From: a virus
DNA length: 64,000 nt
Reading direction: 5' to 3' (one strand)
IMG/VR virus record: IMGVR_UViG_3300024513_000016
Coordinates: 48,243-112,242 of that record
Shown here: positions 1-64,000 of the stretch, in pieces
How positions within the stretch are numbered: position 1 is the first letter of the stretch
Layout of the letters: each line of letters opens with the position of its first letter
Notes under the pieces: generated by a model
Told to the model about the DNA's origin: nothing
The model's database searches: none
What the model saw: the letters and a program-made list of their open reading frames with translations, nothing else
Program-made: the position numbers and the translations under genes

Positions 1-143
1 GCTCTTTGAATTGAAACAAATGGTCTTACAAGACTATCTCCACGATTCTCTATGCTGTCTGTAGCATCAAAATTGTTAGGATCGACATATAGTATATTCC
101 CTTCAGGATTACGAAGGAAGTTGTCTAAACGAGATAAAGGCAT
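1..143 (-). CDS. Tail fibre/beta-helix virion protein, N-terminus only
   Basis: Only the first 47 codons are in the window; the gene runs off the left edge. The start is an ATG at 143 and the product begins MPLSRLDNFL, followed by a stretch containing ILYVDPNNFDATDS. This opening is typical of very large cyanophage structural proteins that continue into a right-handed beta-helix ('ILYV.P...DATDS...RPF.SIQRA'). The placement downstream of another fibre gene fits. Function is inferred from family resemblance and context; the catalytic or receptor-binding part is not visible. Confidence 0.7.
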   Translation of the reverse strand, partial: MPLSRLDNFLRNPEGNILYVDPNNFDATDSIENRGDSLVRPFVSIQR

Positions 144-192
144 TTTATCAGAACTACTTACATTTCCTATGTTCTATTTAGGAGTTCTATAT

Positions 193-217
193 ACAACAAA
201 ACCTCCAATAAGGAGGT
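193..217 (-). terminator. Rho-independent terminator
   Basis: Read on the minus strand, ACCTCC-TTATT-GGAGGT forms a 6-bp stem followed by TTTTGTT. It lies between the small gene ending at 286 and the partial fibre gene starting at 143, so it would end the transcript of the upstream fibre cluster. Confidence 0.65.
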
Positions 218-285
218 TCTGAAGTCACACTTTTCGGGTCACTGTAGGAATTCCTCCCACCGAATAAATTGTAAATTAAAATGTA

Positions 286-453
286 TTAACTGTCAAGTTC
301 TCCTCGCAGTTCAGCAAGTTTTGCTGTAGCAAGACATTCAACACATGTCCAATAGGTTTCACCACTAATAGGAAAATTATTATCCGTAAAGTGTGCTGCA
401 ATATCTTCCTGAAGCTCTCTAAGGTCTTGAAGTGTGTCTCGCTCAATGTACAT
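286..453 (-). CDS. Small conserved-type hypothetical protein (55 aa)
   Basis: ATG at 453, stop at 286, 55 residues, acidic, opening MYIERDTLQDLRELQEDI. A WTCVEC segment gives a single CxxC-like pair, possibly metal binding but too little to call. It sits between two fibre genes on the same strand and is followed by a terminator. Function unknown. Confidence 0.6.
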   Translation of the reverse strand: MYIERDTLQDLRELQEDIAAHFTDNNFPISGETYWTCVECLATAKLAELRGELDS

Positions 454-505
454 AATTAAGTTTTTTCATCCTACAGATTCATTGTAGCAATATTCGAGTA
501 TCCTG

Positions 506-3500
506 TCAAGTGTCACCAAAAACCTTTGAATTCAACTTTCGAAGTTGTTCTTTTAGTTCTAAATTTTCTTCTTTTAAAGTTTTTACACTTTCAATAAGAA
601 GACCAATTAAACCATTATAATTAACTGTCTTAGTTTCTCCATCAGTAACTAATTCAGGAATAACTGCTTCAACATCTTGAGCAATAACACCAGCAGATTG
701 CTTTTTGTTTTCCTTCCAGTTAAAAGTTACACCGTTTATTTGAGAAACAATTTCTAGTGAATTTTCAATCTTATTAATATTTTCTTTTAATCTTCTGTCT
801 GAAGTTGTATTATAATCAAATGCAGTTACAATACCAGGGAAATTTGCATTTCTTCCAAAATTAACATCGAGATCGGAGATACTAATAGTTGAATTTAAAT
901 TACTACTACTTCTGATTTCAGATGCAATAATCTTTCCTTGGAATGAAACATCACCCGATGTGCTATACATATAGAATGAATTTGTTCCATCGGGTGCTTT
1001 AATAAATCCACTGGAAGAAATAAATGAATTTGCTGTTACAATTCCAGTAAAATTACCAGTAGTCGCAGTAATTGATCCAACTACAATATTTGGAGTTCCA
1101 GTAAGTCCCTGAGCAACAGTTGCAATTCCTGCTGAAGTTGCATAAGTTGCAATTCCAGAAGAAGTTGAATATGTAGATATTCCTGCAATACTTGCATAAG
1201 TTGCAATGCCTGCATAATTTACATACTGTTGATCAGTAAAGGTAATTGTTGCACCAACACCAATCGAATCAATACTTAAATTATTACCAACAAAATTTAT
1301 TAAACTAATACTAGAAGCAGATCCAACTAAAACACCATTATCTAATAAAGTAATACCTTCAATTGCACCAGAAGCAGCAGCAGGTCTCCATTCAGGTTTT
1401 CCTGAGGAAACTGAAAGTACATATGATTCTGGACCAATTGAAAGGAAACTGGTAATACCTACATTTTCCTGATAAGGTATTGCATATGAGGTTCCACCAC
1501 TTAAATTGATCGAACTAGTTGCAGTTCCACTTAAATTTCCATAGAAATAATTGGCAGATACTGAATCATCTGATACTGTTACTGCAGAACCTACTGCAAG
1601 TCTAACTCCATTTTTAACTTGAGTGGATCCAATACCAACCCCATAATTAAATAACCAAGCATCAGTAGTTCCTGTTCCAAGAGTTCCACCCTTTACCCAA
1701 GTTATCTGCTTATAAGTTGAAGAAATATCACCATTTGATAGATTTACTAATGGTGAACCCTCAGTACTCGCAATCGAAATTCCACCATAATTAGCAGAAG
1801 TATCAGTTTCGTTATGAGATGTAGAGTATCCTAGAACAATATTCTTATCTTCTATAAGTTGTTCTACAACATTTAATATAACTTGTGTTCCATTAACAGT
1901 TAAATTGCCATCAATAACAACGTTATTATTAACTGTAAGATCATTTTGAATGGTTACATTATTTGGAAGTCCAACTACTGGGGAAGACCCCTCACCAGTA
2001 GAAGATGTAACCTCAACTTCATTTACTGTTCCACTGATAGTCTTAACATAATCTCCGAAAGTATCAGTCCCCAGACCGACAGAATTTGGTTGAATAGTTG
2101 CAGCAATAGAAACATTTCCTGTTCCATCAAAAGTAACTCCAGAACCTACAATGTCACCAGTGATTGAAAATGTTCTTGGAGTTTGAAGTTTAGTTGATTG
2201 TGTAGATATTCCTGCAGTAGATGCATATGTTGCAATTCCAGAAGATTGTGAATATGCAGGTGTAGAAAATGTAATTACTGCTGTTGTTCCTACACCAGTA
2301 GCAGTAACATAATCACCAACAAAATCAATTGTTGCAAAACTGGAAGCAGATCCTACAATATTTCCTTCATCTTTAATTGTAATCCCTTCAAGTTTAGATA
2401 GAATAAGATCCGTAAGATTCCCACCAGATCCATAAAATGCTGTAGCAGTTACAACTCCAGAAACATAAACCTGATTTGCGGTTACAATTCCTAAAGTAGA
2501 AATTCCACTGACATTTAAATTAGTAACTGATGCAATTCCACCAATTACGTTTGTAGATACTCCAGCAGTGGTTGCATAAGTAGCAATTCCAGCAATAGGA
2601 GAATAAACTGCTGTTACATTAGTTAATCCTGAACCATCTCCAACATGACTTCCACTAAAAATACCTGCAGAAAGTCTTCCTGAGAAAGGATTATAAATTA
2701 AACCGTTAGTTCTTACGGAAGTATATCCACTTTGACTAGTGAAAAATCCTACATAATGATTTTGATTGCCTGAATAAGTACCTATTAAAACCTTATCGGA
2801 ATTTGTAGCAATGCCTGCTGAAGTTGCATAAGTCGAAGTTGATGCATTTCCATCTAAAGTTCCAACAAAAGTTGTTGCAGTAACAACACCACTAAAATTT
2901 CCATTACCTGTAACATTTAGATCTGATACTATTTGTCCTCCGATAGACAAATTAGTACTAATAGAAACTAAATTTGCATTTAAATATAGATCATTTGGAC
3001 TCGTTATATTTGGAGTCCCAGCATTAGTAGAAACAAATGAATTTGCAGTTACAACACCAGTAAAATTACCATCCCCACTTACATTTAAATTAGTAACTGA
3101 TGCAATTCCACCTATTACGTTTGTAGAGACTCCTGCAAAATCTGCATAAGTTGCTATGCCAGAAGAGGTTGCATAGGTTGATATGCCAGAAGAGGTTGCA
3201 TAGGTTGATATGTCAGAAGAGGTTGCATAGGTTGATATGCCAGAAGAGGTTGCATAGGTTGCTATGCCTGCAGTAATTGCATAGGTAGCAATACCAGCAT
3301 AAGAAGCATATTCAGTGTCAGTTTCTGAAAGAGGATACCAGAATCTACCACCCTCAGAAGTAGCAGTTGCAACTAAAATAAATACCTCTCCAGGAGGAAG
3401 AGGATTTGCCCCTATAGATGAGGGACCAACTAAAGGATCCCCAAGGTTAGGTTCAGCTTGCTCTAATCCTAAAAATTGATACCTATCAGGTGTGATATCA

Positions 3501-3550
3501 ACTTGAGGAGTTCTTTTTACTCTCTTACTTAGGAACCCTTGATTTGCCAT
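506..3550 (-). CDS. Tail fibre protein with C-terminal S74 intramolecular chaperone
   Basis: A 1014-residue fibre. The N-terminal region (about 1-80) probably attaches to the virion; the shaft (about 80-910) is full of short beta-rich repeats of the type ATYATSSGIS and GIVTANSF, as in trimeric fibres. The last 100 residues match the S74 peptidase/chaperone family: SDRRLKEN with the conserved Ser and a Lys five residues on, then GVIAQDVEAVIPELV and a C-terminal coiled coil. In this family the domain assists trimerisation and then cuts itself off before the Ser. It is followed by a small gene and a terminator, and preceded by two other virion genes. The fold is secure; the receptor is not predictable. 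Confidence 0.9.
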   Translation of the reverse strand: MANQGFLSKRVKRTPQVDITPDRYQFLGLEQAEPNLGDPLVGPSSIGANPLPPGEVFILVATATSEGGRFWYPLSETDTEYASYAGIATYAITAGIATYATSSGISTYATSSDISTYATSSGISTYATSSGIATYADFAGVSTNVIGGIASVTNLNVSGDGNFTGVVTANSFVSTNAGTPNITSPNDLYLNANLVSISTNLSIGGQIVSDLNVTGNGNFSGVVTATTFVGTLDGNASTSTYATSAGIATNSDKVLIGTYSGNQNHYVGFFTSQSGYTSVRTNGLIYNPFSGRLSAGIFSGSHVGDGSGLTNVTAVYSPIAGIATYATTAGVSTNVIGGIASVTNLNVSGISTLGIVTANQVYVSGVVTATAFYGSGGNLTDLILSKLEGITIKDEGNIVGSASSFATIDFVGDYVTATGVGTTAVITFSTPAYSQSSGIATYASTAGISTQSTKLQTPRTFSITGDIVGSGVTFDGTGNVSIAATIQPNSVGLGTDTFGDYVKTISGTVNEVEVTSSTGEGSSPVVGLPNNVTIQNDLTVNNNVVIDGNLTVNGTQVILNVVEQLIEDKNIVLGYSTSHNETDTSANYGGISIASTEGSPLVNLSNGDISSTYKQITWVKGGTLGTGTTDAWLFNYGVGIGSTQVKNGVRLAVGSAVTVSDDSVSANYFYGNLSGTATSSINLSGGTSYAIPYQENVGITSFLSIGPESYVLSVSSGKPEWRPAAASGAIEGITLLDNGVLVGSASSISLINFVGNNLSIDSIGVGATITFTDQQYVNYAGIATYASIAGISTYSTSSGIATYATSAGIATVAQGLTGTPNIVVGSITATTGNFTGIVTANSFISSSGFIKAPDGTNSFYMYSTSGDVSFQGKIIASEIRSSSNLNSTISISDLDVNFGRNANFPGIVTAFDYNTTSDRRLKENINKIENSLEIVSQINGVTFNWKENKKQSAGVIAQDVEAVIPELVTDGETKTVNYNGLIGLLIESVKTLKEENLELKEQLRKLNSKVFGDT
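3156..3263 (-). repeat. 27-bp tandem repeat inside the tail fibre gene
   Basis: Four consecutive, almost identical 27-bp units encode a nine-residue motif (ISTYATSSG). The nearby shaft uses the same motif with more divergent codons, so this block looks like a recent in-frame expansion by slippage or recombination and may change shaft length. Confidence 0.8.
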
Positions 3551-3560
3551 TTCTTATATA

Positions 3561-3917
3561 TTATTGATTAGAAGTTTCAAGAATACTGATAATAAACTTT
3601 AAATCAGTTGAACTACTACTACTTATAGTAATATAATCCCCTTGCTCAAGAACTAATTTTCCAGGCAATAAGTTTGCAGTATCATTACTAGGAATGTGAA
3701 AATTTTTAACAATTTCCGTAGAAACTGTTCCTACACCAGACACTACACGATTGTGATACCAACTTAATGTTTGAGTTTCGTTACCAATATTTGAACATTG
3801 TGCAAGCAAAAACACTCCAACGAATCCAACGGGTGCTTCATATATATTTTCTGTCGATAATCCAACAACTTTAGTAATTGTACGGAAATTATTTACTGCT
3901 GCTGCTGCAACTGCCAT
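3561..3917 (-). CDS. Small virion structural protein (118 aa)
   Basis: 118 residues, ATG at 3917, Ala-rich start MAVAAAAVNNF, mostly beta-strand-like with VGLSTENIYEAPVGFVGVFLL. It lies between two fibre genes with gaps of 10 and 15 bases, so it is very probably a structural or fibre-attachment protein. No catalytic motif is visible; the exact role is unknown. Confidence 0.7.
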   Translation of the reverse strand: MAVAAAAVNNFRTITKVVGLSTENIYEAPVGFVGVFLLAQCSNIGNETQTLSWYHNRVVSGVGTVSTEIVKNFHIPSNDTANLLPGKLVLEQGDYITISSSSSTDLKFIISILETSNQ

Positions 3918-3932
3918 TTTTAACGTTCCTCC

Positions 3933-6900
3933 TTAGTCTGATAGTGCAAGAATAAAAGGGGTTAAAGTTGTAAACAAACTCTTGGAGTAAATTCTACCAG
4001 AAATTGTTCCTGATGCTTGATTTATAACAACTCCATCACCAATTCGGAAATTTCCTGCTTGGTCGGTACTGGTATAAACTACAATTCCTCCATTTTCTTG
4101 AACAACTTCATTATCTTGAATAGCAACACCACCGAGAGCAGGTTTGGCACGATTAATATCATTTCCAGAACCAACCCATTCAAATGAATGAGATGATGTA
4201 ATTTGTAAACTTACTCGTGTAAAGTATACTGTAGTTCCTGCACTAACTGTATTATTTAGGTTCTGTAATAAAGTGATTGTAGAAATTCCGGCACTTGGTA
4301 AAGTAGCAGAATCAACTTTATAAAATATTGGTTGCATTCTAGACACTGATGCTTGTGCTTGAACTCCAACTCCAGTTGGAGGAGCAATCGTGACAGTGGG
4401 GGGATTTAAATATTGAGTTCCCGAGTTTATAATATTGATAGAAACCACTCTTCCATTTTCAATTGTAGATGTAGCTTGAGCAGTAATTCCATTTTCACCC
4501 TCAGGTGCAGAGAAAAACACTCTAGGTGCAGATTCATATCCGAATCCACCATCAGTAACTTCTACGGTATCGACAAAATTATATAAATCTCCAAAATAAC
4601 AAACCTGTCCATCATAAGGTCTATATGATCCTAATCCTCCAACCTGTACATCATTATTTTTTGCTGGAGAATCTGTGGTAACTGTTCCAGTATAACGATA
4701 AATTGATTTAGTATTTTCATCTCCATCTCCATCGGCATAAAGTCCTAGTCTACCAAATGATGAGTTAGAGTTTGTAATATCACATTGACCTCCAGATCCA
4801 GTAAATACTGAAATATCATTACAAATAGTAAAGATAGAAACTAACTGTGCATATGCACCATTTGTAATAGAAACTCCAATTCCACCTTGATTATACTGAG
4901 TGTATGAGTCAACACTCATTGTACCAGTAACACCTATATCATTTAAATCACCAGGTTCAGCATCAAATCCTTCCACTTTCATGCCTATACTGTTACCAAT
5001 AAAATTGGTACAGTTTCTTACATATGGTCCCTGTGTAATAGGTCCTACACCTTTAGAATATGGAGGTAAAACTAATCCTCCAGAAGAATAAGTATGCGGA
5101 ATAGTAGAAGTTCCAACTACGATTGTAAATGATCCTGGAGATGGTACATCTATTACTCTGAACTGATACCCCTCACTTCCTGTTGGATATATTGTAGTGG
5201 TCCCTGCACCACTCATACATGTAAATTCTAAATCACGAATTCCAACTAAATCACCTACATTAATGATTGCGTTTGGTGAAGAAATTGTAGTAATTCCTGT
5301 AGTATGATCATAATCTGCATCTATTACAGGAATAGAACGATCCACTACAAATCCACCTGAAACATAAGTATGAGGTAGCGTAGATACTCCAACGTAAATA
5401 TCAAAAGAACCATCTTCATTAACTTGCTCAACTAAAAATTGATTTCCATATTTTCCAGATGGGAACTTTTGAGTAGATGTAGTTATACCAGAAGAACACT
5501 CAAATACTAAGTCATATATTTCTACGGTGTCATTTTCTTTTACTGAAAAATTAGGAATTGTAAGTGTGGTTCTTCCACTTACTTCATCATAAACTGCATT
5601 GGTAACTTCTTTTACTGTTGTAAATCCAATTCCTGCATTTCCTGGATATGTAACATTAAATACATTGCCCAAAACAGTTGGACCTTGATCAATAATTGTA
5701 GTTACAACACCAACACATGAATAGATTGCAGATACTACATTTGCACAAGAATTTATATCAATATTTGATCCTGTAGCACTGTCTGCTTGCATTCCAAGAT
5801 CTCTAATTTGAGTAAATTCGGATTGATAATTACCATCCCAGGAGACATTATTAATACAAGATTTTGCAATTCCTGCAGCATAACGAATAGTATCTATAGT
5901 TTCAGTCTTAACACCAACAATATGTTGAAGAGTTTCATCACTATAATATGAAAGTCCTGCTCCTACACACTTAGAATTACCACCCCTAGTAATATCAAAG
6001 CAAATTGCTTTAAAAATATCCTTAATGTCATCTTTACATGAAGTATAGTCATTACTAGACAAAGTAAATGCTGGATATTGGTAATCTGTACTGGTTAAAT
6101 ATCCAACTGCTTCAGATGCAATAAAATCAAGATTCATACGAATCAGTCTTGCAGCATCAAAAAATCTATCTTCAGATACACCTAAAAGTGGTTGAAATGC
6201 TACAACTGCTGCACCTGAAGTAACATTAGGTCCAACAAAACTCATATCAGTTATATGGCATCCATTATTTACATGGAATAGATCTCTATCCAAATATTTT
6301 GGAGTGACTATACAGTTTCTCAGTTCAGTTCCTTCTACTGATACTGTTCTAGAAAGAACAATTGGATTTTCTTCAACATAAGCTCCAGGGAATACTTTTA
6401 TAGTATCTCCAGACAATGCAACTGCGGATGCTGATTTAATTGTTCTTTTTGGATGATTTTCTGACAATCCTGTATTATTATCATCACCATTTTGGGAAAC
6501 ATAAATTGTTTTACCAACTGGTCTATATGAAGATATTTCAACTACACCCTTTCCAGCAGTTTGACTGCTGTTAATATCAATACCAATTCCTGCAACAAGT
6601 TGTGTTACTATCCCAACCAGTCCTACACCATCACCAAGATATTCATTAGCAATAACAGTATTAAGAGTAGATACTCCAGATACAGATAATTGCGTTACCG
6701 AAGCAATTCCACCAACAACGTCAGTAGATACACCAGATGCTAAAGTGTATGCAGAAACTTCTGTTTGGAAAGACGTTCCTGTGATATTAATATCATATGT
6801 TCCAGACAGTCTTTCTTTAGGAATAACACCATCAAGAATATTTGCACCATCTGTTAAAAAATTTGCAGTATTTGCAGATCCAGTAACATTAATATCATAA

Positions 6901-7217
6901 GTTCCCTGAAGAACTGATGTGGAAACTATTCCACTCTTAATATTGCCTGCGTCTTCAAGAAAGTCTGCACTATCTACTGAAACTGGATAATAACCAGATA
7001 ATCTTTCAGAACTAATTGTTCCTGAAATAATATTTGAACCATTCAGTAAAGCATTAGCAAAGTCTGCAGTTCCTGAAAAAATACCAACAAATTTGTTTGC
7101 AGTAATAGTAGATGCACCTACTATACTATTCCCATCAAGATTTAGATTATCCCCGTAGGACAGTTCCTCAATCTTACCTGTATCGGGATTAACTATAAGT
7201 GGATATCTATCGGCCAT
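3933..7217 (-). CDS. Large tail fibre/beta-helix protein
   Basis: 1094 residues. After N-terminal repeats (SGIST, LSGTYDIN, TAN-FVG types) there is a pectate-lyase-like segment near residue 240: IYVSQNGDDNNTG, then HPKRTIKSA, DTIKVFPGAYVEENPI and VSVEGTELRNC, the usual opening of a parallel beta-helix in phage fibres. Residues about 880-960 carry a DGGFGYESAPRVFF / INSGTQYLNPPTVTI pair, a beta module that also occurs in the gp5-like hub at 10403-12913. It ends with an ISGRIYSKSL segment. Assigned as a fibre by composition, size and neighbours. Confidence 0.85.
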   Translation of the reverse strand: MADRYPLIVNPDTGKIEELSYGDNLNLDGNSIVGASTITANKFVGIFSGTADFANALLNGSNIISGTISSERLSGYYPVSVDSADFLEDAGNIKSGIVSTSVLQGTYDINVTGSANTANFLTDGANILDGVIPKERLSGTYDINITGTSFQTEVSAYTLASGVSTDVVGGIASVTQLSVSGVSTLNTVIANEYLGDGVGLVGIVTQLVAGIGIDINSSQTAGKGVVEISSYRPVGKTIYVSQNGDDNNTGLSENHPKRTIKSASAVALSGDTIKVFPGAYVEENPIVLSRTVSVEGTELRNCIVTPKYLDRDLFHVNNGCHITDMSFVGPNVTSGAAVVAFQPLLGVSEDRFFDAARLIRMNLDFIASEAVGYLTSTDYQYPAFTLSSNDYTSCKDDIKDIFKAICFDITRGGNSKCVGAGLSYYSDETLQHIVGVKTETIDTIRYAAGIAKSCINNVSWDGNYQSEFTQIRDLGMQADSATGSNIDINSCANVVSAIYSCVGVVTTIIDQGPTVLGNVFNVTYPGNAGIGFTTVKEVTNAVYDEVSGRTTLTIPNFSVKENDTVEIYDLVFECSSGITTSTQKFPSGKYGNQFLVEQVNEDGSFDIYVGVSTLPHTYVSGGFVVDRSIPVIDADYDHTTGITTISSPNAIINVGDLVGIRDLEFTCMSGAGTTTIYPTGSEGYQFRVIDVPSPGSFTIVVGTSTIPHTYSSGGLVLPPYSKGVGPITQGPYVRNCTNFIGNSIGMKVEGFDAEPGDLNDIGVTGTMSVDSYTQYNQGGIGVSITNGAYAQLVSIFTICNDISVFTGSGGQCDITNSNSSFGRLGLYADGDGDENTKSIYRYTGTVTTDSPAKNNDVQVGGLGSYRPYDGQVCYFGDLYNFVDTVEVTDGGFGYESAPRVFFSAPEGENGITAQATSTIENGRVVSINIINSGTQYLNPPTVTIAPPTGVGVQAQASVSRMQPIFYKVDSATLPSAGISTITLLQNLNNTVSAGTTVYFTRVSLQITSSHSFEWVGSGNDINRAKPALGGVAIQDNEVVQENGGIVVYTSTDQAGNFRIGDGVVINQASGTISGRIYSKSLFTTLTPFILALSD

Positions 7218-7260
7218 TAACTTATGTTTAGATGCTTTTAGTTCTTATAATATATAGGTT

Positions 7261-8943
7261 CTACTCATAAGGCCTAAAATCAAAATTAGATATATCTGAA
7301 ATAACTGCTTCCAATTCTGTTATTTCTTCATCTAATTTAGATGCAGATTGAAGAATAGACCATGCATATCTTTGAAGTTTTTCCCTTTGCTTTCTTAACG
7401 TATTAGATATAGATGCAGTTTGTTTAATTGCAGGAACATTTTTATTTCTAGTTTGAGTATAAGAATTTAAAGAATTATTAATTGTATTATCAAAAGAAGA
7501 ACAGTTTGGAGGAAAAACTCCGAGAGGTGGAGGTCCTGCAGCATATCCAATTACATCAGTTGCTGTAGCTGCTACTGTAACTCTAGTTCCTTCGGGTGCA
7601 TACTTTATAGTATAAATTGGAGGATCACCACCATTAGAAGTTTTTATTGTTGGCCACTGAGTTGTTCCAATATTATAACCACCTCTTCCTGCTCCTACCT
7701 CAGGCTCTGCATTCCTAATACATTCTCTCGTATCTTTATTCCATGTTGTATTTGATCTTAAAGTCCCATCACTTTTATATAAACAATCATTTTTATTTTT
7801 TTTAGTGCTGTCAACATAAGTTTTTCCGGGTTTATACTTATCAAACTCATTTTCTATTCCAGATTCGTCAAAATAAACACTACCCCCAGTACCTACAGTT
7901 GAAGATCCAATTATACCTATTTTAATAGGAGAATTTGGACTTTTAGTATAATCAAATCCTTTATAAATTTGAGAATCAACCCTTAGTGCAATAAGATCTG
8001 TAGTCAATCCGGACCTTGATGCTTCAGTTGATAAAAATACTGCAGAATAATTAGTAAGTATTCCAACAAAAAATTCACCCTCTTCAATATAATCAGTTGC
8101 ATTTGCACTCAATATTAAAGTATTGACTGTCAATAAAGATGTTTCTAAAACACCATCTTCACCATAATATTCAATAGGTTGACTGGCACTACCAAAACCA
8201 GTAATAGTTGTTAGATATGGAATGACTGGAGGATTAGTACCTACACCCAAATGAACAAGAGTCATGCCAGTTTTGATACCAACAAAACTACCTGCACCAA
8301 AGTTATTAAAAACATTAGAACCAGTAGAAATACCCCCTATTAGAGATGTTATTACACCAACTGAAATAGTTTCACCAAATCCAACTATCTCAGGTAAATT
8401 TCCAGGAGAATATATTGAAGGGTTATCAATATCGTCTGAAATTGTATCATTTATTTTTAATTCAGGTGGTCTAGATGTCGGATTTCCATCTTCATCCGTA
8501 ATTGCAATAATTGTAGATCCAGAAGAAACATTAGCATAAAACTCTGCAACTAAAGTTGATCCATAATCACGATCTAAAGGTTTTTTATAATATTTCAAAC
8601 CAACTTTTGGTTTATAATCATAAGTGTCTGGATTTTTTTGTACTTCCCAAACTTTATATTGTCCTATATTAAAAGGTGTAGGAGATTCTATTTCTACCCA
8701 TTTTAAATCTGTTCTACATCCTGAAGCAATTCTTGCATCATATGCTGCTTTTACAGCATCTACAGAAGCATTTACTTCACCGGATAAAGGTAAAGTACTT
8801 TCATCTATTGGATCAATTAGTCCATCATACTTATCAAGTTTAATATCTATTAATGATAACTGATCCAATAAATTATTTAATTGATTTTTTTTTCTTATTA
8901 TCTCTAACTTATATTCTTCAATAATGTCACTAGAATTACTCAT
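7261..8943 (-). CDS. Virion structural protein with terminal coiled coils
   Basis: 560 residues. The first 50 (EEYKLEIIRKKNQLNNLLDQL) and the last 70 (QREKLQRYAWSI, KLDEEITELEAVISDIS) look like coiled coils; the middle is beta-rich and Gly/Thr-rich. Such proteins occur beside fibre genes in T4-like cyanophages and are usually called structural. No enzyme motif is seen. It lies between the 1094-residue fibre and an EGPE-domain fibre protein in one co-directional cluster. Confidence 0.75.
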   Translation of the reverse strand: MSNSSDIIEEYKLEIIRKKNQLNNLLDQLSLIDIKLDKYDGLIDPIDESTLPLSGEVNASVDAVKAAYDARIASGCRTDLKWVEIESPTPFNIGQYKVWEVQKNPDTYDYKPKVGLKYYKKPLDRDYGSTLVAEFYANVSSGSTIIAITDEDGNPTSRPPELKINDTISDDIDNPSIYSPGNLPEIVGFGETISVGVITSLIGGISTGSNVFNNFGAGSFVGIKTGMTLVHLGVGTNPPVIPYLTTITGFGSASQPIEYYGEDGVLETSLLTVNTLILSANATDYIEEGEFFVGILTNYSAVFLSTEASRSGLTTDLIALRVDSQIYKGFDYTKSPNSPIKIGIIGSSTVGTGGSVYFDESGIENEFDKYKPGKTYVDSTKKNKNDCLYKSDGTLRSNTTWNKDTRECIRNAEPEVGAGRGGYNIGTTQWPTIKTSNGGDPPIYTIKYAPEGTRVTVAATATDVIGYAAGPPPLGVFPPNCSSFDNTINNSLNSYTQTRNKNVPAIKQTASISNTLRKQREKLQRYAWSILQSASKLDEEITELEAVISDISNFDFRPYE

Positions 8944-8965
8944 ATACTTTTCCTCATCAATTTAA

Positions 8966-9853
8966 TTAAGAATTAATTCCTGGTCTATAATCATAATGAT
9001 ATCCAACTATAGATCTTTGATCTTTTCCCGGATAATCTTCTATTTTACCTTCATATTCTACAACAATTTTATCTACATCTTTTCTTTCACCATAAACAAT
9101 ATAACTACAGTGAACTGCACTCCCTGCATTATTTAGAACTTTAATTTTAGACCCCCAATCTGATATTTCATAATAAAGTTCTTGATATGTTCCAATAGGA
9201 GTCAGGTAAACTGTAATTGTTTCCGAATCTACTAAACCTTTCCAATATTCTGGTAATTCTATAATATTAGAATCTTTTAAAATTCCTCTATGATAGACTG
9301 CCGCTTCAGGACCTTCTAAACAAATATGAGTCAATCTCCACCCTTTTTTAGTAGGGTGATGCATATCAAATCCTTTTGGAGGTGATGCTGCTGCAGTAGC
9401 TAATTGAGCATCAAGCCATTCACAACTAATAACTCCATCAACTCTCAATGCTCCATTTACAACTTCTGTAAGATTTGCTATACAAACATCATTACCAATT
9501 GCTAAGGCATTGCTGAGACTCGTTCCTTGTTTAATGTCTGCAGATTGTTTAATTTCTATTCCTTCACAAACAACTGCACCTGCAAATAAACTAGAACCTT
9601 CTACATTAAAAGATCCAATAATATTTGTTATACCATCGACAACAAGAGATGCAGGAAAAGAAGCAGATACTGGTGGTCCAATTGTGCAAGTAGCTCTTGC
9701 TGCAGGAGCAGCAAGAGCAGCACCCATCAAAACAGGTCCATTCAATACTGCAGTTCCGGGTAAAACTTTACTAGTAGCACTAATAAATGAAGTATCAAGT
9801 TGTCCTACAATAAGTTTATCACCTACTTGTGATATAGAAGTGGTATGTGACAT
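8966..9853 (-). CDS. Fibre/virion protein with C-terminal EGPE domain
   Basis: 295 residues. The N-terminal 150 are Ala/Gly/Val-rich and fibre-like. The C-terminal part (about 160-290) has HPTKKGWRLTHICLEGPEAA, VYHRGIL, ELPEYWKGLVD, ITVYLTPIG and a late YGERKDVD. This EGPE/YWKGL/LTPIG pattern is known from C-terminal domains of many marine phage fibre proteins. It stops two bases before the start-side gene. The biochemical role of the domain is not known to me. Confidence 0.75.
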   Translation of the reverse strand: MSHTTSISQVGDKLIVGQLDTSFISATSKVLPGTAVLNGPVLMGAALAAPAARATCTIGPPVSASFPASLVVDGITNIIGSFNVEGSSLFAGAVVCEGIEIKQSADIKQGTSLSNALAIGNDVCIANLTEVVNGALRVDGVISCEWLDAQLATAAASPPKGFDMHHPTKKGWRLTHICLEGPEAAVYHRGILKDSNIIELPEYWKGLVDSETITVYLTPIGTYQELYYEISDWGSKIKVLNNAGSAVHCSYIVYGERKDVDKIVVEYEGKIEDYPGKDQRSIVGYHYDYRPGINS

Positions 9854-9854
9854 A

Positions 9855-10406
9855 TCAAATCATTTTCAAGAATTTTTTAAGATTACTTAAAGCACTTAGT
9901 ATCGATCCAACAAATGATCCTTGTGTTACATCTGAGAATGACGCACTAGATACTTGAACATTTGCTGCCATATCTACAGTTTGCCCATACATACCAATTT
10001 CATTTGTAGCCGTAATATCGACATTTGTTCCTTTCGTTCTAACAATAGGAGCATTAAATTCTATGATTTTACCGGACCCCAGAGTAATCTCACCACTACC
10101 ATCTGTAGCAACAATTCTTATATTTCTTGCACGAATTATAATATCTCCAGCAGGGGCATCTAAATAAATATCACCATTTTTTGCGTATATGACTTTCGCA
10201 GGTTCATCATCTACACATTTTGATCCAACAACTTCTATGGAAGTTTTAGGATTTGCCTCCACCCTATTTCCGTCTTCTCTAAGTTGAATCGAACTTCCAC
10301 TATCAGTAGTTACTGCCCATTCATATGTTGCTTCTTTGTTAGTAACATTATCATAAATCTTATGTGCAATATTTGTATCTATATTTTGCCTTTCGCTTTT
10401 ACTCAT
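9855..10406 (-). CDS. Gp5-associated baseplate spike-like protein
   Basis: 183 residues that overlap the end of the upstream gp5-like gene by ATGA. Residues about 60-140 form short beta repeats (GDIYLDAPAGDIIIRARNI, VRTKGTNVDITATN, GMYGQTVDMAANV), typical of the beta-helix of a T4 gp5-type spike tip. A likely reading is that the spike has been split from the hub into its own gene. No lysozyme motif is seen here. Confidence 0.6.
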   Translation of the reverse strand: MSKSERQNIDTNIAHKIYDNVTNKEATYEWAVTTDSGSSIQLREDGNRVEANPKTSIEVVGSKCVDDEPAKVIYAKNGDIYLDAPAGDIIIRARNIRIVATDGSGEITLGSGKIIEFNAPIVRTKGTNVDITATNEIGMYGQTVDMAANVQVSSASFSDVTQGSFVGSILSALSNLKKFLKMI

Positions 10407-12913
10407 ACGCAGTCAACAACCGTAAGTATTCCAACTTGATTAATAATAACTCTTGGGAGAATTGATAGTTGAGGCAGATATTCCAGAACTGGATATAAAT
10501 CTGCACCTTCACCATTTTGACTATTTATAATCGCATTAGGAAGTGCATCAAAAATATTAGCACAAGTAATAGATTGAATTCCAACAATAGATCCATTAGG
10601 AGTAACAATAGGGGTAAATGTACAAAGACCTACTTGAATGACATCCCCTGTCGAATATCCAATTCCAGGATTTTCTACGACAATTGATGTTATAATTCCA
10701 ACAATATCAGTTCCAACTCCAGGTCCAGGTGGTATGACATTATCAAATATTTCTTTTGGAAATGTTCCAACTCCAGTTGAAACTGGAGTTCCAGGTGGAG
10801 TTTGAATAGGATCGTCCGGAATTGGAGTAAGTATTGGAGATAGTCTATTTGATATGTTTACTATGGTCCTTGCTACAATAACACCAGAGGTATCTTGTAA
10901 ATCAAAGAACATCTGTTCTACAGATTCTTGTATACTATCTTGACGTATTTTAACTTTAACTTGTGCAGTATTTGATTTTATTGTCACACTTCCATTCATA
11001 CTTCCTTCTATATCATTAGAAGTAATATCTCCACCCAACATATAAGATAAAGATGTATTATCTTTAACATTTTGAGTAAAAATAGTATAAGTTACAGTTT
11101 CACCTTCAAAAAAAGTATATCTATCTGCAGTAACCAAATATGAAGGAATATCAAACTCTGAACTTAAATCTGGTGGACAATATCCTGTTCCAGATCGAGT
11201 TAGATATATTTGCGTAATTCTTCCTCTAGAAATAGATGCAGATGCTTTTGCACCAGAACCGTGATTTGTTTTATCTACTATTGAAATTCTAGGTGGTTTA
11301 CTGTATCCAAATCCAGAATTAATAATTTTTACAGAAATTATGCTTCCATCTTTTGAAACAATTGGAACTGCCTTTGCCCCAGATCCATCTCCAAATATTT
11401 CTATCTTAGGTGGAACACAATATGGATATACTTTTCCTGTATCAGTCAAATCATCTTGACCCTTTGGAGTTTTTACTTTTTTGGTACAATCTCTAAATAC
11501 AGAACCTTCATATCCATATAATGATAAAGAACCTAATGCATTATCAATATTATCATTTACACCTTTGAGGACATTCATATTCCCCAAAACATTATTCCAA
11601 TTATCAATCCCTGCTCGTTTAGGTCCAAACTTTAATGACCATTCAGATGGGGTTTTACATTTTAAACTATCACAACCAATAAAATTAAGAATTTGATTTG
11701 CAATTGAAGATACTTGAGATAAAATTCCTTTAATTTGAGATAATCCACCAAGTAACCAATCAAGTCCAGACATTACTGGTTCTAAAAGTTCTTCAATTTT
11801 ATCCATTAATTTAGAAAGAATTGCTGAAGTAAATTGTTCAGCAGCACAAAGTGGTGCATTGATAGCTCTACCTACCAATCCCTTAAGCATATCTAAAAGA
11901 AAATCTAAAAGCAAATCTATAAGTTTCTCAAAGATACAAAATATAATATTCATTATATTTTTAGTTGCTTCTGCAACTGGAGTATGTTGAGGTAAGGGTA
12001 AAACTAATGCAATAAATTTTCCAAACAAATCACCTACCAATTTCATTATGGTAGATCTAAAATTATTAATAATAAATTTAATTACTCCTGTAATTATTCT
12101 TGCAGTTCTTTTAATTTCATTAGTAATATCAATTATTGTATTTAAAACTGGATCTACATAAGCATCAATATATCCTTCCAATCCATTAACTATTGTAATA
12201 AAATCTTGAATTGCCCTTGTAATCTTTCCAATTATATTATTATCACAACCATTTTCTTTTGTAATGGTAATACTACCTACTTCTTTTTGAATTATATCAA
12301 GTTGTTTATCAACATAAAATATTTTATCCTTACCAGAGTTCCTATCCGAACCTAGATCTACAGAAATTGGATTTTCAATTTTACCACCAATAATAGTGGG
12401 AGGAGATTCTTCTTCTTTAGCATCTCCCTGTTTAGGGTCAACAGTTGGTTGTATTTTTGTCTGGCCTTGTGCAACTGTTGATCCTAATGTGGTATCATTT
12501 CCTTCAAATGGTTGAAATGCTATATCAGATTCAGGAAATGATTTTACATTTTTATCTCTATGAATTACTCCAATTACTACTGGTTGTTGGGAATCATCAC
12601 CATCTAGGAAAAATCCAAAAACAGTTTCTCCTCCAACTAATTTATGACTTTTACCTAATCCACCTTGAGCACTACCATCAGTAGCACCAAGCATTATTTG
12701 TGCCCAAGGTAGATCTTTATCTGGAAGTTCTTTTTTATTATAGGTATGATATCCAATTATTCTAACCTTACATCGATATGCCCAAGATCCACCAGTAACT
12801 ATATCAACCTTTTCTGGTATATCCCATACCTTTGCAGGAGCAACCTGACCTATCCACCAAATAAAACCATCTTTTCCAAGATAGTTACTTTTTAATAAAG
12901 CATCATCAATCAT
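10403..12913 (-). CDS. Baseplate hub protein, gp5-like OB-fold domain
   Basis: 836 residues. The N-terminal 125 match the T4 gp5 OB-fold: DGFIWWIGQVA, WAYRCKVRIIGYH, LPWAQIMLGATDGSAQGG and GETVFGFFLDGDDSQQPVVIGVI. A long helical region follows (about 200-400), then two GSGAKA..GFGYSKPPRISI modules (about 500-570), a Calx-beta-like segment and a Pro/Gly-rich tail. No T4 lysozyme domain is present; cell-wall cutting seems delegated to the two downstream neighbours at 14466-18123. The product would sit at the centre of the baseplate and plug the tail tube. Confidence 0.8.
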   Translation of the reverse strand: MIDDALLKSNYLGKDGFIWWIGQVAPAKVWDIPEKVDIVTGGSWAYRCKVRIIGYHTYNKKELPDKDLPWAQIMLGATDGSAQGGLGKSHKLVGGETVFGFFLDGDDSQQPVVIGVIHRDKNVKSFPESDIAFQPFEGNDTTLGSTVAQGQTKIQPTVDPKQGDAKEEESPPTIIGGKIENPISVDLGSDRNSGKDKIFYVDKQLDIIQKEVGSITITKENGCDNNIIGKITRAIQDFITIVNGLEGYIDAYVDPVLNTIIDITNEIKRTARIITGVIKFIINNFRSTIMKLVGDLFGKFIALVLPLPQHTPVAEATKNIMNIIFCIFEKLIDLLLDFLLDMLKGLVGRAINAPLCAAEQFTSAILSKLMDKIEELLEPVMSGLDWLLGGLSQIKGILSQVSSIANQILNFIGCDSLKCKTPSEWSLKFGPKRAGIDNWNNVLGNMNVLKGVNDNIDNALGSLSLYGYEGSVFRDCTKKVKTPKGQDDLTDTGKVYPYCVPPKIEIFGDGSGAKAVPIVSKDGSIISVKIINSGFGYSKPPRISIVDKTNHGSGAKASASISRGRITQIYLTRSGTGYCPPDLSSEFDIPSYLVTADRYTFFEGETVTYTIFTQNVKDNTSLSYMLGGDITSNDIEGSMNGSVTIKSNTAQVKVKIRQDSIQESVEQMFFDLQDTSGVIVARTIVNISNRLSPILTPIPDDPIQTPPGTPVSTGVGTFPKEIFDNVIPPGPGVGTDIVGIITSIVVENPGIGYSTGDVIQVGLCTFTPIVTPNGSIVGIQSITCANIFDALPNAIINSQNGEGADLYPVLEYLPQLSILPRVIINQVGILTVVDCV

Positions 12914-13118
12914 CGTAAATTCTACATTCTAATGAATTTGGATTTTCGTCGCAGTATAATTCCAGTGGAGTTGGATCATGATCATCTTCTGGATGACGTT
13001 CACGATATCTTTCCAATGATTCCAATTCTTCTTCAGTATGACGACGTGACTGAGAAGAAATCATAGGATCATCAAGTATTTTTTTGTCGTTTTCAATGTG
13101 TTGATGGATGTTTTCCAT
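12906..13118 (-). CDS. Small acidic protein of the baseplate hub operon (70 aa)
   Basis: 70 residues from ATG 13118 (MENIHQHIENDKKIL...). Highly charged, with an EEELESLERYRERHPEDDHDP helix and a C-terminal LYCDENPNSLECRIYDD carrying two Cys. Small proteins of this kind recur between the hub genes of cyanophages. An upstream ATG at 13154 would add 12 residues but would overlap the gp27-like gene. Its end overlaps the gp5-like gene start. Function unknown; possibly an assembly factor. Confidence 0.65.
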   Translation of the reverse strand: MENIHQHIENDKKILDDPMISSQSRRHTEEELESLERYRERHPEDDHDPTPLELYCDENPNSLECRIYDD

Positions 13119-13119
13119 T

Positions 13120-14466
13120 TTAGTACTGTACGTTAGTTGAACTATAGAGACCATAACTGTCTCTTATTAATCTTAAACTAGTAATCATCTGTCCAGGTTC
13201 CATATGATGTCTCAATTCTTTAATTAAATAATTTCCACTTTGTTGAGGATCTGCCTCTTTTTTATCACTTCTATCAATCTTAGGAAATTCTGCATAAATG
13301 ATATCACCAGCTTTCAAAGTCACATTACAAGGAACTACCATATTTAGTGCTTGAGTAAACAAAAGATTGTAACGAGAAAATGATTTTGCCATATCTGCTT
13401 CATCCCTCATATTTGTTTTATCATCAATCTTCGAATCCCCTTCTATAGTATTATCCATAACTCCAATATCAGAGGTTCTTACCATTATTCTCGATACAGA
13501 TTCTCCAAATTCTTCAGATACTGCTATTGATGCATCTCCACTGAGAACATTGGCATTTCTTATTTCATCCTTTAACGTATATTTGTAAATATTTAATTTA
13601 TTTTTATAAAGATCATAAAAATATGTTTTACTAGAATACATACCTACTCTTAAATTTGTTAAAAGATTATTATTTTTTTCAAAACTATAATTTAATATTT
13701 TGTAATTATTTACTGGTTTGTTATGCTCAGTAACTTGAGTATAATAATATTTTTGAATATTTTCAGAATTAGAACTACCAGATTGAACTCTGGTATTTTT
13801 TACAAGACTGTCAATACTTCTAAAATTAAATCCATCTTTATTCTCATAAAATAAAAATCCTGCTATACCTTTACCTTCACTTGCAACTCCACTACCAGAT
13901 ACTCCTGTCGTTTTAGATGTAGTTGGTATAGATTTAGGACCTAACCAAGTTAAGATATGAAATGGTTTTTTCTGATTTCCAATAAAAGCATAACTATTCA
14001 AAGTTTTTTCTATATTCTCTGCTTTATATTTTTTAGTTTTTAAAATATCTTTTAAAATTGAAGTGACCGATTGGTCAATTGTTCCTCCATATCTTTTTAC
14101 ACATCTTACTGTCTCATTGGTAAGTGCTTCCCGAGAAACTAGATTCAGAGTAAACATTTCACTGGTACTATCTGGACTTATTCCACTAACTTTATACACA
14201 TACAGTGAATTTTCCCCATCAAATTCAAATTTTCCAAATCCAGTATCAACACTTAAAAATACCTTTTCACCACCACGTATTGGAAGTAAATTTACAAGTG
14301 ATGTACTATTCATCACTTGAATTGTCATAGTAATAGATGGTGATAAAATATCTTCAAAATAATCTAAAAACATGATGGAAGATGATCCTGCAAGATCAAC
14401 AGATTTAGATCCATCTAAAGATTGAATAACAAACCCATTCGGTTTTAGTGCGTTTACTGCTGACAT
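13120..14466 (-). CDS. Baseplate hub subunit, gp27-like
   Basis: 448 residues; ATG at 14466 overlaps the preceding stop as TAATG. Beta-rich N-terminus with DYFEDILSPSITMTIQVMNS and NLLPIRGGEKVFLSV, followed by VSREALTNETVRC, then a middle part with PFHILTWLGP and FLFYENKDGFNFRSI, and a C-terminal VPCNVTLKAGDIIYAEFP. This pattern is that of phage hub proteins of the gp27/gpD type, which form the ring joining tail tube and spike. Position next to the gp5-like gene supports this. Confidence 0.65.
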   Translation of the reverse strand: MSAVNALKPNGFVIQSLDGSKSVDLAGSSSIMFLDYFEDILSPSITMTIQVMNSTSLVNLLPIRGGEKVFLSVDTGFGKFEFDGENSLYVYKVSGISPDSTSEMFTLNLVSREALTNETVRCVKRYGGTIDQSVTSILKDILKTKKYKAENIEKTLNSYAFIGNQKKPFHILTWLGPKSIPTTSKTTGVSGSGVASEGKGIAGFLFYENKDGFNFRSIDSLVKNTRVQSGSSNSENIQKYYYTQVTEHNKPVNNYKILNYSFEKNNNLLTNLRVGMYSSKTYFYDLYKNKLNIYKYTLKDEIRNANVLSGDASIAVSEEFGESVSRIMVRTSDIGVMDNTIEGDSKIDDKTNMRDEADMAKSFSRYNLLFTQALNMVVPCNVTLKAGDIIYAEFPKIDRSDKKEADPQQSGNYLIKELRHHMEPGQMITSLRLIRDSYGLYSSTNVQY

Positions 14467-16178
14467 TATGCGAAAGATAAATTGGTTAAAAGAATTGTCT
14501 TAACTAAACTATTTACCACAGCACCTTCAGATGGTCCAGTGACTACTACCTGATTGCCATTACCTCCACCACCTGAAGGAATAATAATTGGTTTTTGAGA
14601 ACCACCACCCCCACCTCCAGATGCAATAATCATTGGTCTATCAATAATATAAGATTGCCCCTGAGAATAAGAAGGATAATATGCAACCATCTGAGGTTGA
14701 ATATTTTGGGAAATTGAATCTGGTGCAAGTGAAACCATAGATTCATATGCAGAACTAGATTGCATAGATGGAGGTTGAATTTTTGGAGATGTTTCTGCAG
14801 ATTTAATTGCAGATTCTTCATTTCCCGCAAAAGATGTTTTAACTTCACCAAGTTTCATTCCCACATCTGATGCTTTTCTTTCTGTAACTTTAACCGATCC
14901 ACCAAATCTAAAATAAGAAGATGCAACACCTTTGGGATTTACTGGTTTAGTTCCAGGTCCCCCAGGTCTATACTCAAAATGAACATGAGGTCCAGTAGAT
15001 CTTCCAGTGCTACCTTGATTACCAATGACAGTCCCTGGTGATATTCTTTGACCTTTTTTTACATTTACTCTACTTAAATGTCCATAAAAAGTTTCAGAAC
15101 CATTATCATGTTTTACTGCAACCCAATTTCCATATCCTGCTTCAGTACCAACATCTACAACTCCTGCCTGTAGAATGGAAACTGGTGCAGTTGGATTTGG
15201 ATGTGCAAAATCTGCACCATTATGCATTTTACCCCATCTCCACCCATACCCAGATGTAAAATGCTTTGATGGATCATCTCCACCTTCTGCAGTAGTTACT
15301 GCACCAACCTCTTCAGTTGAAGGTTGTTCATCAATATAAGAAGTATCTACCTCTCCAGTTGCATCTTCCATGGGAGGGGCACCATCTTCACCCATTAATG
15401 ATGCACCAAATCCACTCACAAATTTTTCAAATTTTGACACAACACTATCAAATCTCGAAACTACCTGATCAAATCCCGTAGTACTTTGAGCAGATAATTT
15501 TTGCTTTACTTCTTGTTCTTTTATTTTTTGCTCTGTTTTTTCTTTGAGAGATGTACCAGAAGTAAAATCCATTGCTCGATCTGCAGCATATCCACCTAAA
15601 AATCCACCAGCCATACTGCCAAGAACAAAACCTAGACCTGGTACAGGTATCAGTGCCTGACCTATGGCACCACCAAGCATAGACCCCGCAAGAGATCCTC
15701 CTGCCCCTGCTGCAGCCTTCCCTATACCTTCACCCTGTTGAAGTCCAGTGGCAAAGTCCAACCCCGCAAAAACAGCATTAGCAATTCCCAATGCTCGAAT
15801 TCCACCAAGTCTAATTCTACCACCTCTTATCGATGGTTTTCCACCTGGAGTTTTAGATTTAGGAGAACTTCCAACTTTCTCACCACGTCCAGGAAAAAAT
15901 CCTCTTACTAACCCACCAAGATCTAAAGCACCACTTAATAATGATCCCAAAAGGCCACCTGCATTTCCAAATGTATTAACGATATTAATATTTGCTAGTT
16001 GCCTTATTTTTTTCTCATCTGGTAATTTTATTCTTTCAATTTCAAATTTTCTAACTTCTAAGAAGTTCATAAATTGATTAAATTCCCCTTGAGCCTTAGG
16101 AAGTGCTCGATTGGAACGATTTCCAATAGATACAATATTATTTGCTGCAGTTGCTAATGGTGATGATAGTACTGCCAT
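14466..16178 (-). CDS. Tail protein with LytM/M23 peptidase domain
   Basis: 570 residues. Helical N-terminus, a Gly/Ala-rich hydrophobic stretch (about 150-205: GKAAAGAGGSLAG, ALIPVPGLGFVLGSMAGGF), then an M23 zinc metallopeptidase domain (about 305-420): SGYGWRWGKMHNGADFAH carries the HxxxD ligands and GRSTGPHVHFEYRPGG the HxH ligands. Such domains cut peptide cross-links in peptidoglycan. The Gly- and Ser-rich C-terminus is low complexity. Being in the baseplate operon, it probably acts locally during injection. Confidence 0.85.
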   Translation of the reverse strand: MAVLSSPLATAANNIVSIGNRSNRALPKAQGEFNQFMNFLEVRKFEIERIKLPDEKKIRQLANINIVNTFGNAGGLLGSLLSGALDLGGLVRGFFPGRGEKVGSSPKSKTPGGKPSIRGGRIRLGGIRALGIANAVFAGLDFATGLQQGEGIGKAAAGAGGSLAGSMLGGAIGQALIPVPGLGFVLGSMAGGFLGGYAADRAMDFTSGTSLKEKTEQKIKEQEVKQKLSAQSTTGFDQVVSRFDSVVSKFEKFVSGFGASLMGEDGAPPMEDATGEVDTSYIDEQPSTEEVGAVTTAEGGDDPSKHFTSGYGWRWGKMHNGADFAHPNPTAPVSILQAGVVDVGTEAGYGNWVAVKHDNGSETFYGHLSRVNVKKGQRISPGTVIGNQGSTGRSTGPHVHFEYRPGGPGTKPVNPKGVASSYFRFGGSVKVTERKASDVGMKLGEVKTSFAGNEESAIKSAETSPKIQPPSMQSSSAYESMVSLAPDSISQNIQPQMVAYYPSYSQGQSYIIDRPMIIASGGGGGGSQKPIIIPSGGGGNGNQVVVTGPSEGAVVNSLVKTILLTNLSFA

Positions 16179-16179
16179 A

Positions 16180-18123
16180 TTATCCGTCCACTATATTGTA
16201 TACCATTCTAGAATACATGACAAAGAAATTATCAGGATTAGATGTAGGTAAAAATGGAACTTCAGGACCTGCATGTTGCTGGGGTGGTGGGGCAATTACT
16301 TCACCCGTAGATTGGGGTTGCTGCTGTGCTCCCATATTCATAATTTGTGGTGGCAATTGTATCATCTGAGGTGCCTGTTGTGCAGGTTGTGATATATCTT
16401 GCGATCTTGTTTGTGTTGCTTGTGTTTGTGTAGGTGCTGCAGATACTTGAGATTGTTGTGTTGGAGATGTAGCAACTGTTGGTGATTTTAATGATTTTGA
16501 ATAAGATCTTTGAATATCACTCAAAGATTTTACAGATTGTCCATAATAACTTTTACCACTTAAAGTTGGAAATGAAGCCCATACTGGGGCCAACTTATTA
16601 ACAACATTTGCAGATAATCCTTCTTTAGATAATAATTCTGGAGTAACTCCTTTTTCATAAGCTAACCATAAAGCAGCTTCATCTTGTTTTTGTGGAGTGA
16701 ATGGTTCATTTGGTTTCAATACTCCTTTATTGACAAGATCTTGTAAAGTATTAGGCATAAATTGATATCTTCCAGTAGCCCCACTCCATTTATGTTTACT
16801 TCCAGGTTTTCCAAAAGTATTTCCAAGATCAATAACATCTTTGACAGTCAATTTACCTTGTTCTAAATCTTTATTTACTTCACCTCCAGATACTGTTCCA
16901 TAACTTCCTTGAGTTCCTTCAGCAAAAGATATAGCATCTAACATAGCTTTTTGCTCTGGTGTTCCAGACATAGCTCCTGGACCACCAGAACCCGGTGGAG
17001 GTTCCCGACTAGGTGCTGCACCTCCTCCTCCACCACCAGATGTTGTAGAACCCTTTTTTTCACTCTTACTGATTAAATTTTCTACTGCATTTGAAAATCT
17101 ATCTATTATTGCAGATAAACTATCAATCATATTTGAAGGAAGCATTCCAGTAGAAGGAACTGCCTGAGCCTCTGAAAGTTTTCTTTCTTGGAATTCTTTT
17201 GCAGCAAACATTCCCGTAGCACCTAATCCAAGTCCACCTAAACCTATAGCACCCATTCTTAAAAGAGATGATCCCCTTCCCCTACCCACATTTCTTACAG
17301 AAGGTCCTGCAGATTGCTTCAATCTTCCACCGGGAACTCCAACATCAATATTCAATCCACCTGCATTAGGATTTGCTCTAGGTAAATTGGAAAGTTGATT
17401 TACAATTTTTATAATTGTTTGACGAAGTACTTTTGCAATATCAAAACTATTTTGAAATAACTTACGAAGTGCTTTTAAATTATCTTCTACTTTTTTTATA
17501 TTTTTTACGTTACCAAAGAAATTAACAAACCCTATAGCATTTCTATAAAGATCTAAAAACTTTCCTAAAATAGTAGAAGGTTTAGTATCATCTATGCCCT
17601 TTATTTTTTGTTGATAATCTTTTGAAAAATTACTTATAGTATTTGAAAGTACTTGTTGAGATTGTGCCTGAATATTTTGAACTACTTGCTGTATTTGTGT
17701 AACAGGTGTTACTGATTGTACGGGAGTCTTCGAAACATTATCCTGTAAACTAGAAATAGTTTTTGACAAATCTTTTTTAAGATTGTCTATGGTAGATTGA
17801 GTGTTTGAGATATTTTTATATAATTCATCTCTTAGAGAATTTATTTTTTTATCTACATCACTTAATATAAAATTTGTAGTATTTTTTATTGAATTATCTA
17901 CATTATTAACAATATTATTGGAAATACTACTAACCAGATTATTAATATCAGGTCTGACAGGAGATACTGGTTCTCTAGAAAAACCTACAATCTTATTTGC
18001 AGCAGATCCTACCACAGAAGATCCCAGAGGAGCAGTTTCACCAGTAAAAAATTTTTGAAATGCTTCTGGGTTTCTTTTCTGTTGCCCTATTATTTTTTGT
18101 GGACTTAGGACACTACTGACCAT
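16180..18123 (-). CDS. Tail protein with lambda-R-like lytic transglycosylase domain
   Basis: 647 residues. The N-terminal 200 are coiled-coil-like (NNIVNNVDNSIKNTTNFIL, LKKDLSKTISSLQDNVSK). Residues about 395-560 resemble the lambda gpR/COG4678 muramidase family: LDAISFAEGTQGSY with the likely catalytic Glu (about 400), WSGATGRYQFMPNTLQDL, a QDEAALWLAYEKG helix and APVWASFP. These enzymes cleave the glycan strand of murein. The C-terminus is Gln/Pro-rich. It is translated just before the M23 protein, so strand and peptide cutting are encoded side by side in the tail. Confidence 0.8.
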   Translation of the reverse strand: MVSSVLSPQKIIGQQKRNPEAFQKFFTGETAPLGSSVVGSAANKIVGFSREPVSPVRPDINNLVSSISNNIVNNVDNSIKNTTNFILSDVDKKINSLRDELYKNISNTQSTIDNLKKDLSKTISSLQDNVSKTPVQSVTPVTQIQQVVQNIQAQSQQVLSNTISNFSKDYQQKIKGIDDTKPSTILGKFLDLYRNAIGFVNFFGNVKNIKKVEDNLKALRKLFQNSFDIAKVLRQTIIKIVNQLSNLPRANPNAGGLNIDVGVPGGRLKQSAGPSVRNVGRGRGSSLLRMGAIGLGGLGLGATGMFAAKEFQERKLSEAQAVPSTGMLPSNMIDSLSAIIDRFSNAVENLISKSEKKGSTTSGGGGGGAAPSREPPPGSGGPGAMSGTPEQKAMLDAISFAEGTQGSYGTVSGGEVNKDLEQGKLTVKDVIDLGNTFGKPGSKHKWSGATGRYQFMPNTLQDLVNKGVLKPNEPFTPQKQDEAALWLAYEKGVTPELLSKEGLSANVVNKLAPVWASFPTLSGKSYYGQSVKSLSDIQRSYSKSLKSPTVATSPTQQSQVSAAPTQTQATQTRSQDISQPAQQAPQMIQLPPQIMNMGAQQQPQSTGEVIAPPPQQHAGPEVPFLPTSNPDNFFVMYSRMVYNIVDG

Positions 18124-18295
18124 TTTGCTGCTGTTTTAATTTTTCTTCTTCAATATGCTGCTGTAGTAATGCTAAATAGATTTCCCTCTCATATGGAATC
18201 ATATTTTCCACCTCAGTCAAAGAGTATTTATGATACTGCATGAGTGCAAAATTAATTCGATAATAACTCTCCAACTCCATATACGACATCATCAA
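18113..18295 (-). CDS. Small gp26 partner, possible hub-assembly chaperone
   Basis: 60 residues, MMMSYMELESYYRINFALMQ..., helical, ending EEEKLKQQQNGQ. It overlaps the end of gp26 at ATGATGATG and the start of the next gene by 11 bases. T4 encodes the hub assembly factor gp51 beside gp26, and other phages place a short ORF after a gp26-type protein, so a hub-assembly role is likely. Sequence identity to gp51 (249 aa in T4) is not evident. Confidence 0.65.
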   Translation of the reverse strand: MMMSYMELESYYRINFALMQYHKYSLTEVENMIPYEREIYLALLQQHIEEEKLKQQQNGQ

Positions 18296-19020
18296 CCGAA
18301 AAAACTTGTCAATCCCTCCAACTTAACAGTATTTTCAACTTTAGTTTTTGGATTAATGACTGTTATAGTATGAGATAAAACAGGCATAGTTTCAAAGAAT
18401 TTTTCAATTTCTTTGAATTGTTGAGTATTCATACTATCAATAAATTCAAAAAGTTCTTTTTTAGTGCAGTCTGATGCACTCCAAGAATCTTCTGAATTGA
18501 AAATAATATCAATACATGAAGCAATAATATCAAATGATTTTTCAATGTTTGAAGAACTTTGCTCTGAAGTAAAATCGAAATTGTTTTTAATGAATTGCTC
18601 TAAAGATGGATACTTCATTCTAAGAACTAGGTTATCATCTAGTTTAATATCTTTAGAATGTTCTGGAGATTTCTCCACCTTTATTTCATCAATGTATATT
18701 GTTACTGGAACTTGAGTTTCTCCATCATCACTACAAGTTATTATTAGATCTAAAGATTCACCTACAGATTTTCCTCTAACATTTAAGAAAATATATTCAA
18801 TGTCAAAGGTAGGAAGTTCTTCTACTTTAATACCTTTAGTAATAATACATTCTTTTAAAATTTGTTTTATAGCATTAGTAATTTGTTTATTATCTCTACT
18901 TTCTAATGCAAGAAGTAATATTTTTTCTTCTTTAACTAAAAATGGTCTATATTTAATTGTTTTTTCAGTTGATGGCAAAATCAACTCAAATATTGGAGTA
19001 CTAATCTTAGGTAATGGCAT
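18292..19020 (-). CDS. 26: Baseplate hub protein gp26
   Basis: 242 residues, MPLPKISTPIFELILPSTEKTIKYRPFLVKEEKILL... The pattern 'P.FE..LPST...I.YRPF.VKEEKILL.A', then ILKECI and LPTFDIEYIFLNVRGKSVGE, is characteristic of the T4 gp26 baseplate family. In T4 it is part of or needed for the central hub. An AT-rich late-promoter-like AATAAATA lies about 20 bases upstream. It heads the hub cluster gp26, small partner, transglycosylase, M23 peptidase, gp27-like and gp5-like. Confidence 0.85.
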   Translation of the reverse strand: MPLPKISTPIFELILPSTEKTIKYRPFLVKEEKILLLALESRDNKQITNAIKQILKECIITKGIKVEELPTFDIEYIFLNVRGKSVGESLDLIITCSDDGETQVPVTIYIDEIKVEKSPEHSKDIKLDDNLVLRMKYPSLEQFIKNNFDFTSEQSSSNIEKSFDIIASCIDIIFNSEDSWSASDCTKKELFEFIDSMNTQQFKEIEKFFETMPVLSHTITVINPKTKVENTVKLEGLTSFFG

Positions 19021-19058
19021 ACTTTACAATAATAAGTAATGATATTTATTTCTTTTAT

Positions 19059-19829
19059 TCAAAGTAAATCGTCAGTTCCTTTATTGTATTCGATAACATA
19101 TCTATTGTAATCGAAAGTAACTGTTGTTTTTGTGATTGTACTTCCTTCATATGTAACTGGAATAGCAGTAATATTTGTAGGGAAAGCTTCAATCATTCTA
19201 TAAGTTAATGATGGAACATTGCCAAGTTGATTAGAAACATTAGTAAGATTTCCTGGATTTTTTAAAAAGTTTCTTTCAAATTTTACTATAGATATAGTTC
19301 TTTTATATGTGTTTGGATATCTAAATCTGAAAAAATCTGTTCTATCTTTTGCATCACCTTGACCACTTCGAGTTCCAGGATAAACACCATTTTTACCATA
19401 AATTGGATTGATATAATTCATCCATTCTTCAAATAATCTCAACATTCTATAGTCTTTATCAACATAAAAAGTCATGGTAAATGGAGCATAAACTCTTCTA
19501 TTTGGAAACCTTTCCAAAACTCCCTGACGACTTCCTATTTCTTCAATGGTATCAAAAGTTGCACCAGGTAATGCAGCATCAGAACAATAAAAATTATAGT
19601 ACTCATTTATTTCTGCATTATCAGTCAATCCAACTTGATTTAAATATTGACTTAAAAAGTCTCCAGCATTTGTCAAGTGTAAAGCAACTTTAAATTGACT
19701 TGTTACCGATAATGCACCAAAAATTTCTAATGCACCTGGAAGATTAACACTACCATCAGTTCTTCCAGTAGTTTGCTTTATGTATAATGGTCCTATATCT
19801 GGTTTACCTTTGCCTTGCTCCTGAGCCAT
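19059..19829 (-). CDS. Tail-tube-fold baseplate protein, gp54-like
   Basis: 256 residues with features of the T4 gp19/gp54 tube family: VYAPFTMTFYVDKDYRMLRLFEEWMNYI (middle), FRFRYPNTYKRTISIVKFERN and a C-terminal IEAFPTNITAIPVTYEGST. Its place beside gp26 and across from gp48/gp53 suggests the tail-tube initiator gp54 rather than the major tube protein, but this assignment is by context. It is the first gene of the minus-strand hub cluster, transcribed away from the plus-strand gp4 operon. Confidence 0.65.
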   Translation of the reverse strand: MAQEQGKGKPDIGPLYIKQTTGRTDGSVNLPGALEIFGALSVTSQFKVALHLTNAGDFLSQYLNQVGLTDNAEINEYYNFYCSDAALPGATFDTIEEIGSRQGVLERFPNRRVYAPFTMTFYVDKDYRMLRLFEEWMNYINPIYGKNGVYPGTRSGQGDAKDRTDFFRFRYPNTYKRTISIVKFERNFLKNPGNLTNVSNQLGNVPSLTYRMIEAFPTNITAIPVTYEGSTITKTTVTFDYNRYVIEYNKGTDDLL

Positions 19830-19854
19830 CTATAAATACAATAAACCTTTTTAG

Positions 19855-19862
19855 TATTTATG
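19855..19862 (-). promoter_or_regulatory. Possible late promoter (CATAAATA)
   Basis: One base off the T4-type late box TATAAATA, 26 bases upstream of the gp54-like start and pointing at it. Plausible for a late tail gene, but a single octamer in AT-rich DNA is weak evidence. Confidence 0.4.
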
Positions 19863-19901
19863 GTGCATAAGGAAGATCGGTCATATTTTTAAAAAGTTAG
19901 A

Positions 19902-19909
19902 TATAAATA
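19902..19909 (+). promoter_or_regulatory. Late promoter (TATAAATA)
   Basis: Perfect T4-type late box 24 bases before the GIY-YIG gene and followed by AAGGGAG, a good ribosome-binding site. It would drive the plus-strand operon of endonuclease, gp4, gp48 and gp53. A second plus-strand TATAAATA lies at 19831-19838. Confidence 0.65.
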
Positions 19910-19932
19910 TAAGGGAGATCCTACACAACAAT

Positions 19933-20592
19933 ATGTTTGTTTATCAAATAGTCAATAAAATCAATAATAAAAAATATATTGGCATAACATCTAGATCATT
20001 GAATAAAAGATTTAATGAACATAAAAAACAATTAAATTGTGGGATAGCATCAGCACTGGTAAAATACGGAGAAGAAAATTTTTATATAGAAAAACTAGAA
20101 GAATGTAAAAATTGGGAAGACTTGTTGGAAAAAGAAAAATTATGGATTAATAAAATAAATCCAGAATATAATAAAACTTTAGGTGGAGAAGGATTATTAG
20201 GATTTAAACATTCAAAAGAAACTAAAGAAAAAATAAGTTTAAAAAATAAAGGAAAACCTACTCCAGATCCAAATGGTGAAAGATTAAAAGAATATAGAGA
20301 ATTACATGGAAATTTTTGGGTTGGAAAAAAACATACGGAAGAATATAAAAAATTAAAATCTATAGATAGATTAAATTACTATAAAACAGAAAAAGGAATA
20401 AAACAAAAAGAACAAATATCAAAAACTTTAAAAGAAAAAGGAATAAAACCTCCCAATAATACTTTAGGAATAACAAAAGGGACATCCTGGTGGAATAATG
20501 GAAAAATTAATAAAAGATCAGTCGAAAGTCCAGGAGATGATTTTATGCCAGGAAGAATAAAAGGTAAATGGAAATGGAATAAAAAGAAATGA
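19933..20592 (+). CDS. GIY-YIG homing endonuclease with NUMOD3 motifs
   Basis: 219 residues. The N-terminus has a GIY-YIG core: VYQIVNKINNKKYIG, then R in TSRSLNKRFNEH and the later Glu/Asn region IEKLEECKNWEDLLEKEKLWI. The C-terminal half holds NUMOD3 DNA-binding repeats (GFKHSKETKEKISLKNKGK; WVGKKHTEEYKKL) and a WWNNGKINKR element seen in homing nucleases. It sits first in the gp4 operon and overlaps gp4 by ATGA, as expected for a free-standing Seg-type element that invaded a morphogenesis operon. Its codons are more A-rich than those of its neighbours. Confidence 0.88.
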   Translation: MFVYQIVNKINNKKYIGITSRSLNKRFNEHKKQLNCGIASALVKYGEENFYIEKLEECKNWEDLLEKEKLWINKINPEYNKTLGGEGLLGFKHSKETKEKISLKNKGKPTPDPNGERLKEYRELHGNFWVGKKHTEEYKKLKSIDRLNYYKTEKGIKQKEQISKTLKEKGIKPPNNTLGITKGTSWWNNGKINKRSVESPGDDFMPGRIKGKWKWNKKK

Positions 20593-21035
20593 AAAATTAT
20601 ATTCAAGGAAGATATTCACCAAAACTACCAGAAAAATATAATGGAAATCCATGTGAAATATATTATAGAAGTTCATATGAACTCAAAATGTTTCAATATT
20701 GTGATTTAAATGAAAATATAATTTATTGGGAAAGTGAAGAAAAAATCATTCATTATCTTGATCCAATTACTGGAAAATATAAAAGATACTTTCCAGATAT
20801 ATTCATCAAATATAAAGATAAAACTGGAAATATAAGAAAAGCACTTATTGAAATAAAACCAGCTAAAGATTTAATAGAACCTGAAAAAAATCCAAAAAGA
20901 AAAACCAAATCATGGGTATATAAAGTTCAAACGTGGGTGAGGAACAATGCAAAATGGGAAGCAGCTAAAAAAACATGTGAGCAAAATGGTTGGGAATTTC
21001 GTGTATTTACTGAAAAAGAATTAGGAATAAAATAA
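20589..21035 (+). CDS. 4: Head completion protein gp4
   Basis: 148 residues. YYRSSYELKMFQYCDLNENIIYW, then YFPDIFIKYKDKTGNIRKALIEIKPAK and CEQNGWEFRVFTEKEL reproduce the gp4 (50/65) head-completion family, which has a TnsA/T7-endonuclease-like fold with D...E-x-K residues (PD-I-F, IEIKP). In T4, gp4 finishes packaged heads before tail joining and lies next to gp53, as it does here. It overlaps both neighbours by a few bases. Confidence 0.88.
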   Translation: MKNYIQGRYSPKLPEKYNGNPCEIYYRSSYELKMFQYCDLNENIIYWESEEKIIHYLDPITGKYKRYFPDIFIKYKDKTGNIRKALIEIKPAKDLIEPEKNPKRKTKSWVYKVQTWVRNNAKWEAAKKTCEQNGWEFRVFTEKELGIK

Positions 21036-21550
21036 TGATCTCAGAAGATATAACAAAAAGAACTGGTGGAAAATATCAAAGTGGAAATTGGTGGACCAAT
21101 GCACTTATGAATGAATTGAGTTCATATCAAAAAAAGAATATAAATGAGTTAGATACCTATTTTATATCACCGGGAGATCTAGTATTCTTCTTATATTCTG
21201 CACAATATCCACAAAAATATCAATTCTGGGATCAACATCCATTAGTCTATGTGATTGAAGTAAATCCAAGAAAAGGTTTATTTTTAGGATCAAATGTTCA
21301 CTACTTAAGTCCAGCATACAGAGGTGCTGTCACTAAATCTTATCTAAATAAAAAAGGAACTGTAAATGCACCCAGAAAAACATTAAAGAATTACCTTTTT
21401 GGTAATGTAGTTACTGATTTCTATAAAGTTCCCGAAGAAGATTGGGAGGGTGTTTCATTATTACCAACTGAAAGTTTTGTTGATAAAAAAGGACAAAAAG
21501 TTCCCAAATATAAAGTTTGGGATTATCCAGATTCACTTTCTTCCCCATAA
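21035..21550 (+). CDS. Conserved-type T4-like phage protein of unknown function
   Basis: 171 residues, MISEDITKRTGGKYQSGNWW... with SPGDLVFFLYSAQYPQKYQFWD, HPLVYVIEVNPRKGLFLGSNVHYLSPAYR. I recognise the layout (G-D-x-V-F-x-Y ... W-D-x-x-P-L ... N-x-H-Y-L) as recurrent in T4-like phages between gp4 and gp48, but know no function. It overlaps gp4 (ATG at 21035) and gp48 (TAATG). A DNA-end or neck role is possible from its neighbours only. Confidence 0.7.
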   Translation: MISEDITKRTGGKYQSGNWWTNALMNELSSYQKKNINELDTYFISPGDLVFFLYSAQYPQKYQFWDQHPLVYVIEVNPRKGLFLGSNVHYLSPAYRGAVTKSYLNKKGTVNAPRKTLKNYLFGNVVTDFYKVPEEDWEGVSLLPTESFVDKKGQKVPKYKVWDYPDSLSSP

Positions 21551-23022
21551 TGGCATATCAATATCTAAATGACAATCGATATAGATGTGAAACATGTGGT
21601 CCACTTGGACTTCAACTTGCATTGCAATATGACCCCAAAACTGGAGACTATAGGTTAGTAGAAAAAAATCTATTGGGAACTGGGTCAGCAGTATTCTATC
21701 AGAATGGTGTATGGTACTCTGATGCAATAAGAGATCCAAAATTATTTGAGGATGGGGATCCAAATAAACCAACAGCATTATCTAGACAACTAAGTGAAAA
21801 TCTTAGAAAAGAAGTGTATTCTGCATATCAAGCTTATGGTGGACAAAATAAAGGAAATAAAGTAAACAACTCTGCATTACCACAAAATCAAAAAGCAGAT
21901 CCTGGAGTAACAAATGCATATCCTGGAACTTCACCTACAGTCCCAGGTCCACTTTCTGCTCCACCTGGACAAGGAAATTTATTAGATCCAGGATTGTCTA
22001 TAGATGTTACAGAATATTTTGGTGGTGATAATTTAAAAACTATAGTAAAAGATAAAGCAAATTTATTATATCCATTAGATATTTTAAAGACACAACAAGA
22101 TACACTTCAAATCACACAATTTACATATAAAGCACCAAGGGGTGAAACATTTTTAACTAATAAACCAATAGATACTTTAACTCAAGGAGTTCAAAGGAAT
22201 TCTGCGTTAAGAGATCTAATTGGTACTGTAGTATTACCAATACCAAATAATGCTATGGATAGTAATAACGTGAGTTGGGGTTCTGATCATATGAACAATC
22301 TTACTGCTGCAGTTACTGCTTCATATATTCAAAATCCAGGTGCAGCTTTAACTGGAACAATGGCAGCACAAATTCCACAACTTGCCGGATTACCAATTCC
22401 ACCTGCAGCACTAGCACAAATAGGTGCCATTATGGGTGCAGGTGGACTTCAAGCATTAAATAATCCTCAAGCAAAAACTGCATTATTATCATTATTATTA
22501 AACCAAGCAAACTTCCAAGTTTCTCCAGAGAGTATTCTTGCAAGAGGATTTGGTGTTATTCCAAACTCAAATCTTGAATTATTATTCAATAGTCCAACTA
22601 TAAGACAATTTTCGTTTGCTTATAGATTAAGTCCAAGAAGTGAAGAGGAATCTAGGAATGTTAGAAAAATTATTAGATTTTTCAAGCAAGGAATGGCACC
22701 TAGAAAAATAACATCTCAAGCAGGAGGAAACTCCCTTTTACTAGGAACTCCAAATGTATTTAAATTACAATATAAAACTGTTGGAGATCAAGAAATTGAA
22801 GGTATGAATAAATTTAAAATATGTGCTTTAGTAGGATACTCAGTAAATTATAGTCCAGATGGACAATGGGCAGCATATGATAAAGGACAACCAGTGTCTG
22901 TAACTATGAACATGCAGTTTGAAGAGTTGGAACCAATTTACAATACCGATTATCAAGAAAGTGGACCACTGATCACCAGTGGAGATCAATCAAAAGTAGG
23001 TCCAAACGACGTAGGATACTGA
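21550..23022 (+). CDS. 48: Baseplate tail-tube cap protein gp48
   Basis: 490 residues from the ATG at 21550, which overlaps the preceding stop as TAATG; an in-frame start 11 codons earlier lies inside the previous gene and is less likely. ILARGFGVIPNSNLELLFNSP, IRQFSFAYRLSPRSEEESRNVRKIIRFFKQGMAP is the typical gp48 core, and the C-terminus has a tube-like QFEELEPIYNTDY. The middle is Pro/Gln-rich. In T4, gp48 sits on the baseplate hub and templates tube growth. Next to gp53, as in related phages. Confidence 0.85.
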   Translation: MAYQYLNDNRYRCETCGPLGLQLALQYDPKTGDYRLVEKNLLGTGSAVFYQNGVWYSDAIRDPKLFEDGDPNKPTALSRQLSENLRKEVYSAYQAYGGQNKGNKVNNSALPQNQKADPGVTNAYPGTSPTVPGPLSAPPGQGNLLDPGLSIDVTEYFGGDNLKTIVKDKANLLYPLDILKTQQDTLQITQFTYKAPRGETFLTNKPIDTLTQGVQRNSALRDLIGTVVLPIPNNAMDSNNVSWGSDHMNNLTAAVTASYIQNPGAALTGTMAAQIPQLAGLPIPPAALAQIGAIMGAGGLQALNNPQAKTALLSLLLNQANFQVSPESILARGFGVIPNSNLELLFNSPTIRQFSFAYRLSPRSEEESRNVRKIIRFFKQGMAPRKITSQAGGNSLLLGTPNVFKLQYKTVGDQEIEGMNKFKICALVGYSVNYSPDGQWAAYDKGQPVSVTMNMQFEELEPIYNTDYQESGPLITSGDQSKVGPNDVGY

Positions 23023-23023
23023 T

Positions 23024-23860
23024 ATGGCATACTTTAACGAACTACCAAATTTACAATACGTTTCAAGATTTCCAAATCAATCTTCAAACGAAGATGTTAC
23101 TCTGACAAAAAATCTTTTTAAAAGAGCAAAACTTCGTGAAGATATTGCCAATGTAGCAACTGCTTTCGATTATTATCAAATAAAAGGAAATGAAAGAGCA
23201 GATCAAATAGCAGAAAGAGTTTATGGTGATTCCGAATTAGATTGGGTAATATTAATTACAAACAATATCACAAATGTTCAAGATCAATGGCCTTTAGATG
23301 ATGTAAGTTTCAGGAAACATCTTTTAGAAAAATATGGTTCTGAAGACAATTTATATAAAAGAAAGCATTATGAAACTATTGAAAGTCGTGATGAATATAA
23401 TCGTGTAGTAGTTCCTGGAGGACTAGTCGTAGATGATGATATTAGTCAAGAATTTAAAACTACGGAAGAAAAGACTACATATAATCTTACATCATTCCCA
23501 AACACTACTCAACCATTAACTGTAAGTATAAATTTAAATCAAAAGATAAAAGTTACAAGTAGAGGAAATAAAACTAGTGATGTAATTATTGATGATATTA
23601 ACATCACAACTTCAGTAATTTATGTAAGAGGTAAAGATAGAATTAGTAAAAGATCTGTAGTATTCCCAAATACTTTAAATGAATGGCCTAGAAGTTGGGG
23701 TGGTTCATTATCAATTAAACAAAGAAATGGAAATCAAATAAAAATTGATGTAGATGATATGATTGGAACTAAGGACATAAATATAGATACTCGATTATAT
23801 GAAATTGTAGGAGAAGAATCTCCTACAGGTGGCATCACACCAGCATTCAGATTTAAATAA
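23024..23860 (+). CDS. 53: Baseplate wedge protein gp53
   Basis: 278 residues. The N-terminal 100 (FDYYQIKGNERADQIAERVYGDSELDWVILITNNITNVQDQWPL) carry the gp53/LysM-like pattern known from T4-like wedges; a beta-rich C-terminus follows. T4 gp53 closes the six wedges around the hub. It starts 1 base after gp48's stop and is followed after 2 bases by a small gene. Confidence 0.9.
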   Translation: MAYFNELPNLQYVSRFPNQSSNEDVTLTKNLFKRAKLREDIANVATAFDYYQIKGNERADQIAERVYGDSELDWVILITNNITNVQDQWPLDDVSFRKHLLEKYGSEDNLYKRKHYETIESRDEYNRVVVPGGLVVDDDISQEFKTTEEKTTYNLTSFPNTTQPLTVSINLNQKIKVTSRGNKTSDVIIDDINITTSVIYVRGKDRISKRSVVFPNTLNEWPRSWGGSLSIKQRNGNQIKIDVDDMIGTKDINIDTRLYEIVGEESPTGGITPAFRFK

Positions 23861-23862
23861 AA

Positions 23863-24150
23863 ATGTCAACTCCATTACCAGGACTAACGATTAAAATTAC
23901 ATCTGAAACAGAATTAGAATATTTGAATACACAATATCAAATTATTCAAATTAGAAATCAAATTAAAGAAGTTACTAATTATGAATATGAATTAAGAGAA
24001 AGAGAAAATAAAAGACAAATTTTAATTTTAAAACCTGAATATCTATCAGTAATGCTAAGTGATATGAGAAACATTATGAAGTATGGTCCATCATCTCAAT
24101 ACATAGATGATAAAACTAAAAAAGTATATAATCCTAAATTAAAAAGTTAA
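23863..24150 (+). CDS. Small protein at end of gp48-gp53 operon
   Basis: 95 residues, MSTPLPGLTIKITSETELEYL..., mostly helical and charged (QIIQIRNQIKEVTNYEYELRERENKRQ). It follows gp53 after two bases and ends at a terminator, so it belongs to the baseplate operon. No recognisable family. Confidence 0.65.
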   Translation: MSTPLPGLTIKITSETELEYLNTQYQIIQIRNQIKEVTNYEYELRERENKRQILILKPEYLSVMLSDMRNIMKYGPSSQYIDDKTKKVYNPKLKS

Positions 24151-24178
24151 AAAAAGACCCCCAACTGGGGGTCTTTTA
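24151..24178. terminator. Bidirectional terminator between gp53 operon and gp32
   Basis: AGACCCCC-AACT-GGGGGTCT is a perfect 8-bp stem with A's on the left and T's on the right, so it can stop transcripts from both the plus-strand operon and the minus-strand gp32 unit that converge here. Confidence 0.9.
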
Positions 24179-24184
24179 ATTTAA

Positions 24185-25114
24185 TCACATCTCAGCAAGT
24201 TTCGAGAAATAATCTAGTGCATTATCTTCATCCTCATCTTCATCATCTTCAATGACAGTTGGTTTAGAAGATTTTGTTGGTGAAGATTTTTTCTCCATGA
24301 GTTTTTCATACTCATCTTCAACTTCATCTTCAACCTCAGGATCAATTTGCTTACGATTATTAGAACTCTTAAGTCCAAGAACCAGGTCTAGACGATTCTT
24401 CAAGTCATCATAAGATTTAAATTTCTCGGGATCAACAAAATCATTCAAGTTGTAGAGTGTATCATAAACTTTCTTAAGTTCATCATCATCTCCATCAAGA
24501 AACTCCGAGGGTGTAGAAAATTCAGATTTATCATAGTTCCAATAACCATCAACCTTACAGATCTTCAGTTTAAAATCTGCACCTGACCAGAAATCAAATG
24601 GGTTGATTGCTTCTTCATCTTGAAACTTAGGACGAAGTGCGGCATCAATCTTTTCAAAGATTTTTTTACCGTACTTAAAGATTTTAACCTTACCTTCATT
24701 TTCAGGATTAGCAGGATCTTTAATGATATAAACGTTAGAGTAATAAGAAAGTTTCCTCTTACGATCCCTTACAATGTTCTGTTTTTCTTTGCTACCAGTA
24801 TTCCAGTCTTCCCTATTATGATCACAGACTGGACATTTACGACTAAGTGTAGTTGGACAATTATCAATTAACCATTGTCCACTAGGACCCTGGAAAGCAT
24901 GATTGAATACTTGCACATACTCATCATCCCAATCACCCCCAGCAGGCATAAAACGAATTACTGCATACCCTGTGCCACTCTTATCCATGGAAGGTTTCCA
25001 AAACCTTTCATCATCAGATCCCCCACCACCATCATTAAGCTTTTCAACTTGTTTAATGAGTTTCTCAGTAAGAGAACCCATTTTAGATTGCTTTTTAAGA
25101 TTAGCAAAGCTCAT
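24185..25114 (-). CDS. 32: Single-stranded DNA-binding protein gp32
   Basis: 309 residues. The ATG at 25114 is chosen because GAGG lies 7 bases before it and MSFANLKKQSKMGSL matches the gp32 N-terminal cooperativity arm; longer in-frame starts overlap the upstream gene. The OB core has FWKPSMDKSGTGYAVIRFMPA and a zinc site formed by the His of FNHAF plus Cys in NCPTTLSRKCPVCDHN. The C-terminus is strongly acidic (EDDEDEDEDNALDYF), the region that in T4 binds gp59, UvsX and other replication partners. Confidence 0.95.
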   Translation of the reverse strand: MSFANLKKQSKMGSLTEKLIKQVEKLNDGGGGSDDERFWKPSMDKSGTGYAVIRFMPAGGDWDDEYVQVFNHAFQGPSGQWLIDNCPTTLSRKCPVCDHNREDWNTGSKEKQNIVRDRKRKLSYYSNVYIIKDPANPENEGKVKIFKYGKKIFEKIDAALRPKFQDEEAINPFDFWSGADFKLKICKVDGYWNYDKSEFSTPSEFLDGDDDELKKVYDTLYNLNDFVDPEKFKSYDDLKNRLDLVLGLKSSNNRKQIDPEVEDEVEDEYEKLMEKKSSPTKSSKPTVIEDDEDEDEDNALDYFSKLAEM

Positions 25115-25190
25115 TGTTTTACCTCGTATTAAGTGTATTTGGCCTTTTTGACTTAGCTTGGATGCGGATTGTCTAGCCGCAATCATCATA

Positions 25191-25523
25191 TCACAGTTCC
25201 AATCCTTCTTCAAGTTTATTGATGGTCCCCTGAAGAAGCTCGAAAAATTCGTCCATCCCCTGTCCCTCTAGTAAACCAAACATTCGTGCAGATTGCAAGA
25301 TTTTATCTCGGGTCTCTTTAGCCTCGGGATCATCAGAAAGAGACATTCTAAAGAAAAGCAATTTTTGCTTCTCAAGAAAATCTTTCATCAATTGAAGATG
25401 TCCTCTCTTCTGTTCCTTTGCCATATAAGGAAGATATAAAACTTGCCGAACCAATTCCTTTTGCATTTCAGCAAGTTCATTAAGTGTTTCTCTCACTATT
25501 TCTGAACTAAAAAAATCACTCAC
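25191..25523 (-). CDS. DUF1825-like cyanobacterial/cyanophage protein
   Basis: 110 residues, helical, beginning SDFFSSEIVRETLNELAEMQ and with EQKRGHLQLMKDFLEKQKLLFFRMSLSDDPEAKE. This layout resembles the cyanobacterial DUF1825 family (FF.SEIV ... ME....R....R..LSDD). The start is GTG at 25523, 8 bases after AGGAG. It lies between gp59 and gp32, overlapping gp59 by 8 bases. Function unknown; its position suggests replication or transcription. Confidence 0.8.
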   Translation of the reverse strand: MSDFFSSEIVRETLNELAEMQKELVRQVLYLPYMAKEQKRGHLQLMKDFLEKQKLLFFRMSLSDDPEAKETRDKILQSARMFGLLEGQGMDEFFELLQGTINKLEEGLEL

Positions 25524-26109
25524 AAATGGTCTCCTTCAAAATCTTTGAATACTTCTTAATATCTATATTTAGAAATGGTTTATACTTTTTAATTTTCATT
25601 CCCAAAACATCCCAAACTGGATCGTCTAAAATCTTATCGTAGTTATCTACGTAATTTAAAATATAATCAAGTATTACTAAAGTTTCAATAGATAATGCAC
25701 CTTGCAAGTGTTTTTTAATTAAATCTGAATGGACTCCATTTTTACAAAGAAAAAATTCATTAAAATTTTCTTTGTGAATAAAAACTGAAGATTCAGTTTG
25801 AAATGCGTAAGACATACTTTGCATTCTTTTTTTCCATTGCAAATATACTTCTTCTCCGTTTCTTATTATTTCAGAAATGTATACTTGCTGCGGATTGTCA
25901 CAATTAACAAAATTGGATACAAAAAAATCTCTTATGTCTTGTTCTGATTTTTTTCTAGATAACCTTTCAAAAAAATACTTGTCTGTCCTTTTATTGAAAG
26001 ATTCTACAGAAGCTCTAGACTTACCACAATACTTAAAGTAATCATATGTATCTTTAGTAAAATGATTTTTTAATGCTAAAAATAATTTATAAACTTCAAA
26101 AGGTGTCAC
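25516..26109 (-). CDS. 59: Helicase loader gp59
   Basis: 197 residues from a GTG at 26109. MTPFEVYKLFLALKNHFT, YDYFKYCGKSRASVESFNKR, DKYFFERLSRK and a C-terminal IKKYKPFLNID are the family hallmarks of T4 gp59, which loads the gp41 helicase on gp32-coated DNA. T4 gp59 is 217 aa. The order gp33-gp59-(insert)-gp32 is as in T4 except for the inserted DUF1825-like gene. Confidence 0.9.
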   Translation of the reverse strand: MTPFEVYKLFLALKNHFTKDTYDYFKYCGKSRASVESFNKRTDKYFFERLSRKKSEQDIRDFFVSNFVNCDNPQQVYISEIIRNGEEVYLQWKKRMQSMSYAFQTESSVFIHKENFNEFFLCKNGVHSDLIKKHLQGALSIETLVILDYILNYVDNYDKILDDPVWDVLGMKIKKYKPFLNIDIKKYSKILKETICE

Positions 26110-26110
26110 A

Positions 26111-26371
26111 TCAAATTACCATTTTAGTTTTTGTAGTTTTTTTCAAGAAATTTAATTGAGTTGCATTGTGTCTAAGTTTTTCTTTTAATGGTTTAGAAAT
26201 TAATTTAGGAATTGTTTCTATCTCAATATTGTTTTGCTCGCAATAATTTATAATTCCTTCAATGTAATCGCAATTATTTTCATGGACATATTTTTCAATG
26301 TCCAGTGCAAACTTTTCAGGAGATAAAAATTTTGTTTTTATAATTTCATCTACAGTAGTTGTATTGATCAT
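26111..26371 (-). CDS. 33: Late-transcription co-activator gp33
   Basis: 86 residues. FALDIEKYVHENNCDYIEGI, NYCEQNNIEIETIPKLISKPLKEKLRHNA aligns by eye with the T4 gp33 core (IIEKMVEEFGMSYLEA..FLEENSI..), while the T4 N-terminal acidic region is missing. In T4, gp33 bridges RNA polymerase and the gp45 clamp for late transcription. Its presence matches the TATAAATA boxes in the window. Confidence 0.85.
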   Translation of the reverse strand: MINTTTVDEIIKTKFLSPEKFALDIEKYVHENNCDYIEGIINYCEQNNIEIETIPKLISKPLKEKLRHNATQLNFLKKTTKTKMVI

Positions 26372-27039
26372 TTTGTATTTTCTTTTACGAAATGTTTGAT
26401 GTATCTTACCAGAAGTTTGATGTATTTTGCAAGGTCTCTCTCCTCATAAACTACAAGTTCTCCATTTTCACAAGCCATAATTATAACTAATTTTTTTGCT
26501 TGAATGCCTGTGAGTTCATAAAGCATACATGCATATGCAGTTGCTTGTACAAAATAGTTTTCAATCCACTCACGAGGTTTTGGTTTTTTAGAAGACTTGT
26601 AATCTATAATAGAAATTTCACCGTCGAATTCTGCTATTGTATCAGCAGTTCCTGCAATACCAAGATATTTACTATAAAGACCTATTTCAATTCCATAGAT
26701 CTTTCCAATTCTATCCAGAGCAGGTTTTATGATATTGAACAAATTAGTTGCAATTTCTGTGGTGTCTTTAGGCAAATCCTCATTTGAAATATAATGTTCA
26801 ACTAAGGTGTGCATATCAGTTCCACGAGTAGTTGCTGCTTTTGTAATGCGATCAGCTTCAGCATTTCCTACTCGTCTTCTCCAATTTTCAAAAATCAAAC
26901 GATTATAGAAACTAGTAACAGATGTAATAGAAACTAAACGAAGAAGATCATCTTCGTCTGGAACTTTATAATATCTAACTCCATCAATCATCTCCCTCTC
27001 TAATGGAAGGAGATCTAATTTAACATGTTCAAATTTCAC
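26368..27039 (-). CDS. PD-(D/E)XK exonuclease (MGME1/RecB-like)
   Basis: 223 residues. RGTDMHTLVEHY (His and Glu of motif I), GIAGTADTIAEFDGEISIIDYKSSKK (GxxD ... IDYK, the catalytic Asp, Asp and Lys) and YFVQATAYACMLYEL (the QxxxY motif) define a RecB-type nuclease of the MGME1-like group. It probably trims DNA in replication or recombination. The start is GTG at 27039 overlapping the phoH stop as GTGA; the next Met is 16 codons in. It lies between phoH and gp33. Confidence 0.85.
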   Translation of the reverse strand: MKFEHVKLDLLPLEREMIDGVRYYKVPDEDDLLRLVSITSVTSFYNRLIFENWRRRVGNAEADRITKAATTRGTDMHTLVEHYISNEDLPKDTTEIATNLFNIIKPALDRIGKIYGIEIGLYSKYLGIAGTADTIAEFDGEISIIDYKSSKKPKPREWIENYFVQATAYACMLYELTGIQAKKLVIIMACENGELVVYEERDLAKYIKLLVRYIKHFVKENTK

Positions 27040-27797
27040 AATCCAAGTTCTCTTTTTGCTAAAATAAATTCTTTCACTAGACCGGAACGTACAATATCTT
27101 CTACTCCGAATTCAACAATATCCACTGATGGCATAATTTGCAAAACTCGAATAAAATCGTGGATTCCGTTCTTTTCGTTTGTTTTAATTAAATCACTTTG
27201 CTCAGCATCACCACTAAACATAATCTTACAGTTTTCACCAACTCTAGTAATTAGTGAAGACAATTCATGGAAATTACAGTTTTGCATCTCATCAATAATA
27301 AGAATGCAATTATCAAAAGTAGTTCCACGTAAGAATGATGTGCTCCAAAAACTGATAGTCTCTTGTGCTTTCAAATTTCCATAAAGCATTTCAAAATCTG
27401 CTTCAGATGGAAGTTGGAACATGTATTTTACCATATTCTTATATGGTATTTCAAACAATTCGGATTTATCTTCATGCGATCCTGGAAGAAATCCGATTTC
27501 ACGAGTTTGAACCAGAGATCTTATGATATAAATTTTATCATAAGATGAAACTTCATTTAAAACTTCTCTTAGTGCTTTGTAAAGAAGAACAAATGTTTTT
27601 CCACTACCAGGAACACCATGTGCAACTATATGTTTACCCTCATCGTAAGAAGAAAATAATCTTTTTTGATTATCAGTCAATGGTTCAATATCTAAAAGCA
27701 AATCCAAATTAATTGGTTTTTTTCTTTTCATTTGCTTTGCAGTCATACCAGATCCGATTCCAGTATAATCACCACTAGTTCTTTTTCTTCTTGCCAT
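27036..27797 (-). CDS. phoH: PhoH-like P-loop ATPase
   Basis: 253 residues. Walker A GVPGSGKT (after KHIVAH), Walker B ILIIDEMQN, sensor-like IMFSGDAEQSDL, and FWSTSFLRGTTFDN reproduce the PhoH family. The ATG at 27797 is preferred to a TTG five codons earlier that overlaps the previous gene. PhoH is frequent in marine phages; an RNA-related or phosphate-stress role is proposed for the family but is not proven for phages. Confidence 0.92.
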   Translation of the reverse strand: MARRKRTSGDYTGIGSGMTAKQMKRKKPINLDLLLDIEPLTDNQKRLFSSYDEGKHIVAHGVPGSGKTFVLLYKALREVLNEVSSYDKIYIIRSLVQTREIGFLPGSHEDKSELFEIPYKNMVKYMFQLPSEADFEMLYGNLKAQETISFWSTSFLRGTTFDNCILIIDEMQNCNFHELSSLITRVGENCKIMFSGDAEQSDLIKTNEKNGIHDFIRVLQIMPSVDIVEFGVEDIVRSGLVKEFILAKRELGL

Positions 27798-27804
27798 AAA
27801 ATTT

Positions 27805-28056
27805 TTATCCAATTGGTTTTACTTTTGATCCAGGAACCTGAGAAACTTTACTTAGAACATCATTCCATCCAGGTTTGGATTTAACTAATTTATCTTTCCA
27901 TTCTCCAACTTCACCTGGAGTTGCACATCCTTCAGACCAATCCCTCTTCCATTCAGGATTCTCTGAATACCATTGCATAATATCATTGACACTCATCTCA
28001 ATGACTTTTTTTTCACCTGTTTCTTTATGAATTATTGGATAAATTGCCAAATTCAT
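27805..28056 (-). CDS. Small FmdB-like protein lacking the zinc cysteines
   Basis: 83 residues with a GGAGG site directly before the ATG. HKETGEKKVIEMSVNDIMQWYSENPEWKRDW follows the small FmdB-type zinc-ribbon plan ('tG....I.Ms..E...ff.eNP') but has a single Cys, so the ribbon cannot form. The C-terminal GWNDVLSKVSQVPGSKV resembles FmdB C-termini. It is followed by phoH and preceded by a shorter relative at 28080-28238. Function unknown. Confidence 0.75.
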   Translation of the reverse strand: MNLAIYPIIHKETGEKKVIEMSVNDIMQWYSENPEWKRDWSEGCATPGEVGEWKDKLVKSKPGWNDVLSKVSQVPGSKVKPIG

Positions 28057-28079
28057 TCCTCCATAGTACGTAAGGATAT

Positions 28080-28238
28080 TTATTCAATGCAAATGGATGG
28101 TGCATCATCACATTCAACACAATTTATGCACTCATCCATATCTGGATTTTCTTTAAGAAATCCTTGAAATTCTTCTTTGGTCATAAGAATTTTAAAAACA
28201 TGACCAGTAAGAGTATCTTTAATACAATAAGATTTCAT
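28080..28238 (-). CDS. Small FmdB-like zinc-ribbon protein (52 aa)
   Basis: 52 residues, MKSYCIKDTLTGHVFKILMT. It shows the TG...K.LMTKEEF..FLKENPDMDEC plan of its downstream neighbour and, unlike it, ends with INCVECDDAPSIC, giving a CxxC and a third Cys. The shared plan suggests a tandem duplicate. It starts 26 bases after the thyX stop. Confidence 0.65.
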   Translation of the reverse strand: MKSYCIKDTLTGHVFKILMTKEEFQGFLKENPDMDECINCVECDDAPSICIE

Positions 28239-28263
28239 ATGATTTAATTCAAATAAACTTTAT

Positions 28264-29016
28264 TTATGGAGAAAGTCTTGCTTTATGAAGTCTCTTTTCT
28301 TCATAATAATCCCATACATTAGGTGCCCATCTTTTAAGAATAGGTGCAATTTGTTCAGTAAGTGCTTGAATCTCAAGTTGAGCATCTAGTTTTGCTCTAA
28401 GATCCATTAGGTGAAGAGCAGATCTGAGATTAAATGATACTACAAAATTTTGTCGGATTGCTTGTGCAAGATAATCACGAATGTGCTCTTCGCACATACC
28501 CTTTTCATACTTTACAGCATACCTTTTACAACCCTCTAAAATCCAATTAAGTTCATCATGATAATCTTCTTCTGTCCAATCATATTTTTTACCATAACGA
28601 TTTACATAAAACCCAGGAGGACGAACGTAAAAAACATCTTCAGTATTAAGTTCCCCACTTGCAACTTTTACAACTCTTTTTCCAGTATAACGTTGTGATT
28701 GAACATCAAAACTTACTCCCACTCTGTGAGTCCTTGCTTGCATCGCAACGTTATGGACATACCCAGAGACCGAAACGGTAATGCCAGGGTGCTCCAGAGG
28801 TCCCCAGTGACCCTTATCATTCGATAGGAGACGTTCTACAATCCATTTGCCACACCCAGATGAATTTGGAATGTCTTGAGTATGAATAGGTGTCTCAGAG
28901 TAATCACACTTTGCTGCCTGATAAATGACTTGTTCTGGAATTGGATAGCATTGTAGCATTACTACTTCCAAATTTTTATCAAGTTCAAGAAGATCTTTTG
29001 CTTTAATTGGTTTCAT
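28264..29016 (-). CDS. thyX: Flavin-dependent thymidylate synthase ThyX
   Basis: 250 residues. The ThyX signature is seen at residues 93-109 as RTHRVGVSFDVQSQRY, with the upstream HPGITVSVSG and a later NFVSFNLRSALHLMDLR...AQLEIQ. ThyX methylates dUMP to dTMP with methylene-tetrahydrofolate, NADPH and FAD, giving thymidine for phage DNA. Length is normal for the family. It overlaps the preceding small gene by ATGA. Confidence 0.95.
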   Translation of the reverse strand: MKPIKAKDLLELDKNLEVVMLQCYPIPEQVIYQAAKCDYSETPIHTQDIPNSSGCGKWIVERLLSNDKGHWGPLEHPGITVSVSGYVHNVAMQARTHRVGVSFDVQSQRYTGKRVVKVASGELNTEDVFYVRPPGFYVNRYGKKYDWTEEDYHDELNWILEGCKRYAVKYEKGMCEEHIRDYLAQAIRQNFVVSFNLRSALHLMDLRAKLDAQLEIQALTEQIAPILKRWAPNVWDYYEEKRLHKARLSP

Positions 29017-29174
29017 TTTGTTCCAAATCCTTTACTAGTTTTTTTCTTATTTTCTTTCAGAAGACTTTCAATATTAATCATTTCCTTTTTCATGTACGAA
29101 AGTTCTTCATCACTATAAAGATGATCTTGCTTCAATGCTTTTTTGATCATCTTCAATATTGCCTTTTCTCTCAT
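29013..29174 (-). CDS. Small charged protein overlapping thyX (53 aa)
   Basis: 53 residues, MREKAILKMIKKALKQ... SYMKKEMINIESLLKENKKK; helical and Lys-rich. The stop overlaps the thyX start by ATGA, which supports translational coupling. No family recognised. Confidence 0.55.
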   Translation of the reverse strand: MREKAILKMIKKALKQDHLYSDEELSYMKKEMINIESLLKENKKKTSKGFGTK

Positions 29175-29180
29175 TTTTAA

Positions 29181-29333
29181 TTACTCATCGAAGATTTCAT
29201 CATAGTCCATAATAGAAGAATCTACAACATAATTATCTTTTACAGTTGTTTTATCTTCAATCATTTCAAGTTTTAATTGGTTAAGTAACAACTCCATATT
29301 TTTTATAATGAGTTTTATACGTTCTTTATCCAT
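29181..29333 (-). CDS. Small acidic-tailed protein (50 aa)
   Basis: 50 residues, MDKERIKLIIKNMELLLNQLKLEMIEDK, then an acidic tail ending SSIMDYDEIFDE. The start lies 30 bases after the terminator at 29363-29388, so it probably opens the thyX transcription unit. Function unknown. Confidence 0.55.
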   Translation of the reverse strand: MDKERIKLIIKNMELLLNQLKLEMIEDKTTVKDNYVVDSSIMDYDEIFDE

Positions 29334-29362
29334 AAATAAATGTTTTTTTAATTTTACATAAA

Positions 29363-29388
29363 AAAAGGGGGGAAGTCAAGTCCCCCTT
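29363..29388 (-). terminator. Rho-independent terminator
   Basis: On the minus strand AAGGGGGA-CTTGA-CTTCCCCCC folds into a G/C-rich stem and runs into TTTTTTT. It ends the short transcription unit that begins at the sigma70 promoter near 30009-30037. Confidence 0.9.
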
Positions 29389-29392
29389 CATA

Positions 29393-29494
29393 TTATTTTG
29401 CTGCTAACAAAGTAGCAAGAGATGCTTGATGACGACGTTCTTCTTTTTGTTTTTGTTCTTTAATCAATTGAAGTACATTAATAGTTTTAATCAT
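29393..29494 (-). CDS. Tiny protein of the riboswitch-like unit (33 aa)
   Basis: 33 residues, MIKTINVLQLIKEQKQKEERRH.... It has an excellent AGGAGGG site 6 bases before the ATG (within the end of the previous gene) and overlaps that gene by ATGA; the terminator follows 5 bases later. Strong translation signals make a real peptide likely. Function unknown. Confidence 0.65.
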   Translation of the reverse strand: MIKTINVLQLIKEQKQKEERRHQASLATLLAAK

Positions 29495-29628
29495 TTATGT
29501 CCCTCCTTTACAAACTTAACCCCACGATAGGTCTCGTTGTATTGTTGAGGTTGTTGCATCATTTGTTGTTGATACTCAAGACGTTTTTGGGTATCATACT
29601 CGACACCACGATAAACTACTTTAGACAT
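29491..29628 (-). CDS. DUF4278-like short peptide (45 aa)
   Basis: 45 residues, MSKVVYRGVEYDTQKRLEYQQ, with a second half ETYRGVKFVKEG repeating the Y-R-G-V motif. The Y(R/G)GV.Y plan recalls the short cyanobacterial DUF4278 peptides. AAAGGAG lies about 10 bases before the ATG. It is placed directly behind the riboswitch-like element, as expected for the 'downstream peptide' genes. Function unknown. Confidence 0.75.
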   Translation of the reverse strand: MSKVVYRGVEYDTQKRLEYQQQMMQQPQQYNETYRGVKFVKEGHK

Positions 29629-29656
29629 TAGGGTTGCTCCTTTACTTTTTAAGGTT

Positions 29657-29708
29657 AGGTGGCGTTCCTTCCGTCGGCTTTTGCGTCCCTTAGTAGGATG
29701 AACGACCT
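29657..29708 (-). promoter_or_regulatory. Glutamine-riboswitch-like RNA (Downstream-peptide/glnA type), copy B
   Basis: Minus strand: AGGT-CGTTC-ATCC...GGGACGCAAAAGCC...GGAAG-GAACG-CC-ACCT. CGTTC pairs with GAACG (P1) and the outer AGGT with ACCT, giving about nine helix pairs, and the GGAAGGAACGC end matches what I remember of the glnA/Downstream-peptide family, found in marine Synechococcus, Prochlorococcus and their phages. It lies 28 bases before the 45-aa peptide, the usual place. Binding of glutamine is inferred from the family, not shown. Confidence 0.65.
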
Positions 29709-29741
29709 ACTCTTTTTCCACAATAGGTATAGAAAAACATA

Positions 29742-30002
29742 GGCATTCCGTTCCGAGTCGGCGTACTTCCGTCCTATTTAATTTTAGCACTTTTGAATAA
29801 AATCCTTTCGGAGTTCTAATAGCAATCGGTCTTCTGTTCTTTGATTAACTACATCGTCGTTTTTAACGATGTCCATTAGTTCCCACACAGTATCACAACT
29901 AAGTTTAACTGCATATTCAGTTGCAGTTAGTTGTGAAGTAGAAAAAGAAAGAAATGGAACCCATGCTAAAAGCAAAAGTGCTTTAGCCATAGGATGAACG
30001 AT
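29742..30002 (-). promoter_or_regulatory. Split riboswitch-like element, copy A, enclosing a small gene
   Basis: The 5' half ATCGTTCATCCTAT (30002-29989) and the 3' half ATAGGACGGAAGTACGCC... GGAACG (29777-29750) repeat the elements of copy B (GTCGTTCATCC; GGGACGCAAAAGCCGAC; GGAACG). Between the halves sits the complete 68-aa gene 29784-29990. UCCUAU and AUAGGA form a perfect 6-bp helix, and CGUUC/GAACG a second one, so the gene would occupy a loop of the RNA. The predicted transcript start is within about ten bases of the 5' half. The structural reading is inference. Confidence 0.4.
29784..29990 (-). CDS. Small secreted protein (68 aa)
   Basis: 68 residues with a signal-peptide-like start MAKALLLLAWVPFLSFSTSQ; the mature part has KLSCDTVWELMDIVKNDDVV and a C-terminal Cys. 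There is no Shine-Dalgarno before the ATG: the upstream bases are the ATCGTTCATCCT arm of the riboswitch-like element, and the predicted 5' leader is only about 15-20 nt. Related short secreted proteins with SCDTVWELMD-like cores are familiar from cyanophages. Function unknown. Confidence 0.65.
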   Translation of the reverse strand: MAKALLLLAWVPFLSFSTSQLTATEYAVKLSCDTVWELMDIVKNDDVVNQRTEDRLLLELRKDFIQKC

Positions 30003-30008
30003 AATTGC

Positions 30009-30037
30009 AGTATACTACCTACAATATATCTAGTCAA
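30009..30037 (-). promoter_or_regulatory. Sigma70 promoter (TTGACT-17-TATACT)
   Basis: Minus strand -35 TTGACT (30037-30032), 17-base spacer, -10 TATACT (30014-30009). This near-consensus early promoter would start RNA at about 30002, just at the 5' half of the riboswitch-like element. Confidence 0.85.
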
Positions 30038-30053
30038 TTATTTTGTAACAAAT

Positions 30054-30308
30054 TTATTTTTTCTTTTTATTTTCTTTTACTTGATATCCGTATGTTTTAG
30101 GATTTACCGTACCAGAAGTCCAATCAATGCTTTTTACATTTCTATAATTATCATAATAATAATCAAAAATTTCTACTCTAGATCCAGATTGCACAATATC
30201 ATAAACAGGATGTTGAGCATCATCTAGATATGAAACTAAGTATGAATTTCTAGGTAACTCTTTATTTTTTGCGTAGGTTGGATCGCAATCTCTGTGAATA
30301 ATGTTCAT
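30054..30308 (-). CDS. Conserved-type cyanophage hypothetical protein (84 aa)
   Basis: 84 residues, MNIIHRDCDPTYAKNKELPR, then YDIVQSGSRVEIFDYYYDNYR, VKSIDWTSGTVNPKTYGY and a Lys-rich end. I recognise this plan from other T4-like cyanophages but know no function. Soluble, aromatic-rich. It precedes the sigma70 promoter by 17 bases. Confidence 0.75.
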   Translation of the reverse strand: MNIIHRDCDPTYAKNKELPRNSYLVSYLDDAQHPVYDIVQSGSRVEIFDYYYDNYRNVKSIDWTSGTVNPKTYGYQVKENKKKK

Positions 30309-30315
30309 TTAAATT

Positions 30316-30933
30316 TTATCTATTAACTTCCCATGTAATATCAGGATAGGCTTCAGATACAATTTCTTTTGTAATGTTATACTTAGATTGTAATTTTTTA
30401 TCTTTAACTAGACACATGATCTCTGCATCCAATGGATGTAAACCTTCTAGCATTTGAATAAACATACTTTCACGACGAAGTTTAGGAACTCCTGCATTTC
30501 CAGGAACACCATTCTTAGACATTACAAAATTAATTAGTTTTTCATATTCAGTTCTTAATGTTGTATGTCCTGTTCTAATTTTTTCAGTATAGCTTACAGA
30601 AGAACTTTTTTCTACTTCCATTTTTTCAACTTCTTTTCCAATCCTTTCTGAAATTGATCCAGTTTTTACTAGATCATCAGAAACTGTTCCATATGGAACT
30701 TCACCTTCAGGTAACATGGAAATTACATTATCATCAAAATTCCAAATAAAAATAGCCTTCAATGAAGGATGTTCATGTTCTTTAAGAATTTGAACTTTTT
30801 TTGCATTCGTTCTTTGCTTACTTACCAATTGAAAAACTTCAAAAACAAAAGGATTATTTGGAAGTTTTTCAATTTTATCTACTGTTGCTTTTGTAGTAGT
30901 ACTAGTTTTTTTTCTAGTTGTTGTAGAAGTCAT
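30316..30933 (-). CDS. Conserved-type cyanophage protein of unknown function (205 aa)
   Basis: 205 residues. A Thr/Lys-rich start (MTSTTTRKKTSTTT) precedes FVFEVFQLVSKQRTNAKKVQILKEH, KAIFIWNFDDNVISMLPEGEVPY and PKLRRESMFIQMLEGLHPLDAEIMCLVKDKKL. Proteins of this layout (DUF6433-like in my recollection) are common in cyanomyoviruses. The last block suggests an oligomeric helical protein. No catalytic residues recognised. Confidence 0.75.
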   Translation of the reverse strand: MTSTTTRKKTSTTTKATVDKIEKLPNNPFVFEVFQLVSKQRTNAKKVQILKEHEHPSLKAIFIWNFDDNVISMLPEGEVPYGTVSDDLVKTGSISERIGKEVEKMEVEKSSSVSYTEKIRTGHTTLRTEYEKLINFVMSKNGVPGNAGVPKLRRESMFIQMLEGLHPLDAEIMCLVKDKKLQSKYNITKEIVSEAYPDITWEVNR

Positions 30934-30968
30934 AATTGTTTCAATTCATTTGTACTATCTAGTCTAAC

Positions 30969-31202
30969 TCAATCGTCATCATCGTCATCATCTTCATTCT
31001 CAAAATATCCATTTTCAAATCTTACTGCAAGTATTTCATCTGGCATGACGTTTCCATTTTCATCAAACATCTCAGGGTGCATGAAAATTCTTTGAGGTTG
31101 CGTCTCGTAGGAGTGTGTCTTTGCTAACCAGCCAATTACCGACCCTACACATAAAAACAAAATACTAATTAAACAAAAAATAGTGAGTTCTGCTGCTAAC
31201 AT
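30969..31202 (-). CDS. Small single-pass membrane protein with acidic tail
   Basis: 77 residues. Residues 5-27 (ELTIFCLISILFLCVGSVIGWL) form one membrane helix; the rest is soluble, with HPEMFDENGNVMPDEILAVRFENGYF and a run of Asp at the end. Probably in the host membrane. It overlaps the upstream gene by 7 bases. Known as a recurrent cyanophage type; function unknown. Confidence 0.75.
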   Translation of the reverse strand: MLAAELTIFCLISILFLCVGSVIGWLAKTHSYETQPQRIFMHPEMFDENGNVMPDEILAVRFENGYFENEDDDDDDD

Positions 31203-31399
31203 CTTTTTTCTCCTGAGATGTTGGTTTTTCTTTTAATAAAGAATTCTATTTGAAAATTAAATTCCCATCTTAAAATAGAAAATTTTTTTTTCAAACTAAA
31301 TTTCTTACTTTTATTTTGTTCCCTTTTAGTTTTCTCCCTATGAAGCAGTAGTTCGACTCCACGATTTCTTTCGTGAATACTATTATTTAGATCTATCAT
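31196..31399 (-). CDS. Small basic protein (67 aa)
   Basis: 67 residues, MIDLNNSIHERNRGVELLLHREKTKREQNKSKK..., very basic. The ATG at 31399 overlaps the glutaredoxin stop as TGATG and its own stop overlaps the next gene. The tight fit supports a real gene; no family recognised. Confidence 0.55.
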   Translation of the reverse strand: MIDLNNSIHERNRGVELLLHREKTKREQNKSKKFSLKKKFSILRWEFNFQIEFFIKRKTNISGEKRC

Positions 31400-31650
31400 C
31401 AAAGAAGATTATTTTCTTGCAGATATTTAACCGTATCTACACATCCACCAAGATGCTCAGTATCGTTCATAATAATTTGTGGGAAAGTAGATCCTTGTCC
31501 AAATTCTGCATAAAACTCTTCTGCAGTAAAATCTGTACCCAATTCATAACAAATTACAGGAGTTCCTCTCTTAATACTTAAATCTCCAAGAACCATTTTA
31601 ATTTTGTCACAGAATGGACATCCAAGTTTTGAATAAATTGTAAAATTCAT
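31399..31650 (-). CDS. Glutaredoxin
   Basis: 83 residues with the redox motif CPFCDK (residues 11-16), the cis-Pro segment GSTFPQIIMND and the GGCVDTVKYL glutathione-site helix. Phage glutaredoxins of this size (NrdC-type) usually reduce ribonucleotide reductase. It heads a run of small genes; no nrd genes lie in this window. Confidence 0.92.
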   Translation of the reverse strand: MNFTIYSKLGCPFCDKIKMVLGDLSIKRGTPVICYELGTDFTAEEFYAEFGQGSTFPQIIMNDTEHLGGCVDTVKYLQENNLL

Positions 31651-31657
31651 AGTAATT

Positions 31658-32032
31658 TTAAATTGCTGTATTGTTTTTACGTGGTCTATAAACTCTCAAT
31701 TCTTGTTTAGAAAGTTGAGTCCTCCATTCTACTATATCACTGTATCTTTGCAATGTAAAGAACTCCTGTCTGCGAAACCAAGTTTCCCAATTTTCATGTG
31801 CTTTAGATCGATTACACTTTTCACATGCACATATAACATTCGTTAAATGATCAGTTCCACCTTTAGATTGTGGAATTATATGATCCATTGTTAAATTTTC
31901 ATCAGATTTACAATAAGCACATTTGTACTCCCATTTTTCTTTAATTGAATTTTTCCATAATCTTCTAGATTCAGATGTTGAAGAAGTTTCAAGATTATAC
32001 AAATAATCTTCTGAAGAATTGTAGAGTTGCAT
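31658..32032 (-). CDS. HNH endonuclease
   Basis: 124 residues. A classic HNH/zinc domain: CAYCKSDENLTMDHIIPQSKGG, then TNVICACEKCNRSKAH (two CxxC pairs, DH, N, H). The last part, WETWFRRQEFFTLQRYSDI, is a helical tail. It could be a homing nuclease or a resident nicking enzyme; no NUMOD motif is present. Lies between a glutaredoxin and a small zinc protein. Confidence 0.88.
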   Translation of the reverse strand: MQLYNSSEDYLYNLETSSTSESRRLWKNSIKEKWEYKCAYCKSDENLTMDHIIPQSKGGTDHLTNVICACEKCNRSKAHENWETWFRRQEFFTLQRYSDIVEWRTQLSKQELRVYRPRKNNTAI

Positions 32033-32056
32033 TCTTTATTATAGAACTTGTAATAT

Positions 32057-32260
32057 CTAGTGAGATTTTTTAGTAGTATTTTTCCTTTTACATGCATCTC
32101 TTGCCCAAGCACGAGAAAGACTATTCACATACGAACAGGATGTATTATCTTTCCCACAATATGGACATTTAGAATCTGGTGGATCTGAAAGATATCCTTC
32201 AGGTGTATACATCCTTTTCTTCTTTTGATTCTCTGCTTGTTTTTTCTTTCTGTGATTCAT
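32057..32260 (-). CDS. Small zinc-ribbon-like basic protein (67 aa)
   Basis: 67 residues, Lys-rich ends around SKCPYCGKDNTSCSYVNS, which offers CxxC plus further Cys (SCS, DACKR). Probably binds zinc and perhaps nucleic acid. Overlaps the upstream gene by 4 bases. No family name known. Confidence 0.7.
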   Translation of the reverse strand: MNHRKKKQAENQKKKRMYTPEGYLSDPPDSKCPYCGKDNTSCSYVNSLSRAWARDACKRKNTTKKSH

Positions 32261-32574
32261 ATAATCACAGGTTCCCCTTGACCTTCGGGAAGTTTGATCT
32301 GAGATAATTGCCTTCCAAATGCCATAGATTCTTCTATTTCCAGAGATCCACCAAAACCACTAGTCTTGTTTACTACAATTTCTGTTGTTGGAAGTGCTTT
32401 TGGAATTTCAATATCAATAACATCACTCATCAACATTTTATTTACTCTATACTCACGATTTTGTGGATCCATGGAGATCAACATCCTTGCATCTTCCCTA
32501 GTACCACAATCTGCAATTTTTTTTCCAGTTCTTTTGTGAAATACTGAAAAATACTCTTCGTTATACTTTTTCAT
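32257..32574 (-). CDS. Hypothetical protein (105 aa)
   Basis: 105 residues. YFSVFHKRTGKKIADCGTREDARMLISMDPQNREYR looks like a small alpha/beta fold; the second half is VIDIEIPKALPTTEIVVNK and ends LPEGQGEPVII. It overlaps small genes on both sides. Function unknown. Confidence 0.7.
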   Translation of the reverse strand: MKKYNEEYFSVFHKRTGKKIADCGTREDARMLISMDPQNREYRVNKMLMSDVIDIEIPKALPTTEIVVNKTSGFGGSLEIEESMAFGRQLSQIKLPEGQGEPVII

Positions 32575-32683
32575 TTTTTAAAATCTTTTGATTACTATAG
32601 GTTTTTATGGGAATCCTGTAAAGTCCAGGCCAAGTATCACGGATAATTTCTGAAAGTTTATTCGGTGTAGTAGATGATATCAT
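32561..32683 (-). CDS. Small hypothetical protein (40 aa)
   Basis: 40 residues, MISSTTPNKLSEIIRDTWPG, ending KILKNEKV. Coupled upstream by an ATGA overlap to the transglycosylase-like gene and overlapping the next gene by 14 bases. Support is the overlap pattern only. Confidence 0.45.
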   Translation of the reverse strand: MISSTTPNKLSEIIRDTWPGLYRIPIKTYSNQKILKNEKV

Positions 32684-33234
32684 ACTAATATAAAATTAGA
32701 CTTACGTTGTTGAGATAATAGCATTAGAATTTTAGGATCTTTTGCACTCTTTTTTACAGATTCATAATAATCATAATATCCATTATGGAGAATAATTGCA
32801 TCTTTCAATGATCCAGTTTGGTTTTGCAAACGTCGAAGTTTACTTGACAATAACCAAACTGTTACTTCATCGTCATCCAATAGTTCTTTTTTTGGAGGAA
32901 GTCCTTGTATTACCAATTCATTTATCCCCAATTGTGCAACTCCAAAAGTTTTTAAATCTACTGGTTTGCGGTGAATAATCTCTTCATAAAGAATTGCAGA
33001 AATTACATTTTCTGGAATATTAAATTGTTTACTAGAAACTTTAATGTATGGAATTAGAGTTTCTAGTTTCCTATAAGCAAATTCTCTAGTCACAGGGACA
33101 TTTGATACAACCTTACTAATCACTGTTGGAGTGATTGTTCGGTCTTTTACTCCATAATTACTAAGAGTTTTATTTTGACTCTTAATTGGAATAAAAGAAA
33201 AAATTATAATACTCAATAAAAAAAGTCTTTTCAT
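32680..33234 (-). CDS. Secreted lytic-transglycosylase-like protein
   Basis: 184 residues. Signal peptide MKRLFLLSIIIFSFIPIKSQ, then a helical domain with FNIPENVISAILYEEIIHRK (candidate catalytic Glu), LKTFGVAQLGINELVIQG and LKDAIILHNGYYDYYESV, a layout like SLT-type murein transglycosylases (Glu, G-x-x-Q, N-G-Y). It may cleave peptidoglycan from the periplasm at lysis. Catalytic assignment is tentative because the ES motif is not exact. Confidence 0.65.
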   Translation of the reverse strand: MKRLFLLSIIIFSFIPIKSQNKTLSNYGVKDRTITPTVISKVVSNVPVTREFAYRKLETLIPYIKVSSKQFNIPENVISAILYEEIIHRKPVDLKTFGVAQLGINELVIQGLPPKKELLDDDEVTVWLLSSKLRRLQNQTGSLKDAIILHNGYYDYYESVKKSAKDPKILMLLSQQRKSNFILV

Positions 33235-33305
33235 AAATCTTGAAGTATGGACAGTATGAACATAAAAATTCCGAAGAGTTGAAATAGGACTAAGATGAGT
33301 AACAT
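33231..33305 (-). CDS. Possible 24-aa membrane peptide
   Basis: MLLILVLFQLFGIFMFILSILQDL would be a single hydrophobic helix; its stop overlaps the start of the secreted transglycosylase-like gene by ATGA. No clear ribosome-binding site is seen, so it may be chance. Confidence 0.3.
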   Translation of the reverse strand: MLLILVLFQLFGIFMFILSILQDL

Positions 33306-33331
33306 TTTAATCTTTTACTAGTAATTTGAAT

Positions 33332-34366
33332 TTATCTAACGTGATGTCCACCGAACATATATCTCATACCATTAAGGATTTTAGATCCGAATGAACCGAG
33401 ATTTCGAGAGTTAAATCTTTCAAATAGTGCCGTGGTAATAACAGGAGCAGGAACTCCAAGATCGACAGCAGCAGAAACAGTCCAACGTCCCTCACCACTA
33501 TCAGATACCCCACCAGAGAACTTTTTAAGATCACCATCCTTGCGTAGTACATCCGCAGTAAGATCAAGTAACCAAGAACCAACTACACTACCACGACGCC
33601 ATAATTCAGCAACCTCTGCAACATTGATATCATAACAGTAACTTTCAGGATCTGCCATAGGTGCAACTTCAGCATCACCTTCTTTAATGTATTGAGATCC
33701 ATTATTTGCATTCTTGAGAATATTGAATCCTTCGGCATATGCCTGCATCATTCCATATTCAATACCATTATGCACCATCTTCACAAAATGACCTGCACCA
33801 GGTCCACCACAATGCAACCAACCATATTCTGCAGAAGTTAGATCAGATGTTGGATCTGTTCTATGGCAGGAGTGAATGTCTGGGGAGAGTGCAGAGAATA
33901 TTTTTGAACAAGTGGAGACCGCAGTATTTCCACCACCAACCATAAGACAGTATCCACGATCCAAACCGTAAACACCACCGCTAGTACCACAATCAATATA
34001 TTGGATGCCCAGTTTTGCCAGACGTTCTGCTCTTTTCCGACTGTCTTTAAAATTGCTATTGCCATGATCAATAATAATATCTCCTTCACTACAATATCGT
34101 AGTAACTCATTGATCGTCTCCTCTACAGTTTCAGCAGGCACAACCATCATAAAAATTCCTGGTTGAGTTTCACCCTTTTTATTTTGTTTAACTACTTTAA
34201 CAAGGTTTTCAATATCATCTACAATTCCATTAACATATCCTTTTTCAAATGCTTCTTGTGCTTTTTCATAATTCCTACGATAACCCCAGACTTCGATATC
34301 TGCTTTCATCATACGACGGGACATTCCTTCCCCCATCCGACCAAGACCAATTAATCCTACTTTCAT
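33332..34366 (-). CDS. gnd: 6-phosphogluconate dehydrogenase, decarboxylating
   Basis: 344 residues. NAD(P)-binding GLIGLGRMGEGMSRRMM at the start, then IIDHGNSNFKDS, IDCGTSGGVYGLDRGYCLMVGG (substrate loop) and GGPGAGHFVKMVHNGIEYGMMQ (catalytic Lys and His-Asn). The length fits the short GndA/YqeC-like class. It oxidises 6-phosphogluconate to ribulose-5-phosphate and makes NADPH, feeding nucleotide synthesis together with TalC in infected cyanobacteria. A small gene ends one base upstream, and GAGGAT serves as ribosome-binding site. Confidence 0.95.
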   Translation of the reverse strand: MKVGLIGLGRMGEGMSRRMMKADIEVWGYRRNYEKAQEAFEKGYVNGIVDDIENLVKVVKQNKKGETQPGIFMMVVPAETVEETINELLRYCSEGDIIIDHGNSNFKDSRKRAERLAKLGIQYIDCGTSGGVYGLDRGYCLMVGGGNTAVSTCSKIFSALSPDIHSCHRTDPTSDLTSAEYGWLHCGGPGAGHFVKMVHNGIEYGMMQAYAEGFNILKNANNGSQYIKEGDAEVAPMADPESYCYDINVAEVAELWRRGSVVGSWLLDLTADVLRKDGDLKKFSGGVSDSGEGRWTVSAAVDLGVPAPVITTALFERFNSRNLGSFGSKILNGMRYMFGGHHVR

Positions 34367-34573
34367 TTAATCCTCCCAAGTTTCGTATTGTTCTTTAAAA
34401 TAAGCATCAACTTTTTTTAAATCGTCTAAATGAATATTACAAACATAATCATTCTCATCGCACCATTCTAATGCAAATGCATGTATTCTTTCATCACTTT
34501 TTGTTTTATTAACACCATAAATTCTAGAGAAAGATGACATTACAAAATGCCAACATTGATGTTTCTCTTTCAT
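34367..34573 (-). CDS. Small hypothetical protein between talC and gnd (68 aa)
   Basis: 68 residues, MKEKHQCWHFVMSSFSRIYGVNK, FALEWCDENDYVCNIHLDDLKKV, ending EQYETWED. His/Cys and aromatic rich. It lies 9 bases after talC and touches gnd, so the three are probably one operon. Function unknown. Confidence 0.7.
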   Translation of the reverse strand: MKEKHQCWHFVMSSFSRIYGVNKTKSDERIHAFALEWCDENDYVCNIHLDDLKKVDAYFKEQYETWED

Positions 34574-34582
34574 TTTTCCTTT

Positions 34583-35242
34583 TTACTTTTTACTTTTAAG
34601 AACTTTTTCCCAATCATTCTGGAAAAGTTCCAGACCCTTATCAGTCATAATGTTCTTATACATTCCCCAGAATACAACTGGTGGAATAGTAACTACATCA
34701 GCACCAGAAAGAGCAGATTGTTCTACTTGCCTTACGTCACGAAGAGATGCAGCAAGGATTTGTGTTGATGTACCTGAATAATCAAATGCATTACGAATAT
34801 TTTTAATCAACTCAATCCCATCAATTGAATTATCCATCCAACGACCTACGAAAGGTGAGATGAATGTTGCCCCTGCTTTAGACGCAAGAATTGCCTGAGC
34901 AACTGAGAATACTAATGTTACGTTAGTTTGAATTCCCTTATCAGAAAGGAATTTACAAGCTTTAAGACCCTCTACTGTGCAAGGAACTTTAATTGTAACT
35001 GCAGGTGCAATTGTGTAATATTTTTGTGCCTCAGAAAGCATTTCTTCTGCAGTATCTGCGACAACTTCTGCGGAAATGCTCTGTAAGTTTGAAAAGTCTG
35101 TTGCAATCTCGTGGATGACCTGTAAAAGTTGTCTTCCACTTTTAAGAATTAATGATGGATTTGTGGTAACACCATCTAATAATCCTGTTTCATATGCAGG
35201 TTTAATTAAGGAAACATCTGCAGTATCTAAAAATATCTTCAT
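34583..35242 (-). CDS. talC: Transaldolase (TalC-type)
   Basis: 219 residues, the length of the short TalC/fructose-6-phosphate-aldolase-like class. MKIFLDTADVSLIKPAYETGLLDGVTTNPSLI (start), AVTIKVPCTVEGLKA with the Schiff-base Lys (about 85), TNVTLVFSVAQAILASKAGATFISPFVGRWMD and SGADVVTIPP. Cyanophage TalC diverts carbon from the Calvin cycle into the pentose phosphate pathway. Adjacent to gnd, with psbD nearby. Confidence 0.95.
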   Translation of the reverse strand: MKIFLDTADVSLIKPAYETGLLDGVTTNPSLILKSGRQLLQVIHEIATDFSNLQSISAEVVADTAEEMLSEAQKYYTIAPAVTIKVPCTVEGLKACKFLSDKGIQTNVTLVFSVAQAILASKAGATFISPFVGRWMDNSIDGIELIKNIRNAFDYSGTSTQILAASLRDVRQVEQSALSGADVVTIPPVVFWGMYKNIMTDKGLELFQNDWEKVLKSKK

Positions 35243-35317
35243 AAAAAAAGAAAGAACTTATAACTAATTATAATAAATTTTATCTAGGTTTTTATGAATT
35301 GTTATGAATTAAATATA

Positions 35318-35878
35318 TTACAATCTTTTTAGATTTTCTACTAACAATTCCAGTTCTTGTAGAGATGCGTCGTTTTTAAGTGTGTTTGCTCTATTACTGA
35401 TGACCCATACATTGCCTTTTATGTATCCCTTTTCTGGAATGATTTTATCCAATGAAGGACTATTTGGATGATATCCTTTCTTTGGTTGTATCTCAATAGG
35501 AATACCAAGCAAAGGGCAAGTTTCTGGAATGACTATATCAGTAAGTTCAAGATTAAATGGAATATTATTTTGTTTTGCCCTACTCTTTGCTCTTGTTAAC
35601 ATCCTATATTCAACTGACTTTGATACTGCGTTTGGGTCAAATCTTTTTTTATTTGTCTCAACAGATCTTTCAGTTCTTAAACATCCACAAGATTGAGTTT
35701 TACCACTCAATAAACACTCCCTTCTTGTAGATTTGGTTTTACCACCACAAGAACAAGAACACTCACATAAAATATATTTTGGACCAGAACGATATTCATT
35801 TTCAACAGTCAATCTTCCAAAAGTTTTTCCAATTAAACCACCACACGGAATTGATTTTTTATTTAAAGTCATACTCAT
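35318..35878 (-). CDS. Free-standing homing endonuclease-like protein (HNH/EDxHD type)
   Basis: 186 residues. The N-terminal half has a Cys-rich AP2-like or zinc segment (CECSCSCGGKTKSTRRECLLSGKTQSCGC); the C-terminal half has TCPLLGIPIEIQPKKGYHPNSPSLDKIIPEKGYIKGNVWVISNRANTLK, a plan (P-S-L-D-x-I...G-Y-x-x-G-N-V-x-x-I-S-x-x-A-N-x-x-K) typical of phage intron-type and free-standing homing nucleases. It lies directly downstream of psbD. The cleavage site is unknown; psbD or its homologue in rival phages is likely. Confidence 0.8.
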   Translation of the reverse strand: MSMTLNKKSIPCGGLIGKTFGRLTVENEYRSGPKYILCECSCSCGGKTKSTRRECLLSGKTQSCGCLRTERSVETNKKRFDPNAVSKSVEYRMLTRAKSRAKQNNIPFNLELTDIVIPETCPLLGIPIEIQPKKGYHPNSPSLDKIIPEKGYIKGNVWVISNRANTLKNDASLQELELLVENLKRL

Positions 35879-35893
35879 TAACTACTCTATTAT

Positions 35894-35901
35894 TATTTAT
35901 A
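35894..35901 (-). promoter_or_regulatory. Late promoter (TATAAATA)
   Basis: Perfect late box on the minus strand, 15 bases before the start of the homing-endonuclease gene at 35878. It lies just past the psbD terminator, so the nuclease would have its own late transcript. Confidence 0.6.
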
Positions 35902-35935
35902 TAATACCATAGTTAGGGTCATAAGTCAATAAAAA

Positions 35936-35953
35936 AGACCCCGAAGGGTCTTT
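35936..35953 (-). terminator. Terminator downstream of psbD
   Basis: Minus strand AAGACCC-TTCG-GGGTCTT with a UUCG tetraloop followed by TTTT. It ends the psbD transcript 28 bases after the stop. Confidence 0.9.
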
Positions 35954-35980
35954 GCGTTTCCGCAGGGTATTATATTTTTA

Positions 35981-37042
35981 TCACAAGGCATTGCCTCGTG
36001 GTAATACCTCTTCGGGTAGCACAAAATTTTCATGTGGTTGGTCTACTGGAGCCATCCAGGCACGCAAGCCTTCGTTTAATAATATATTTTTTGTGTAAAA
36101 TGTCTCAAATTCGGGATCTTCAGCAGCACGAATCTCCTGAGAGACAAAATCGTAAGCACGAAGGTTAAGGGCAAGACCAATAATACCGATACTGGAGGTC
36201 CAGAGACCCATAACAGGCACAAACAACATAAAGAAATGAAGCCAACGCTTGTTACTAAAAGCAATACCAAAAATCTGAGACCAGAATCTATTAGCAGTGA
36301 CCATCGAGTAGGTCTCTTCTTCCTGTGTAGGTTCAAATGCTTTGAATGTATTTGATTGATCACTGTCTTCATAAAGTGTATTTTCTACTGTTGCTCCATG
36401 AATTGCACAGAGCAGTGCTCCACCAAGAATACCAGCAACTCCCATCATATGGAAAGGGTTGAGGGTCCAGTTATGGAAACCTTGAAGGAACAAAAGGAAC
36501 CTGAAGATTGCTGCCACCCCAAATGATGGAGCAAAGAACCAACTGGATTGACCCAGTGGGTACATCAGAAACACAGAAACGAATACTGCAATAGGACCAG
36601 AGAATGCGATTGCATTATAAGGACGGATACCCACTAGACGGGAAATCTCAAACTGACGAAGCATGAAACCGATCAGACTAAAGGCCCCGTGGAGTGCCAC
36701 AAAAGTCCAGAGTCCCCCAAGTTGGAACCACCTGACGATATCCCCTTGAGCCTCAGGACCCCAAAGTAGAAGAAGAGAATGACCCATAGAATCTGCAGGC
36801 GTTGACACAGCTGCTGTTAGCACATTACAACCTTCTAAAAAACTTGAAGCAATACCGTGTGTATACCACGATGTCGTAAATGTAATGCCAGTCAACCAAC
36901 CACCAAGAGCAAGATAGGCACAAGGTATAAAAAGTAATCCAGACCATCCAATAAACACAAACCTATCTCGTTTCAACCAATCATCAACTAGGTCAAATAA
37001 ACCTCGTCGTTGATTTTGTAAAGAAATTGTAGATGAAACCAT
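35981..37042 (-). CDS. psbD: Photosystem II D2 protein PsbD
   Basis: 353 residues, the usual D2 length. The ATG at 37042 is set by GGAGG five bases upstream; in-frame codons further up precede the [26 protein letters not shown], the membrane helices, ARG-type [67 protein letters not shown] are clear in order, with Fe/quinone-site His residues (GFHNW; LHFF) and an [17 protein letters not shown]-terminus. Phage D2 replaces host D2 in thylakoid reaction centres during infection. No intron is visible. Confidence 0.98.
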
Positions 37043-37108
37043 CAAACCTCCGTAATGATTTGTAATATTTATTTTATCACTTCTTAACAAAAGGGGCAAT
37101 AGAGATTT

Positions 37109-37747
37109 CTACTTACTCTTCTTTTTCATAGGAGTATCTGGGTCAAGTCCTCTTTCTATTCTATATTGTCTCCATCTTTCCTTTGCTCTTTCACTACATT
37201 TATTTTTACCTTCTTCTGTTTTAGGTCCTTGGACTTCTGGTTTTTTTCTATTTCCTTCATCCCAAGATTTCTTACAACCTTCACTTAATTTTTTCTTATG
37301 TTCTTCTGTTTTTGGAGCATAAGAAGCACCAGGAATAAATGTCCCTTCTTGGAACTTTCTTTTTAGAGTTTCACTTCTTTTCTTATTACTTTCTTCTGTT
37401 TGAGGAACACCAGTTTTTGTTTTCCTCATCTTTTCAACTGCTTCTGGTTTTTTAGGTTTTCCTAAATGAAGCAATCTTAATTTTTCCTTACTTTCTTCAC
37501 TCATAGGTCCTCTATTTTCTCTTCCCCTTTCTTGTCCCAACTTCATAAGAAGAGAAATAACTTCTTCTTTACCTATCATACCAGATAGACCCATCCAAGC
37601 AATTCTATCCTCCTCCTTTCCATATTGTTCCCACAATTTTTTATGTGCCTCTGCGTGTTCCTCAATAGTCATTTCAACAAGATTAGAAGGGTCATCAGTT
37701 CCTCCCATATGTCTTGGAATAATATGATGCTTGTGAGTAAGGGTCAT
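37109..37747 (-). CDS. HNH homing endonuclease with NUMOD3 repeats
   Basis: 212 residues. N-terminal HHIIPRHMGGTDDPSNLVEMTIEEHAEAHKKLWEQYG is the HNH core (HH, N, H). The rest has three or more NUMOD3-like repeats (MSEESKEKLRLLHLGKP; KPEAVEKMRKTKTGVPQTEE; KTEEHKKKLSEGCKKSW), which bind DNA. It ends 66 bases before psbD on the same strand and has its own late box. With the nuclease at 35318-35878 it brackets psbD. Confidence 0.9.
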   Translation of the reverse strand: MTLTHKHHIIPRHMGGTDDPSNLVEMTIEEHAEAHKKLWEQYGKEEDRIAWMGLSGMIGKEEVISLLMKLGQERGRENRGPMSEESKEKLRLLHLGKPKKPEAVEKMRKTKTGVPQTEESNKKRSETLKRKFQEGTFIPGASYAPKTEEHKKKLSEGCKKSWDEGNRKKPEVQGPKTEEGKNKCSERAKERWRQYRIERGLDPDTPMKKKSK

Positions 37748-37769
37748 ATCAAGTATGTTTAACTAATAC

Positions 37770-37777
37770 TATTTATA
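37770..37777 (-). promoter_or_regulatory. Late promoter (TATAAATA)
   Basis: Perfect minus-strand TATAAATA, 22 bases upstream of the HNH/NUMOD3 gene start at 37747. It could also drive psbD, which follows after only 66 bases and has its own weaker AATAAATA at 37066-37073. Confidence 0.65.
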
Positions 37778-37821
37778 CCAGTAGGTATACTAACAGGTAT
37801 AAATGTTAAGAAATGCTGATA

Positions 37822-37846
37822 CAAAAAAGAGACCTTCACAGGTCTC
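37822..37846 (-). terminator. Terminator at end of the small-gene array
   Basis: Minus strand GAGACC-TGTGAA-GGTCTC followed by TTTTTTG, 8 bases after the stop of 37855-38061. It separates the early small-gene array from the late psbD region. Confidence 0.9.
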
Positions 37847-37854
37847 CTCTTTAC

Positions 37855-38061
37855 TCATTTTCTAAAAAGTCGTTCAAGTTTTTCTTTGTTCTTGAAGAGT
37901 TCATAAGATTTGATTTGCTCTCCATAATACTTGCTGATATGCCTACACAAATCTTCTTCTTGTTTAGTAATATCCAGATTATGTTTGTCTTTCAAGATAA
38001 GGATAGTTTCAATATCTTTGAGAGTACTATATGGAATATTCAAAAATTCTTCGTAAGTCAT
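37855..38061 (-). CDS. Small helical protein (68 aa)
   Basis: 68 residues, MTYEEFLNIPYSTLKDIETILILKDKHNLDITKQEE, helical and charged. It is the last gene of the array and overlaps the previous gene by ATGA. Function unknown. Confidence 0.65.
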   Translation of the reverse strand: MTYEEFLNIPYSTLKDIETILILKDKHNLDITKQEEDLCRHISKYYGEQIKSYELFKNKEKLERLFRK

Positions 38062-38204
38062 TTTCTAATCACAGCAATTACTTTACGGTTTGGATACTTC
38101 TCTACAATTATATCACGAGCACTCTCATAATCAATAGCATCCTTTACGGTTTCATAATACACAGTTTTATCTGCGTCATCCCAAGTTTGAACTTCGTAAG
38201 TCAT
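38058..38204 (-). CDS. Small array protein, copy 1 of the MTYEVQTW family (48 aa)
   Basis: 48 residues from the ATG at 38204, which has GGGAGAAG just before it; an in-frame upstream Met lies inside the previous gene. MTYEVQTWDDADKTVYYETV is shared with a second copy at 47375-47521, which differs at only two residues (I/N and S/N). Small beta-alpha-like protein, function unknown. Confidence 0.7.
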   Translation of the reverse strand: MTYEVQTWDDADKTVYYETVKDAIDYESARDIIVEKYPNRKVIAVIRK

Positions 38205-38224
38205 TTCTTCTCCCAAAAAGGGTT

Positions 38225-38410
38225 TCATTTCAATCCACTCACACAAATGGAACAAAGACAATCATCAGTTTTAGGAACTCTAAACATAATGTGATTTCCA
38301 GAGCAACAATCTCTATCACCACATTTCATACAATTATCACAAACCCACTCTTTTTGATTACGACATTTGACGAAATCTTCAAGAGTATAGTTTTGAAGAA
38401 GATTAGTCAT
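38225..38410 (-). CDS. Small Cys-rich, probably zinc-binding protein (61 aa)
   Basis: 61 residues: MTNLLQNYTLEDFVKCRNQKEWVCDNCMKCGDRDCC, then CLCSICVSG. At least eight Cys in CxxC-type pairs point to zinc binding. First gene behind the element at 38416-38492. No family known. Confidence 0.7.
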   Translation of the reverse strand: MTNLLQNYTLEDFVKCRNQKEWVCDNCMKCGDRDCCSGNHIMFRVPKTDDCLCSICVSGLK

Positions 38411-38415
38411 TTCAG

Positions 38416-38492
38416 GTGTCTGTGTGTATAAGAGTATTATAGGGCATCCAGAGGCACCCAGAGCATCCCCTGTGCCAGTTCTTCAAGTGTCC
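38416..38492 (-). promoter_or_regulatory. Repeated terminator-promoter element 1
   Basis: Minus strand: AAGAACTGGCACA, then a GGCAC...GTGCC hairpin region, then CCCTATAATACTCTTATACACA and the gene start. The same two constant flanks occur at seven further sites in the array. No -35 box is visible at the right distance from TATAAT. This would stop one transcript and start the next. Confidence 0.55.
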
Positions 38493-38654
38493 TCAATAAT
38501 TGTCGAAGCAACCATCATCATAAGCCTTATCATAGATTTCTTGGGCAAACTTCACAAAGGCATCAAAGTTTCCAGAATACTCCCAACCATCATTCTCATC
38601 CCAATCTTCTTCAAAGTGTTCTTTTACAAGTTTTAGGATTTGTTCTTCACTCAT
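38493..38654 (-). CDS. Small acidic protein, WDENDGWEYSG family (53 aa)
   Basis: 53 residues, MSEEQILKLVKEHFEEDWDENDGW, EYSGNFDAFVKFAQEIYDKAYDDG. Paralogue of 48207-48389, with the stretch LVKEHFEEDWDENDGWEYSG identical. Related in its second half (FAQEIY..GYDDG) to 39316-39522, 47518-47730 and 50429-50644. Function unknown. Confidence 0.7.
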   Translation of the reverse strand: MSEEQILKLVKEHFEEDWDENDGWEYSGNFDAFVKFAQEIYDKAYDDGCFDNY

Positions 38655-38785
38655 AGTGCCTCCAAATCTCCATTAATAATGTCTTTGACAATATTATACT
38701 TGATTTTATCAATTTCTTCATCCACCCACTTCTTTGTATTCTCATTCAAATTTTTGAGTGAGGTTTCCCATTCTTCGTCAGTCAT
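38651..38785 (-). CDS. Small protein, MTDEEWE family copy 1 (44 aa)
   Basis: 44 residues, MTDEEWETSLKNLNENTKKW, ending INGDLEAL. Copy 2 is at 47727-47861 with six differences. Overlaps both neighbours by ATGA. Helical, acidic, unknown function. Confidence 0.65.
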   Translation of the reverse strand: MTDEEWETSLKNLNENTKKWVDEEIDKIKYNIVKDIINGDLEAL

Positions 38786-38949
38786 CGTTCAGCAACCACG
38801 ATAAAGTCATTCATAGAAATACTCCTCTTACTTTTAGCAAGAATACCTTGATTTGGAAAATAAGGAACTGCTACAAGATTATAGAATGGTCTCAACTGCT
38901 CATAGAGAGTATAAAGGTGTCCGTCTTTCTTGTATCGGTAGAGTTTCAT
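38782..38949 (-). CDS. Small protein, MKLYRYKK family copy 1 (55 aa)
   Basis: 55 residues, MKLYRYKKDGHLYTLYEQLR, YNLVAVPYFPNQG, ILAKSKRSISMNDF. Copy 2 at 47858-48025 differs at four residues. Probably a small beta protein. Overlaps both neighbours by ATGA. Confidence 0.7.
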   Translation of the reverse strand: MKLYRYKKDGHLYTLYEQLRPFYNLVAVPYFPNQGILAKSKRSISMNDFIVVAER

Positions 38950-39116
38950 AGTGCCTCCAATTCATCAGCAAGTTCAAGAATGTTCTTTTCAGTAATACCG
39001 ATATACTTGAGTTCTTCTACAACTTTACGAAGAGCAGCAGCAACTCCATCTTTTGGAAAGTTGTAAGTATCCTCTGCTTCGTATGCTCTCATAATCTTTT
39101 TTGCTCGTTCAGTCAT
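38946..39116 (-). CDS. Small array protein, LADELEAL family (56 aa)
   Basis: 56 residues, MTERAKKIMRAYEAEDTYNF, GVAAALRKVVEEL, ending ILELADELEAL. Close to 50024-50227, which shares AYEAEDTYNFPKDGV. Other members: 39113, 42686, 42928, 44246, 50224 and 52617. The family plan is an amphipathic start, an AAxIRxxA helix and a short acidic C-terminal helix. Function unknown. Confidence 0.7.
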   Translation of the reverse strand: MTERAKKIMRAYEAEDTYNFPKDGVAAALRKVVEELKYIGITEKNILELADELEAL

Positions 39117-39319
39117 AGTGCCTCCAATTCGTTAGCAAGTTCATAAAGTGCTTTTTTCTCAACTACAGTTACATCATTATTAGGCATAAAGATTGTGTAT
39201 GATAATTCATCCGCAATTACACGAATAGCAGCAGCAAGTGCTTCTTTCATATCATCTGTGGGTTCTACAATCAATTCTGCTTTGAATGTTTCCCAGATTT
39301 GGTATGCGGTATTAGTCAT
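39113..39319 (-). CDS. Small array protein, LADELEAL family (68 aa)
   Basis: 68 residues from ATG 39319; MTNTAYQIWETFKAELIVEP, TDDMKEALAAAIRVIADEL, ending LYELANELEAL. Paralogue of 50224-50436, with the block FKAELIVEPTDDMKEAL identical. In both places a LADELEAL-family gene of the AYEAEDTYNF type follows, so the pair was duplicated together. Confidence 0.75.
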   Translation of the reverse strand: MTNTAYQIWETFKAELIVEPTDDMKEALAAAIRVIADELSYTIFMPNNDVTVVEKKALYELANELEAL

Positions 39320-39522
39320 TGTGGTTCTCCAAAAAGTCCAGTGTATCCAGTGGAATAAGATGTTTCGTAGCAACCATCATCATAACCCATTTGATAGATT
39401 TTTTGGGCAAACTTCAAGAGGTCTTCTTCATCACATTCCCAGTAAATGTCGTGTGTTGTTTTACTTATGTGCCTATCAAACCCATAGGTGTTAGCAAGTT
39501 TGATGATTTCTTCATTATTCAT
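39316..39522 (-). CDS. Small array protein, TYGFDRHISKTTHDIYWECDE family (68 aa)
   Basis: 68 residues, MNNEEIIKLANTYGFDRHI, SKTTHDIYWECDEEDLLKFA, YQMGYDDGCYETSYSTGY. Paralogue of 47518-47730, where the TYGFDRHISKTTHDIYWECDE segment is identical. Function unknown. Confidence 0.75.
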   Translation of the reverse strand: MNNEEIIKLANTYGFDRHISKTTHDIYWECDEEDLLKFAQKIYQMGYDDGCYETSYSTGYTGLFGEPQ

Positions 39523-39731
39523 CAGGCATCCTCCAAACGAATGTACTTTTCAAATAATCCTCTCATATCATAAAAATACGATTTACCTCTCTCAAGAACA
39601 AAAGCATCATAATCTTCTTGGGTTGGTTCATCTTCCATTTCCATATCCTTCCAACACTCCAAGAAATCTTCAACAGACATATGATATTCCAGAGGAATGT
39701 ATGCTACTTTGGGAGTGATTGTGGTAGTCAT
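39522..39731 (-). CDS. Small acidic hypothetical protein (69 aa)
   Basis: 69 residues, MTTTITPKVAYIPLEYHMSV, EDFLECWKDMEMEDEPTQED, YFYDMRGLFEKYIRLEDA. No paralogue seen in the window. It abuts the next gene with a one-base overlap (TAATG type). Confidence 0.65.
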   Translation of the reverse strand: MTTTITPKVAYIPLEYHMSVEDFLECWKDMEMEDEPTQEDYDAFVLERGKSYFYDMRGLFEKYIRLEDA

Positions 39732-39732
39732 T

Positions 39733-39906
39733 TCAGTTCTGGTGATTTTTCAGGAAGATTTTGATACAATTCATAACATCTTCAAGAGTAGGAGCACTAC
39801 CCTCATAATAGAAATCTTGGTTGATTACATCAGTCACTTTGAGAGTGAAATGAAAATCTCCATCAGAAGAATACTGCTGAATGTTGATGTAGGTTTCGTA
39901 GTCCAT
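39733..39906 (-). CDS. Small hypothetical protein (57 aa)
   Basis: 57 residues, MDYETYINIQQYSSDGDFHF, TLKVTDVINQDFYYEGSAPT, ending IFLKNHQN. First gene behind the element at 39916-39985. A short ferredoxin-like or beta fold is possible but not supported. Confidence 0.65.
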   Translation of the reverse strand: MDYETYINIQQYSSDGDFHFTLKVTDVINQDFYYEGSAPTLEDVMNCIKIFLKNHQN

Positions 39907-39915
39907 CGGTTTGGT

Positions 39916-39985
39916 TGCTTATGAGAGTATTATAGACCAGTAGGAGACCTTATGGGGTCTCCTTGTGCCAGTTCAAAAGGTGTCC
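39916..39985 (-). promoter_or_regulatory. Repeated terminator-promoter element 2
   Basis: Minus strand: GAACTGGCACA, hairpin GGAGACC-CCATAA-GGTCTCC, then CTATAATACTCTCATAAGC. The start of the element includes the TGA stop of the pentapeptide gene. Confidence 0.6.
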
Positions 39986-40491
39986 TTCTCAAACTTCTCC
40001 TTGAGTTTCAGGTAGAGTTCATATTCTTCTTTGTTTTCTTTATATTTCTTCAGTTCTTCTTCAAGTTCTTTAACCTTTTGAGAAAGTGAAGTATTATCTT
40101 GAGATTCTTCTTTCTTCTCCAGAATGGTTCCAGTTACATCAGCAAACTCAAGATCGGCACCGTTAAGATTGGCACCCTGAAGATTGACACCCCAAAGATA
40201 GGCACTCCGAAGATTGGCATCCCGAAGATTGACACCCTCAAGATAGGCACTCCGAAGATTGGCACCCACAAGATTGGCACCCTCAAGATAGGCACTCCGA
40301 AGATTGGCACCCACAAGATTGGCACCCTCAAGATCGGCACCGTTAAGATTGGCACCCACAAGATTGGCACCCTCAAGATCGGCACCGTTAAGATTGGCAC
40401 CCTGAAGATTGACACCCTCAAGATAGGCACTCCGAAGATTGGCACCCTGAAGATTGGCACTAGGTTTGATTTCGTAACCGTTGACTTTCAT
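39973..40491 (-). CDS. Pentapeptide-repeat protein with coiled-coil tail (172 aa)
   Basis: ATG at 40491. From residue about 12 to 120 the protein is a run of about twenty A(N/D)LxX units ([25 protein letters not shown]), which form a four-sided right-handed beta-helix. The last 45 residues ([20 protein letters not shown]) form a coiled coil. Pentapeptide proteins can mimic DNA or act as scaffolds; some inhibit gyrase. The repeats are also near-identical at DNA level (GCACCGTTAAGATTGG-like units), pointing to recent expansion. The ATG is preceded by the promoter-like element at 40503-40572. Confidence 0.9.
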
Positions 40492-40502
40492 TGGAGTTTC
40501 TT

Positions 40503-40572
40503 TGTGTATGAGACTATTATAAGGCATCACAGGGGCATTTGGAGTGTCCCTGTGCCAGTTCTTCAAGTGTCC
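40503..40572 (-). promoter_or_regulatory. Repeated terminator-promoter element 3
   Basis: Minus strand: AAGAACTGGCA, hairpin CACAGGG-ACACTCCAAATGC-CCCTGTG, then CTTATAATAGTCTCATACACA. The hairpin sequence differs wholly from the other elements while the flanks agree. Confidence 0.6.
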
Positions 40573-40742
40573 TCAACATACCAATACTCCTCACAACATT
40601 TTACATAATCACTTTGAAGATAATGGAAGAACTCCCCATCATCGTGGGTCATAGTATAACACCATTCCTCATAAATTTCACCGCACCAATACCACCCAGA
40701 TTGGAGTTTATCAAAGACATTCATAGGTCTGTTGTATTTCAT
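40563..40742 (-). CDS. Small aromatic-rich protein (59 aa)
   Basis: 59 residues, MKYNRPMNVFDKLQSGWYWC, GEIYEEWCYTMTHDDGEFFH, ending CCEEYWYVEDT. Five Cys and many Trp/Tyr. The ATG at 40742 overlaps the previous stop (ATGA). Its last codons and stop lie in the constant flank of the element. Confidence 0.65.
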   Translation of the reverse strand: MKYNRPMNVFDKLQSGWYWCGEIYEEWCYTMTHDDGEFFHYLQSDYVKCCEEYWYVEDT

Positions 40743-41347
40743 TCATCTACCCAAACAAATCCCAAACAAGTTTTCATAAAGAACCTCGCAATCATATTTG
40801 GTTTAGTAGGCATATAATACCTGATATATCGTCCATTACCAAAAGTATAATAACCTTCGTGTTTGTTTCCTTGTTTGATTACAAAAGAGGTTTCAATACA
40901 AGAATTAACACTCAATCCAGTTCCATAAGTAAGGTTTAGTTTGAGTGGGAAGTTTCCATTCTCTTTTGCATACTCAAAGTCCTGAATAATCCTATCAAAC
41001 TTTGTGTTGTATAATTTTTCTGAAATATACTTGGATTGATGGAACTTATTTTTGGTGTTCTCAATCAGTTTATCAATCTTCTCATCAAACTCTTGTGTGA
41101 TTTCATCCAGAGTTTTTGGGTTTTCTGGGATTATGAGGAGATATTTTACCTCATCAAATCTTTCATTAGTTTCAGATATTTTCAATCCAATAGCAAAAAA
41201 TAATGCCTCTACATCTTTGATAGAAGTTATTTTAGTAGTATCTACATCATACCACTTACTTCCAATATGTAAAGTTCCTACTGGTGGAATGTAAGTATCT
41301 GATACTGGTTGTCCTATGTTTTGTTCGGTTGGTTTCCAATCAGTCAT
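40739..41347 (-). CDS. Array protein, SFVIKQGN-HEGYYTFGN family copy 1 (202 aa)
   Basis: 202 residues. The centre (EFDEKIDKLIENTKNKFHQ, FDRIIQDFEYAKENGNFPLK) is helical; the C-terminus is SFVIKQGNKHEGYYTFGNGR, YIRYYMPTKPNMIARFFMK, FVWVDE. Paralogues are 46851-47378 and 51137-51727. It follows the MKVYDYRIVED gene here and at 51.7 kb, so it is part of a duplicated block. Function unknown. Confidence 0.8.
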   Translation of the reverse strand: MTDWKPTEQNIGQPVSDTYIPPVGTLHIGSKWYDVDTTKITSIKDVEALFFAIGLKISETNERFDEVKYLLIIPENPKTLDEITQEFDEKIDKLIENTKNKFHQSKYISEKLYNTKFDRIIQDFEYAKENGNFPLKLNLTYGTGLSVNSCIETSFVIKQGNKHEGYYTFGNGRYIRYYMPTKPNMIARFFMKTCLGFVWVDE

Positions 41348-41350
41348 AAA

Positions 41351-41551
41351 TCACTCCACATAATGATACACAGGTTCTTTGTATTTTCTCAGTAGTCGTA
41401 TTGATTCTTGTGCTTCTTCAAGTGTTTGGAATGTAGCATCTGAGTGAAGAACATATTTTTTTTCAGCAAGATGATAATATTGAATGAAAAAATAAGGTTT
41501 CAAAGTTTTCAAATTGAGGTCTTCTACAATTCGGTAATCATAAACTTTCAT
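41351..41551 (-). CDS. Small protein, MKVYDYRIVED family copy 1 (66 aa)
   Basis: 66 residues from ATG 41551, with GGAGGCACGG upstream. MKVYDYRIVEDLNLKTLKPYF, DATFQTLEEAQESIRLLRKYK, PVYHYVE. Copy 2 at 51734-51934 is nearly the same. Short alpha/beta protein, unknown. Confidence 0.75.
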   Translation of the reverse strand: MKVYDYRIVEDLNLKTLKPYFFIQYYHLAEKKYVLHSDATFQTLEEAQESIRLLRKYKEPVYHYVE

Positions 41552-41769
41552 TATTTCCGTGCCTCCCAAAGTTTTCCTTCCTCACCACATCCACCATAAG
41601 GTAATCTCATATTATCACAGAATTTACGACCATTACTTTTTCCAGTCACCAGATTTTGACTTAATACTGGATTGTGGCAAGTATCAAATATAGTTCCAGC
41701 ACCAGTAAGGTGTTCAAACCAATCTTTCTTATACCACTTACAATCTTTACATAGACGAAGTTCAGTCAT
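41551..41769 (-). CDS. Small Cys-rich protein, LCKDCKWYKKDW family copy 1 (72 aa)
   Basis: 72 residues. LCKDCKWYKKDWFEHLTG, FDTCHNPVLSQNLVTG, KFCDNMRLPYGGCGEEGK. Five Cys and a His spaced as in small zinc-binding phage proteins. Copy 2 is 51934-52152. The start at 41769 follows the stop of the previous gene by one base. Confidence 0.8.
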   Translation of the reverse strand: MTELRLCKDCKWYKKDWFEHLTGAGTIFDTCHNPVLSQNLVTGKSNGRKFCDNMRLPYGGCGEEGKLWEARK

Positions 41770-41770
41770 C

Positions 41771-41971
41771 TCAAATACCTGCGTCAGCATCAATAGTGAA
41801 GTTTGGTTTTTCTGTGATGACTTCTACACTCATACTATCCATAATCACAGCAATCAAATCCCTCACATTCTCCCTTGACTTGGGAGTATAATAACCACTC
41901 CAGTTTGATACTGCTAGAGAATGAGTGAGTGTATCAGTAATAACTGCTAATTCGTGTGCTGTCAGTTTCAT
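41771..41971 (-). CDS. Small hypothetical protein (66 aa)
   Basis: 66 residues, MKLTAHELAVITDTLTHSLA, KSRENVRDLIAVIMDSMSVE, ending TIDADAGI. Helical N-terminal part. Overlaps the upstream gene by ATGA. No paralogue seen. Confidence 0.65.
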   Translation of the reverse strand: MKLTAHELAVITDTLTHSLAVSNWSGYYTPKSRENVRDLIAVIMDSMSVEVITEKPNFTIDADAGI

Positions 41972-42198
41972 TTCACAAAATCCTCAAGTTTAGGAATTTC
42001 ACCACAATAAGAATTTACTTCTGTTGGACTTCTACCTTTGAAAGTAATACGACACTCCATAGATTTGTCGTAGGTTTTCTGATACAAACTTTGCCTCTGC
42101 ATATCGGTATAGAAATACCCGTATATCATACCAACCATAATGGTAAATCCAAGCATAACACAGATAGCAACAAATACTTCTCTACCATCTACTTTCAT
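41968..42198 (-). CDS. Small membrane protein, ECR..DFVK family copy 1 (76 aa)
   Basis: 76 residues. One membrane helix (residues 9-29, VFVAICVMLGFTIMVGMIYGY), then a soluble part YQKTYDKSMECRITFKG and SYCGEIPKLEDFVK. Paralogue of 49809-50027 (YNKNLECRQ, ICGDVPVIGDFVK). A Cys pair in the soluble part may form a disulfide. Membrane localisation inferred. Confidence 0.7.
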   Translation of the reverse strand: MKVDGREVFVAICVMLGFTIMVGMIYGYFYTDMQRQSLYQKTYDKSMECRITFKGRSPTEVNSYCGEIPKLEDFVK

Positions 42199-42210
42199 TA
42201 ATTTTCTCCA

Positions 42211-42396
42211 TCAAATATCGTAGGGATGTTGGGGGTCTCTGGTCCAGAGTTTAGAATACACCAACCATTTCTCTTGTTTGTTATCCATCTCTGCAGACCA
42301 GTGGATACCATTCTCATCAATAGCATCAAGATAATGAATACCTTTGCGGTCATCAATCACACGGGTGACTGATACAAACTTAATTTTCTCAACCAT
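42211..42396 (-). CDS. Small protein, VTRVIDDRKGIHYLDA family copy 1 (61 aa)
   Basis: 61 residues from ATG 42396: MVEKIKFVSVTRVIDDRKGI, HYLDAIDENGIHWSAEMD. Copy 2 at 52149-52334 differs at six positions, all conservative (V/I, I/V, three S/T, I/L). Strong purifying selection on an unknown function. Confidence 0.75.
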   Translation of the reverse strand: MVEKIKFVSVTRVIDDRKGIHYLDAIDENGIHWSAEMDNKQEKWLVYSKLWTRDPQHPYDI

Positions 42397-42398
42397 AA

Positions 42399-42689
42399 TC
42401 AATTGCACATAGGAAAATAAGCAGGACCATGAAGTTCTCCATCTGGTCCCAAATAAGACCAATCACCTTTTTCTACATCCCACCAACAATCTTTGGGATA
42501 ATCATTGTGAGCATCATAGTATTTTCTCACAGCATCCCATTGTTCTGGAGACCAGTTCTTCCAGTTACTCATCTTATCAGCAAGGAAATGATTTTCAATC
42601 TTTCGTTTGATGATAGCATCAGTAGTGGTGTTGTAAATCTCAATCACATCAGAATGATTGAGATGTAGTGTCCAAACTCGTTCAGTCAT
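42399..42689 (-). CDS. Hypothetical protein (96 aa)
   Basis: 96 residues: MTERVWTLHLNHSDVIEIYN, HFLADKMSNWKNWSPEQWDAV, then WWDVEKGDWSYLGPDGELHG. Trp-rich. Ends two bases before the next gene. Function unknown. Confidence 0.7.
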   Translation of the reverse strand: MTERVWTLHLNHSDVIEIYNTTTDAIIKRKIENHFLADKMSNWKNWSPEQWDAVRKYYDAHNDYPKDCWWDVEKGDWSYLGPDGELHGPAYFPMCN

Positions 42690-42931
42690 AGTTCATCATC
42701 CTCCAGTTCATCAGCAAGACGCAGTATAGCATCCTTTACCCAGTTTTGTCCTTTGATGAAATGGTGTTTTTCAATAGAAAGTTCTTTTTCTGGTCTATCC
42801 TCAATATTGAGACCTTCAACTGCTTCACGGAGAGCAGCAGCAACGGCAGAGTTATCATAGTAATATGGTCCTGGACCCAACTTACTATAATACTCATTCA
42901 TTATTTGTTGTACTCTGGATTTTCTACTCAT
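42686..42931 (-). CDS. Array protein, LADELE family (81 aa)
   Basis: 81 residues, MSRKSRVQQIMNEYYSKLGP, AVAAALREAVEGL, ending AILRLADELEDDEL. Member of the LADELEAL family (see 38946). Overlaps neighbours by ATGA. Confidence 0.7.
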   Translation of the reverse strand: MSRKSRVQQIMNEYYSKLGPGPYYYDNSAVAAALREAVEGLNIEDRPEKELSIEKHHFIKGQNWVKDAILRLADELEDDEL

Positions 42932-43119
42932 AATGCTTCTACCTCATCAGCAATTTCACGCAACACAGATACGGGGTCTTCAAGTTCTCCACAATCAGTG
43001 CATAACCTATCAGCAACTTCATTGATTACACGAGCAATCAATTTCTGCCTATCTTTACTTTTGGGTCTCATAGAGAGTTCCATTGTGGATTCCAAAATTT
43101 GCAGTGCTCTAGTAGTCAT
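42928..43119 (-). CDS. Array protein, LADELEAL family (63 aa)
   Basis: 63 residues from the ATG at 43119, chosen because AGGAGA lies nine bases upstream. MTTRALQILESTMELSMRPK, LIARVINEVADRLC, ending LREIADEVEAL. A Cys pair (CTDC) is special to this copy. Confidence 0.7.
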   Translation of the reverse strand: MTTRALQILESTMELSMRPKSKDRQKLIARVINEVADRLCTDCGELEDPVSVLREIADEVEAL

Positions 43120-43381
43120 CACGATTTCTCCTGTACCATTCAAGGTCTCTTGGTCGTGCAGTAATTACACTCAAATCAAATTCAAATCTTTTGTATCGGA
43201 TGAAAAATGAAAGCAACGTACTAGAGTTGATACACAAAGAAAATTCTGGGAGGATAGAATCGGAACCAAAATCATCCCACTGAACTGTGATATCCAGTAG
43301 AGCAAACTTTTGGAATCTAAGGACTTGGAAAAACCACTCCTTCCCAAAATCTTCATAGGTTTCATAATCAAAGAGTTTCAT
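43109..43381 (-). CDS. Array protein, aromatic beta family (90 aa)
   Basis: 90 residues, MKLFDYETYEDFGKEWFFQV, FALLDITVQWDDFG, SSTLLSFFIRYKRFEFDLS. Same plan (DFGxE(WY)xF...Q..V.WxDYG... LLSxLF...) as 44007-44249, 52327-52620 and, more distantly, 50641-50898. Function unknown. Confidence 0.7.
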   Translation of the reverse strand: MKLFDYETYEDFGKEWFFQVLRFQKFALLDITVQWDDFGSDSILPEFSLCINSSTLLSFFIRYKRFEFDLSVITARPRDLEWYRRNRDDY

Positions 43382-43664
43382 ACTTTGCCTCCACTTCTTT
43401 TACACGTTCCATAAAACTATCATCACCATGATCACCTGAATACAGATAATCAATGTGCCTCATAATCTCTGCCATCTTACGAAGTTTAGGGAGTTGTGCC
43501 TTCATGTATTCAATACATTCTTCATCAAAGGCAGGATAGTATTCTTCACCATAGTATCCACCATCCTCACGTTTCTGACCATTCTTGAGAATTTCTTCTT
43601 CAAGTTCATCAGCAAACTGTGCTACCTTGTAGTAATCATAATCTCCAAAATGTCCTCCACTCAT
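43368..43664 (-). CDS. MSGGHFGDYDYYK-type conserved protein (98 aa)
   Basis: 98 residues, MSGGHFGDYDYYKVAQFADE, LEEEILKNG, then MAEIMRHIDYLYSGDHGDDSF. Short proteins opening with 'MSGGHF.Y' and an ADE(I/L)E helix are widespread in phages and bacteria, with unknown function. It overlaps the previous gene's stop. Confidence 0.75.
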   Translation of the reverse strand: MSGGHFGDYDYYKVAQFADELEEEILKNGQKREDGGYYGEEYYPAFDEECIEYMKAQLPKLRKMAEIMRHIDYLYSGDHGDDSFMERVKEVEAKYETL

Positions 43665-43819
43665 TTTTTTAACCTCACTCGTGGTTCGATATCGTTGAGT
43701 TCATCATACAGCATCTTTGCAAACCCATAGTGGGGTCTTGTGCCAGTTTCAATACTGGTACTCGTTGCGACCGTCCACATTATATCAAGTTCTTTTTTAT
43801 CTGGTAGAGGTTTCGTCAT
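43661..43819 (-). CDS. Small hypothetical protein (52 aa)
   Basis: 52 residues, MTKPLPDKKELDIMWTVATS, IETGTRPHYGFAKMLYDELN, ending PRVRLKK. Overlaps both neighbours by ATGA. The DNA includes ACTGGCACA but in frame as coding sequence, so no element is called there. Confidence 0.6.
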   Translation of the reverse strand: MTKPLPDKKELDIMWTVATSTSIETGTRPHYGFAKMLYDELNDIEPRVRLKK

Positions 43820-44007
43820 TTTAAATATCTTGGTTTTTCTGAGTCAAATTGGTAAAACTTAGCATCCCTCATATTCAAACACATCAAAACTGTTTGATGC
43901 TCTCTGTCGTAAAGTTCCCAATCTTTTTTAAGTTTGGCATTATGTCTCCTTTGATAAGCACAACACCAAACATTATGGTATATCTTTGCTTTTTCGGAAA
44001 TACTCAT
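43816..44007 (-). CDS. Small basic hypothetical protein (63 aa)
   Basis: 63 residues, MSISEKAKIYHNVWCCAYQR, RHNAKLKKDWELYDREHQTV, ending SEKPRYLK. Helical; no family recognised. Confidence 0.65.
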   Translation of the reverse strand: MSISEKAKIYHNVWCCAYQRRHNAKLKKDWELYDREHQTVLMCLNMRDAKFYQFDSEKPRYLK

Positions 44008-44249
44008 CAGTCATCATACTTATCGGGCCAATTATATCCAAGCAAATCAAAATCAATACCAAGTCGGTAAACCCAAAAAAGAACAGAAAGAAGTCTGCCA
44101 CAACCAGATGAAACTTGAAAATAAGGCCAACCAGCATAATCATTCCAATTCACAGAGAATTGGAAGAAAGACCGATTTTTACCTTTTAGAACACAAAAGT
44201 AATATTCGTGTCCAAAATCTTGAATATATTTAAATTTAATAAATTTCAT
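44007..44249 (-). CDS. Array protein, aromatic beta family (80 aa)
   Basis: 80 residues, MKFIKFKYIQDFGHEYYFCV, FFQFSVNWNDYAGWPYFQVS, GCGRLLSVLFWVYRLGIDFD. Close to 52327-52620 (WPYLQIS, GYGRLFSFLF). In both places an LADELEAL-family gene of the 'ADTEEKL' type precedes it, so the pair was duplicated. Confidence 0.72.
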   Translation of the reverse strand: MKFIKFKYIQDFGHEYYFCVLKGKNRSFFQFSVNWNDYAGWPYFQVSSGCGRLLSVLFWVYRLGIDFDLLGYNWPDKYDD

Positions 44250-44440
44250 TCTTCTAGTTCTTTTGCTAACTCTAGCATATCATTTTTATCAAGAACAATC
44301 AAGTTGTTTTGGGCAGTGTAAAATTGAACATTTTCAGCAGCAATACGAAGAACGGCAGCAATCAACTTTTCTTCTGTATCAGCACCAGAGTTTCTTGCTG
44401 CCCAAATCTCATCCATTAATTTTTTTGCTCTTTCATTCAT
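44246..44440 (-). CDS. Array protein, LAKELEE family (64 aa)
   Basis: 64 residues, MNERAKKLMDEIWAARNSGA, DTEEKLIAAVLRIAAENVQF, ending MLELAKELEE. Paralogue of 52617-52814 (DTEEKLVAAIL.LAAEKVQF). Unknown function. Confidence 0.72.
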   Translation of the reverse strand: MNERAKKLMDEIWAARNSGADTEEKLIAAVLRIAAENVQFYTAQNNLIVLDKNDMLELAKELEE

Positions 44441-44670
44441 TTTTTATTTTGTTTTTCTTCAGTTTGAGGTTTTGGTTGAGTGTAAGGAACTTTACCAGTT
44501 TCATTATACATCAAAATGTCATACTTGAACTTACATTCAAGTGGTTTTTGATTACACATTTTAAGTGTATTATTAGTGATTGTAGTGACAGAAGTTGTAC
44601 CACCAATAGCATATCCAGTGATTGCAATCAAAATCAAAATAGGATAAGCAACATAAGGTTTAATAAACAT
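44437..44670 (-). CDS. Small membrane-anchored protein (77 aa)
   Basis: 77 residues from ATG 44670. One membrane helix (YVAYPILILIAITGYAIGG), then a soluble part with two Cys (LKMCNQKPLECKF) and a Pro/Gln/Lys-rich tail. Similar in plan to 41968 and 49809. Unknown. Confidence 0.65.
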   Translation of the reverse strand: MFIKPYVAYPILILIAITGYAIGGTTSVTTITNNTLKMCNQKPLECKFKYDILMYNETGKVPYTQPKPQTEEKQNKK

Positions 44671-44675
44671 AATAA

Positions 44676-45035
44676 TCAATCCCAAGAAATGTTTTCAACT
44701 AGAACTCCAGGCATCACATAAGTCCAACCAGAACCAGCAACTTTATAATCCCACTTATATTCATACTTATTATGACTATCCCAAGTCATATATCCTTTCT
44801 CTTTATCAAATCTACCCTTAATAGTTAGTGAAAATTTATTAGAGAAAATGTTACGGGTGCGTAAAGCACCATTTGATTCTCTAGTTTCAATCACTACGCA
44901 GGTATCTTCAAAAAAATAATTTTCTGTTTCCAATCCACAAGGAGTTTCATATCGAAAAGGACGATACCCTTTAGTTTCTTGTGCGAAAACAGGAGAAGTC
45001 AGAAGGAGTGTAGCAAGAAGAAAAATACTTTTCAT
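44676..45035 (-). CDS. Secreted protein, SPVFAQETK family copy 1 (119 aa)
   Basis: 119 residues from ATG 45035. A signal peptide (MKSIFLLATLLLTSPVFA, cut before QETK) is followed by YRPFRYETPCGLE, DTCVVIETRE, ALRTRNIFSNK, LTIKGRFDKEKGYMTWDSHN and WTYVMPG. Copy 2 is 54689-55060. Two Cys may form a disulfide in the periplasm. Function unknown. Confidence 0.78.
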   Translation of the reverse strand: MKSIFLLATLLLTSPVFAQETKGYRPFRYETPCGLETENYFFEDTCVVIETRESNGALRTRNIFSNKFSLTIKGRFDKEKGYMTWDSHNKYEYKWDYKVAGSGWTYVMPGVLVENISWD

Positions 45036-45039
45036 CATA

Positions 45040-45246
45040 TCACTTAACAATTTGCCAGTTAAAGTCTTGTTTTTTATCTAAGGTAAATTTGTACTTACCA
45101 TTCACAGAAGTCAGAAACATAAGACCATCCTTTTCATCGTCCACATAACAACTATGAAGATGGTCCATTTCTGTATCAAACCGAAGTTTTGCGACACTAG
45201 AAACAGGTTCAACACAGACAAATTTGCGTTTAATAGTTGTGGTCAT
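45040..45246 (-). CDS. Small protein paired with the secreted SPVFAQ protein, copy 1 (68 aa)
   Basis: 68 residues, MTTTIKRKFVCVEPVSSVAK, RFDTEMDHLHSCYVDDEKDG, ending FNWQIVK. Diverged paralogue of 55057-55275 (SSKAKNRFVNIM, HWSIVK). In both loci it precedes the secreted protein, so the pair is a duplicated block. Confidence 0.7.
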   Translation of the reverse strand: MTTTIKRKFVCVEPVSSVAKLRFDTEMDHLHSCYVDDEKDGLMFLTSVNGKYKFTLDKKQDFNWQIVK

Positions 45247-45404
45247 TTTTCAAGAACAACGATATTATGAGGTGAAAAAATAGTACGTCGTAGATAAGAT
45301 GCTCGAAGAACTTGCTTCAGTGTAGAAGACTCTACAAGTTCAATGTCAGAGGGGGAAAGTTCCCCCCATCGAATAGATGCGATAAAAACTTTAATCGGAT
45401 TCAC
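45243..45404 (-). CDS. Small protein with GTG start (53 aa)
   Basis: 53 residues, from GTG 45404 with GGAGG seven bases upstream: NPIKVFIASIRWGELSPSDI, TLKQVLRASYLRRTIFSPHN. Overlaps the next gene by ATGA. It is the first gene behind element 4. Function unknown. Confidence 0.6.
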   Translation of the reverse strand: MNPIKVFIASIRWGELSPSDIELVESSTLKQVLRASYLRRTIFSPHNIVVLEK

Positions 45405-45418
45405 TGCTAGACCTCCAT

Positions 45419-45490
45419 GCGTATGAGAGCATCATACGACAAAACCACCTCCTTGTGGGAAGTGGTGTGCCAGTTGTTAGAGTGTCACTT
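45419..45490 (-). promoter_or_regulatory. Repeated terminator-promoter element 4
   Basis: Minus strand: CAACTGGCACA, hairpin CCACTTCC-CACAA-GGAGGTGG followed by TTTT, then GTCGTATGATGCTCTCATACGC. The stem plus U-run is a good intrinsic terminator for the gene upstream. Confidence 0.65.
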
Positions 45491-45883
45491 TTGAATGTCA
45501 AAAGTGGGAACAGGTGCTCCACCATTACTCGGCACCATATAAACAGTACGACTGGTGTTTTCTTCACCTTGAGTAATCCACAGATACTGAAGATAAGCAG
45601 GATTACCCTTTAGACTATCTCCGATAATGGAGTTTGCCTTAGCAACACCAGTAGCACGGATGATTTCAGCATCAGCAAGTTGTTGTGCCGAATCTTTCTT
45701 TGCTTGTGCTTCAAGCACTGCAATCTGTCGGTTACTTTCGGCACGGGCAAGTTCTGCACGACCAGTTTGAGATTGTTCCCAAACTCGGTAAATCGGACCA
45801 ACGATTGCATCAATAATAAACAGAGAGAGGATAAATGCGACTGCAATTGTAATCAAATTACGCATAAAGTTATCTTGTTTCAT
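45485..45883 (-). CDS. Membrane-anchored SPFH/prohibitin-like C-terminal protein (132 aa)
   Basis: 132 residues. Residues 9-31 form a membrane helix (LITIAVAFILSLFIIDAIVG). The remainder, RAESNRQIAVLEAQAKKDSAQQLADAEIIRATGVAKANSII, then GNPAYLQYLWI, matches the C-terminal coiled coil and 'NP.YLQYLWI' of prohibitins/stomatins, but the SPFH globular domain is missing. Such truncated partners might insert into host HflK/C or prohibitin rings and alter protease control. That is inference. Confidence 0.75.
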   Translation of the reverse strand: MKQDNFMRNLITIAVAFILSLFIIDAIVGPIYRVWEQSQTGRAELARAESNRQIAVLEAQAKKDSAQQLADAEIIRATGVAKANSIIGDSLKGNPAYLQYLWITQGEENTSRTVYMVPSNGGAPVPTFDIQK

Positions 45884-45902
45884 AATTTACCTCAAATAAA
45901 GT

Positions 45903-46325
45903 TTAGGGAATAATCCAATCATAACTACCAGGAGTTTCTACACTCTCATATCCATCATACTCATCAATACGATAAGGACCAGAAACTTCATCAATACGAA
46001 GTTTAGCACACATTCCGTTTGCTTTGTCTTTCAGTTCTTCTACAACTTGAACCAGAGCAGGATCGTGACGGACAGCATCACCATAATACCAAGATTGTGC
46101 CGAATATGCTTTATTGTAAGCAGTTAGTTCATCTTTACTCATAGTAAGGATTTCTTTTGTGGTTTGTGGTTTCAGTCGTTGTTCAGGTGGAACTAACCAA
46201 ACACTAAATCCCCACTCATTATCTTCAATCCAAACTTGTTGTCCTTTGATTTCCCAGTATCGTTGAACTGCTTCTTTAGAGAGACCGAACCCACCGTAGC
46301 AGGCATTATAAACAACTTTAGTCAT
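45903..46325 (-). CDS. VVYNACYGGFGLS-type conserved protein (140 aa)
   Basis: 140 residues, MTKVVYNACYGGFGLSKEAV, YWEIKGQQVWIEDNE, RHDPALVQVVEELKDKANGM, CAKLRIDEVSGPYRIDEYDG. Proteins opening 'VVYNACYGGF.LS..A' occur in many phages, function unknown. First gene behind element 5. Confidence 0.78.
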   Translation of the reverse strand: MTKVVYNACYGGFGLSKEAVQRYWEIKGQQVWIEDNEWGFSVWLVPPEQRLKPQTTKEILTMSKDELTAYNKAYSAQSWYYGDAVRHDPALVQVVEELKDKANGMCAKLRIDEVSGPYRIDEYDGYESVETPGSYDWIIP

Positions 46326-46334
46326 TTCAGGTGT

Positions 46335-46405
46335 CTGTGTGTATGAGAGTATTATAAGGCATCCAGAGGCACTCAGAGCATCCCCTGTGCCAGTTCTTCA
46401 AGTGT
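46335..46405 (-). promoter_or_regulatory. Repeated terminator-promoter element 5
   Basis: Nearly identical to element 1 over its full length, including the variable core: AAGAACTGGCACA, GGCAC...GTGCC, then CCTTATAATACTCTCATACACA. The shared core suggests that this element was copied recently between 38.4 and 46.3 kb. Confidence 0.6.
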
Positions 46406-46505
46406 CTTTACACCGATGTAATGGAATACGAAGAAACTGAAAGAACCTTCCAATATATCCTATCTGTGCTCCACATTTAGGGCAACAATACGATGGGTAG
46501 GTCAT
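46398..46505 (-). CDS. Tiny zinc-ribbon-like protein (35 aa)
   Basis: 35 residues, MTYPSYCCPKCGAQIGYIG, ending HRCKDT. CCPKC and HRC could form a small zinc site. Overlaps the upstream gene by ATGA; the stop lies within the constant flank of element 5. Confidence 0.5.
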   Translation of the reverse strand: MTYPSYCCPKCGAQIGYIGRFFQFLRIPLHRCKDT

Positions 46506-46687
46506 TTCAATCCAATCAGTTTAGCAAAATCAGGAGTGATAGTAAGGTTTTGTTCTCTTACAAGATTACGAACTTCCTTACGAAGATTTATCCACTTATT
46601 GTAGTAATCTTGTGATGCTTTTTCTGCTCTGTTTTTAGCATCAAAGTCGCACTGGTGCTCGTAAGTTCTGGTTTCGTAGTATCTCAT
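46502..46687 (-). CDS. Small hypothetical protein (61 aa)
   Basis: 61 residues, MRYYETRTYEHQCDFDAKNR, AEKASQDYYNKWINLRKEVR, ending DFAKLIGLK. Helical, basic. Overlaps both neighbours. Confidence 0.62.
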   Translation of the reverse strand: MRYYETRTYEHQCDFDAKNRAEKASQDYYNKWINLRKEVRNLVREQNLTITPDFAKLIGLK

Positions 46688-46854
46688 TTTTCATCCTTTC
46701 GTGGTTCTTTACCTTTACACCAAATCGTATGAAGTTCATCAACACGATTTTCCCAAATCATAGTATCTACAATATAGTCATATGGGGTTTCATAAGTGTC
46801 TTCATACACTTCTCTAATGAAGATAGATTTATTTACTGATTGGGGGTATTTCAT
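46684..46854 (-). CDS. Small hypothetical protein (56 aa)
   Basis: 56 residues, MKYPQSVNKSIFIREVYEDT, YDYIVDTMIWENRVDELHTI, ending KEPRKDEK. ATGA overlaps on both sides. Unknown. Confidence 0.6.
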   Translation of the reverse strand: MKYPQSVNKSIFIREVYEDTYETPYDYIVDTMIWENRVDELHTIWCKGKEPRKDEK

Positions 46855-47378
46855 TTCTCACTCACCCAAATAAAAGATAGGCAATTTTTCATAAACCAAC
46901 GAGTAATAGCATTCGGTTTAGTCGGCATATAATACCTGAAAGACCTACAATTACCGAATGTATAATATCCTTCGTGGTTATTTCCTTGTTTGATTACAAA
47001 ACTGGAAGTAATATTACTACCAGTCGCAGTAAGTTTAGAGTAATCTAATTTTGCTGGAAAACTTCCATTCCTGCGAGCATACTCAATATCCTCAATAATC
47101 TTGGTAATCTTTTTACTAAACTGATACTCTTGACGATATTTGAGTTGTGCGAACTTATACTCTACATCCTCAATCTGTTTATCAATCTTCTCATCAAACT
47201 CTTGTGAGATTTCTTCCAGAGTTTTAGGTTTCTCTGGAATATCAAGATAAGGTTTGATTACATCAAAATACTCATAATCTTCGGTGTAATAAAAAGCACC
47301 AACAAAATAAGGAAGAATAATTTGAGGTGCTCCTTTGAGTTTGTTTGGGTTGAGTTTATATCCTATTCTTTCAGTCAT
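46851..47378 (-). CDS. Array protein, SFVIKQGN-HEGYYTFGN family copy 2 (175 aa)
   Basis: 175 residues, MTERIGYKLNPNKLKGAPQI, EISQEFDEKIDKQIEDVEYK, SSFVIKQGNNHEGYYTFGNC, YYMPTKPNAITRWFMKNC. Shorter N-terminus than the copies at 40739 and 51137. Most different of the three but the C-terminal block is strongly kept. Confidence 0.78.
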   Translation of the reverse strand: MTERIGYKLNPNKLKGAPQIILPYFVGAFYYTEDYEYFDVIKPYLDIPEKPKTLEEISQEFDEKIDKQIEDVEYKFAQLKYRQEYQFSKKITKIIEDIEYARRNGSFPAKLDYSKLTATGSNITSSFVIKQGNNHEGYYTFGNCRSFRYYMPTKPNAITRWFMKNCLSFIWVSEK

Positions 47379-47521
47379 TTTCTAATCACAGCAATTACTT
47401 TACGATTTGGATACTTCTCTACAATTATATCACGAGCATTCTCATAATCATTAGCATCCTTTACGGTTTCATAATACACAGTTTTATCTGCGTCATCCCA
47501 AGTTTGAACTTCGTAAGTCAT
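47375..47521 (-). CDS. Small array protein, copy 2 of the MTYEVQTW family (48 aa)
   Basis: 48 residues. Differs from 38058-38204 at only two residues (DANDYENARD against DAIDYESARD), and the DNA is also almost identical. This points to a recent duplication between 38 and 47 kb. Confidence 0.72.
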   Translation of the reverse strand: MTYEVQTWDDADKTVYYETVKDANDYENARDIIVEKYPNRKVIAVIRK

Positions 47522-47730
47522 AATCCTCTGCGTGATACTTCTTCATTTAATTCCCAACCAGAATCGTGCCCTACTTTGAAACCTTTAGTATAACCCTCAT
47601 TATAAAGTTCTCGGGCAAACTTCAAGAAGTCATCTTCATCACATTCCCAGTAAATGTCGTGTGTTGTTTTACTTATGTGCCTATCAAACCCATAGGTTTT
47701 AGCAAGTTCACGGATTTGTTCTTCACTCAT
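47518..47730 (-). CDS. Small array protein, TYGFDRHISKTTHDIYWECDE family (70 aa)
   Basis: 70 residues, MSEEQIRELAKTYGFDRHIS, DDFLKFARELYNEGYTKGFK, ending NEEVSRRGL. Paralogue of 39316-39522; its MSEEQI start is that of 38493-38654. Unknown. Confidence 0.75.
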   Translation of the reverse strand: MSEEQIRELAKTYGFDRHISKTTHDIYWECDEDDFLKFARELYNEGYTKGFKVGHDSGWELNEEVSRRGL

Positions 47731-47861
47731 AATGCCTCCACATCACCATTAATAATGTCTTTAATGATATTATACTTGATTTTATCAATTTCTTCGTCCA
47801 CCCACTTCTTCACACCCTCATTCATACTTTTGAGTGAGGTTTCCCATTCTTCATCAGTCAT
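47727..47861 (-). CDS. Small protein, MTDEEWE family copy 2 (44 aa)
   Basis: 44 residues, MTDEEWETSLKSMNEGVKKW, ending INGDVEAL. Second copy of 38651-38785 with the same upstream and a related downstream neighbour. Confidence 0.65.
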   Translation of the reverse strand: MTDEEWETSLKSMNEGVKKWVDEEIDKIKYNIIKDIINGDVEAL

Positions 47862-48025
47862 CGTTCAGAAACCACCTCAAAATCGGTCATAGAAATACTC
47901 CTCTTACTTTTAGCAAGAACTCCTTGATTTGGAAAATAAGGAACTGCTACAAGATTATAGAATGGTCTTAACTGCTCATAGAGAGTATAAAGGTGTCCGT
48001 CTTTCTTGTATCGGTAGAGTTTCAT
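47858..48025 (-). CDS. Small protein, MKLYRYKK family copy 2 (55 aa)
   Basis: 55 residues from ATG 48025; four differences from 38782-38949. Coding continues upstream in frame, but the matching start in the other copy and an ATGA overlap with the previous gene support 48025. Confidence 0.7.
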   Translation of the reverse strand: MKLYRYKKDGHLYTLYEQLRPFYNLVAVPYFPNQGVLAKSKRSISMTDFEVVSER

Positions 48026-48201
48026 TTTGCCCTCATCGCAGTAATCACAGCATCTCTTGCGGTTTGTCCTTTTGCGTGGTTCATAGGAAATCCAGTATTG
48101 ATAAAATACCAATCACTTTCACCATTCATTTTGAGAGAATGTGCTTGGAACTGATTGAGTAGAAACTCAAGGATTTCTGTGTCTGTTGGTTGTTCAGTCA
48201 T
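48022..48201 (-). CDS. Small hypothetical protein (59 aa)
   Basis: 59 residues from ATG 48201, MTEQPTDTEILEFLLNQFQA, then GESDWYFINTGFPMNHAKGQ, TARDAVITAMRAK. Plan resembles small phage proteins with a terminal 'AR.AV..A' helix. Unknown. Confidence 0.65.
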   Translation of the reverse strand: MTEQPTDTEILEFLLNQFQAHSLKMNGESDWYFINTGFPMNHAKGQTARDAVITAMRAK

Positions 48202-48206
48202 CTTTT

Positions 48207-48389
48207 TCAACCGTCATAGTAGGACATATCATAACTACCTTCATTATAACCCATTTGAAAGATTTCTTGGGCAAACTTCACAAAGGCATCAAAGTTTCCA
48301 GAATACTCCCAACCATCATTTTCATCCCAATCTTCTTCAAAGTGTTCTTTTACAAGTTTGATGACTTCTTCATCTAAAATCATAGTCAT
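48207..48389 (-). CDS. Small acidic protein, WDENDGWEYSG family (60 aa)
   Basis: 60 residues, MTMILDEEVIKLVKEHFEED, EYSGNFDAFVKFAQEIFQMG, ending SYDMSYYDG. Paralogue of 38493-38654. A second ATG two codons in is equally possible. Confidence 0.7.
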   Translation of the reverse strand: MTMILDEEVIKLVKEHFEEDWDENDGWEYSGNFDAFVKFAQEIFQMGYNEGSYDMSYYDG

Positions 48390-48537
48390 TTTTCTCCTGT
48401 TCTAAAACATTACGAGCACGGTCAGCAATCTGTCTCAAACTAATGCGAGGGTCATTATAAGATGTGGGTGTCCAATTATCACACCAACTATCAAGTTCAA
48501 TAATAACTCGTTCTAATGCTGATTGAGTTTTAGTCAT
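48370..48537 (-). CDS. Small hypothetical protein (55 aa)
   Basis: 55 residues from ATG 48537, MTKTQSALERVIIELDSWCD, RISLRQIADRARNVLEQEKN. Its end overlaps the next gene by 20 bases. The RQIADRA helix recalls the LADELEAL family but is not clearly related. Confidence 0.6.
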   Translation of the reverse strand: MTKTQSALERVIIELDSWCDNWTPTSYNDPRISLRQIADRARNVLEQEKNDYDFR

Positions 48538-48538
48538 T

Positions 48539-48829
48539 TTACCACTCCAACTCCACATAAATGCTCCACCCCAAATTATTAGGCAGATTATCTTTCAAGT
48601 ATTCTAACATATAATCCTGGAAATCATAAGCAGTTGGTGAGCACTCTTCAATCAGCACACCATACTCCAAATCCTCTTCGTGAATACTATACTTCACCCA
48701 TACATCCACCACTCGTAGGTCAGCATAATTTACACCACCAAATCGTTCTGTTGAATTCTTATGAAGTTCCAGGGCTTTATTAGCAACCTCTTGAATGAGT
48801 GTGAGGTTCTTATTGATGGTGTCGTTCAT
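48539..48829 (-). CDS. Hypothetical protein (96 aa)
   Basis: 96 residues, MNDTINKNLTLIQEVANKAL, RFGGVNYADLRVVDVWVKYS, ending GWSIYVELEW. Alpha/beta. Overlaps the upstream gene by ATGA. Unknown. Confidence 0.68.
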   Translation of the reverse strand: MNDTINKNLTLIQEVANKALELHKNSTERFGGVNYADLRVVDVWVKYSIHEEDLEYGVLIEECSPTAYDFQDYMLEYLKDNLPNNLGWSIYVELEW

Positions 48830-48999
48830 TTATCGTGAAACCAATTGTAAGCAGTCATCCACCCAACTCCCCATAAAGTTCCAAACATAAAACTCAAAGA
48901 AGTTTGTGGAGAGAAAAGAGAAAATACCAGAATACCTACCCAAAGTGTAGGAACATAGATTGTTTTTTGAGATTTGATTTTTTGTAGTATGTTAGTCAT
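48826..48999 (-). CDS. Small membrane protein (57 aa)
   Basis: 57 residues, MTNILQKIKSQKTIYVPTLW, then two hydrophobic segments (VGILVFSLFS; LSFMFGTLWGVGWMTAY). A small two-helix membrane protein is likely. Overlaps both neighbours. Confidence 0.62.
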   Translation of the reverse strand: MTNILQKIKSQKTIYVPTLWVGILVFSLFSPQTSLSFMFGTLWGVGWMTAYNWFHDK

Positions 49000-49279
49000 T
49001 TGCTTTCACTCCACCATAAGTATCAAAATAAGGTTTAGGGTCATTAGGATGAGAGTTATGAACAATCTTTGTGGAATTAGGAGAAACGCAAGGAATAGTA
49101 TTAGGTGTAGTATAAGGAGGAGTATACATTTGATAAGGTGTCCTATTCAAATACTCTTCAAGGATATTACAATCCCAAGCATACTTATCATAATACTCCT
49201 TACCATATTCAATAGCATCTTCCCTGTTTGGAAATGCTACTACAAATTTTTCTTTAAAGTAGAGTGAATAAACTTTCAT
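48992..49279 (-). CDS. Hypothetical protein with Pro/Thr-rich tail (95 aa)
   Basis: 95 residues from ATG 49279: MKVYSLYFKEKFVVAFPNRE, DAIEYGKEYYDKYAWDCNIL, followed by a disordered PPYTTPNTIPCVSPN tail. The first half resembles the MKVYDYRIVED proteins in plan. Unknown. Confidence 0.68.
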   Translation of the reverse strand: MKVYSLYFKEKFVVAFPNREDAIEYGKEYYDKYAWDCNILEEYLNRTPYQMYTPPYTTPNTIPCVSPNSTKIVHNSHPNDPKPYFDTYGGVKAND

Positions 49280-49491
49280 TTGCAATCTCGGGAAGGGTCA
49301 AAGTCAATATATTCTGTCGTAGTTCTCCTCACATAATCACAAAGTTCTACTTGTGCTACTTCCAGAGATAAGAACTCCCCATCATAATATTCATCCTTGA
49401 ATGGATTACGCCACCAAAACAGAAACTTCACCTGTGGATAATACCTTGTGCGGTCTCCTTTGGTTTTTTTGACGATACGATACTTTTTCAT
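49276..49491 (-). CDS. Small basic hypothetical protein (71 aa)
   Basis: 71 residues, MKKYRIVKKTKGDRTRYYPQ, KFLFWWRNPFKDEYYDGEFL, SLEVAQVELCDYVRR. Similar architecture to MKVYDYRIVED proteins (short sheet, then an A-Q-x helix), suggesting a distant relation. Overlaps by ATGA. Confidence 0.68.
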   Translation of the reverse strand: MKKYRIVKKTKGDRTRYYPQVKFLFWWRNPFKDEYYDGEFLSLEVAQVELCDYVRRTTTEYIDFDPSRDCK

Positions 49492-49643
49492 CGGATTCCA
49501 CTATCAAAGAGTTTTTTGAGTTCGTGATAAACAAGTTTCAACTCATTATCAACATCCAAATTTACATCTTTCAAAATCCAGTAGAGTTCTTTTGCTTGTT
49601 GCTCTGTGAGTGTGAGTTTGTAGTTCTTTTGAATTTCAATCAT
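49488..49643 (-). CDS. Small hypothetical protein (51 aa)
   Basis: 51 residues, MIEIQKNYKLTLTEQQAKEL, YWILKDVNLDVDNELKLVYH, ending KLFDSGIR. Helical, overlaps both neighbours. Confidence 0.6.
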   Translation of the reverse strand: MIEIQKNYKLTLTEQQAKELYWILKDVNLDVDNELKLVYHELKKLFDSGIR

Positions 49644-49812
49644 TTTCAATCTCCTCTGCGTTTACATAAGGGCAAGTTCTCCATTCAGACCATTTCATAT
49701 CAGGATTTGGTGGGCACAAATAACCACCCTGACCAACAGAAAACAACATAAAACGATGCTGAATGTCTGGTTTCACTCCCAGTTCATTCTCAACGATACG
49801 AAGTTCAATCAT
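49636..49812 (-). CDS. Small hypothetical protein (58 aa)
   Basis: 58 residues from ATG 49812, MIELRIVENELGVKPDIQHR, FMLFSVGQGGYLCPPNPDMK. Two Cys (YLCPP, TCPYV). Overlaps the upstream membrane protein gene by ATGA. Confidence 0.62.
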   Translation of the reverse strand: MIELRIVENELGVKPDIQHRFMLFSVGQGGYLCPPNPDMKWSEWRTCPYVNAEEIEND

Positions 49813-50027
49813 TTCACAAAATCTCCAATCACAGGAACATCTCCACAAATCTCATTCACTCGTCCTACTGTTTGGTCTTTGAGTGCTTGACGACACTCCA
49901 AGTTTTTATTGTATGTTTGTTGGAAGAGTGCTCGTTGTTGTTGAGCATCATAGGTGATGATACTACCAGCAACGATTATACCAAAAAACAAAGAAAAAAT
50001 TGCCCAATCAAATCCATCAAGTTTCAT
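49809..50027 (-). CDS. Small membrane protein, ECR..DFVK family copy 2 (72 aa)
   Basis: 72 residues. Membrane helix at 8-26 (WAIFSLFFGIIVAGSIITY), then YNKNLECRQALKDQ and ICGDVPVIGDFVK. Paralogue of 41968-42198. Two Cys are conserved in both copies. Confidence 0.7.
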   Translation of the reverse strand: MKLDGFDWAIFSLFFGIIVAGSIITYDAQQQRALFQQTYNKNLECRQALKDQTVGRVNEICGDVPVIGDFVK

Positions 50028-50227
50028 AGTGCCTCCAATTCCTCAATAAGTTTCAAAATGCCCTTTACATCTATAATCATATGATCATCAGGTGCATCCC
50101 AATCAGTATTATCATATTGGAGTTGGTTGATGACTTCACGAAGAGCAGCAACAACTCCATCTTTTGGAAAGTTGTATGTATCCTCTGCTTCGTATGCTTC
50201 CATAATCTTTTTTGCTAGTTCAGTCAT
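50024..50227 (-). CDS. Array protein, LADELEAL family (67 aa)
   Basis: 67 residues, MTELAKKIMEAYEAEDTYNF, GVVAALREVINQL, ending ILKLIEELEAL. Paralogue of 38946-39116. Has an 11-residue insert before the last helix. Confidence 0.7.
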   Translation of the reverse strand: MTELAKKIMEAYEAEDTYNFPKDGVVAALREVINQLQYDNTDWDAPDDHMIIDVKGILKLIEELEAL

Positions 50228-50436
50228 AGTGCCTCCACATCATAAGAAAGTTCATAAAGTTTTTGAGCATCAACTACCATATCTTCTACACCTTCATCTT
50301 TACAACACTGATAGTATTGGTATTGATTAGCAATCTCACGGATAGCAGTAGCAAGTGCTTCTTTCATATCATCGGTGGGTTCTACAATCAATTCTGCTTT
50401 GAATGCTTCCCAAACTTTGTATGCTGCGTCAGTCAT
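50224..50436 (-). CDS. Array protein, LADELEAL family (70 aa)
   Basis: 70 residues from ATG 50436 (one more ATG two codons upstream), MTDAAYKVWEAFKAELIVEP, ATAIREIANQY, ending LYELSYDVEAL. Paralogue of 39113-39319, same neighbour order. Confidence 0.72.
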   Translation of the reverse strand: MTDAAYKVWEAFKAELIVEPTDDMKEALATAIREIANQYQYYQCCKDEGVEDMVVDAQKLYELSYDVEAL

Positions 50437-50644
50437 AGTCATAATCAGTAGGATAAGAGGAGTTCAGGGATACACTTTCTTGGTGACTTTCCCAACCATT
50501 TTCACTACCCATTTCGTAGATTGCTCGGGCAAAGTTTAAAAGAGCATCTTCTTGTAAAGGTTGCCACACTACATCACCAACATCACCAGAATACAGTTCT
50601 CTCAAATATGATGAAGCAAGTTCAAGGATTTGTTCGTCAGTCAT
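50429..50644 (-). CDS. Small acidic hypothetical protein (71 aa)
   Basis: 71 residues from ATG 50644, MTDEQILELASSYLRELYSG, LLNFARAIYEMGSENGWESH. Same plan as 39316 and 47518 (E-E/Q-I start, L..FA..IY..G). Precedes a LADELEAL pair, as 39316 follows one. Confidence 0.7.
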   Translation of the reverse strand: MTDEQILELASSYLRELYSGDVGDVVWQPLQEDALLNFARAIYEMGSENGWESHQESVSLNSSYPTDYDYD

Positions 50645-50898
50645 TCTTGCCACCCATCAAAGTATTCAGTAAAAAAGTTGAAACTCAAACCAACCTTACC
50701 AAGTTGAAAATCTACTCCAAATAAAGAATTAGTAAAGAATGAGAGTAGGATGTGTAATCCACCATTACTATGAACTAAAGCACTGGGATTTTCATAATTA
50801 ACCCAGAGTAATGAACGATTGTTGATGATACCAAACTGCCAAGTGCGTGAAGTTTCACCATTATCCCAAACTTTTAGGTTGTACTGATAGGGTTTCAT
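50641..50898 (-). CDS. Array protein, aromatic beta family (85 aa)
   Basis: 85 residues, MKPYQYNLKVWDNGETSRTW, SLLWVNYENPSALVH, GGLHILLSFFTNSLFGVDFQ. Distant member of the 43109/44007/52327 family. Unknown. Confidence 0.68.
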   Translation of the reverse strand: MKPYQYNLKVWDNGETSRTWQFGIINNRSLLWVNYENPSALVHSNGGLHILLSFFTNSLFGVDFQLGKVGLSFNFFTEYFDGWQE

Positions 50899-51068
50899 TC
50901 TTCATCCTCACAAGGGAACATAGCATCATACTCTTCATCAGTCAGTGTGAGATACTGGACATCAGCATCTTGATGTTCTTCGGCATACATTAGTTGATAA
51001 TGAGCAAAGGAACTTTCAGAAGTGCTGCCGTATTCTACGACACCATCAACAAGGCAGAGGTAGTTCAT
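50895..51068 (-). CDS. Small acidic hypothetical protein (57 aa)
   Basis: 57 residues from ATG 51068: MNYLCLVDGVVEYGSTSESS, FAHYQLMYAEEHQDADV, ending PCEDEE. The open frame extends upstream through element 6 (with K-N-W-H encoded by its constant flank), but that is not a real N-terminus. Confidence 0.65.
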   Translation of the reverse strand: MNYLCLVDGVVEYGSTSESSFAHYQLMYAEEHQDADVQYLTLTDEEYDAMFPCEDEE

Positions 51069-51076
51069 CGGTTTGT

Positions 51077-51146
51077 TGTGTATGAGAGTATTATACGACA
51101 AAAAGGGTCTCTGTGGTGAGACCCTGTGCCAGTTCTTCAACCGTCC
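51077..51146 (-). promoter_or_regulatory. Repeated terminator-promoter element 6
   Basis: Minus strand: AAGAACTGGCACA, hairpin GGGTCTC-ACCACA-GAGACCC then TTTTT, then GTCGTATAATACTCTCATACACA. The clearest case: a textbook terminator and a -10 box 4 bases apart. Confidence 0.7.
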
Positions 51147-51727
51147 TTCTCATCAACCCAATAAAAACCCAAACAAGTTTTCATAAAGAACCTCACCAAA
51201 CGATTAGGTTTATCAGGCATATAATACTTCAAATATCTACGGTTTCCATTCGTATAATAACCTTCGTGTTTTTTCCCCTGTTTGATTACAAAAGAACTTT
51301 CCACAGAACTACCACTCACAATAAAATTATTCGCAGACAATCCAGTTCCAATAGTAAAAGTAACTTTTTGTGGAAAACTTCCGTGTTTCTTCGCATACTC
51401 AAAGTCCTGAATAATTCTATCAAACTTTTCGTTATATCTTTTTCCAGCAAAATAGTTAGAACACTCAAACTTTTCTTTTGTTGTCTTTATAAGAGCATCA
51501 AACTTCTCATCAAGTTCTTGTGAGATTTCTTCAATACTCTTGCGTGGTGTTGAGAATGTTAGTTCTGGTGCAACATAAGGAATAGTAAAGTATTCCTTTG
51601 CGACTTCATATATTGGATTATCTTTATCCATAGAAGCAACCAACTCCATAGTATAAAAGACATTCTTCACATCTTTAACTGTTTTGATTGCATCTACATT
51701 AAGTTTATGATTTAGTCTTTCAGTCAT
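51137..51727 (-). CDS. Array protein, SFVIKQGN-HEGYYTFGN family copy 3 (196 aa)
   Basis: 196 residues from ATG 51727, MTERLNHKLNVDAIKTVKDV, DEKFDALIKTTKEKFECSNY, FDRIIQDFEYAKKHGSFPQK, SSFVIKQGKKHEGYYTNGNR. Closest to 40739-41347, with the same two upstream neighbours. Confidence 0.78.
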   Translation of the reverse strand: MTERLNHKLNVDAIKTVKDVKNVFYTMELVASMDKDNPIYEVAKEYFTIPYVAPELTFSTPRKSIEEISQELDEKFDALIKTTKEKFECSNYFAGKRYNEKFDRIIQDFEYAKKHGSFPQKVTFTIGTGLSANNFIVSGSSVESSFVIKQGKKHEGYYTNGNRRYLKYYMPDKPNRLVRFFMKTCLGFYWVDEKDG

Positions 51728-51733
51728 TTTCAA

Positions 51734-51934
51734 TCACTCCACATAATGATATAAAGGTTCATTGTATTTTCTCAATAGTCGTATTGCTTCTTGTGCTTCT
51801 TGAAGTGTTTGGAATGTAGCATCTGAATAAAGGAAATACTTTTGGTCCTTAATATTATAAGATTGAATAAAAAAATAAGGTTTCAAAGTTTTTAAATTGA
51901 GGTCTTCTACAATTCGGTAATCATAAACTTTCAT
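51734..51934 (-). CDS. Small protein, MKVYDYRIVED family copy 2 (66 aa)
   Basis: 66 residues, MKVYDYRIVEDLNLKTLKPY, DATFQTLQEAQEAIRLLRKY. Near-identical to 41351-41551 apart from the middle. Part of the block duplicated between 41-42 and 51-52 kb. Confidence 0.75.
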   Translation of the reverse strand: MKVYDYRIVEDLNLKTLKPYFFIQSYNIKDQKYFLYSDATFQTLQEAQEAIRLLRKYNEPLYHYVE

Positions 51935-52152
51935 TATTTTCGTGCCTCCCAATACTTACCTTCTTCACCACATCCAGCATAAGATCGTCTCATCATATCA
52001 CAAAAACGACCACCTTTGACTTTTCCAGTCACCAGATTTTCACTCAATACTGGATTGTAGCATAAGTCAAATCGGTCTCCACCACCAGTAAGATGTTCAA
52101 ACCAATCTTTCTTATACCACTTACAATCCTTACAGAGTTTTAGGTCAGTCAT
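51934..52152 (-). CDS. Small Cys-rich protein, LCKDCKWYKKDW family copy 2 (72 aa)
   Basis: 72 residues, MTDLKLCKDCKWYKKDWFEH, DLCYNPVLSENLVTG, RFCDMMRRSYAGCGEEGK. Zinc-type Cys spacing kept; the His of copy 1 (TCHNP) is Tyr here (LCYNP). Confidence 0.78.
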   Translation of the reverse strand: MTDLKLCKDCKWYKKDWFEHLTGGGDRFDLCYNPVLSENLVTGKVKGGRFCDMMRRSYAGCGEEGKYWEARK

Positions 52153-52334
52153 AAGTCGTAAGGATGTTGAGGGTCTCGGGTCCACAGTTTAGTATATACT
52201 AACCATTTCTCTTGTTTGTTATCCATTTCAGCAGTCCAGTGGATACCATTCTCATCAATAGCATCAAGGTAATGAATACCTTTGCGGTCATCAATCACAC
52301 GAGTGACAGTTACAAACTTTACTTTTTCAATCAT
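52149..52334 (-). CDS. Small protein, VTRVIDDRKGIHYLDA family copy 2 (61 aa)
   Basis: 61 residues, MIEKVKFVTVTRVIDDRKGI. Here it directly precedes the LCKDCKW gene, whereas at 42 kb two genes (41771 and 41968) stand between them, so one locus gained or lost two genes after duplication. Confidence 0.75.
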   Translation of the reverse strand: MIEKVKFVTVTRVIDDRKGIHYLDAIDENGIHWTAEMDNKQEKWLVYTKLWTRDPQHPYDL

Positions 52335-52620
52335 CTTTCAACTTCATATAATCTTTTGCTTGATAAAATATCTCATCACGCCAGTTTCTACCACAAATAT
52401 CAAAACTAAAACCTACCTTACCGATAGAAAAAAGAAATGAGAATAACCTACCATATCCCATAGAGATTTGTAGATAAGGCCACTCAATCCATTTACCATA
52501 TTCACCAAAATCAACTGCAACTTGAAGCAGTGAATATCGTTCAGTAAGAAAGAGTGATAGGTAGAACTCTTTACCATAATCCTCTCTTACACCCCATTTT
52601 GCGACTTGAAAGATTTTCAT
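52327..52620 (-). CDS. Array protein, aromatic beta family (97 aa)
   Basis: 97 residues, MKIFQVAKWGVREDYGKEFY, LLQVAVDFGEYGKWIEWPYL, GYGRLFSFLFSIGKVGFSFD. Paralogue of 44007-44249 with a longer C-terminus. Unknown. Confidence 0.72.
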   Translation of the reverse strand: MKIFQVAKWGVREDYGKEFYLSLFLTERYSLLQVAVDFGEYGKWIEWPYLQISMGYGRLFSFLFSIGKVGFSFDICGRNWRDEIFYQAKDYMKLKDD

Positions 52621-52814
52621 TGGTTTAGTTCCTCTGCAAGTCGAATCATATCACCTTTATCCAAAACAATTCTACCATCTTGAGCCGTAAAGAACTGCAC
52701 TTTTTCTGCAGCAAGACAAAGAATAGCAGCAACTAACTTTTCTTCAGTATCAGCACCAAAATTATTTCGGTGTTCCCATACTTCATTCATAAATTCTTGT
52801 GCTCGTTCAGTCAT
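52617..52814 (-). CDS. Array protein, LAEELNQ family (65 aa)
   Basis: 65 residues, MTERAQEFMNEVWEHRNNFG, ADTEEKLVAAILCLAAEKVQ, ending MIRLAEELNQ. Paralogue of 44246-44440. Confidence 0.72.
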   Translation of the reverse strand: MTERAQEFMNEVWEHRNNFGADTEEKLVAAILCLAAEKVQFFTAQDGRIVLDKGDMIRLAEELNQ

Positions 52815-53368
52815 TTTACTTTACCGTGAATAGGACAATCAGCATTAACCCACTTGCGTTCTTCAGGCATTTCTTCGTTATCCATTACAGGACACTTACA
52901 ACCTTTCTTGACTGCTTCAGGAGAACCAGGAATAATACCATTCCATTCTTGATAGGTCATCGCATCCATTTCTTCCTCAGTGTAGTTAGGATTATCAGGT
53001 TGCTCAAGACGCGAAAGTTTTGCTTTCAGGTCATAAATCTCATCTTCCAACCTGCGGAGTTCTTTAGAATAATCCTCTGCCATCATCAGTTCAAACTCTT
53101 CCGAAATCTTACGCATATCTTCTTCACTACGCATATCATTAAATGCAAGCGAACAAGCACCTTTCATAATACCGATTTCATTATGTCCCATCGTGCGGGC
53201 AACAGTTCCAAAGAAACGGAAGAGTTGAATGGTGTTAATGTCTTCACAAGGAATCTCAAAAGTATAGTGCTCCTCGGGAAGAGTTTCATCGTCATACATC
53301 CCAGATCCACCATAACTAGGAGTCCATTCAGTGTCAAACTGTACTTTGAGTTTTGCAGTGTAGGTCAT
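52811..53368 (-). CDS. Hypothetical protein with coiled coil and zinc-like C-terminus (185 aa)
   Basis: 185 residues. Beta-rich N-terminus (MTYTAKLKVQFDTEWTPSYG, HYTFEIPCEDINTIQLFRFF), then a helix LRRLEDEIYDLKAKLSRLEQ, and a C-terminal KKGCKCPVMDNEE ... NADCPIHGKVK with three Cys and a His likely to hold zinc. First gene behind the promoter/terminator at 53391-53430. I do not recognise the family. Confidence 0.72.
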   Translation of the reverse strand: MTYTAKLKVQFDTEWTPSYGGSGMYDDETLPEEHYTFEIPCEDINTIQLFRFFGTVARTMGHNEIGIMKGACSLAFNDMRSEEDMRKISEEFELMMAEDYSKELRRLEDEIYDLKAKLSRLEQPDNPNYTEEEMDAMTYQEWNGIIPGSPEAVKKGCKCPVMDNEEMPEERKWVNADCPIHGKVK

Positions 53369-53390
53369 TGCTTTCGATGTCTATGTACCT

Positions 53391-53430
53391 ACTATAAAAC
53401 CTCCTTGAGGACAAGTCAAGGAGGCAGTGG
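53391..53430 (-). promoter_or_regulatory. Overlapping terminator and sigma70 promoter (element 7)
   Basis: Minus strand: CCTCCTTGA-CTTGTCC-TCAAGGAGG is a 9-bp stem followed by TTTT. Inside it, TTGACT (53419-53414) and TATAGT (53396-53391), 17 bases apart, form a near-consensus promoter. A CTGTCC flank precedes it in place of CTGGCAC. The -35 lies in the stem and loop of the terminator. Confidence 0.75.
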
Positions 53431-53447
53431 ACAGATTTTAAACTGGT

Positions 53448-53621
53448 CTATGTGGTCAAGAGTTTTCTACATATTTTTCTACAACTCTGCGTATCCTCAT
53501 CACATTCAGTCAGACATTCAAAGTAGGAATTCATAATTTCGTGCTGGTCTATAAACTCATCTAGCGTATTACCTATTTTTTTCCACCCAGCAAGTTGATT
53601 GTAAGAAATTAAATTGTGCAT
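53448..53621 (-). CDS. Small Cys-containing protein (57 aa)
   Basis: 57 residues from ATG 53621, set by GGAGG five bases upstream. MHNLISYNQLAGWKKIGNTL, then SYFECLTECDEDTQSCRKIC. A C-x3-C...C-x3-C pattern is like a helical hairpin (CHCH-like) held by two disulfides or zinc. Unknown function. Confidence 0.65.
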   Translation of the reverse strand: MHNLISYNQLAGWKKIGNTLDEFIDQHEIMNSYFECLTECDEDTQSCRKICRKLLTT

Positions 53622-53729
53622 ATGACCTCCACGCACAAAGAATATCATAATAAAGAGTTTTCAGTTCATTTTTATGACCTTACTATTCTACCACTATCTA
53701 GGAGGTTTATGTGGATTGCTTAATACAAC

Positions 53730-54047
53730 TTAATCACGATTTCTCCAATCACTTTCATTATCACGACTAAAGAAATCAATAATATCATCCGCACCATTAA
53801 ATCCAGTGCGATGATTTGATGGATCTGGATCACCCAAATCCAATGCGTTCATAAAGTCATCTAGACTTCCTTCTTGCATATCTGGATTCGCAGCACGGCG
53901 TCTTGCTTGTCTTAGAAGTGTTGCAGCAGAACGATTTGCTTTTGCTAGTTTTTCACACCAAATCATATCACTTAACTCTACAGATTCGCCTTTTACAATT
54001 CGCTCACAGATTGCTTCAAGGCGAAGACGGTATTGAGTGGAGAGCAT
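53730..54047 (-). CDS. Cyanophage-type conserved hypothetical protein (105 aa)
   Basis: 105 residues, MLSTQYRLRLEAICERIVKG, ANRSAATLLRQARRRAANPD, DDFMNALDLGDPDPSNHRTG, ending ESDWRNRD. I recognise this plan from other cyanomyoviruses. Helical N-terminus and acidic disordered C-terminus; possible nucleic-acid or polymerase partner, but function unknown. Confidence 0.75.
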   Translation of the reverse strand: MLSTQYRLRLEAICERIVKGESVELSDMIWCEKLAKANRSAATLLRQARRRAANPDMQEGSLDDFMNALDLGDPDPSNHRTGFNGADDIIDFFSRDNESDWRNRD

Positions 54048-54067
54048 ATGTATTACTCAGATAATGA

Positions 54068-54307
54068 TTATTTATTTCTTGATTCTAACTCTTTCATCAA
54101 CTCCTTTGCAAGTTGATTTGAGCGTCTCCACATCAAATACTTTACAATCGGATTTGCTGGATTATGTAGAATCCACCATTTCGTCTTTTCGTATTCTACT
54201 CTTGCAAGTTGAGTAAGCATATAAAATGCCTTTGCTACAGATTGATCAGTAACAATCAAGTAAGCAATACAAAAGAAAATGACGAAATATATGTATGTAG
54301 AACTCAT
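54068..54307 (-). CDS. Small membrane-anchored protein (79 aa)
   Basis: 79 residues. Membrane helix at 4-20 (TYIYFVIFFCIAYLIVT), then a basic amphipathic part (AFYMLTQLARVEYEKTKWWI, LAKELMKELESRNK). An AATAAATA-like sequence lies just downstream. Unknown. Confidence 0.7.
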   Translation of the reverse strand: MSSTYIYFVIFFCIAYLIVTDQSVAKAFYMLTQLARVEYEKTKWWILHNPANPIVKYLMWRRSNQLAKELMKELESRNK

Positions 54308-54477
54308 TGTCTCAGAGTTTTAAGATACTGTAATACTTGTTCACGAACTGCCATAAGTTCATTAAAGCACTTTTGATTGTGAGCACAGTTGCGAAGTTCT
54401 GGATCTGGTTTCAAGACACTTTCTTCGAAAAGAGTGAGTCCGCGATTCCATTTATCAACTTGAGATTCTTCAGTCAT
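54304..54477 (-). CDS. Small helical protein (57 aa)
   Basis: 57 residues, MTEESQVDKWNRGLTLFEES, NCAHNQKCFNELMAVREQVL. Two Cys and a His (CAHNQKC). Overlaps both neighbours. Confidence 0.65.
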   Translation of the reverse strand: MTEESQVDKWNRGLTLFEESVLKPDPELRNCAHNQKCFNELMAVREQVLQYLKTLRQ

Positions 54478-54637
54478 TTTTTACAACTTTAATGGGACAG
54501 GAAGGAATAACTTTGCGGATTTCTTGTACTATTTCAGTTCTTTGAACTTCACTTAATCCTACAACTTTAGTAAGACGATGAATCAGATTCAATGCATCAC
54601 TGCAACTAATTATGGTTGATGCAAATAGAACAACCAT
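54470..54637 (-). CDS. Small conserved-type protein, possibly exported (55 aa)
   Basis: 55 residues, MVVLFASTIISCSDALNLIH, RLTKVVGLSEVQRTEIVQEI, ending CPIKVVKND. AGGAGA precedes the ATG by 5 bases. The start could be a short signal or lipoprotein-like sequence. Similar small proteins occur in other cyanophages. Confidence 0.68.
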   Translation of the reverse strand: MVVLFASTIISCSDALNLIHRLTKVVGLSEVQRTEIVQEIRKVIPSCPIKVVKND

Positions 54638-54688
54638 AGTTTTCTCCTATTCTACTACTATTTAAGGTAGTTTATGATTTTTTAATAA

Positions 54689-55060
54689 TTAATCCCAACT
54701 CACATTTTGCACTAGGAATCCAGGCATTACATAAGTCCAAGCACCAAGTTCCTGAACACCACCAACTTTATATTCCCATTTGTATTCGAATTGATTATGA
54801 CTATCCCAAGTCATATATCCTTGTTCTTTATCAAAGCGTCCTTTGATAGTCAGACTATGCTTGTTGGAATAAATGTTGCGAGTGCGTAGTGCTCCACCTT
54901 TCTCGCGAGTTTCAATCACCACACATACATCGGGATAAGTTTGAATACCTGCTTCCAAAAGACAAGGTGTTTCATATCTAAATGGTCGATAAGTTTTAGT
55001 CTCCTGAGCAAATACAGGAGAAGAAAACAACAGTGCAGCGAGAATAATCAGTTTTTTCAT
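54689..55060 (-). CDS. Secreted protein, SPVFAQETK family copy 2 (123 aa)
   Basis: 123 residues; signal peptide MKKLIILAALLFSSPVFA, then QETKTYRPFRYETPC, VCVVIETREKGGALRTRNIY, LTIKGRFDKEQGYMTWDSHN, WTYVMPGFLVQNVSWD. Close copy of 44676-45035. The strong agreement of the mature part suggests a shared periplasmic job. Confidence 0.78.
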   Translation of the reverse strand: MKKLIILAALLFSSPVFAQETKTYRPFRYETPCLLEAGIQTYPDVCVVIETREKGGALRTRNIYSNKHSLTIKGRFDKEQGYMTWDSHNQFEYKWEYKVGGVQELGAWTYVMPGFLVQNVSWD

Positions 55061-55275
55061 TTCACAATGCTCCAGTGCTCATTACCAGTTTTAGGAACCC
55101 AAGTACAATATTGTCGATTGATGGAAACCAAAAAGAGTTTATCATCAGTTTCTTGTTCTACTTGCATTGCATGAAAAGATTGCATAATGTTCACGAATCG
55201 ATTCTTTGCCTTTGAACTCAGCGGAATCACATTCACAAATTGTTTCTTAATCTTTGAAGTTTTCATAGAGTTCAT
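55057..55275 (-). CDS. Small protein paired with the secreted SPVFAQ protein, copy 2 (72 aa)
   Basis: 72 residues, MNSMKTSKIKKQFVNVIPLS, SSKAKNRFVNIMQSFH, ending TGNEHWSIVK. GGAGG ten bases upstream supports the first ATG; a second ATG lies three codons in. Paralogue of 45040-45246. Confidence 0.68.
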   Translation of the reverse strand: MNSMKTSKIKKQFVNVIPLSSKAKNRFVNIMQSFHAMQVEQETDDKLFLVSINRQYCTWVPKTGNEHWSIVK

Positions 55276-55313
55276 AATTTTTCAACCTCCACAAAGGTAA
55301 TTGTACAGAGTTT

Positions 55314-55739
55314 TCAAAGGTGTGTCAAGTAATCCAGGTATTCTTCAAAAAGAACTTCTTCCATTTGAAATGCTTGTTGTTCCCATGGTTGGTCTTCATA
55401 GTCCGTCTGAGAGAAGTCTATGCCCCTCCAGTGTCTCTTTCCGTGTTTATCCTTTAGAGCGCCTGTAACATGCTGATAGACATGCCAGAGTTCATGTAGG
55501 AGGGTTCTGGTGTAGTGATCTGGAGTCATTTGATTGTGCATTTCAATCTCAAATGCACGGGGTCTCCAATCACAATCAGTCACACCAACCCAACCATAAA
55601 CACCATCACGCAACATCCCACGATGATGCACAGCGATTTCAATTTTATGTTTGGGAAGGTGCTTTGAAATGAACCATTCAACTACACTTTTGCAGCGTTT
55701 TTTACTGTAGTTGTATCCAGAAGTTTCAAGCAAAAGCAT
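55314..55739 (-). CDS. SprT-like zinc metallopeptidase domain protein (141 aa)
   Basis: 141 residues. HELWHVYQHVTG (about residue 82) is a HExxH-type zincin motif in the SprT/minigluzincin variant (HELWH), with ALKDKHGKRHWRGIDFS and WEQQAFQMEEVLFEEYL downstream, where the third ligand probably lies. SprT-like proteins process DNA-bound proteins or act as small peptidases; in phages the role is unknown. Confidence 0.82.
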   Translation of the reverse strand: MLLLETSGYNYSKKRCKSVVEWFISKHLPKHKIEIAVHHRGMLRDGVYGWVGVTDCDWRPRAFEIEMHNQMTPDHYTRTLLHELWHVYQHVTGALKDKHGKRHWRGIDFSQTDYEDQPWEQQAFQMEEVLFEEYLDYLTHL

Positions 55740-55830
55740 TGATAATCACCTGAGAAAGACGGACACCCCAGTTCATCAAAATCATAAAAGATGCGACAAA
55801 AATCAGTCTGTCTAAATTGGAAAACCTCAT
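55726..55830 (-). CDS. Tiny membrane protein (34 aa)
   Basis: 34 residues from ATG 55830, MRFSNLDRLIFVASFMILMN, WGVRLSQVIINAFA: one membrane helix. The longer open frame upstream runs through the terminator at 55861-55889 and is rejected. Overlaps the metallopeptidase start by 14 bases. Confidence 0.5.
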   Translation of the reverse strand: MRFSNLDRLIFVASFMILMNWGVRLSQVIINAFA

Positions 55831-55854
55831 AAGGTCTCTTATGTGTCTCCAACT

Positions 55855-55912
55855 ACTATAAGACCCTCCAGAGCGATTCTGGAGGGTCTTAGGACAGTTT
55901 CTGAAGTGTCTA
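55855..55912 (-). terminator. Strong terminator followed by -10-like box (element 8)
   Basis: Minus strand: CAGAAACTGTCC flank, stem AGACCCTCCAGA-ATCGC-TCTGGAGGGTCT (12 bp), then TATAGTAGTTGG. It ends the fusion-gene transcript and may start the next, in the same layout as elements 1-7. Confidence 0.8.
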
Positions 55913-57751
55913 CTCAGTGTCAAAAAAGAACATTTGCCAAAGTCTGCTGTTTTCTTTTATTGTTCCAAAATATTGTGATGCCGAATGAATAGCACTAGCA
56001 TCAAAAATCACAAGACGATTATAAACATTTCCAAGAACATCTACAGGTTCAAATGGTGTTCCATCTAAGTGACAATCTCCAGGAATATCTTTCCATGAAG
56101 CATCCCATCCTTCGTCGAAATAAGTTCTTGCTCTTGTTTTTTTGTGAGCATATAATGTAGTCCCACATTGATATGGAGCGTCTGGTGTGAGATATAACAT
56201 CCCTCCCCATTTCTGACTATCACAATGATAAACTAATGGTTCGCCAGACCAAGCAATTTGAAATCTACCATTCATTCCATGTTCTTCCCATTTTGTAATG
56301 GTTTTTCCCATAATCTCTTCAAATCTTTCTTTGAGACCTGGAAATAAAAACTGTTGTTCTGTTCGCCTACCAATAAATCCTCTACCAAATCCACCTTCAA
56401 CATAATCTTGATTTAGTGCAAACTCCCTTACTTGGTCTGGATCATCATAAAAATTATCTACAATCCAAGAAGTTGGTTTTGAATTCACACTCAAGTTAAA
56501 AAAATCTGGTTCTTCTCCCGATGAACTTAAAATATATTCTTTTGCATGATGAGTCCCTTCAATAATTGATTTCATCTTATTGATAATATTTTCATCAACT
56601 AGATCTGGATGTACCCACCAATCTTCAAAATTAGACTTTCCATCAGGTGACAAATCATTCGCCACTAAAATATAACCTTTACTTGTTAGAAATTCTCTTG
56701 ATTTTTCTCGGAAAGATCTTGTGACATCTACATAATAATCATGTTCATAAGTAATCACTGCAAATTTGTATTTGTCAAAAGGAACTCTCAACATACACTC
56801 ATAAGTATTTCTTGCTGGTTCGATATCTAACTGCAGATAATCAATAGTATTTCCTTCAAAGTTTTCTTTTAGTAATTTTTCATAATCAATTGTCAGGGCA
56901 TTGTCATGAAGCAGTTTTGCACTTCTATTATTTCTGTAGTTGTTTATAAACTTCTCATCATACTCAATAGAAACACCAGTCCAACCAAAAGTCTTTTCAA
57001 GTAGTGCAGTATTATTGCCCTTAAATGGGTCGGCACCACCAATCTCAAGGAATGTTCCATTCTTTTTTCCATTGAGCATTGAAAGAATAAACATATCTTG
57101 ATAAACTTGAGAATAGTTTCTCTCAATGATGGATGAGTTATCAAACTTAAATCTTAGTTTTGAGTAATCTTCTTTTGTGTAAGTATGAAATGCTTGAGAT
57201 TCTGGACCTGAACCAAGACGAGTTACATTATCTTCTACTGATCTCTTGTGAGTTTCATCCATTTCATTCCAATAATCATCAACTAAAGAATGAAAAAGTT
57301 TTCTGGATTCCATTCCTCTTCCCCACCACCAAGCAGAAACTGCTTTCTGGAAGATGAGTAGATATTTTCCTTTGAACTCTGGAAGATCTAGTACATCGTC
57401 TATAGTTTGTTGAAGACCTAGATTTGCATATGTGTAAGAATTTTGCCATTCTTGCTTTCTTTCATATAACAAAGAAAGGAAATAATATGCTTCTGGTCTT
57501 TGTGGAAGAAGGTTGAGTGCGTTCTCAAGAAGAACTTTTTCTGTGCCATCTCTTGATCCCTGAGACTTATAACAGAATGATGCTCTTATGAGTGCTTGAT
57601 ATGCAAGATTATCATTTTCTGCTCTTTCTGCTGCCCTCAAATAATAAGTATGAGCAGGAGCAGTATGACCTTCGTTTTCATACCATTTAGCAAGATTATA
57701 GTTCTTTTCTGCGTTTTCAGTATCTAAACTAAATTCAAGTAGTTCATTCAT
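55910..57751 (-). CDS. TPR / FkbM methyltransferase / 2OG-Fe(II) oxygenase-like fusion protein
   Basis: 613 residues, three parts. Residues 1-190: TPR-like helical repeats (NLAKWYENEGHTAPAHTYYL, NLLPQRPEAYYFLSLLYERK). Residues 210-385: an FkbM-type SAM methyltransferase, seen from QVYQDMFILSMLNGKKNGTF, FLEIGGADPFKGNNTALLE (SAM loop), and DYLQLDIEPA. Residues 410-613: an oxygenase-like domain with LVYHCDSQKWGGMLYLTPDA (H-x-D), a distant IHSASQYFG (His) and RLWQ. FkbM enzymes methylate sugar hydroxyls or similar; the oxygenase would hydroxylate a residue or sugar. Substrate unknown; neighbouring fibre genes suggest fibre or capsule modification. Confidence 0.78.
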   Translation of the reverse strand: MNELLEFSLDTENAEKNYNLAKWYENEGHTAPAHTYYLRAAERAENDNLAYQALIRASFCYKSQGSRDGTEKVLLENALNLLPQRPEAYYFLSLLYERKQEWQNSYTYANLGLQQTIDDVLDLPEFKGKYLLIFQKAVSAWWWGRGMESRKLFHSLVDDYWNEMDETHKRSVEDNVTRLGSGPESQAFHTYTKEDYSKLRFKFDNSSIIERNYSQVYQDMFILSMLNGKKNGTFLEIGGADPFKGNNTALLEKTFGWTGVSIEYDEKFINNYRNNRSAKLLHDNALTIDYEKLLKENFEGNTIDYLQLDIEPARNTYECMLRVPFDKYKFAVITYEHDYYVDVTRSFREKSREFLTSKGYILVANDLSPDGKSNFEDWWVHPDLVDENIINKMKSIIEGTHHAKEYILSSSGEEPDFFNLSVNSKPTSWIVDNFYDDPDQVREFALNQDYVEGGFGRGFIGRRTEQQFLFPGLKERFEEIMGKTITKWEEHGMNGRFQIAWSGEPLVYHCDSQKWGGMLYLTPDAPYQCGTTLYAHKKTRARTYFDEGWDASWKDIPGDCHLDGTPFEPVDVLGNVYNRLVIFDASAIHSASQYFGTIKENSRLWQMFFFDTE

Positions 57752-58718
57752 TGATAAAATCCTCCACCAAAGATTGCGAAACTTTTAAAATATATGCGGC
57801 ATTATCCTGTGCGCCAAAGGTAATCAAGAAATCATCTTGGTATGCTGCAAGACCACAACAGAATTCTATTTTCATATTCAAAAATGAAAATAGTTTTGAA
57901 AACTTTTGGGTTTTAAATTCTTTGTCCCAATAAACAAATCTGTGACGATATGTTGCGTTTTTTCTTCCTTGCTCACTATTATATAATTCAGTCTCGTGAA
58001 TTAATGTTAGATATCCATTTTTCCATTTAATAACTTGAGAACCACCTCTCAGGTCATTCATTCCTTCAGTTTTTGAATTAGTTTCAAAAACTTTAGTTTC
58101 TCCGCCATTAGGATCAAACTTCATTAAACATGTTGGATTTGTCCATTTCATTAGATGAAATGGTTTATCCTCAATAGGAGTACAGTTTTTCATACAGTAT
58201 TCATTATCTGGTGGTGGTCCTGGAATACGGTATCTAGATACTTCTTTGACTTCCGAATCTGTAAATTCAAGTTCTGAAAGTTCCATCCTTCCAGTTCCTT
58301 TTGTATCTAAATCTCTCCTTACTCCGCAAATGTAAATACGATCATCCCAGTTAATTAATCTGCAGTCTTCTAAACCAACAAATTCCCATTGTGGTTTATA
58401 TGTATCAAATTTGGAGGTATCTATTTTAGTAGAATAAACTACCTCTAAATTTTCATCAAGTTCCGCAATATAATTTGTGGTCCTTAAGTGCATATCATTC
58501 TCTGGATGAATGTATGACAATGGACCCCAAAGATGTTCAAATCTATTCAATTCTGCATGATAAAGCGTATAGTTGACATTTCTGATATTTACTATTATCT
58601 TGCCGTTTACTACAAGAACTGATGGGTTTGTGAGAGATGGTCCTGATAAATCTTGTGGGTTTATAAGTAATGGTTTTACTTTTCCACCATTTTTGAGAGC
58701 AAATTTTACAAAGTTCAT
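57744..58718 (-). CDS. Beta-propeller glycan-enzyme-like protein (GH43/GH130 type)
   Basis: 324 residues with repeated blade motifs: GLEDCRLINWDDRIYICGVR, MKNCTPIEDKPFHLMKWTN, RGGSQVIKWKNGYLTLIHE, IEFCCGLAAYQDDFLITFGA. The 'EDCR.I......Y.......', 'NC.P' and 'GL....D.....G..D' pattern is that of five-bladed propeller glycosidases and phosphorylases (GH130-like). The end overlaps the start of the fusion gene by 8 bases. Catalytic residues cannot be assigned by eye, so an enzyme role is inferred. Confidence 0.65.
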   Translation of the reverse strand: MNFVKFALKNGGKVKPLLINPQDLSGPSLTNPSVLVVNGKIIVNIRNVNYTLYHAELNRFEHLWGPLSYIHPENDMHLRTTNYIAELDENLEVVYSTKIDTSKFDTYKPQWEFVGLEDCRLINWDDRIYICGVRRDLDTKGTGRMELSELEFTDSEVKEVSRYRIPGPPPDNEYCMKNCTPIEDKPFHLMKWTNPTCLMKFDPNGGETKVFETNSKTEGMNDLRGGSQVIKWKNGYLTLIHETELYNSEQGRKNATYRHRFVYWDKEFKTQKFSKLFSFLNMKIEFCCGLAAYQDDFLITFGAQDNAAYILKVSQSLVEDFINE

Positions 58719-58736
58719 AATAAAATAAAGTAATAA

Positions 58737-59492
58737 TTATTTTTCTTGAGATTGAATTTTTTCCTTGAGAGTATTTATTTGATCTTGTTGATCCTTAATT
58801 GCCTCTATCAACACACCAATTATATTACCATAAGATAAGGTTTTTGTACCATCTGCATCAGTCTCTACAAGTTCTGGAATAACTTCCTCTACCTCTTGTG
58901 CAATCAGACCAAGAGAGGACTTATTGTTTTCTATCCAATCAAATCTAACTCCTTGAAGTCTTTGAACTAGTGCAATAGAGTCTTCAATAGGTCTTATATT
59001 TGTTTTCTTATTTCTATCAGATAGTGAGTTTACAGTAGTTGCGTTTAATGTTCCTGTTGATGGATTAAAATATAGTTTTGTTGTTGATACATTTGCTGCA
59101 GATAAAGAACCTGATGTAGAAGATGTAAAGGTTACATATCTATTTGCGTTCGTTGAAGTATCATCAGTAATAGTAACTCCTGCTGATGCCCAAGTAGAAT
59201 CACCTCTTAAAAATGTTGTCGCATCAGCAGTTCCAGTTGCTAATCTTGCAGTAGGAACAGTTCCAGATGAAAGATTAGAAGCGTTTAAGGTTGTTAAACT
59301 GGCACCAGATCCACTGAATGAAGTTGCAGTAATAATACCAGTGGTGTTTATACTTGCAGTGGAAAGTAATGTCTGTGCTGTTTGTGCAATACCAGAAAGA
59401 ACTTGTCCACTCGGAATAGTAATTCCATAAGTAAATGTAGGAGCACCTGTTCCTGCGTTGTTTATAACCCTATCTACTCTAAGTTCAGACAT
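58737..59492 (-). CDS. Tail fibre tip with S74 intramolecular chaperone
   Basis: 251 residues. MSELRVDRVINNAGTGAPTF and LSTASINTTGIITATSFSG are short fibre repeats; the S74 domain starts near residue 160 with SDRNKKTNIRPIEDSI (Ser and Lys at +5), then GLIAQEVEEVIPELV and a coiled coil (IKDQQDQINTLKEKI). A short relative of the fibre at 506-3550. It follows a 1009-residue tail protein on the same strand. Confidence 0.9.
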   Translation of the reverse strand: MSELRVDRVINNAGTGAPTFTYGITIPSGQVLSGIAQTAQTLLSTASINTTGIITATSFSGSGASLTTLNASNLSSGTVPTARLATGTADATTFLRGDSTWASAGVTITDDTSTNANRYVTFTSSTSGSLSAANVSTTKLYFNPSTGTLNATTVNSLSDRNKKTNIRPIEDSIALVQRLQGVRFDWIENNKSSLGLIAQEVEEVIPELVETDADGTKTLSYGNIIGVLIEAIKDQQDQINTLKEKIQSQEK

Positions 59493-59542
59493 TTTTAGTA
59501 ACTTTTTAGTTATTTATTCTTAAGGATCCTCTGAATGAAGTA

Positions 59543-62500
59543 TTATGCCTGTGCCTCAGTCCAAGATAGTCTTCCAACAACCGTTGCGGCAGTGGTTGTA
59601 CTTAAATTAGTTACCACAATTGTAAGAGTATCTGGACCATCTGGATAAATTTGTTGGTTAGAATTAGTTCCACCGCCACCAAGAACACAGTTACCCAAAT
59701 CACGAACAGTACTCAAATCAATTGAAGTAGTCGTGTTAACAAAGAAACCACCAGTAGTTTCTCCACCAGATACAGTAGTTGAACCACCCGCATAGTTTGC
59801 GATTTGTGCCAAACTAGAGTTTTGAAGACCAGCAGTGTTATTAACAACATTAGTCCAAGCAGTTGTTGATGATGGAGTTCCATTCAACACAGCAGTTACA
59901 AGAATGTTTGAGTTTGCTGATGTAAGAGAAATATCAAGTGCTCTCAAAATTAACTGCATTCTATTAATCAGTTCTCTTGAACCAAGTGCAGCAGCAATAC
60001 CCTGATCTACCGAAGGTGCAACACGAATTGAGAATAGTGCTCTTGATGAAGAAGCAGGAACAGATGTTACTGTTGTTTGTCCATAAGTAAACACCAGCGA
60101 TTTATCATCATCATATCTACCATCCATTATAAAACTTGTACCCCAGTGAGAGATAGTCGGAGCAAAGGATGGATATGCATATTCAACTGTTACTGGTGCA
60201 GTTGCAGAGTATGTAAATGATTGTCCAGATGATGCACCCATAGGTGAAATGGACACCGTTGGGTTTGCAGTTGAAGCAGCATTGGACATTGTAAAGGTTC
60301 CAGATCCAATTGAAGTAATCCAAGTATTATCTGGAATTGCAGTTGCTGCTACTCTCTGACCAACCTGTAAGTTAGTTGTGGATGCTGTGGCAACATTAGA
60401 TCCAGCAGAAATAGTCAGTGCAAGAGATGAGTTTCCTGATTGTGCTCTTGTTACACCAGTTAATGAATTAGTTGTAATACCAGTATAATTGACATACTCA
60501 TACTTTGTGGAATCTCTAATTAAAGCGGTTCCTGATGTTGCAAATCCTGCCGTGCTTGCAATACCAACAGTTGTATCAGAGGCACCAACACTTCCAGTAA
60601 TAATAGTTGTTGGTGGAGCAGCAATTGACTCATATCTTGCTGGCAAGTTACCAGACCTCATATATGCTTCTGTATTAGCATTATTATTTGCTAACTTATG
60701 GCAATAAATTACATCACCCGTAGGTCCACGGAATCCCCAACGAACAAATCCAGCACCATACCAAGAATAGTCAATGTAGAACATTTGCATTCTAGTTAAG
60801 TCAATATTATAACCAGAAGGTCCAGTTCCATCACACTTATCAATATTCCACTGTGATTGTGGAATTTTTACATCTACTGTCTTAGATACAGTTGCATTTG
60901 TAATGTTAGAAGGTCCTCTGTAAGAAGGACTAATTGTAAGAGAAGTATCACTTGCAATATCAAGAACACGGTAAGACATTCCACGAATGACAATATAATC
61001 GCCGGGTCTCAATTGTTTAGAAAATGCAGTTGGGAATGCTGATGCTGTTTGAGTAACTGTGCTTCCACTAGCACTTACACTAACTCTACCTGAAATTTGA
61101 TATGTAGAATTTCTACGAACTGCATAAAGTTGTTGACCATCAAATTCAAAGAACAATCCATTCTGTTGGTCAAATGCACCAAGTCTGTTGGAGAATCCAT
61201 TCCACGCATTTACATTAAGATAATATTGTCCAGTTGCTGCGGTGCTAGGTAATGTGGATGTACAAAGATAAGTAAATGTATTAAATCCAGTAACTGCTGC
61301 TACCGTGAAAGTTCCATTATATCCAGTACCATCAGCACCTGATACTGTAATTGAAACACCAGGAACAACACCAGACATATTAAGTGATTCTTTGGTCTGG
61401 ACAGTGACTGTACTACCCGCTGCTGTTCCAGAAGCAGTTAATGAGTCAATTTGATAAGTTGGTTTTAAGATTGTTCCAGAACTAATCTGAACACCTTTAC
61501 CAGACTGATAACGGAAATATCTTCTTGTTTGACGAATTGCTTGTATATTATTAGAATCTGAGTTAGCACTAAAAATTACACCACCATCAAATGGTCTATG
61601 TAAATATTGCGATTGAGGTCTTACATAAACCGCAGCAGATCCAAATGAAAGACCAGAGGGAACACCAGCAGCAAATGAATAATAAACAAATACTGTTGGA
61701 CTTGTTACGGCAGCAACAAAAAAGTTTCCATTTGGTGGGTTTGTTCCAGTAATACCAGTTACAGCAATTTCATTACCAATAGAAAGACCGTGAGGAACTG
61801 TTGTTGTTACAGTAACAGCATTTCCTGATGTGGTGATACTTGAAGGTGCTGCACCAATTTGAGCGCCAGAATATAAAGATCCTGCAAAAATTTGAGTTTT
61901 GTTTGAATCAAATAATGCAGTAACAGCAGTTGTATTGATTGCTTTTGCAGTATAAGTAATAGTTCCTGATCCACCACCACTTTCAATCACGAAGATACCA
62001 TTCGCAAAAGGAAGTAATGCATCCTGAACGAAAATTGAAGTTCCGTTTGCGGCAAAAGATCCAGAAGATAAAACAACAGTAACAGTTCTAGAACCATTAT
62101 TCATTGTAATGGAACTGATATTCGCTACTGGTGCTTGTGCCTGGAACGCAAATGGACGATTGTTTATCATTGACAAACTTTCCCATTTTGTGGTTTGAGT
62201 TCCGTACTCAAAGTCAGTATCAATCAGTGCTTGTGGTTGAGAAATTCTGAATTTATTAACAGGGTCAGTATATGTTTCTGCTGGTCTAAACGACTCATCA
62301 TATTCATCAATTGTAAATTGAAGTTTATCAGTACTGCTCATAGAAGCAGTATTATAATTCAATACAATTGTAGTGGTATTAGCGTTCGCAGTTCCCGAAG
62401 TAGTATATGAAGTCGCTTTTAAGTTAGGGTCTGAAAAATTATAGATAACCTGATTCGTCGTCACATTCGTGATCAATACCATTCTCTCTCTTGGTATTAC

Positions 62501-62572
62501 ACGAGGAATAACAATAGTTTTTGTTGAGGGTGTAAAGGTATAACCAGTCTCAAGTAATACTTTTCTTGCCAT
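59543..62572 (-). CDS. Large tail fibre-like virion protein (1009 aa)
   Basis: 1009 residues, beta-rich, Thr/Ser/Gly-rich, no Cys clusters. Opens MARKVLLETGYTFTPSTKTI; contains several repeats of the type 'SG....VTT..PHGLSIGNEIAVTGITG' and TVSVSASGSTVTQTASAF, as well as GFVRWGFRGPTGDVIYCHKL. This composition and repeated Ig-like or beta modules are seen in large cyanophage fibre and baseplate structural proteins. Late box at 62616-62623 upstream. Receptor binding is possible, not shown. Confidence 0.8.
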   Translation of the reverse strand: MARKVLLETGYTFTPSTKTIVIPRVIPRERMVLITNVTTNQVIYNFSDPNLKATSYTTSGTANANTTTIVLNYNTASMSSTDKLQFTIDEYDESFRPAETYTDPVNKFRISQPQALIDTDFEYGTQTTKWESLSMINNRPFAFQAQAPVANISSITMNNGSRTVTVVLSSGSFAANGTSIFVQDALLPFANGIFVIESGGGSGTITYTAKAINTTAVTALFDSNKTQIFAGSLYSGAQIGAAPSSITTSGNAVTVTTTVPHGLSIGNEIAVTGITGTNPPNGNFFVAAVTSPTVFVYYSFAAGVPSGLSFGSAAVYVRPQSQYLHRPFDGGVIFSANSDSNNIQAIRQTRRYFRYQSGKGVQISSGTILKPTYQIDSLTASGTAAGSTVTVQTKESLNMSGVVPGVSITVSGADGTGYNGTFTVAAVTGFNTFTYLCTSTLPSTAATGQYYLNVNAWNGFSNRLGAFDQQNGLFFEFDGQQLYAVRRNSTYQISGRVSVSASGSTVTQTASAFPTAFSKQLRPGDYIVIRGMSYRVLDIASDTSLTISPSYRGPSNITNATVSKTVDVKIPQSQWNIDKCDGTGPSGYNIDLTRMQMFYIDYSWYGAGFVRWGFRGPTGDVIYCHKLANNNANTEAYMRSGNLPARYESIAAPPTTIITGSVGASDTTVGIASTAGFATSGTALIRDSTKYEYVNYTGITTNSLTGVTRAQSGNSSLALTISAGSNVATASTTNLQVGQRVAATAIPDNTWITSIGSGTFTMSNAASTANPTVSISPMGASSGQSFTYSATAPVTVEYAYPSFAPTISHWGTSFIMDGRYDDDKSLVFTYGQTTVTSVPASSSRALFSIRVAPSVDQGIAAALGSRELINRMQLILRALDISLTSANSNILVTAVLNGTPSSTTAWTNVVNNTAGLQNSSLAQIANYAGGSTTVSGGETTGGFFVNTTTSIDLSTVRDLGNCVLGGGGTNSNQQIYPDGPDTLTIVVTNLSTTTAATVVGRLSWTEAQA

Positions 62573-62615
62573 TGAAAAAAATCCTCTACTTATGTTTGGA
62601 TGCTTTGCTTTAAGT

Positions 62616-62623
62616 TATTTATA
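62616..62623 (-). promoter_or_regulatory. Late promoter (TATAAATA)
   Basis: Perfect minus-strand late box, 44 bases upstream of the 1009-residue tail gene and overlapping the intergenic space just after the collagen-like fibre stop (62626). Confidence 0.6.
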
Positions 62624-62625
62624 AT

Positions 62626-64000
62626 TTAGAAAAGAATATCCAAAGCATTAAATGGATATCTTCTTGTCGTTGATTTAGTTGTTCCAGCAGTTGTTTTAAT
62701 CATAACTTCACTACCTTCTGGCAGTGCTTCTGTAAATTTAATATTGCCATCATAATCAATTGTATATCCAGATCTTGATGTCAGAAGTGAATTATTAAAA
62801 ACATATTCAGTATTATGAATATATGCAGATTGCATAATCCCATCAACACTAATCAGCAATCTAAATGGATTAGAAACTGCAACAGTTTCATAATTAAATG
62901 TTGGAGTGTATGTATTTTCTCCACCAGCAGGACTAATCTGGTCTAATTCATAAAGATCACCAACAGGAATACCAGTTAACTGAGAACCATCACCCTTGAA
63001 TGATGTTGCAACAACATCATCAAGATTATTCAGGCGATCCATAATGATCGTTGTTCCAGATCCTACTGTAATTGTAGATCCAGTTGCAACATTAATATTC
63101 TTATGAATTGTATATAATGTTGTATTTGCTGGTAGTGTTACACTTGAACTTATGTTTTGATCATCTCCAAAAAATCCAAGTGTTGAAAGTCCACCAACAT
63201 TTGAATTGTTTAATACAGATAAATTATAAGTTACAAGCGTAGATCCATCAAAAGTTAAATTACTTGATCCAGTTGGATTATTAGAACCGTCTTTATAAAC
63301 GACTTGATTTGCAGAACCTGCAACTGGTCCTGTTATTCCTTGAGTACCTTGAGATCCTTCAGTACCTTGTGCTCCAGTAGTACCCTGAGATCCTGTGGTT
63401 CCTTGAGTACCTTGAGATCCTTCAGTACCTTGTGCTCCAGTAGTACCCTGAGATCCTGTGGTTCCTTGAGTACCTGTAGATCCTTGAGTTCCGGTAGTGC
63501 CCTGAGATCCTGTGGTTCCTTGAGAACCTGTAGCACCTTGAGTTCCAGTAGTGCCCTGAGATCCTGTAGTTCCTTGAGTTCCGGTAGTGCCCTGAGTTCC
63601 AGTAGTACCCTGAGATCCTGTGGTTCCTTGAGAACCTGTAGCACCTTGAGTTCCAGTAGTACCCTGAGATCCTGTAGTGCCCTGAGATCCTGTGGTTCCT
63701 TGAGATCCTGTGGTTCCTTGAGTTCCGGTAGTGCCTTGAGATCCTGTAGTACCCTGAGATCCAGTGGATCCTTGAGATCCAGTGGATCCTTGAGATCCTT
63801 CAGTACCTTGTGCTCCAGTAGTACCCTGAGATCCTGTAGTACCTTGTGCTCCAGTAGTACCCTGAGATCCTGTAGTACCTTGTGCTCCAGTAGTACCCTG
63901 AGATCCTGTAGTACCTTGTGCTCCAGTAGTACCCTGAGATCCTGTAGTACCTTGTGCTCCAGTAGTACCCTGAGATCCTGTAGTACCTTGTGCTCCAGTA
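62626..64000 (-). CDS. Collagen-like tail fibre protein, C-terminal part
   Basis: Open to the right edge with no stop in frame, so the start is outside; at least 457 codons. From the edge to about 63337 the product is Gly-X-Y repeats, mostly [12 protein letters not shown]. It then passes through [20 protein letters not shown], a beta region, and a C-terminal block with [20 protein letters not shown] and [13 protein letters not shown]. The reading frame of the repeats was checked at the edge and at 63042. Collagen-like triple helices form phage fibre shafts; the C-terminal part is probably the trimerising tip. An internal ATG at 63042 is not a separate gene. Confidence 0.85.
63337..64000 (-). 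repeat. Collagen-like tandem repeats (9/18-bp periodic)
   Basis: On the plus strand, units such as TGAGATCCTGTAGTACC and TTGTGCTCCAGTAGTACC alternate with 18-bp period, encoding Gly-X-Y triplets on the minus strand. Near the edge at least six 36-bp double units are almost perfect copies; towards 63337 they diverge (GTE, GST, GTQ). The perfect units suggest ongoing repeat expansion or contraction. Confidence 0.9.

What the first reader, a model, noticed from the sequence alone, without database searches (positions are those of the whole stretch)
45485..45883. Phage-coded membrane SPFH/prohibitin tail without the SPFH domain
A membrane helix joined to the prohibitin-type coiled coil and NPAYLQYLWI end, but no SPFH domain. 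Could co-assemble with host prohibitin/HflKC rings as a dominant-negative subunit and so change FtsH proteolysis of D1/D2, which matters in a phage that carries psbD.
Basis: partly seen in the sequence, partly recalled or inferred. Interest (0 to 1): 0.6.

Follow-up and report, generated by a model that had tools for sequence, protein, structure and literature searches.

The report
Membrane protein with only SPFH tail
A cyanobacterial virus carries a small membrane protein that is just the oligomer-forming tail of the prohibitin/stomatin (SPFH) family without its main domain; the same stand-alone protein turns up in many unrelated phages, bacteria and some archaea, has no named family in the main protein databases, and probably builds or modifies cage-like membrane complexes.

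Summary
The 132-aa ORF at 45485-45883 (-) has a membrane helix running straight into the coiled coil and C-terminal cap segment of SPFH proteins, with no SPFH domain here or elsewhere in the 112-kb record. Homology to SPFH tails is solid: profile-profile E 4e-10, limited to the tail. Across 584 genomes, essentially every weaker profile hit was a full-length SPFH protein. Two archaeal SPFH proteins carry almost exactly this tail. It is not a phage oddity: stand-alone members of 125-180 aa occur in Caudoviricetes of many genera and on chromosomes of Bacteroidota, Alphaproteobacteria, Desulfovibrionaceae, Patescibacteria, Planctomycetota and DPANN archaea. No Pfam, NCBIfam or PADLOC model hits it; PHROG 11227 calls it 'protease' although it holds only a TM segment and coiled coil. 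Four alphaproteobacterial loci place it in an SPFH-NfeD operon. Best reading: an anchored, exported, cap-only SPFH subunit that oligomerises through its coiled coil and cap, either inserted into host SPFH cages or as its own mini-cage. The specific D1/D2-FtsH story is weak: most carriers are non-photosynthetic, and deleting four Synechocystis band-7 genes reportedly had no apparent phenotype.

The parts
45485..45883 (-). 132-aa ORF: membrane-anchored, SPFH-less tail protein (PHROG 11227 family)
45889..45893 (-). GAGGT, Shine-Dalgarno-like, 5 nt upstream of the ATG
   Evidence: sequence
45800..45856 (-). transmembrane segment, residues 10-28 (in many phages of Proteobacteria the end of this segment is a lipobox such as MAGC)
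   Evidence: hydropathy and lipobox count; alignment
45611..45799 (-). coiled-coil helix, residues 29-91, equivalent to SPFH CC1
   Evidence: AF2; PDB prohibitin match; hhalign
45560..45601 (-). short helix 95-108 (NPAYLQYLWI...), equivalent to SPFH CC2
   Evidence: AF2; alignment
45509..45550 (-). C-terminal strand-like segment RTVYMVPSNGGAPV (residues 112-125), equivalent to the stomatin beta-Ct of the cap; low AF2 confidence as a monomer
   Evidence: Y115, P118, P124 conserved; hhalign; stomatin beta barrel PMC12407830

Best explanation
The gene encodes a cap-only SPFH subunit: an N-in/C-out membrane (or, in relatives, lipid) anchor joined directly to the complete coiled coil and C-terminal cap segment of a prohibitin/stomatin-type protein, with the wall-forming SPFH1/2 domains missing. 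Shown: architecture, tail homology, absence of the SPFH domain, wide distribution, strong conservation. Inferred: it oligomerises laterally through the coiled coil and cap as SPFH tails do. In a cell with SPFH cages it most likely joins the cap ring of such a cage but supplies no wall, so the cage is left with a gap or altered size, changing which membrane proteins can enter it or reach an enclosed protease such as FtsH. In cells without SPFH proteins, or as an alternative everywhere, it forms its own small cage. In a phage this would serve to remodel a host membrane microdomain during infection; the particular client is unknown.
For: Tail homology. In 289 alphaproteobacterial and 295 Bacteroidia genomes the family profile gave 8 stand-alone proteins (E < 1e-42) and 40 weak hits; 36 of the 40 were confirmed as SPFH proteins by the region upstream of the tail and three more show recognisable SPFH sequence. 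Bridging proteins: two archaeal Band_7 proteins (L345, L346; Band_7 E 1.6e-30 and 1.1e-34) whose own tails match the stand-alone family at E 3e-26 and 8e-14. Operons: SPFH-NfeD-mini in L140, L142 and L325, and SPFH-mini-NfeD in L340. Exported side: lipobox at the end of the hydrophobic segment in 28 of 39 non-cyano phage members and 12 of 79 cellular ones; more K/R on the N side than the C side in 165 of 260. Structural precedent: the stomatin cap is built from CC2 and a C-terminal beta strand, with CC1 arching up to it (PMC12407830); the HflK/C hat is about 110 C-terminal residues from 24 subunits, of which only 21 SPFH domains could be modelled, the entryway lying at the missing ones (PMC12048511). 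The helix outside the membrane (63 residues, about 94 A by arithmetic) is comparable with the heights of the stomatin (~100 A) and PHB (~110 A) cages.
Against: No interaction or oligomer data exist. AF2 models the monomer as a bare helix and is not confident for the C-terminus; no multimer prediction was possible. Three of three DPANN carriers and four other carriers have no Band_7 gene in the held genome (some are incomplete MAGs), so co-assembly with a host SPFH is not always possible. Most cellular neighbourhoods are unrelated to SPFH or FtsH (asd, nrdA/nrdB, radA, thiD). The operon cases are few and come from one order, so they may be a few related events. In tall cages (Erlin ~165 A) the helix would not reach the cap.
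Confidence: 0.5

Rival explanations
1. Autonomous mini-cage: the protein forms a homo-oligomeric ring or dome by itself and encloses or corrals a membrane patch or protein, with no need of host SPFH proteins.
For: Single stand-alone gene in most genomes; carriers without Band_7, including 3 of 3 DPANN archaea; conservation runs the whole length of the coiled coil and cap (invariant G41, A43, A59, A72, E73, R76, A81, I86, Y97, Y115, P124), as expected for self-assembly. The published CC1-length regression (PMC12624060) extrapolates to about 21 subunits for a 63-residue CC1.
Against: SPFH domains form the base of known cages; no known SPFH-less cage. Operons with full-length SPFH genes exist. 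Genome completeness of the Band_7-less carriers is unknown.
Confidence: 0.28
2. One reading: a dominant-negative subunit of host prohibitin that alters FtsH proteolysis of D1/D2 to favour a psbD-carrying phage.
For: psbD is in the window at 35981-37042; in S-SZBM1 the homologue lies about 0.7 kb downstream of psbA; Synechocystis FtsH2/3 co-isolates with a prohibitin (PMC11287208).
Against: The family is mostly outside phototrophs; it is sporadic in cyanophages, with 7 Synechococcus phage records from 3 phages in the phage collection. Deletion of four band-7 genes reportedly has no apparent effect on Synechocystis physiology or light sensitivity. The gene is 8.4 kb from psbD among unrelated small ORFs.
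Confidence: 0.08
3. A periplasmic membrane-anchored or lipid-anchored phage protein of another function that merely reuses the coiled coil: i-spanin-like lysis factor or superinfection-exclusion lipoprotein.
For: Size, N-terminal anchor plus periplasmic coiled coil, lipobox forms; in Salmonella phage SPN1S it lies on the opposite strand between terminase and head genes, a moron-like position.
Against: No constant neighbour and no lysis genes beside it in the phage loci examined; chromosomal single-copy homologues in bacteria and archaea; sequence constraint matches SPFH tails.
Confidence: 0.1

Closest known systems
SPFH (Band_7, PF01145) superfamily: prohibitin PHB1/2, stomatin/paraslipin QmcA, HflK/HflC
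   Same: CC1-type coiled coil, CC2-type short helix and C-terminal cap strand are homologous; N-terminal membrane anchor.
   Different: The SPFH1/SPFH2 domains, which define the family and form the cage wall and membrane belt, are absent.
Archaeal Band_7 proteins L345 and L346
   Same: C-terminal tail almost identical to the stand-alone family (E 3e-26 and 8e-14).
   Different: They keep a full SPFH domain.
PHROG 11227 ('protease'; S-PM2p012, S-SRM01 gp139, S-SZBM1 gp172, EaH1 gp112)
   Same: Same family, E 2.8e-42.
   Different: The label 'protease' is a transfer from 'HflC/membrane protease subunit'; this chain is a TM segment plus coiled coil and tail, with no recognised protease domain.
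PHROG 200 phage SPFH lipoproteins (e.g. Salmonella phage PVP-SE1 gp118)
   Same: Tail region matches (E 6e-9); also lipid- or membrane-anchored phage proteins.
   Different: Full-length with Band_7 domain E 6e-21.
NfeD-SPFH operon partners (bacterial SPFH1/2-NfeD, PMC2636767)
   Same: Four loci place the mini gene in such an operon.
   Different: The mini protein is not NfeD and is not described as part of those operons in the papers found.

Membership tests
SPFH superfamily | SPFH/Band_7 domain | tested here: not met
   No Band_7 hit in the protein or in the 112-kb record (the same search rings in all 14 control genomes)
SPFH superfamily | Homologous C-terminal coiled coil | tested here: met
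SPFH superfamily | C-terminal cap segment after CC2 | tested here: met
   hhalign alignment reaches the NKVIYMPYEAT / RTVYMVPSNGGAPV segment; bridging protein L345
SPFH superfamily | N-terminal membrane anchor | tested here: met
   hydrophobic residues 10-28; helix 5-91
SPFH superfamily | Assembly into ring or dome | not testable with these tools
   needs biochemistry or cryo-EM
PHROG 11227 family | Full-length profile match | tested here: met
   E 2.8e-42, residues 2-127 to profile 3-128 of 138
Protease (database label) | Protease domain | tested here: not met
   no Pfam or NCBIfam family over its cut-off
i-spanin | Adjacent o-spanin/lysis cassette | tested here: not met
   no lysis genes next to it in the annotated phage loci and no constant neighbour in 142 loci of the cyanophage-type set

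The most novel reading that the evidence does not exclude
An undescribed, widely spread class of cap-only SPFH subunits shared by phages, bacteria and DPANN archaea that assembles cages without the SPFH domain, or dictates doors in SPFH cages, and that phages have captured several times to remodel host membrane microdomains.
Probability: 0.4. Interest if true: 0.75.

Novelty: new variant of a known kind. Interest (0 to 1): 0.52.

Why it matters
SPFH cages are under intense structural study, and how their wall opens to let substrates reach FtsH is unresolved. A natural, abundant family that keeps the cap-forming tail and drops the wall domain is a ready-made probe of that question. It also shows that a protein labelled 'protease' in many phage genomes, with no Pfam, NCBIfam or PADLOC model, is a conserved cross-domain family with repeated phage-cell exchange (at least 5 changes of label forced by well-supported branches).

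Tried and rejected
Pfam, NCBIfam and PADLOC scans: no significant family; the polyphosphate kinase and ATP synthase b matches are weak coiled-coil similarity. Foldseek against PDB with the AF2 model: nothing (one hit, E 8), as expected for a bare helix. Conserved gene neighbourhood as a guide to function: in cyanophages the neighbours vary and in cells they are clade-specific housekeeping genes, except the SPFH-NfeD operons. Cyanobacterial relatives of the host could not be drawn for a virus record, so a host stand-alone copy was not tested; the PHROG 11227 profile does ring in Synechococcus elongatus, probably its prohibitin tail, but I could not inspect it. Search of E. coli genomes with an enterobacterial phage homologue: no match. 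Literature searches found no paper on stand-alone SPFH tails; phage SPFH proteins are mentioned only in passing. One dN/dS value (L003) was a misalignment and is disregarded. The wider neighbourhood scan missed known ORFs through its overlap filter, so I rely.

Full report
What is there. The minus-strand ORF 45485-45883 encodes MKQDNFMRNLITIAVAFILSLFIIDAIVGPIYRVWEQSQTGRAELARAESNRQIAVLEAQAKKDSAQQLADAEIIRATGVAKANSIIGDSLKGNPAYLQYLWITQGEENTSRTVYMVPSNGGAPVPTFDIQK, preceded by GAGGT. The window is bases 48243-112242 of a 112-kb virus record.

Is the SPFH-tail reading right? Yes. The single sequence matches the PHB2 coiled coil in the PDB at E 4e-4. A 22-sequence family profile matches prohibitins at 1.8e-5, and QmcA, PHB1 and, weakly, stomatin below that. 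A 75-sequence profile aligned to full-length stomatin/paraslipin proteins gives hhalign probability 96.7% and E 4.4e-10, confined to template columns 238-329 of 370 and reaching the terminal NKVIYMPYEA strand. The most telling control is a search of 289 alphaproteobacterial and 295 Bacteroidia genomes: 8 stand-alone proteins at E < 1e-42, then 40 weak hits (E 2e-9 to 1e-3) in frames of 224-532 aa. Of these, 36 were confirmed as SPFH proteins using only the part outside the tail; three more (L300, L309, L317) read as SPFH proteins, and L310 is a fragment of the right kind. The weak hits are thus SPFH proteins rather than coiled coils in general. Two archaeal proteins (L345, L346) join a full Band_7 domain to a tail that matches the stand-alone family at E 3e-26 and 8e-14, e.g. 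RAKGVAEANRIISGSISSQYIQYLWVQGLNDGNSEVIYVPTEANLPILEATRN. They are bridging forms.

Is the SPFH domain missing? Pfam Band_7 does not hit the protein, nor any frame of the record. AF2 gives a single helix from residue 5 to 91, then 95-108, with a low-confidence C-terminus: the membrane helix runs straight into the coiled coil where an SPFH protein would have SPFH1/2.

Where else does it occur? In phages: cyanophages S-PM2, S-SZBM1, S-SRM01; Salmonella SPN1S; Erwinia EaH1; Klebsiella jumbo phages; Pantoea, Achromobacter, Agrobacterium, Erythrobacter, Caulobacter and others, and hundreds of IMG/VR stretches. In cells: Sphingomonadales (often between nrdA and nrdB), Bacteroidales (next to asd, radA, thiD), Desulfovibrionaceae, Parvularculaceae, Patescibacteria, Planctomycetota, Nanoarchaeota and Woesearchaeota, one copy per genome in the six checked. 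It is sporadic: about 1.4% in two classes sampled, 11% in one alphaproteobacterial order, and 4 stand-alone copies in 193 genomes of one archaeal phylum. A tree puts all cyanophage members in one clade (100/100) and forces at least five changes between phage and cell.

Which side of the membrane? In 28 of 39 non-cyano phage members, and 12 of 79 cellular ones, the hydrophobic segment ends in a lipobox (MAGC, LGSC, IGGC); none of 142 in the cyanophage-type set has one. Lipoproteins are exported, so by homology the tail faces the periplasm or lumen, the side on which HflK/C sits. This is inference for the window protein itself.

What does it do? The tail of an SPFH protein makes the cap: in stomatin CC1 arches up and CC2 plus the C-terminal strand form the apex and a 16-stranded barrel (PMC12407830); the HflK/C hat consists of about 110 C-terminal residues of 24 subunits, and the nautilus entryway lies where only 21 of 24 SPFH domains could be modelled (PMC12048511). 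A subunit with anchor and cap but no wall would be expected either to enter such a cap and leave a door, or to make a smaller cage of its own. For the first: four alphaproteobacterial loci have it in an operon with a full-length SPFH gene and nfeD, in two different orders (L140, L142 and L325: SPFH-NfeD-mini; L340: SPFH-mini-NfeD), and the helix length (about 94 A) is compatible with the ~100-110 A stomatin and PHB domes. For the second: 7 of 42 carrier genomes, including all three DPANN archaea, show no Band_7 gene (some are incomplete MAGs). I favour the first for hosts with SPFH cages and keep the second as the main rival.

The D1/D2-FtsH story. FtsH2/3 does co-isolate with a Synechocystis prohibitin, but deletion of four band-7 genes reportedly had no apparent effect on physiology or light sensitivity (PMC11287208), while another group found thylakoid loss for slr1768 (PMC3100299). 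The gene family is mostly found far from any photosystem. The link with psbD is proximity only.

Verdict. A real, conserved, cross-domain family that is unnamed in Pfam and NCBIfam and mislabelled in PHROGs: an SPFH tail without SPFH.

Noticed in passing
L345:877-1722 and L346:1489-2340 (archaeal genomes): Full-length Band_7 proteins whose C-terminal tail is of the stand-alone type; possible evolutionary source of the family.
   Followed up: partly
L140:4396-6405, L142:4452-6405, L325, L340: Operons joining a QmcA-type SPFH gene, nfeD and the stand-alone tail gene, in two gene orders.
   Followed up: partly
Sphingomonadales loci such as L119, L121, L127, L138, L155, L156: The stand-alone tail gene sits between nrdA and nrdB (ribonucleotide reductase) on the same strand.
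   Followed up: partly
L001-L083, L206-L264 cyanophage-type loci: Two N-terminal anchor types and two C-terminal types (VPSN, VPTE) occur in all four combinations around an almost invariant coiled coil, suggesting module exchange.
   Followed up: partly
L084 / SPN1S 2190-2567: The record annotates only 64 aa (SPN1S_0003, 'protease'), but the open frame is 125 aa; it lies on the opposite strand between terminase and head genes, like a moron.
   Followed up: no
L083:3510-3995 and about 20 cyanophage-type contigs: A 161-aa putative lipoprotein (MKPFIALASIALLSVTLVGC...) is encoded just upstream of the tail gene in some cyanophage-type loci.
   Followed up: no
window 35318-35881 and 37109-37762: psbD is flanked on both sides by ORFs that look like HNH or zinc-binding homing-endonuclease-type genes (judged by eye).
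   Followed up: no
window 62626-63999: Collagen-like [12 protein letters not shown] repeats in a large ORF running off the window end.
   Followed up: no
window 33332-34366 and 34583-35257: ORFs resembling 6-phosphogluconate dehydrogenase and transaldolase near psbD, i.e. a pentose-phosphate/photosynthesis cluster (judged by eye).
   Followed up: no
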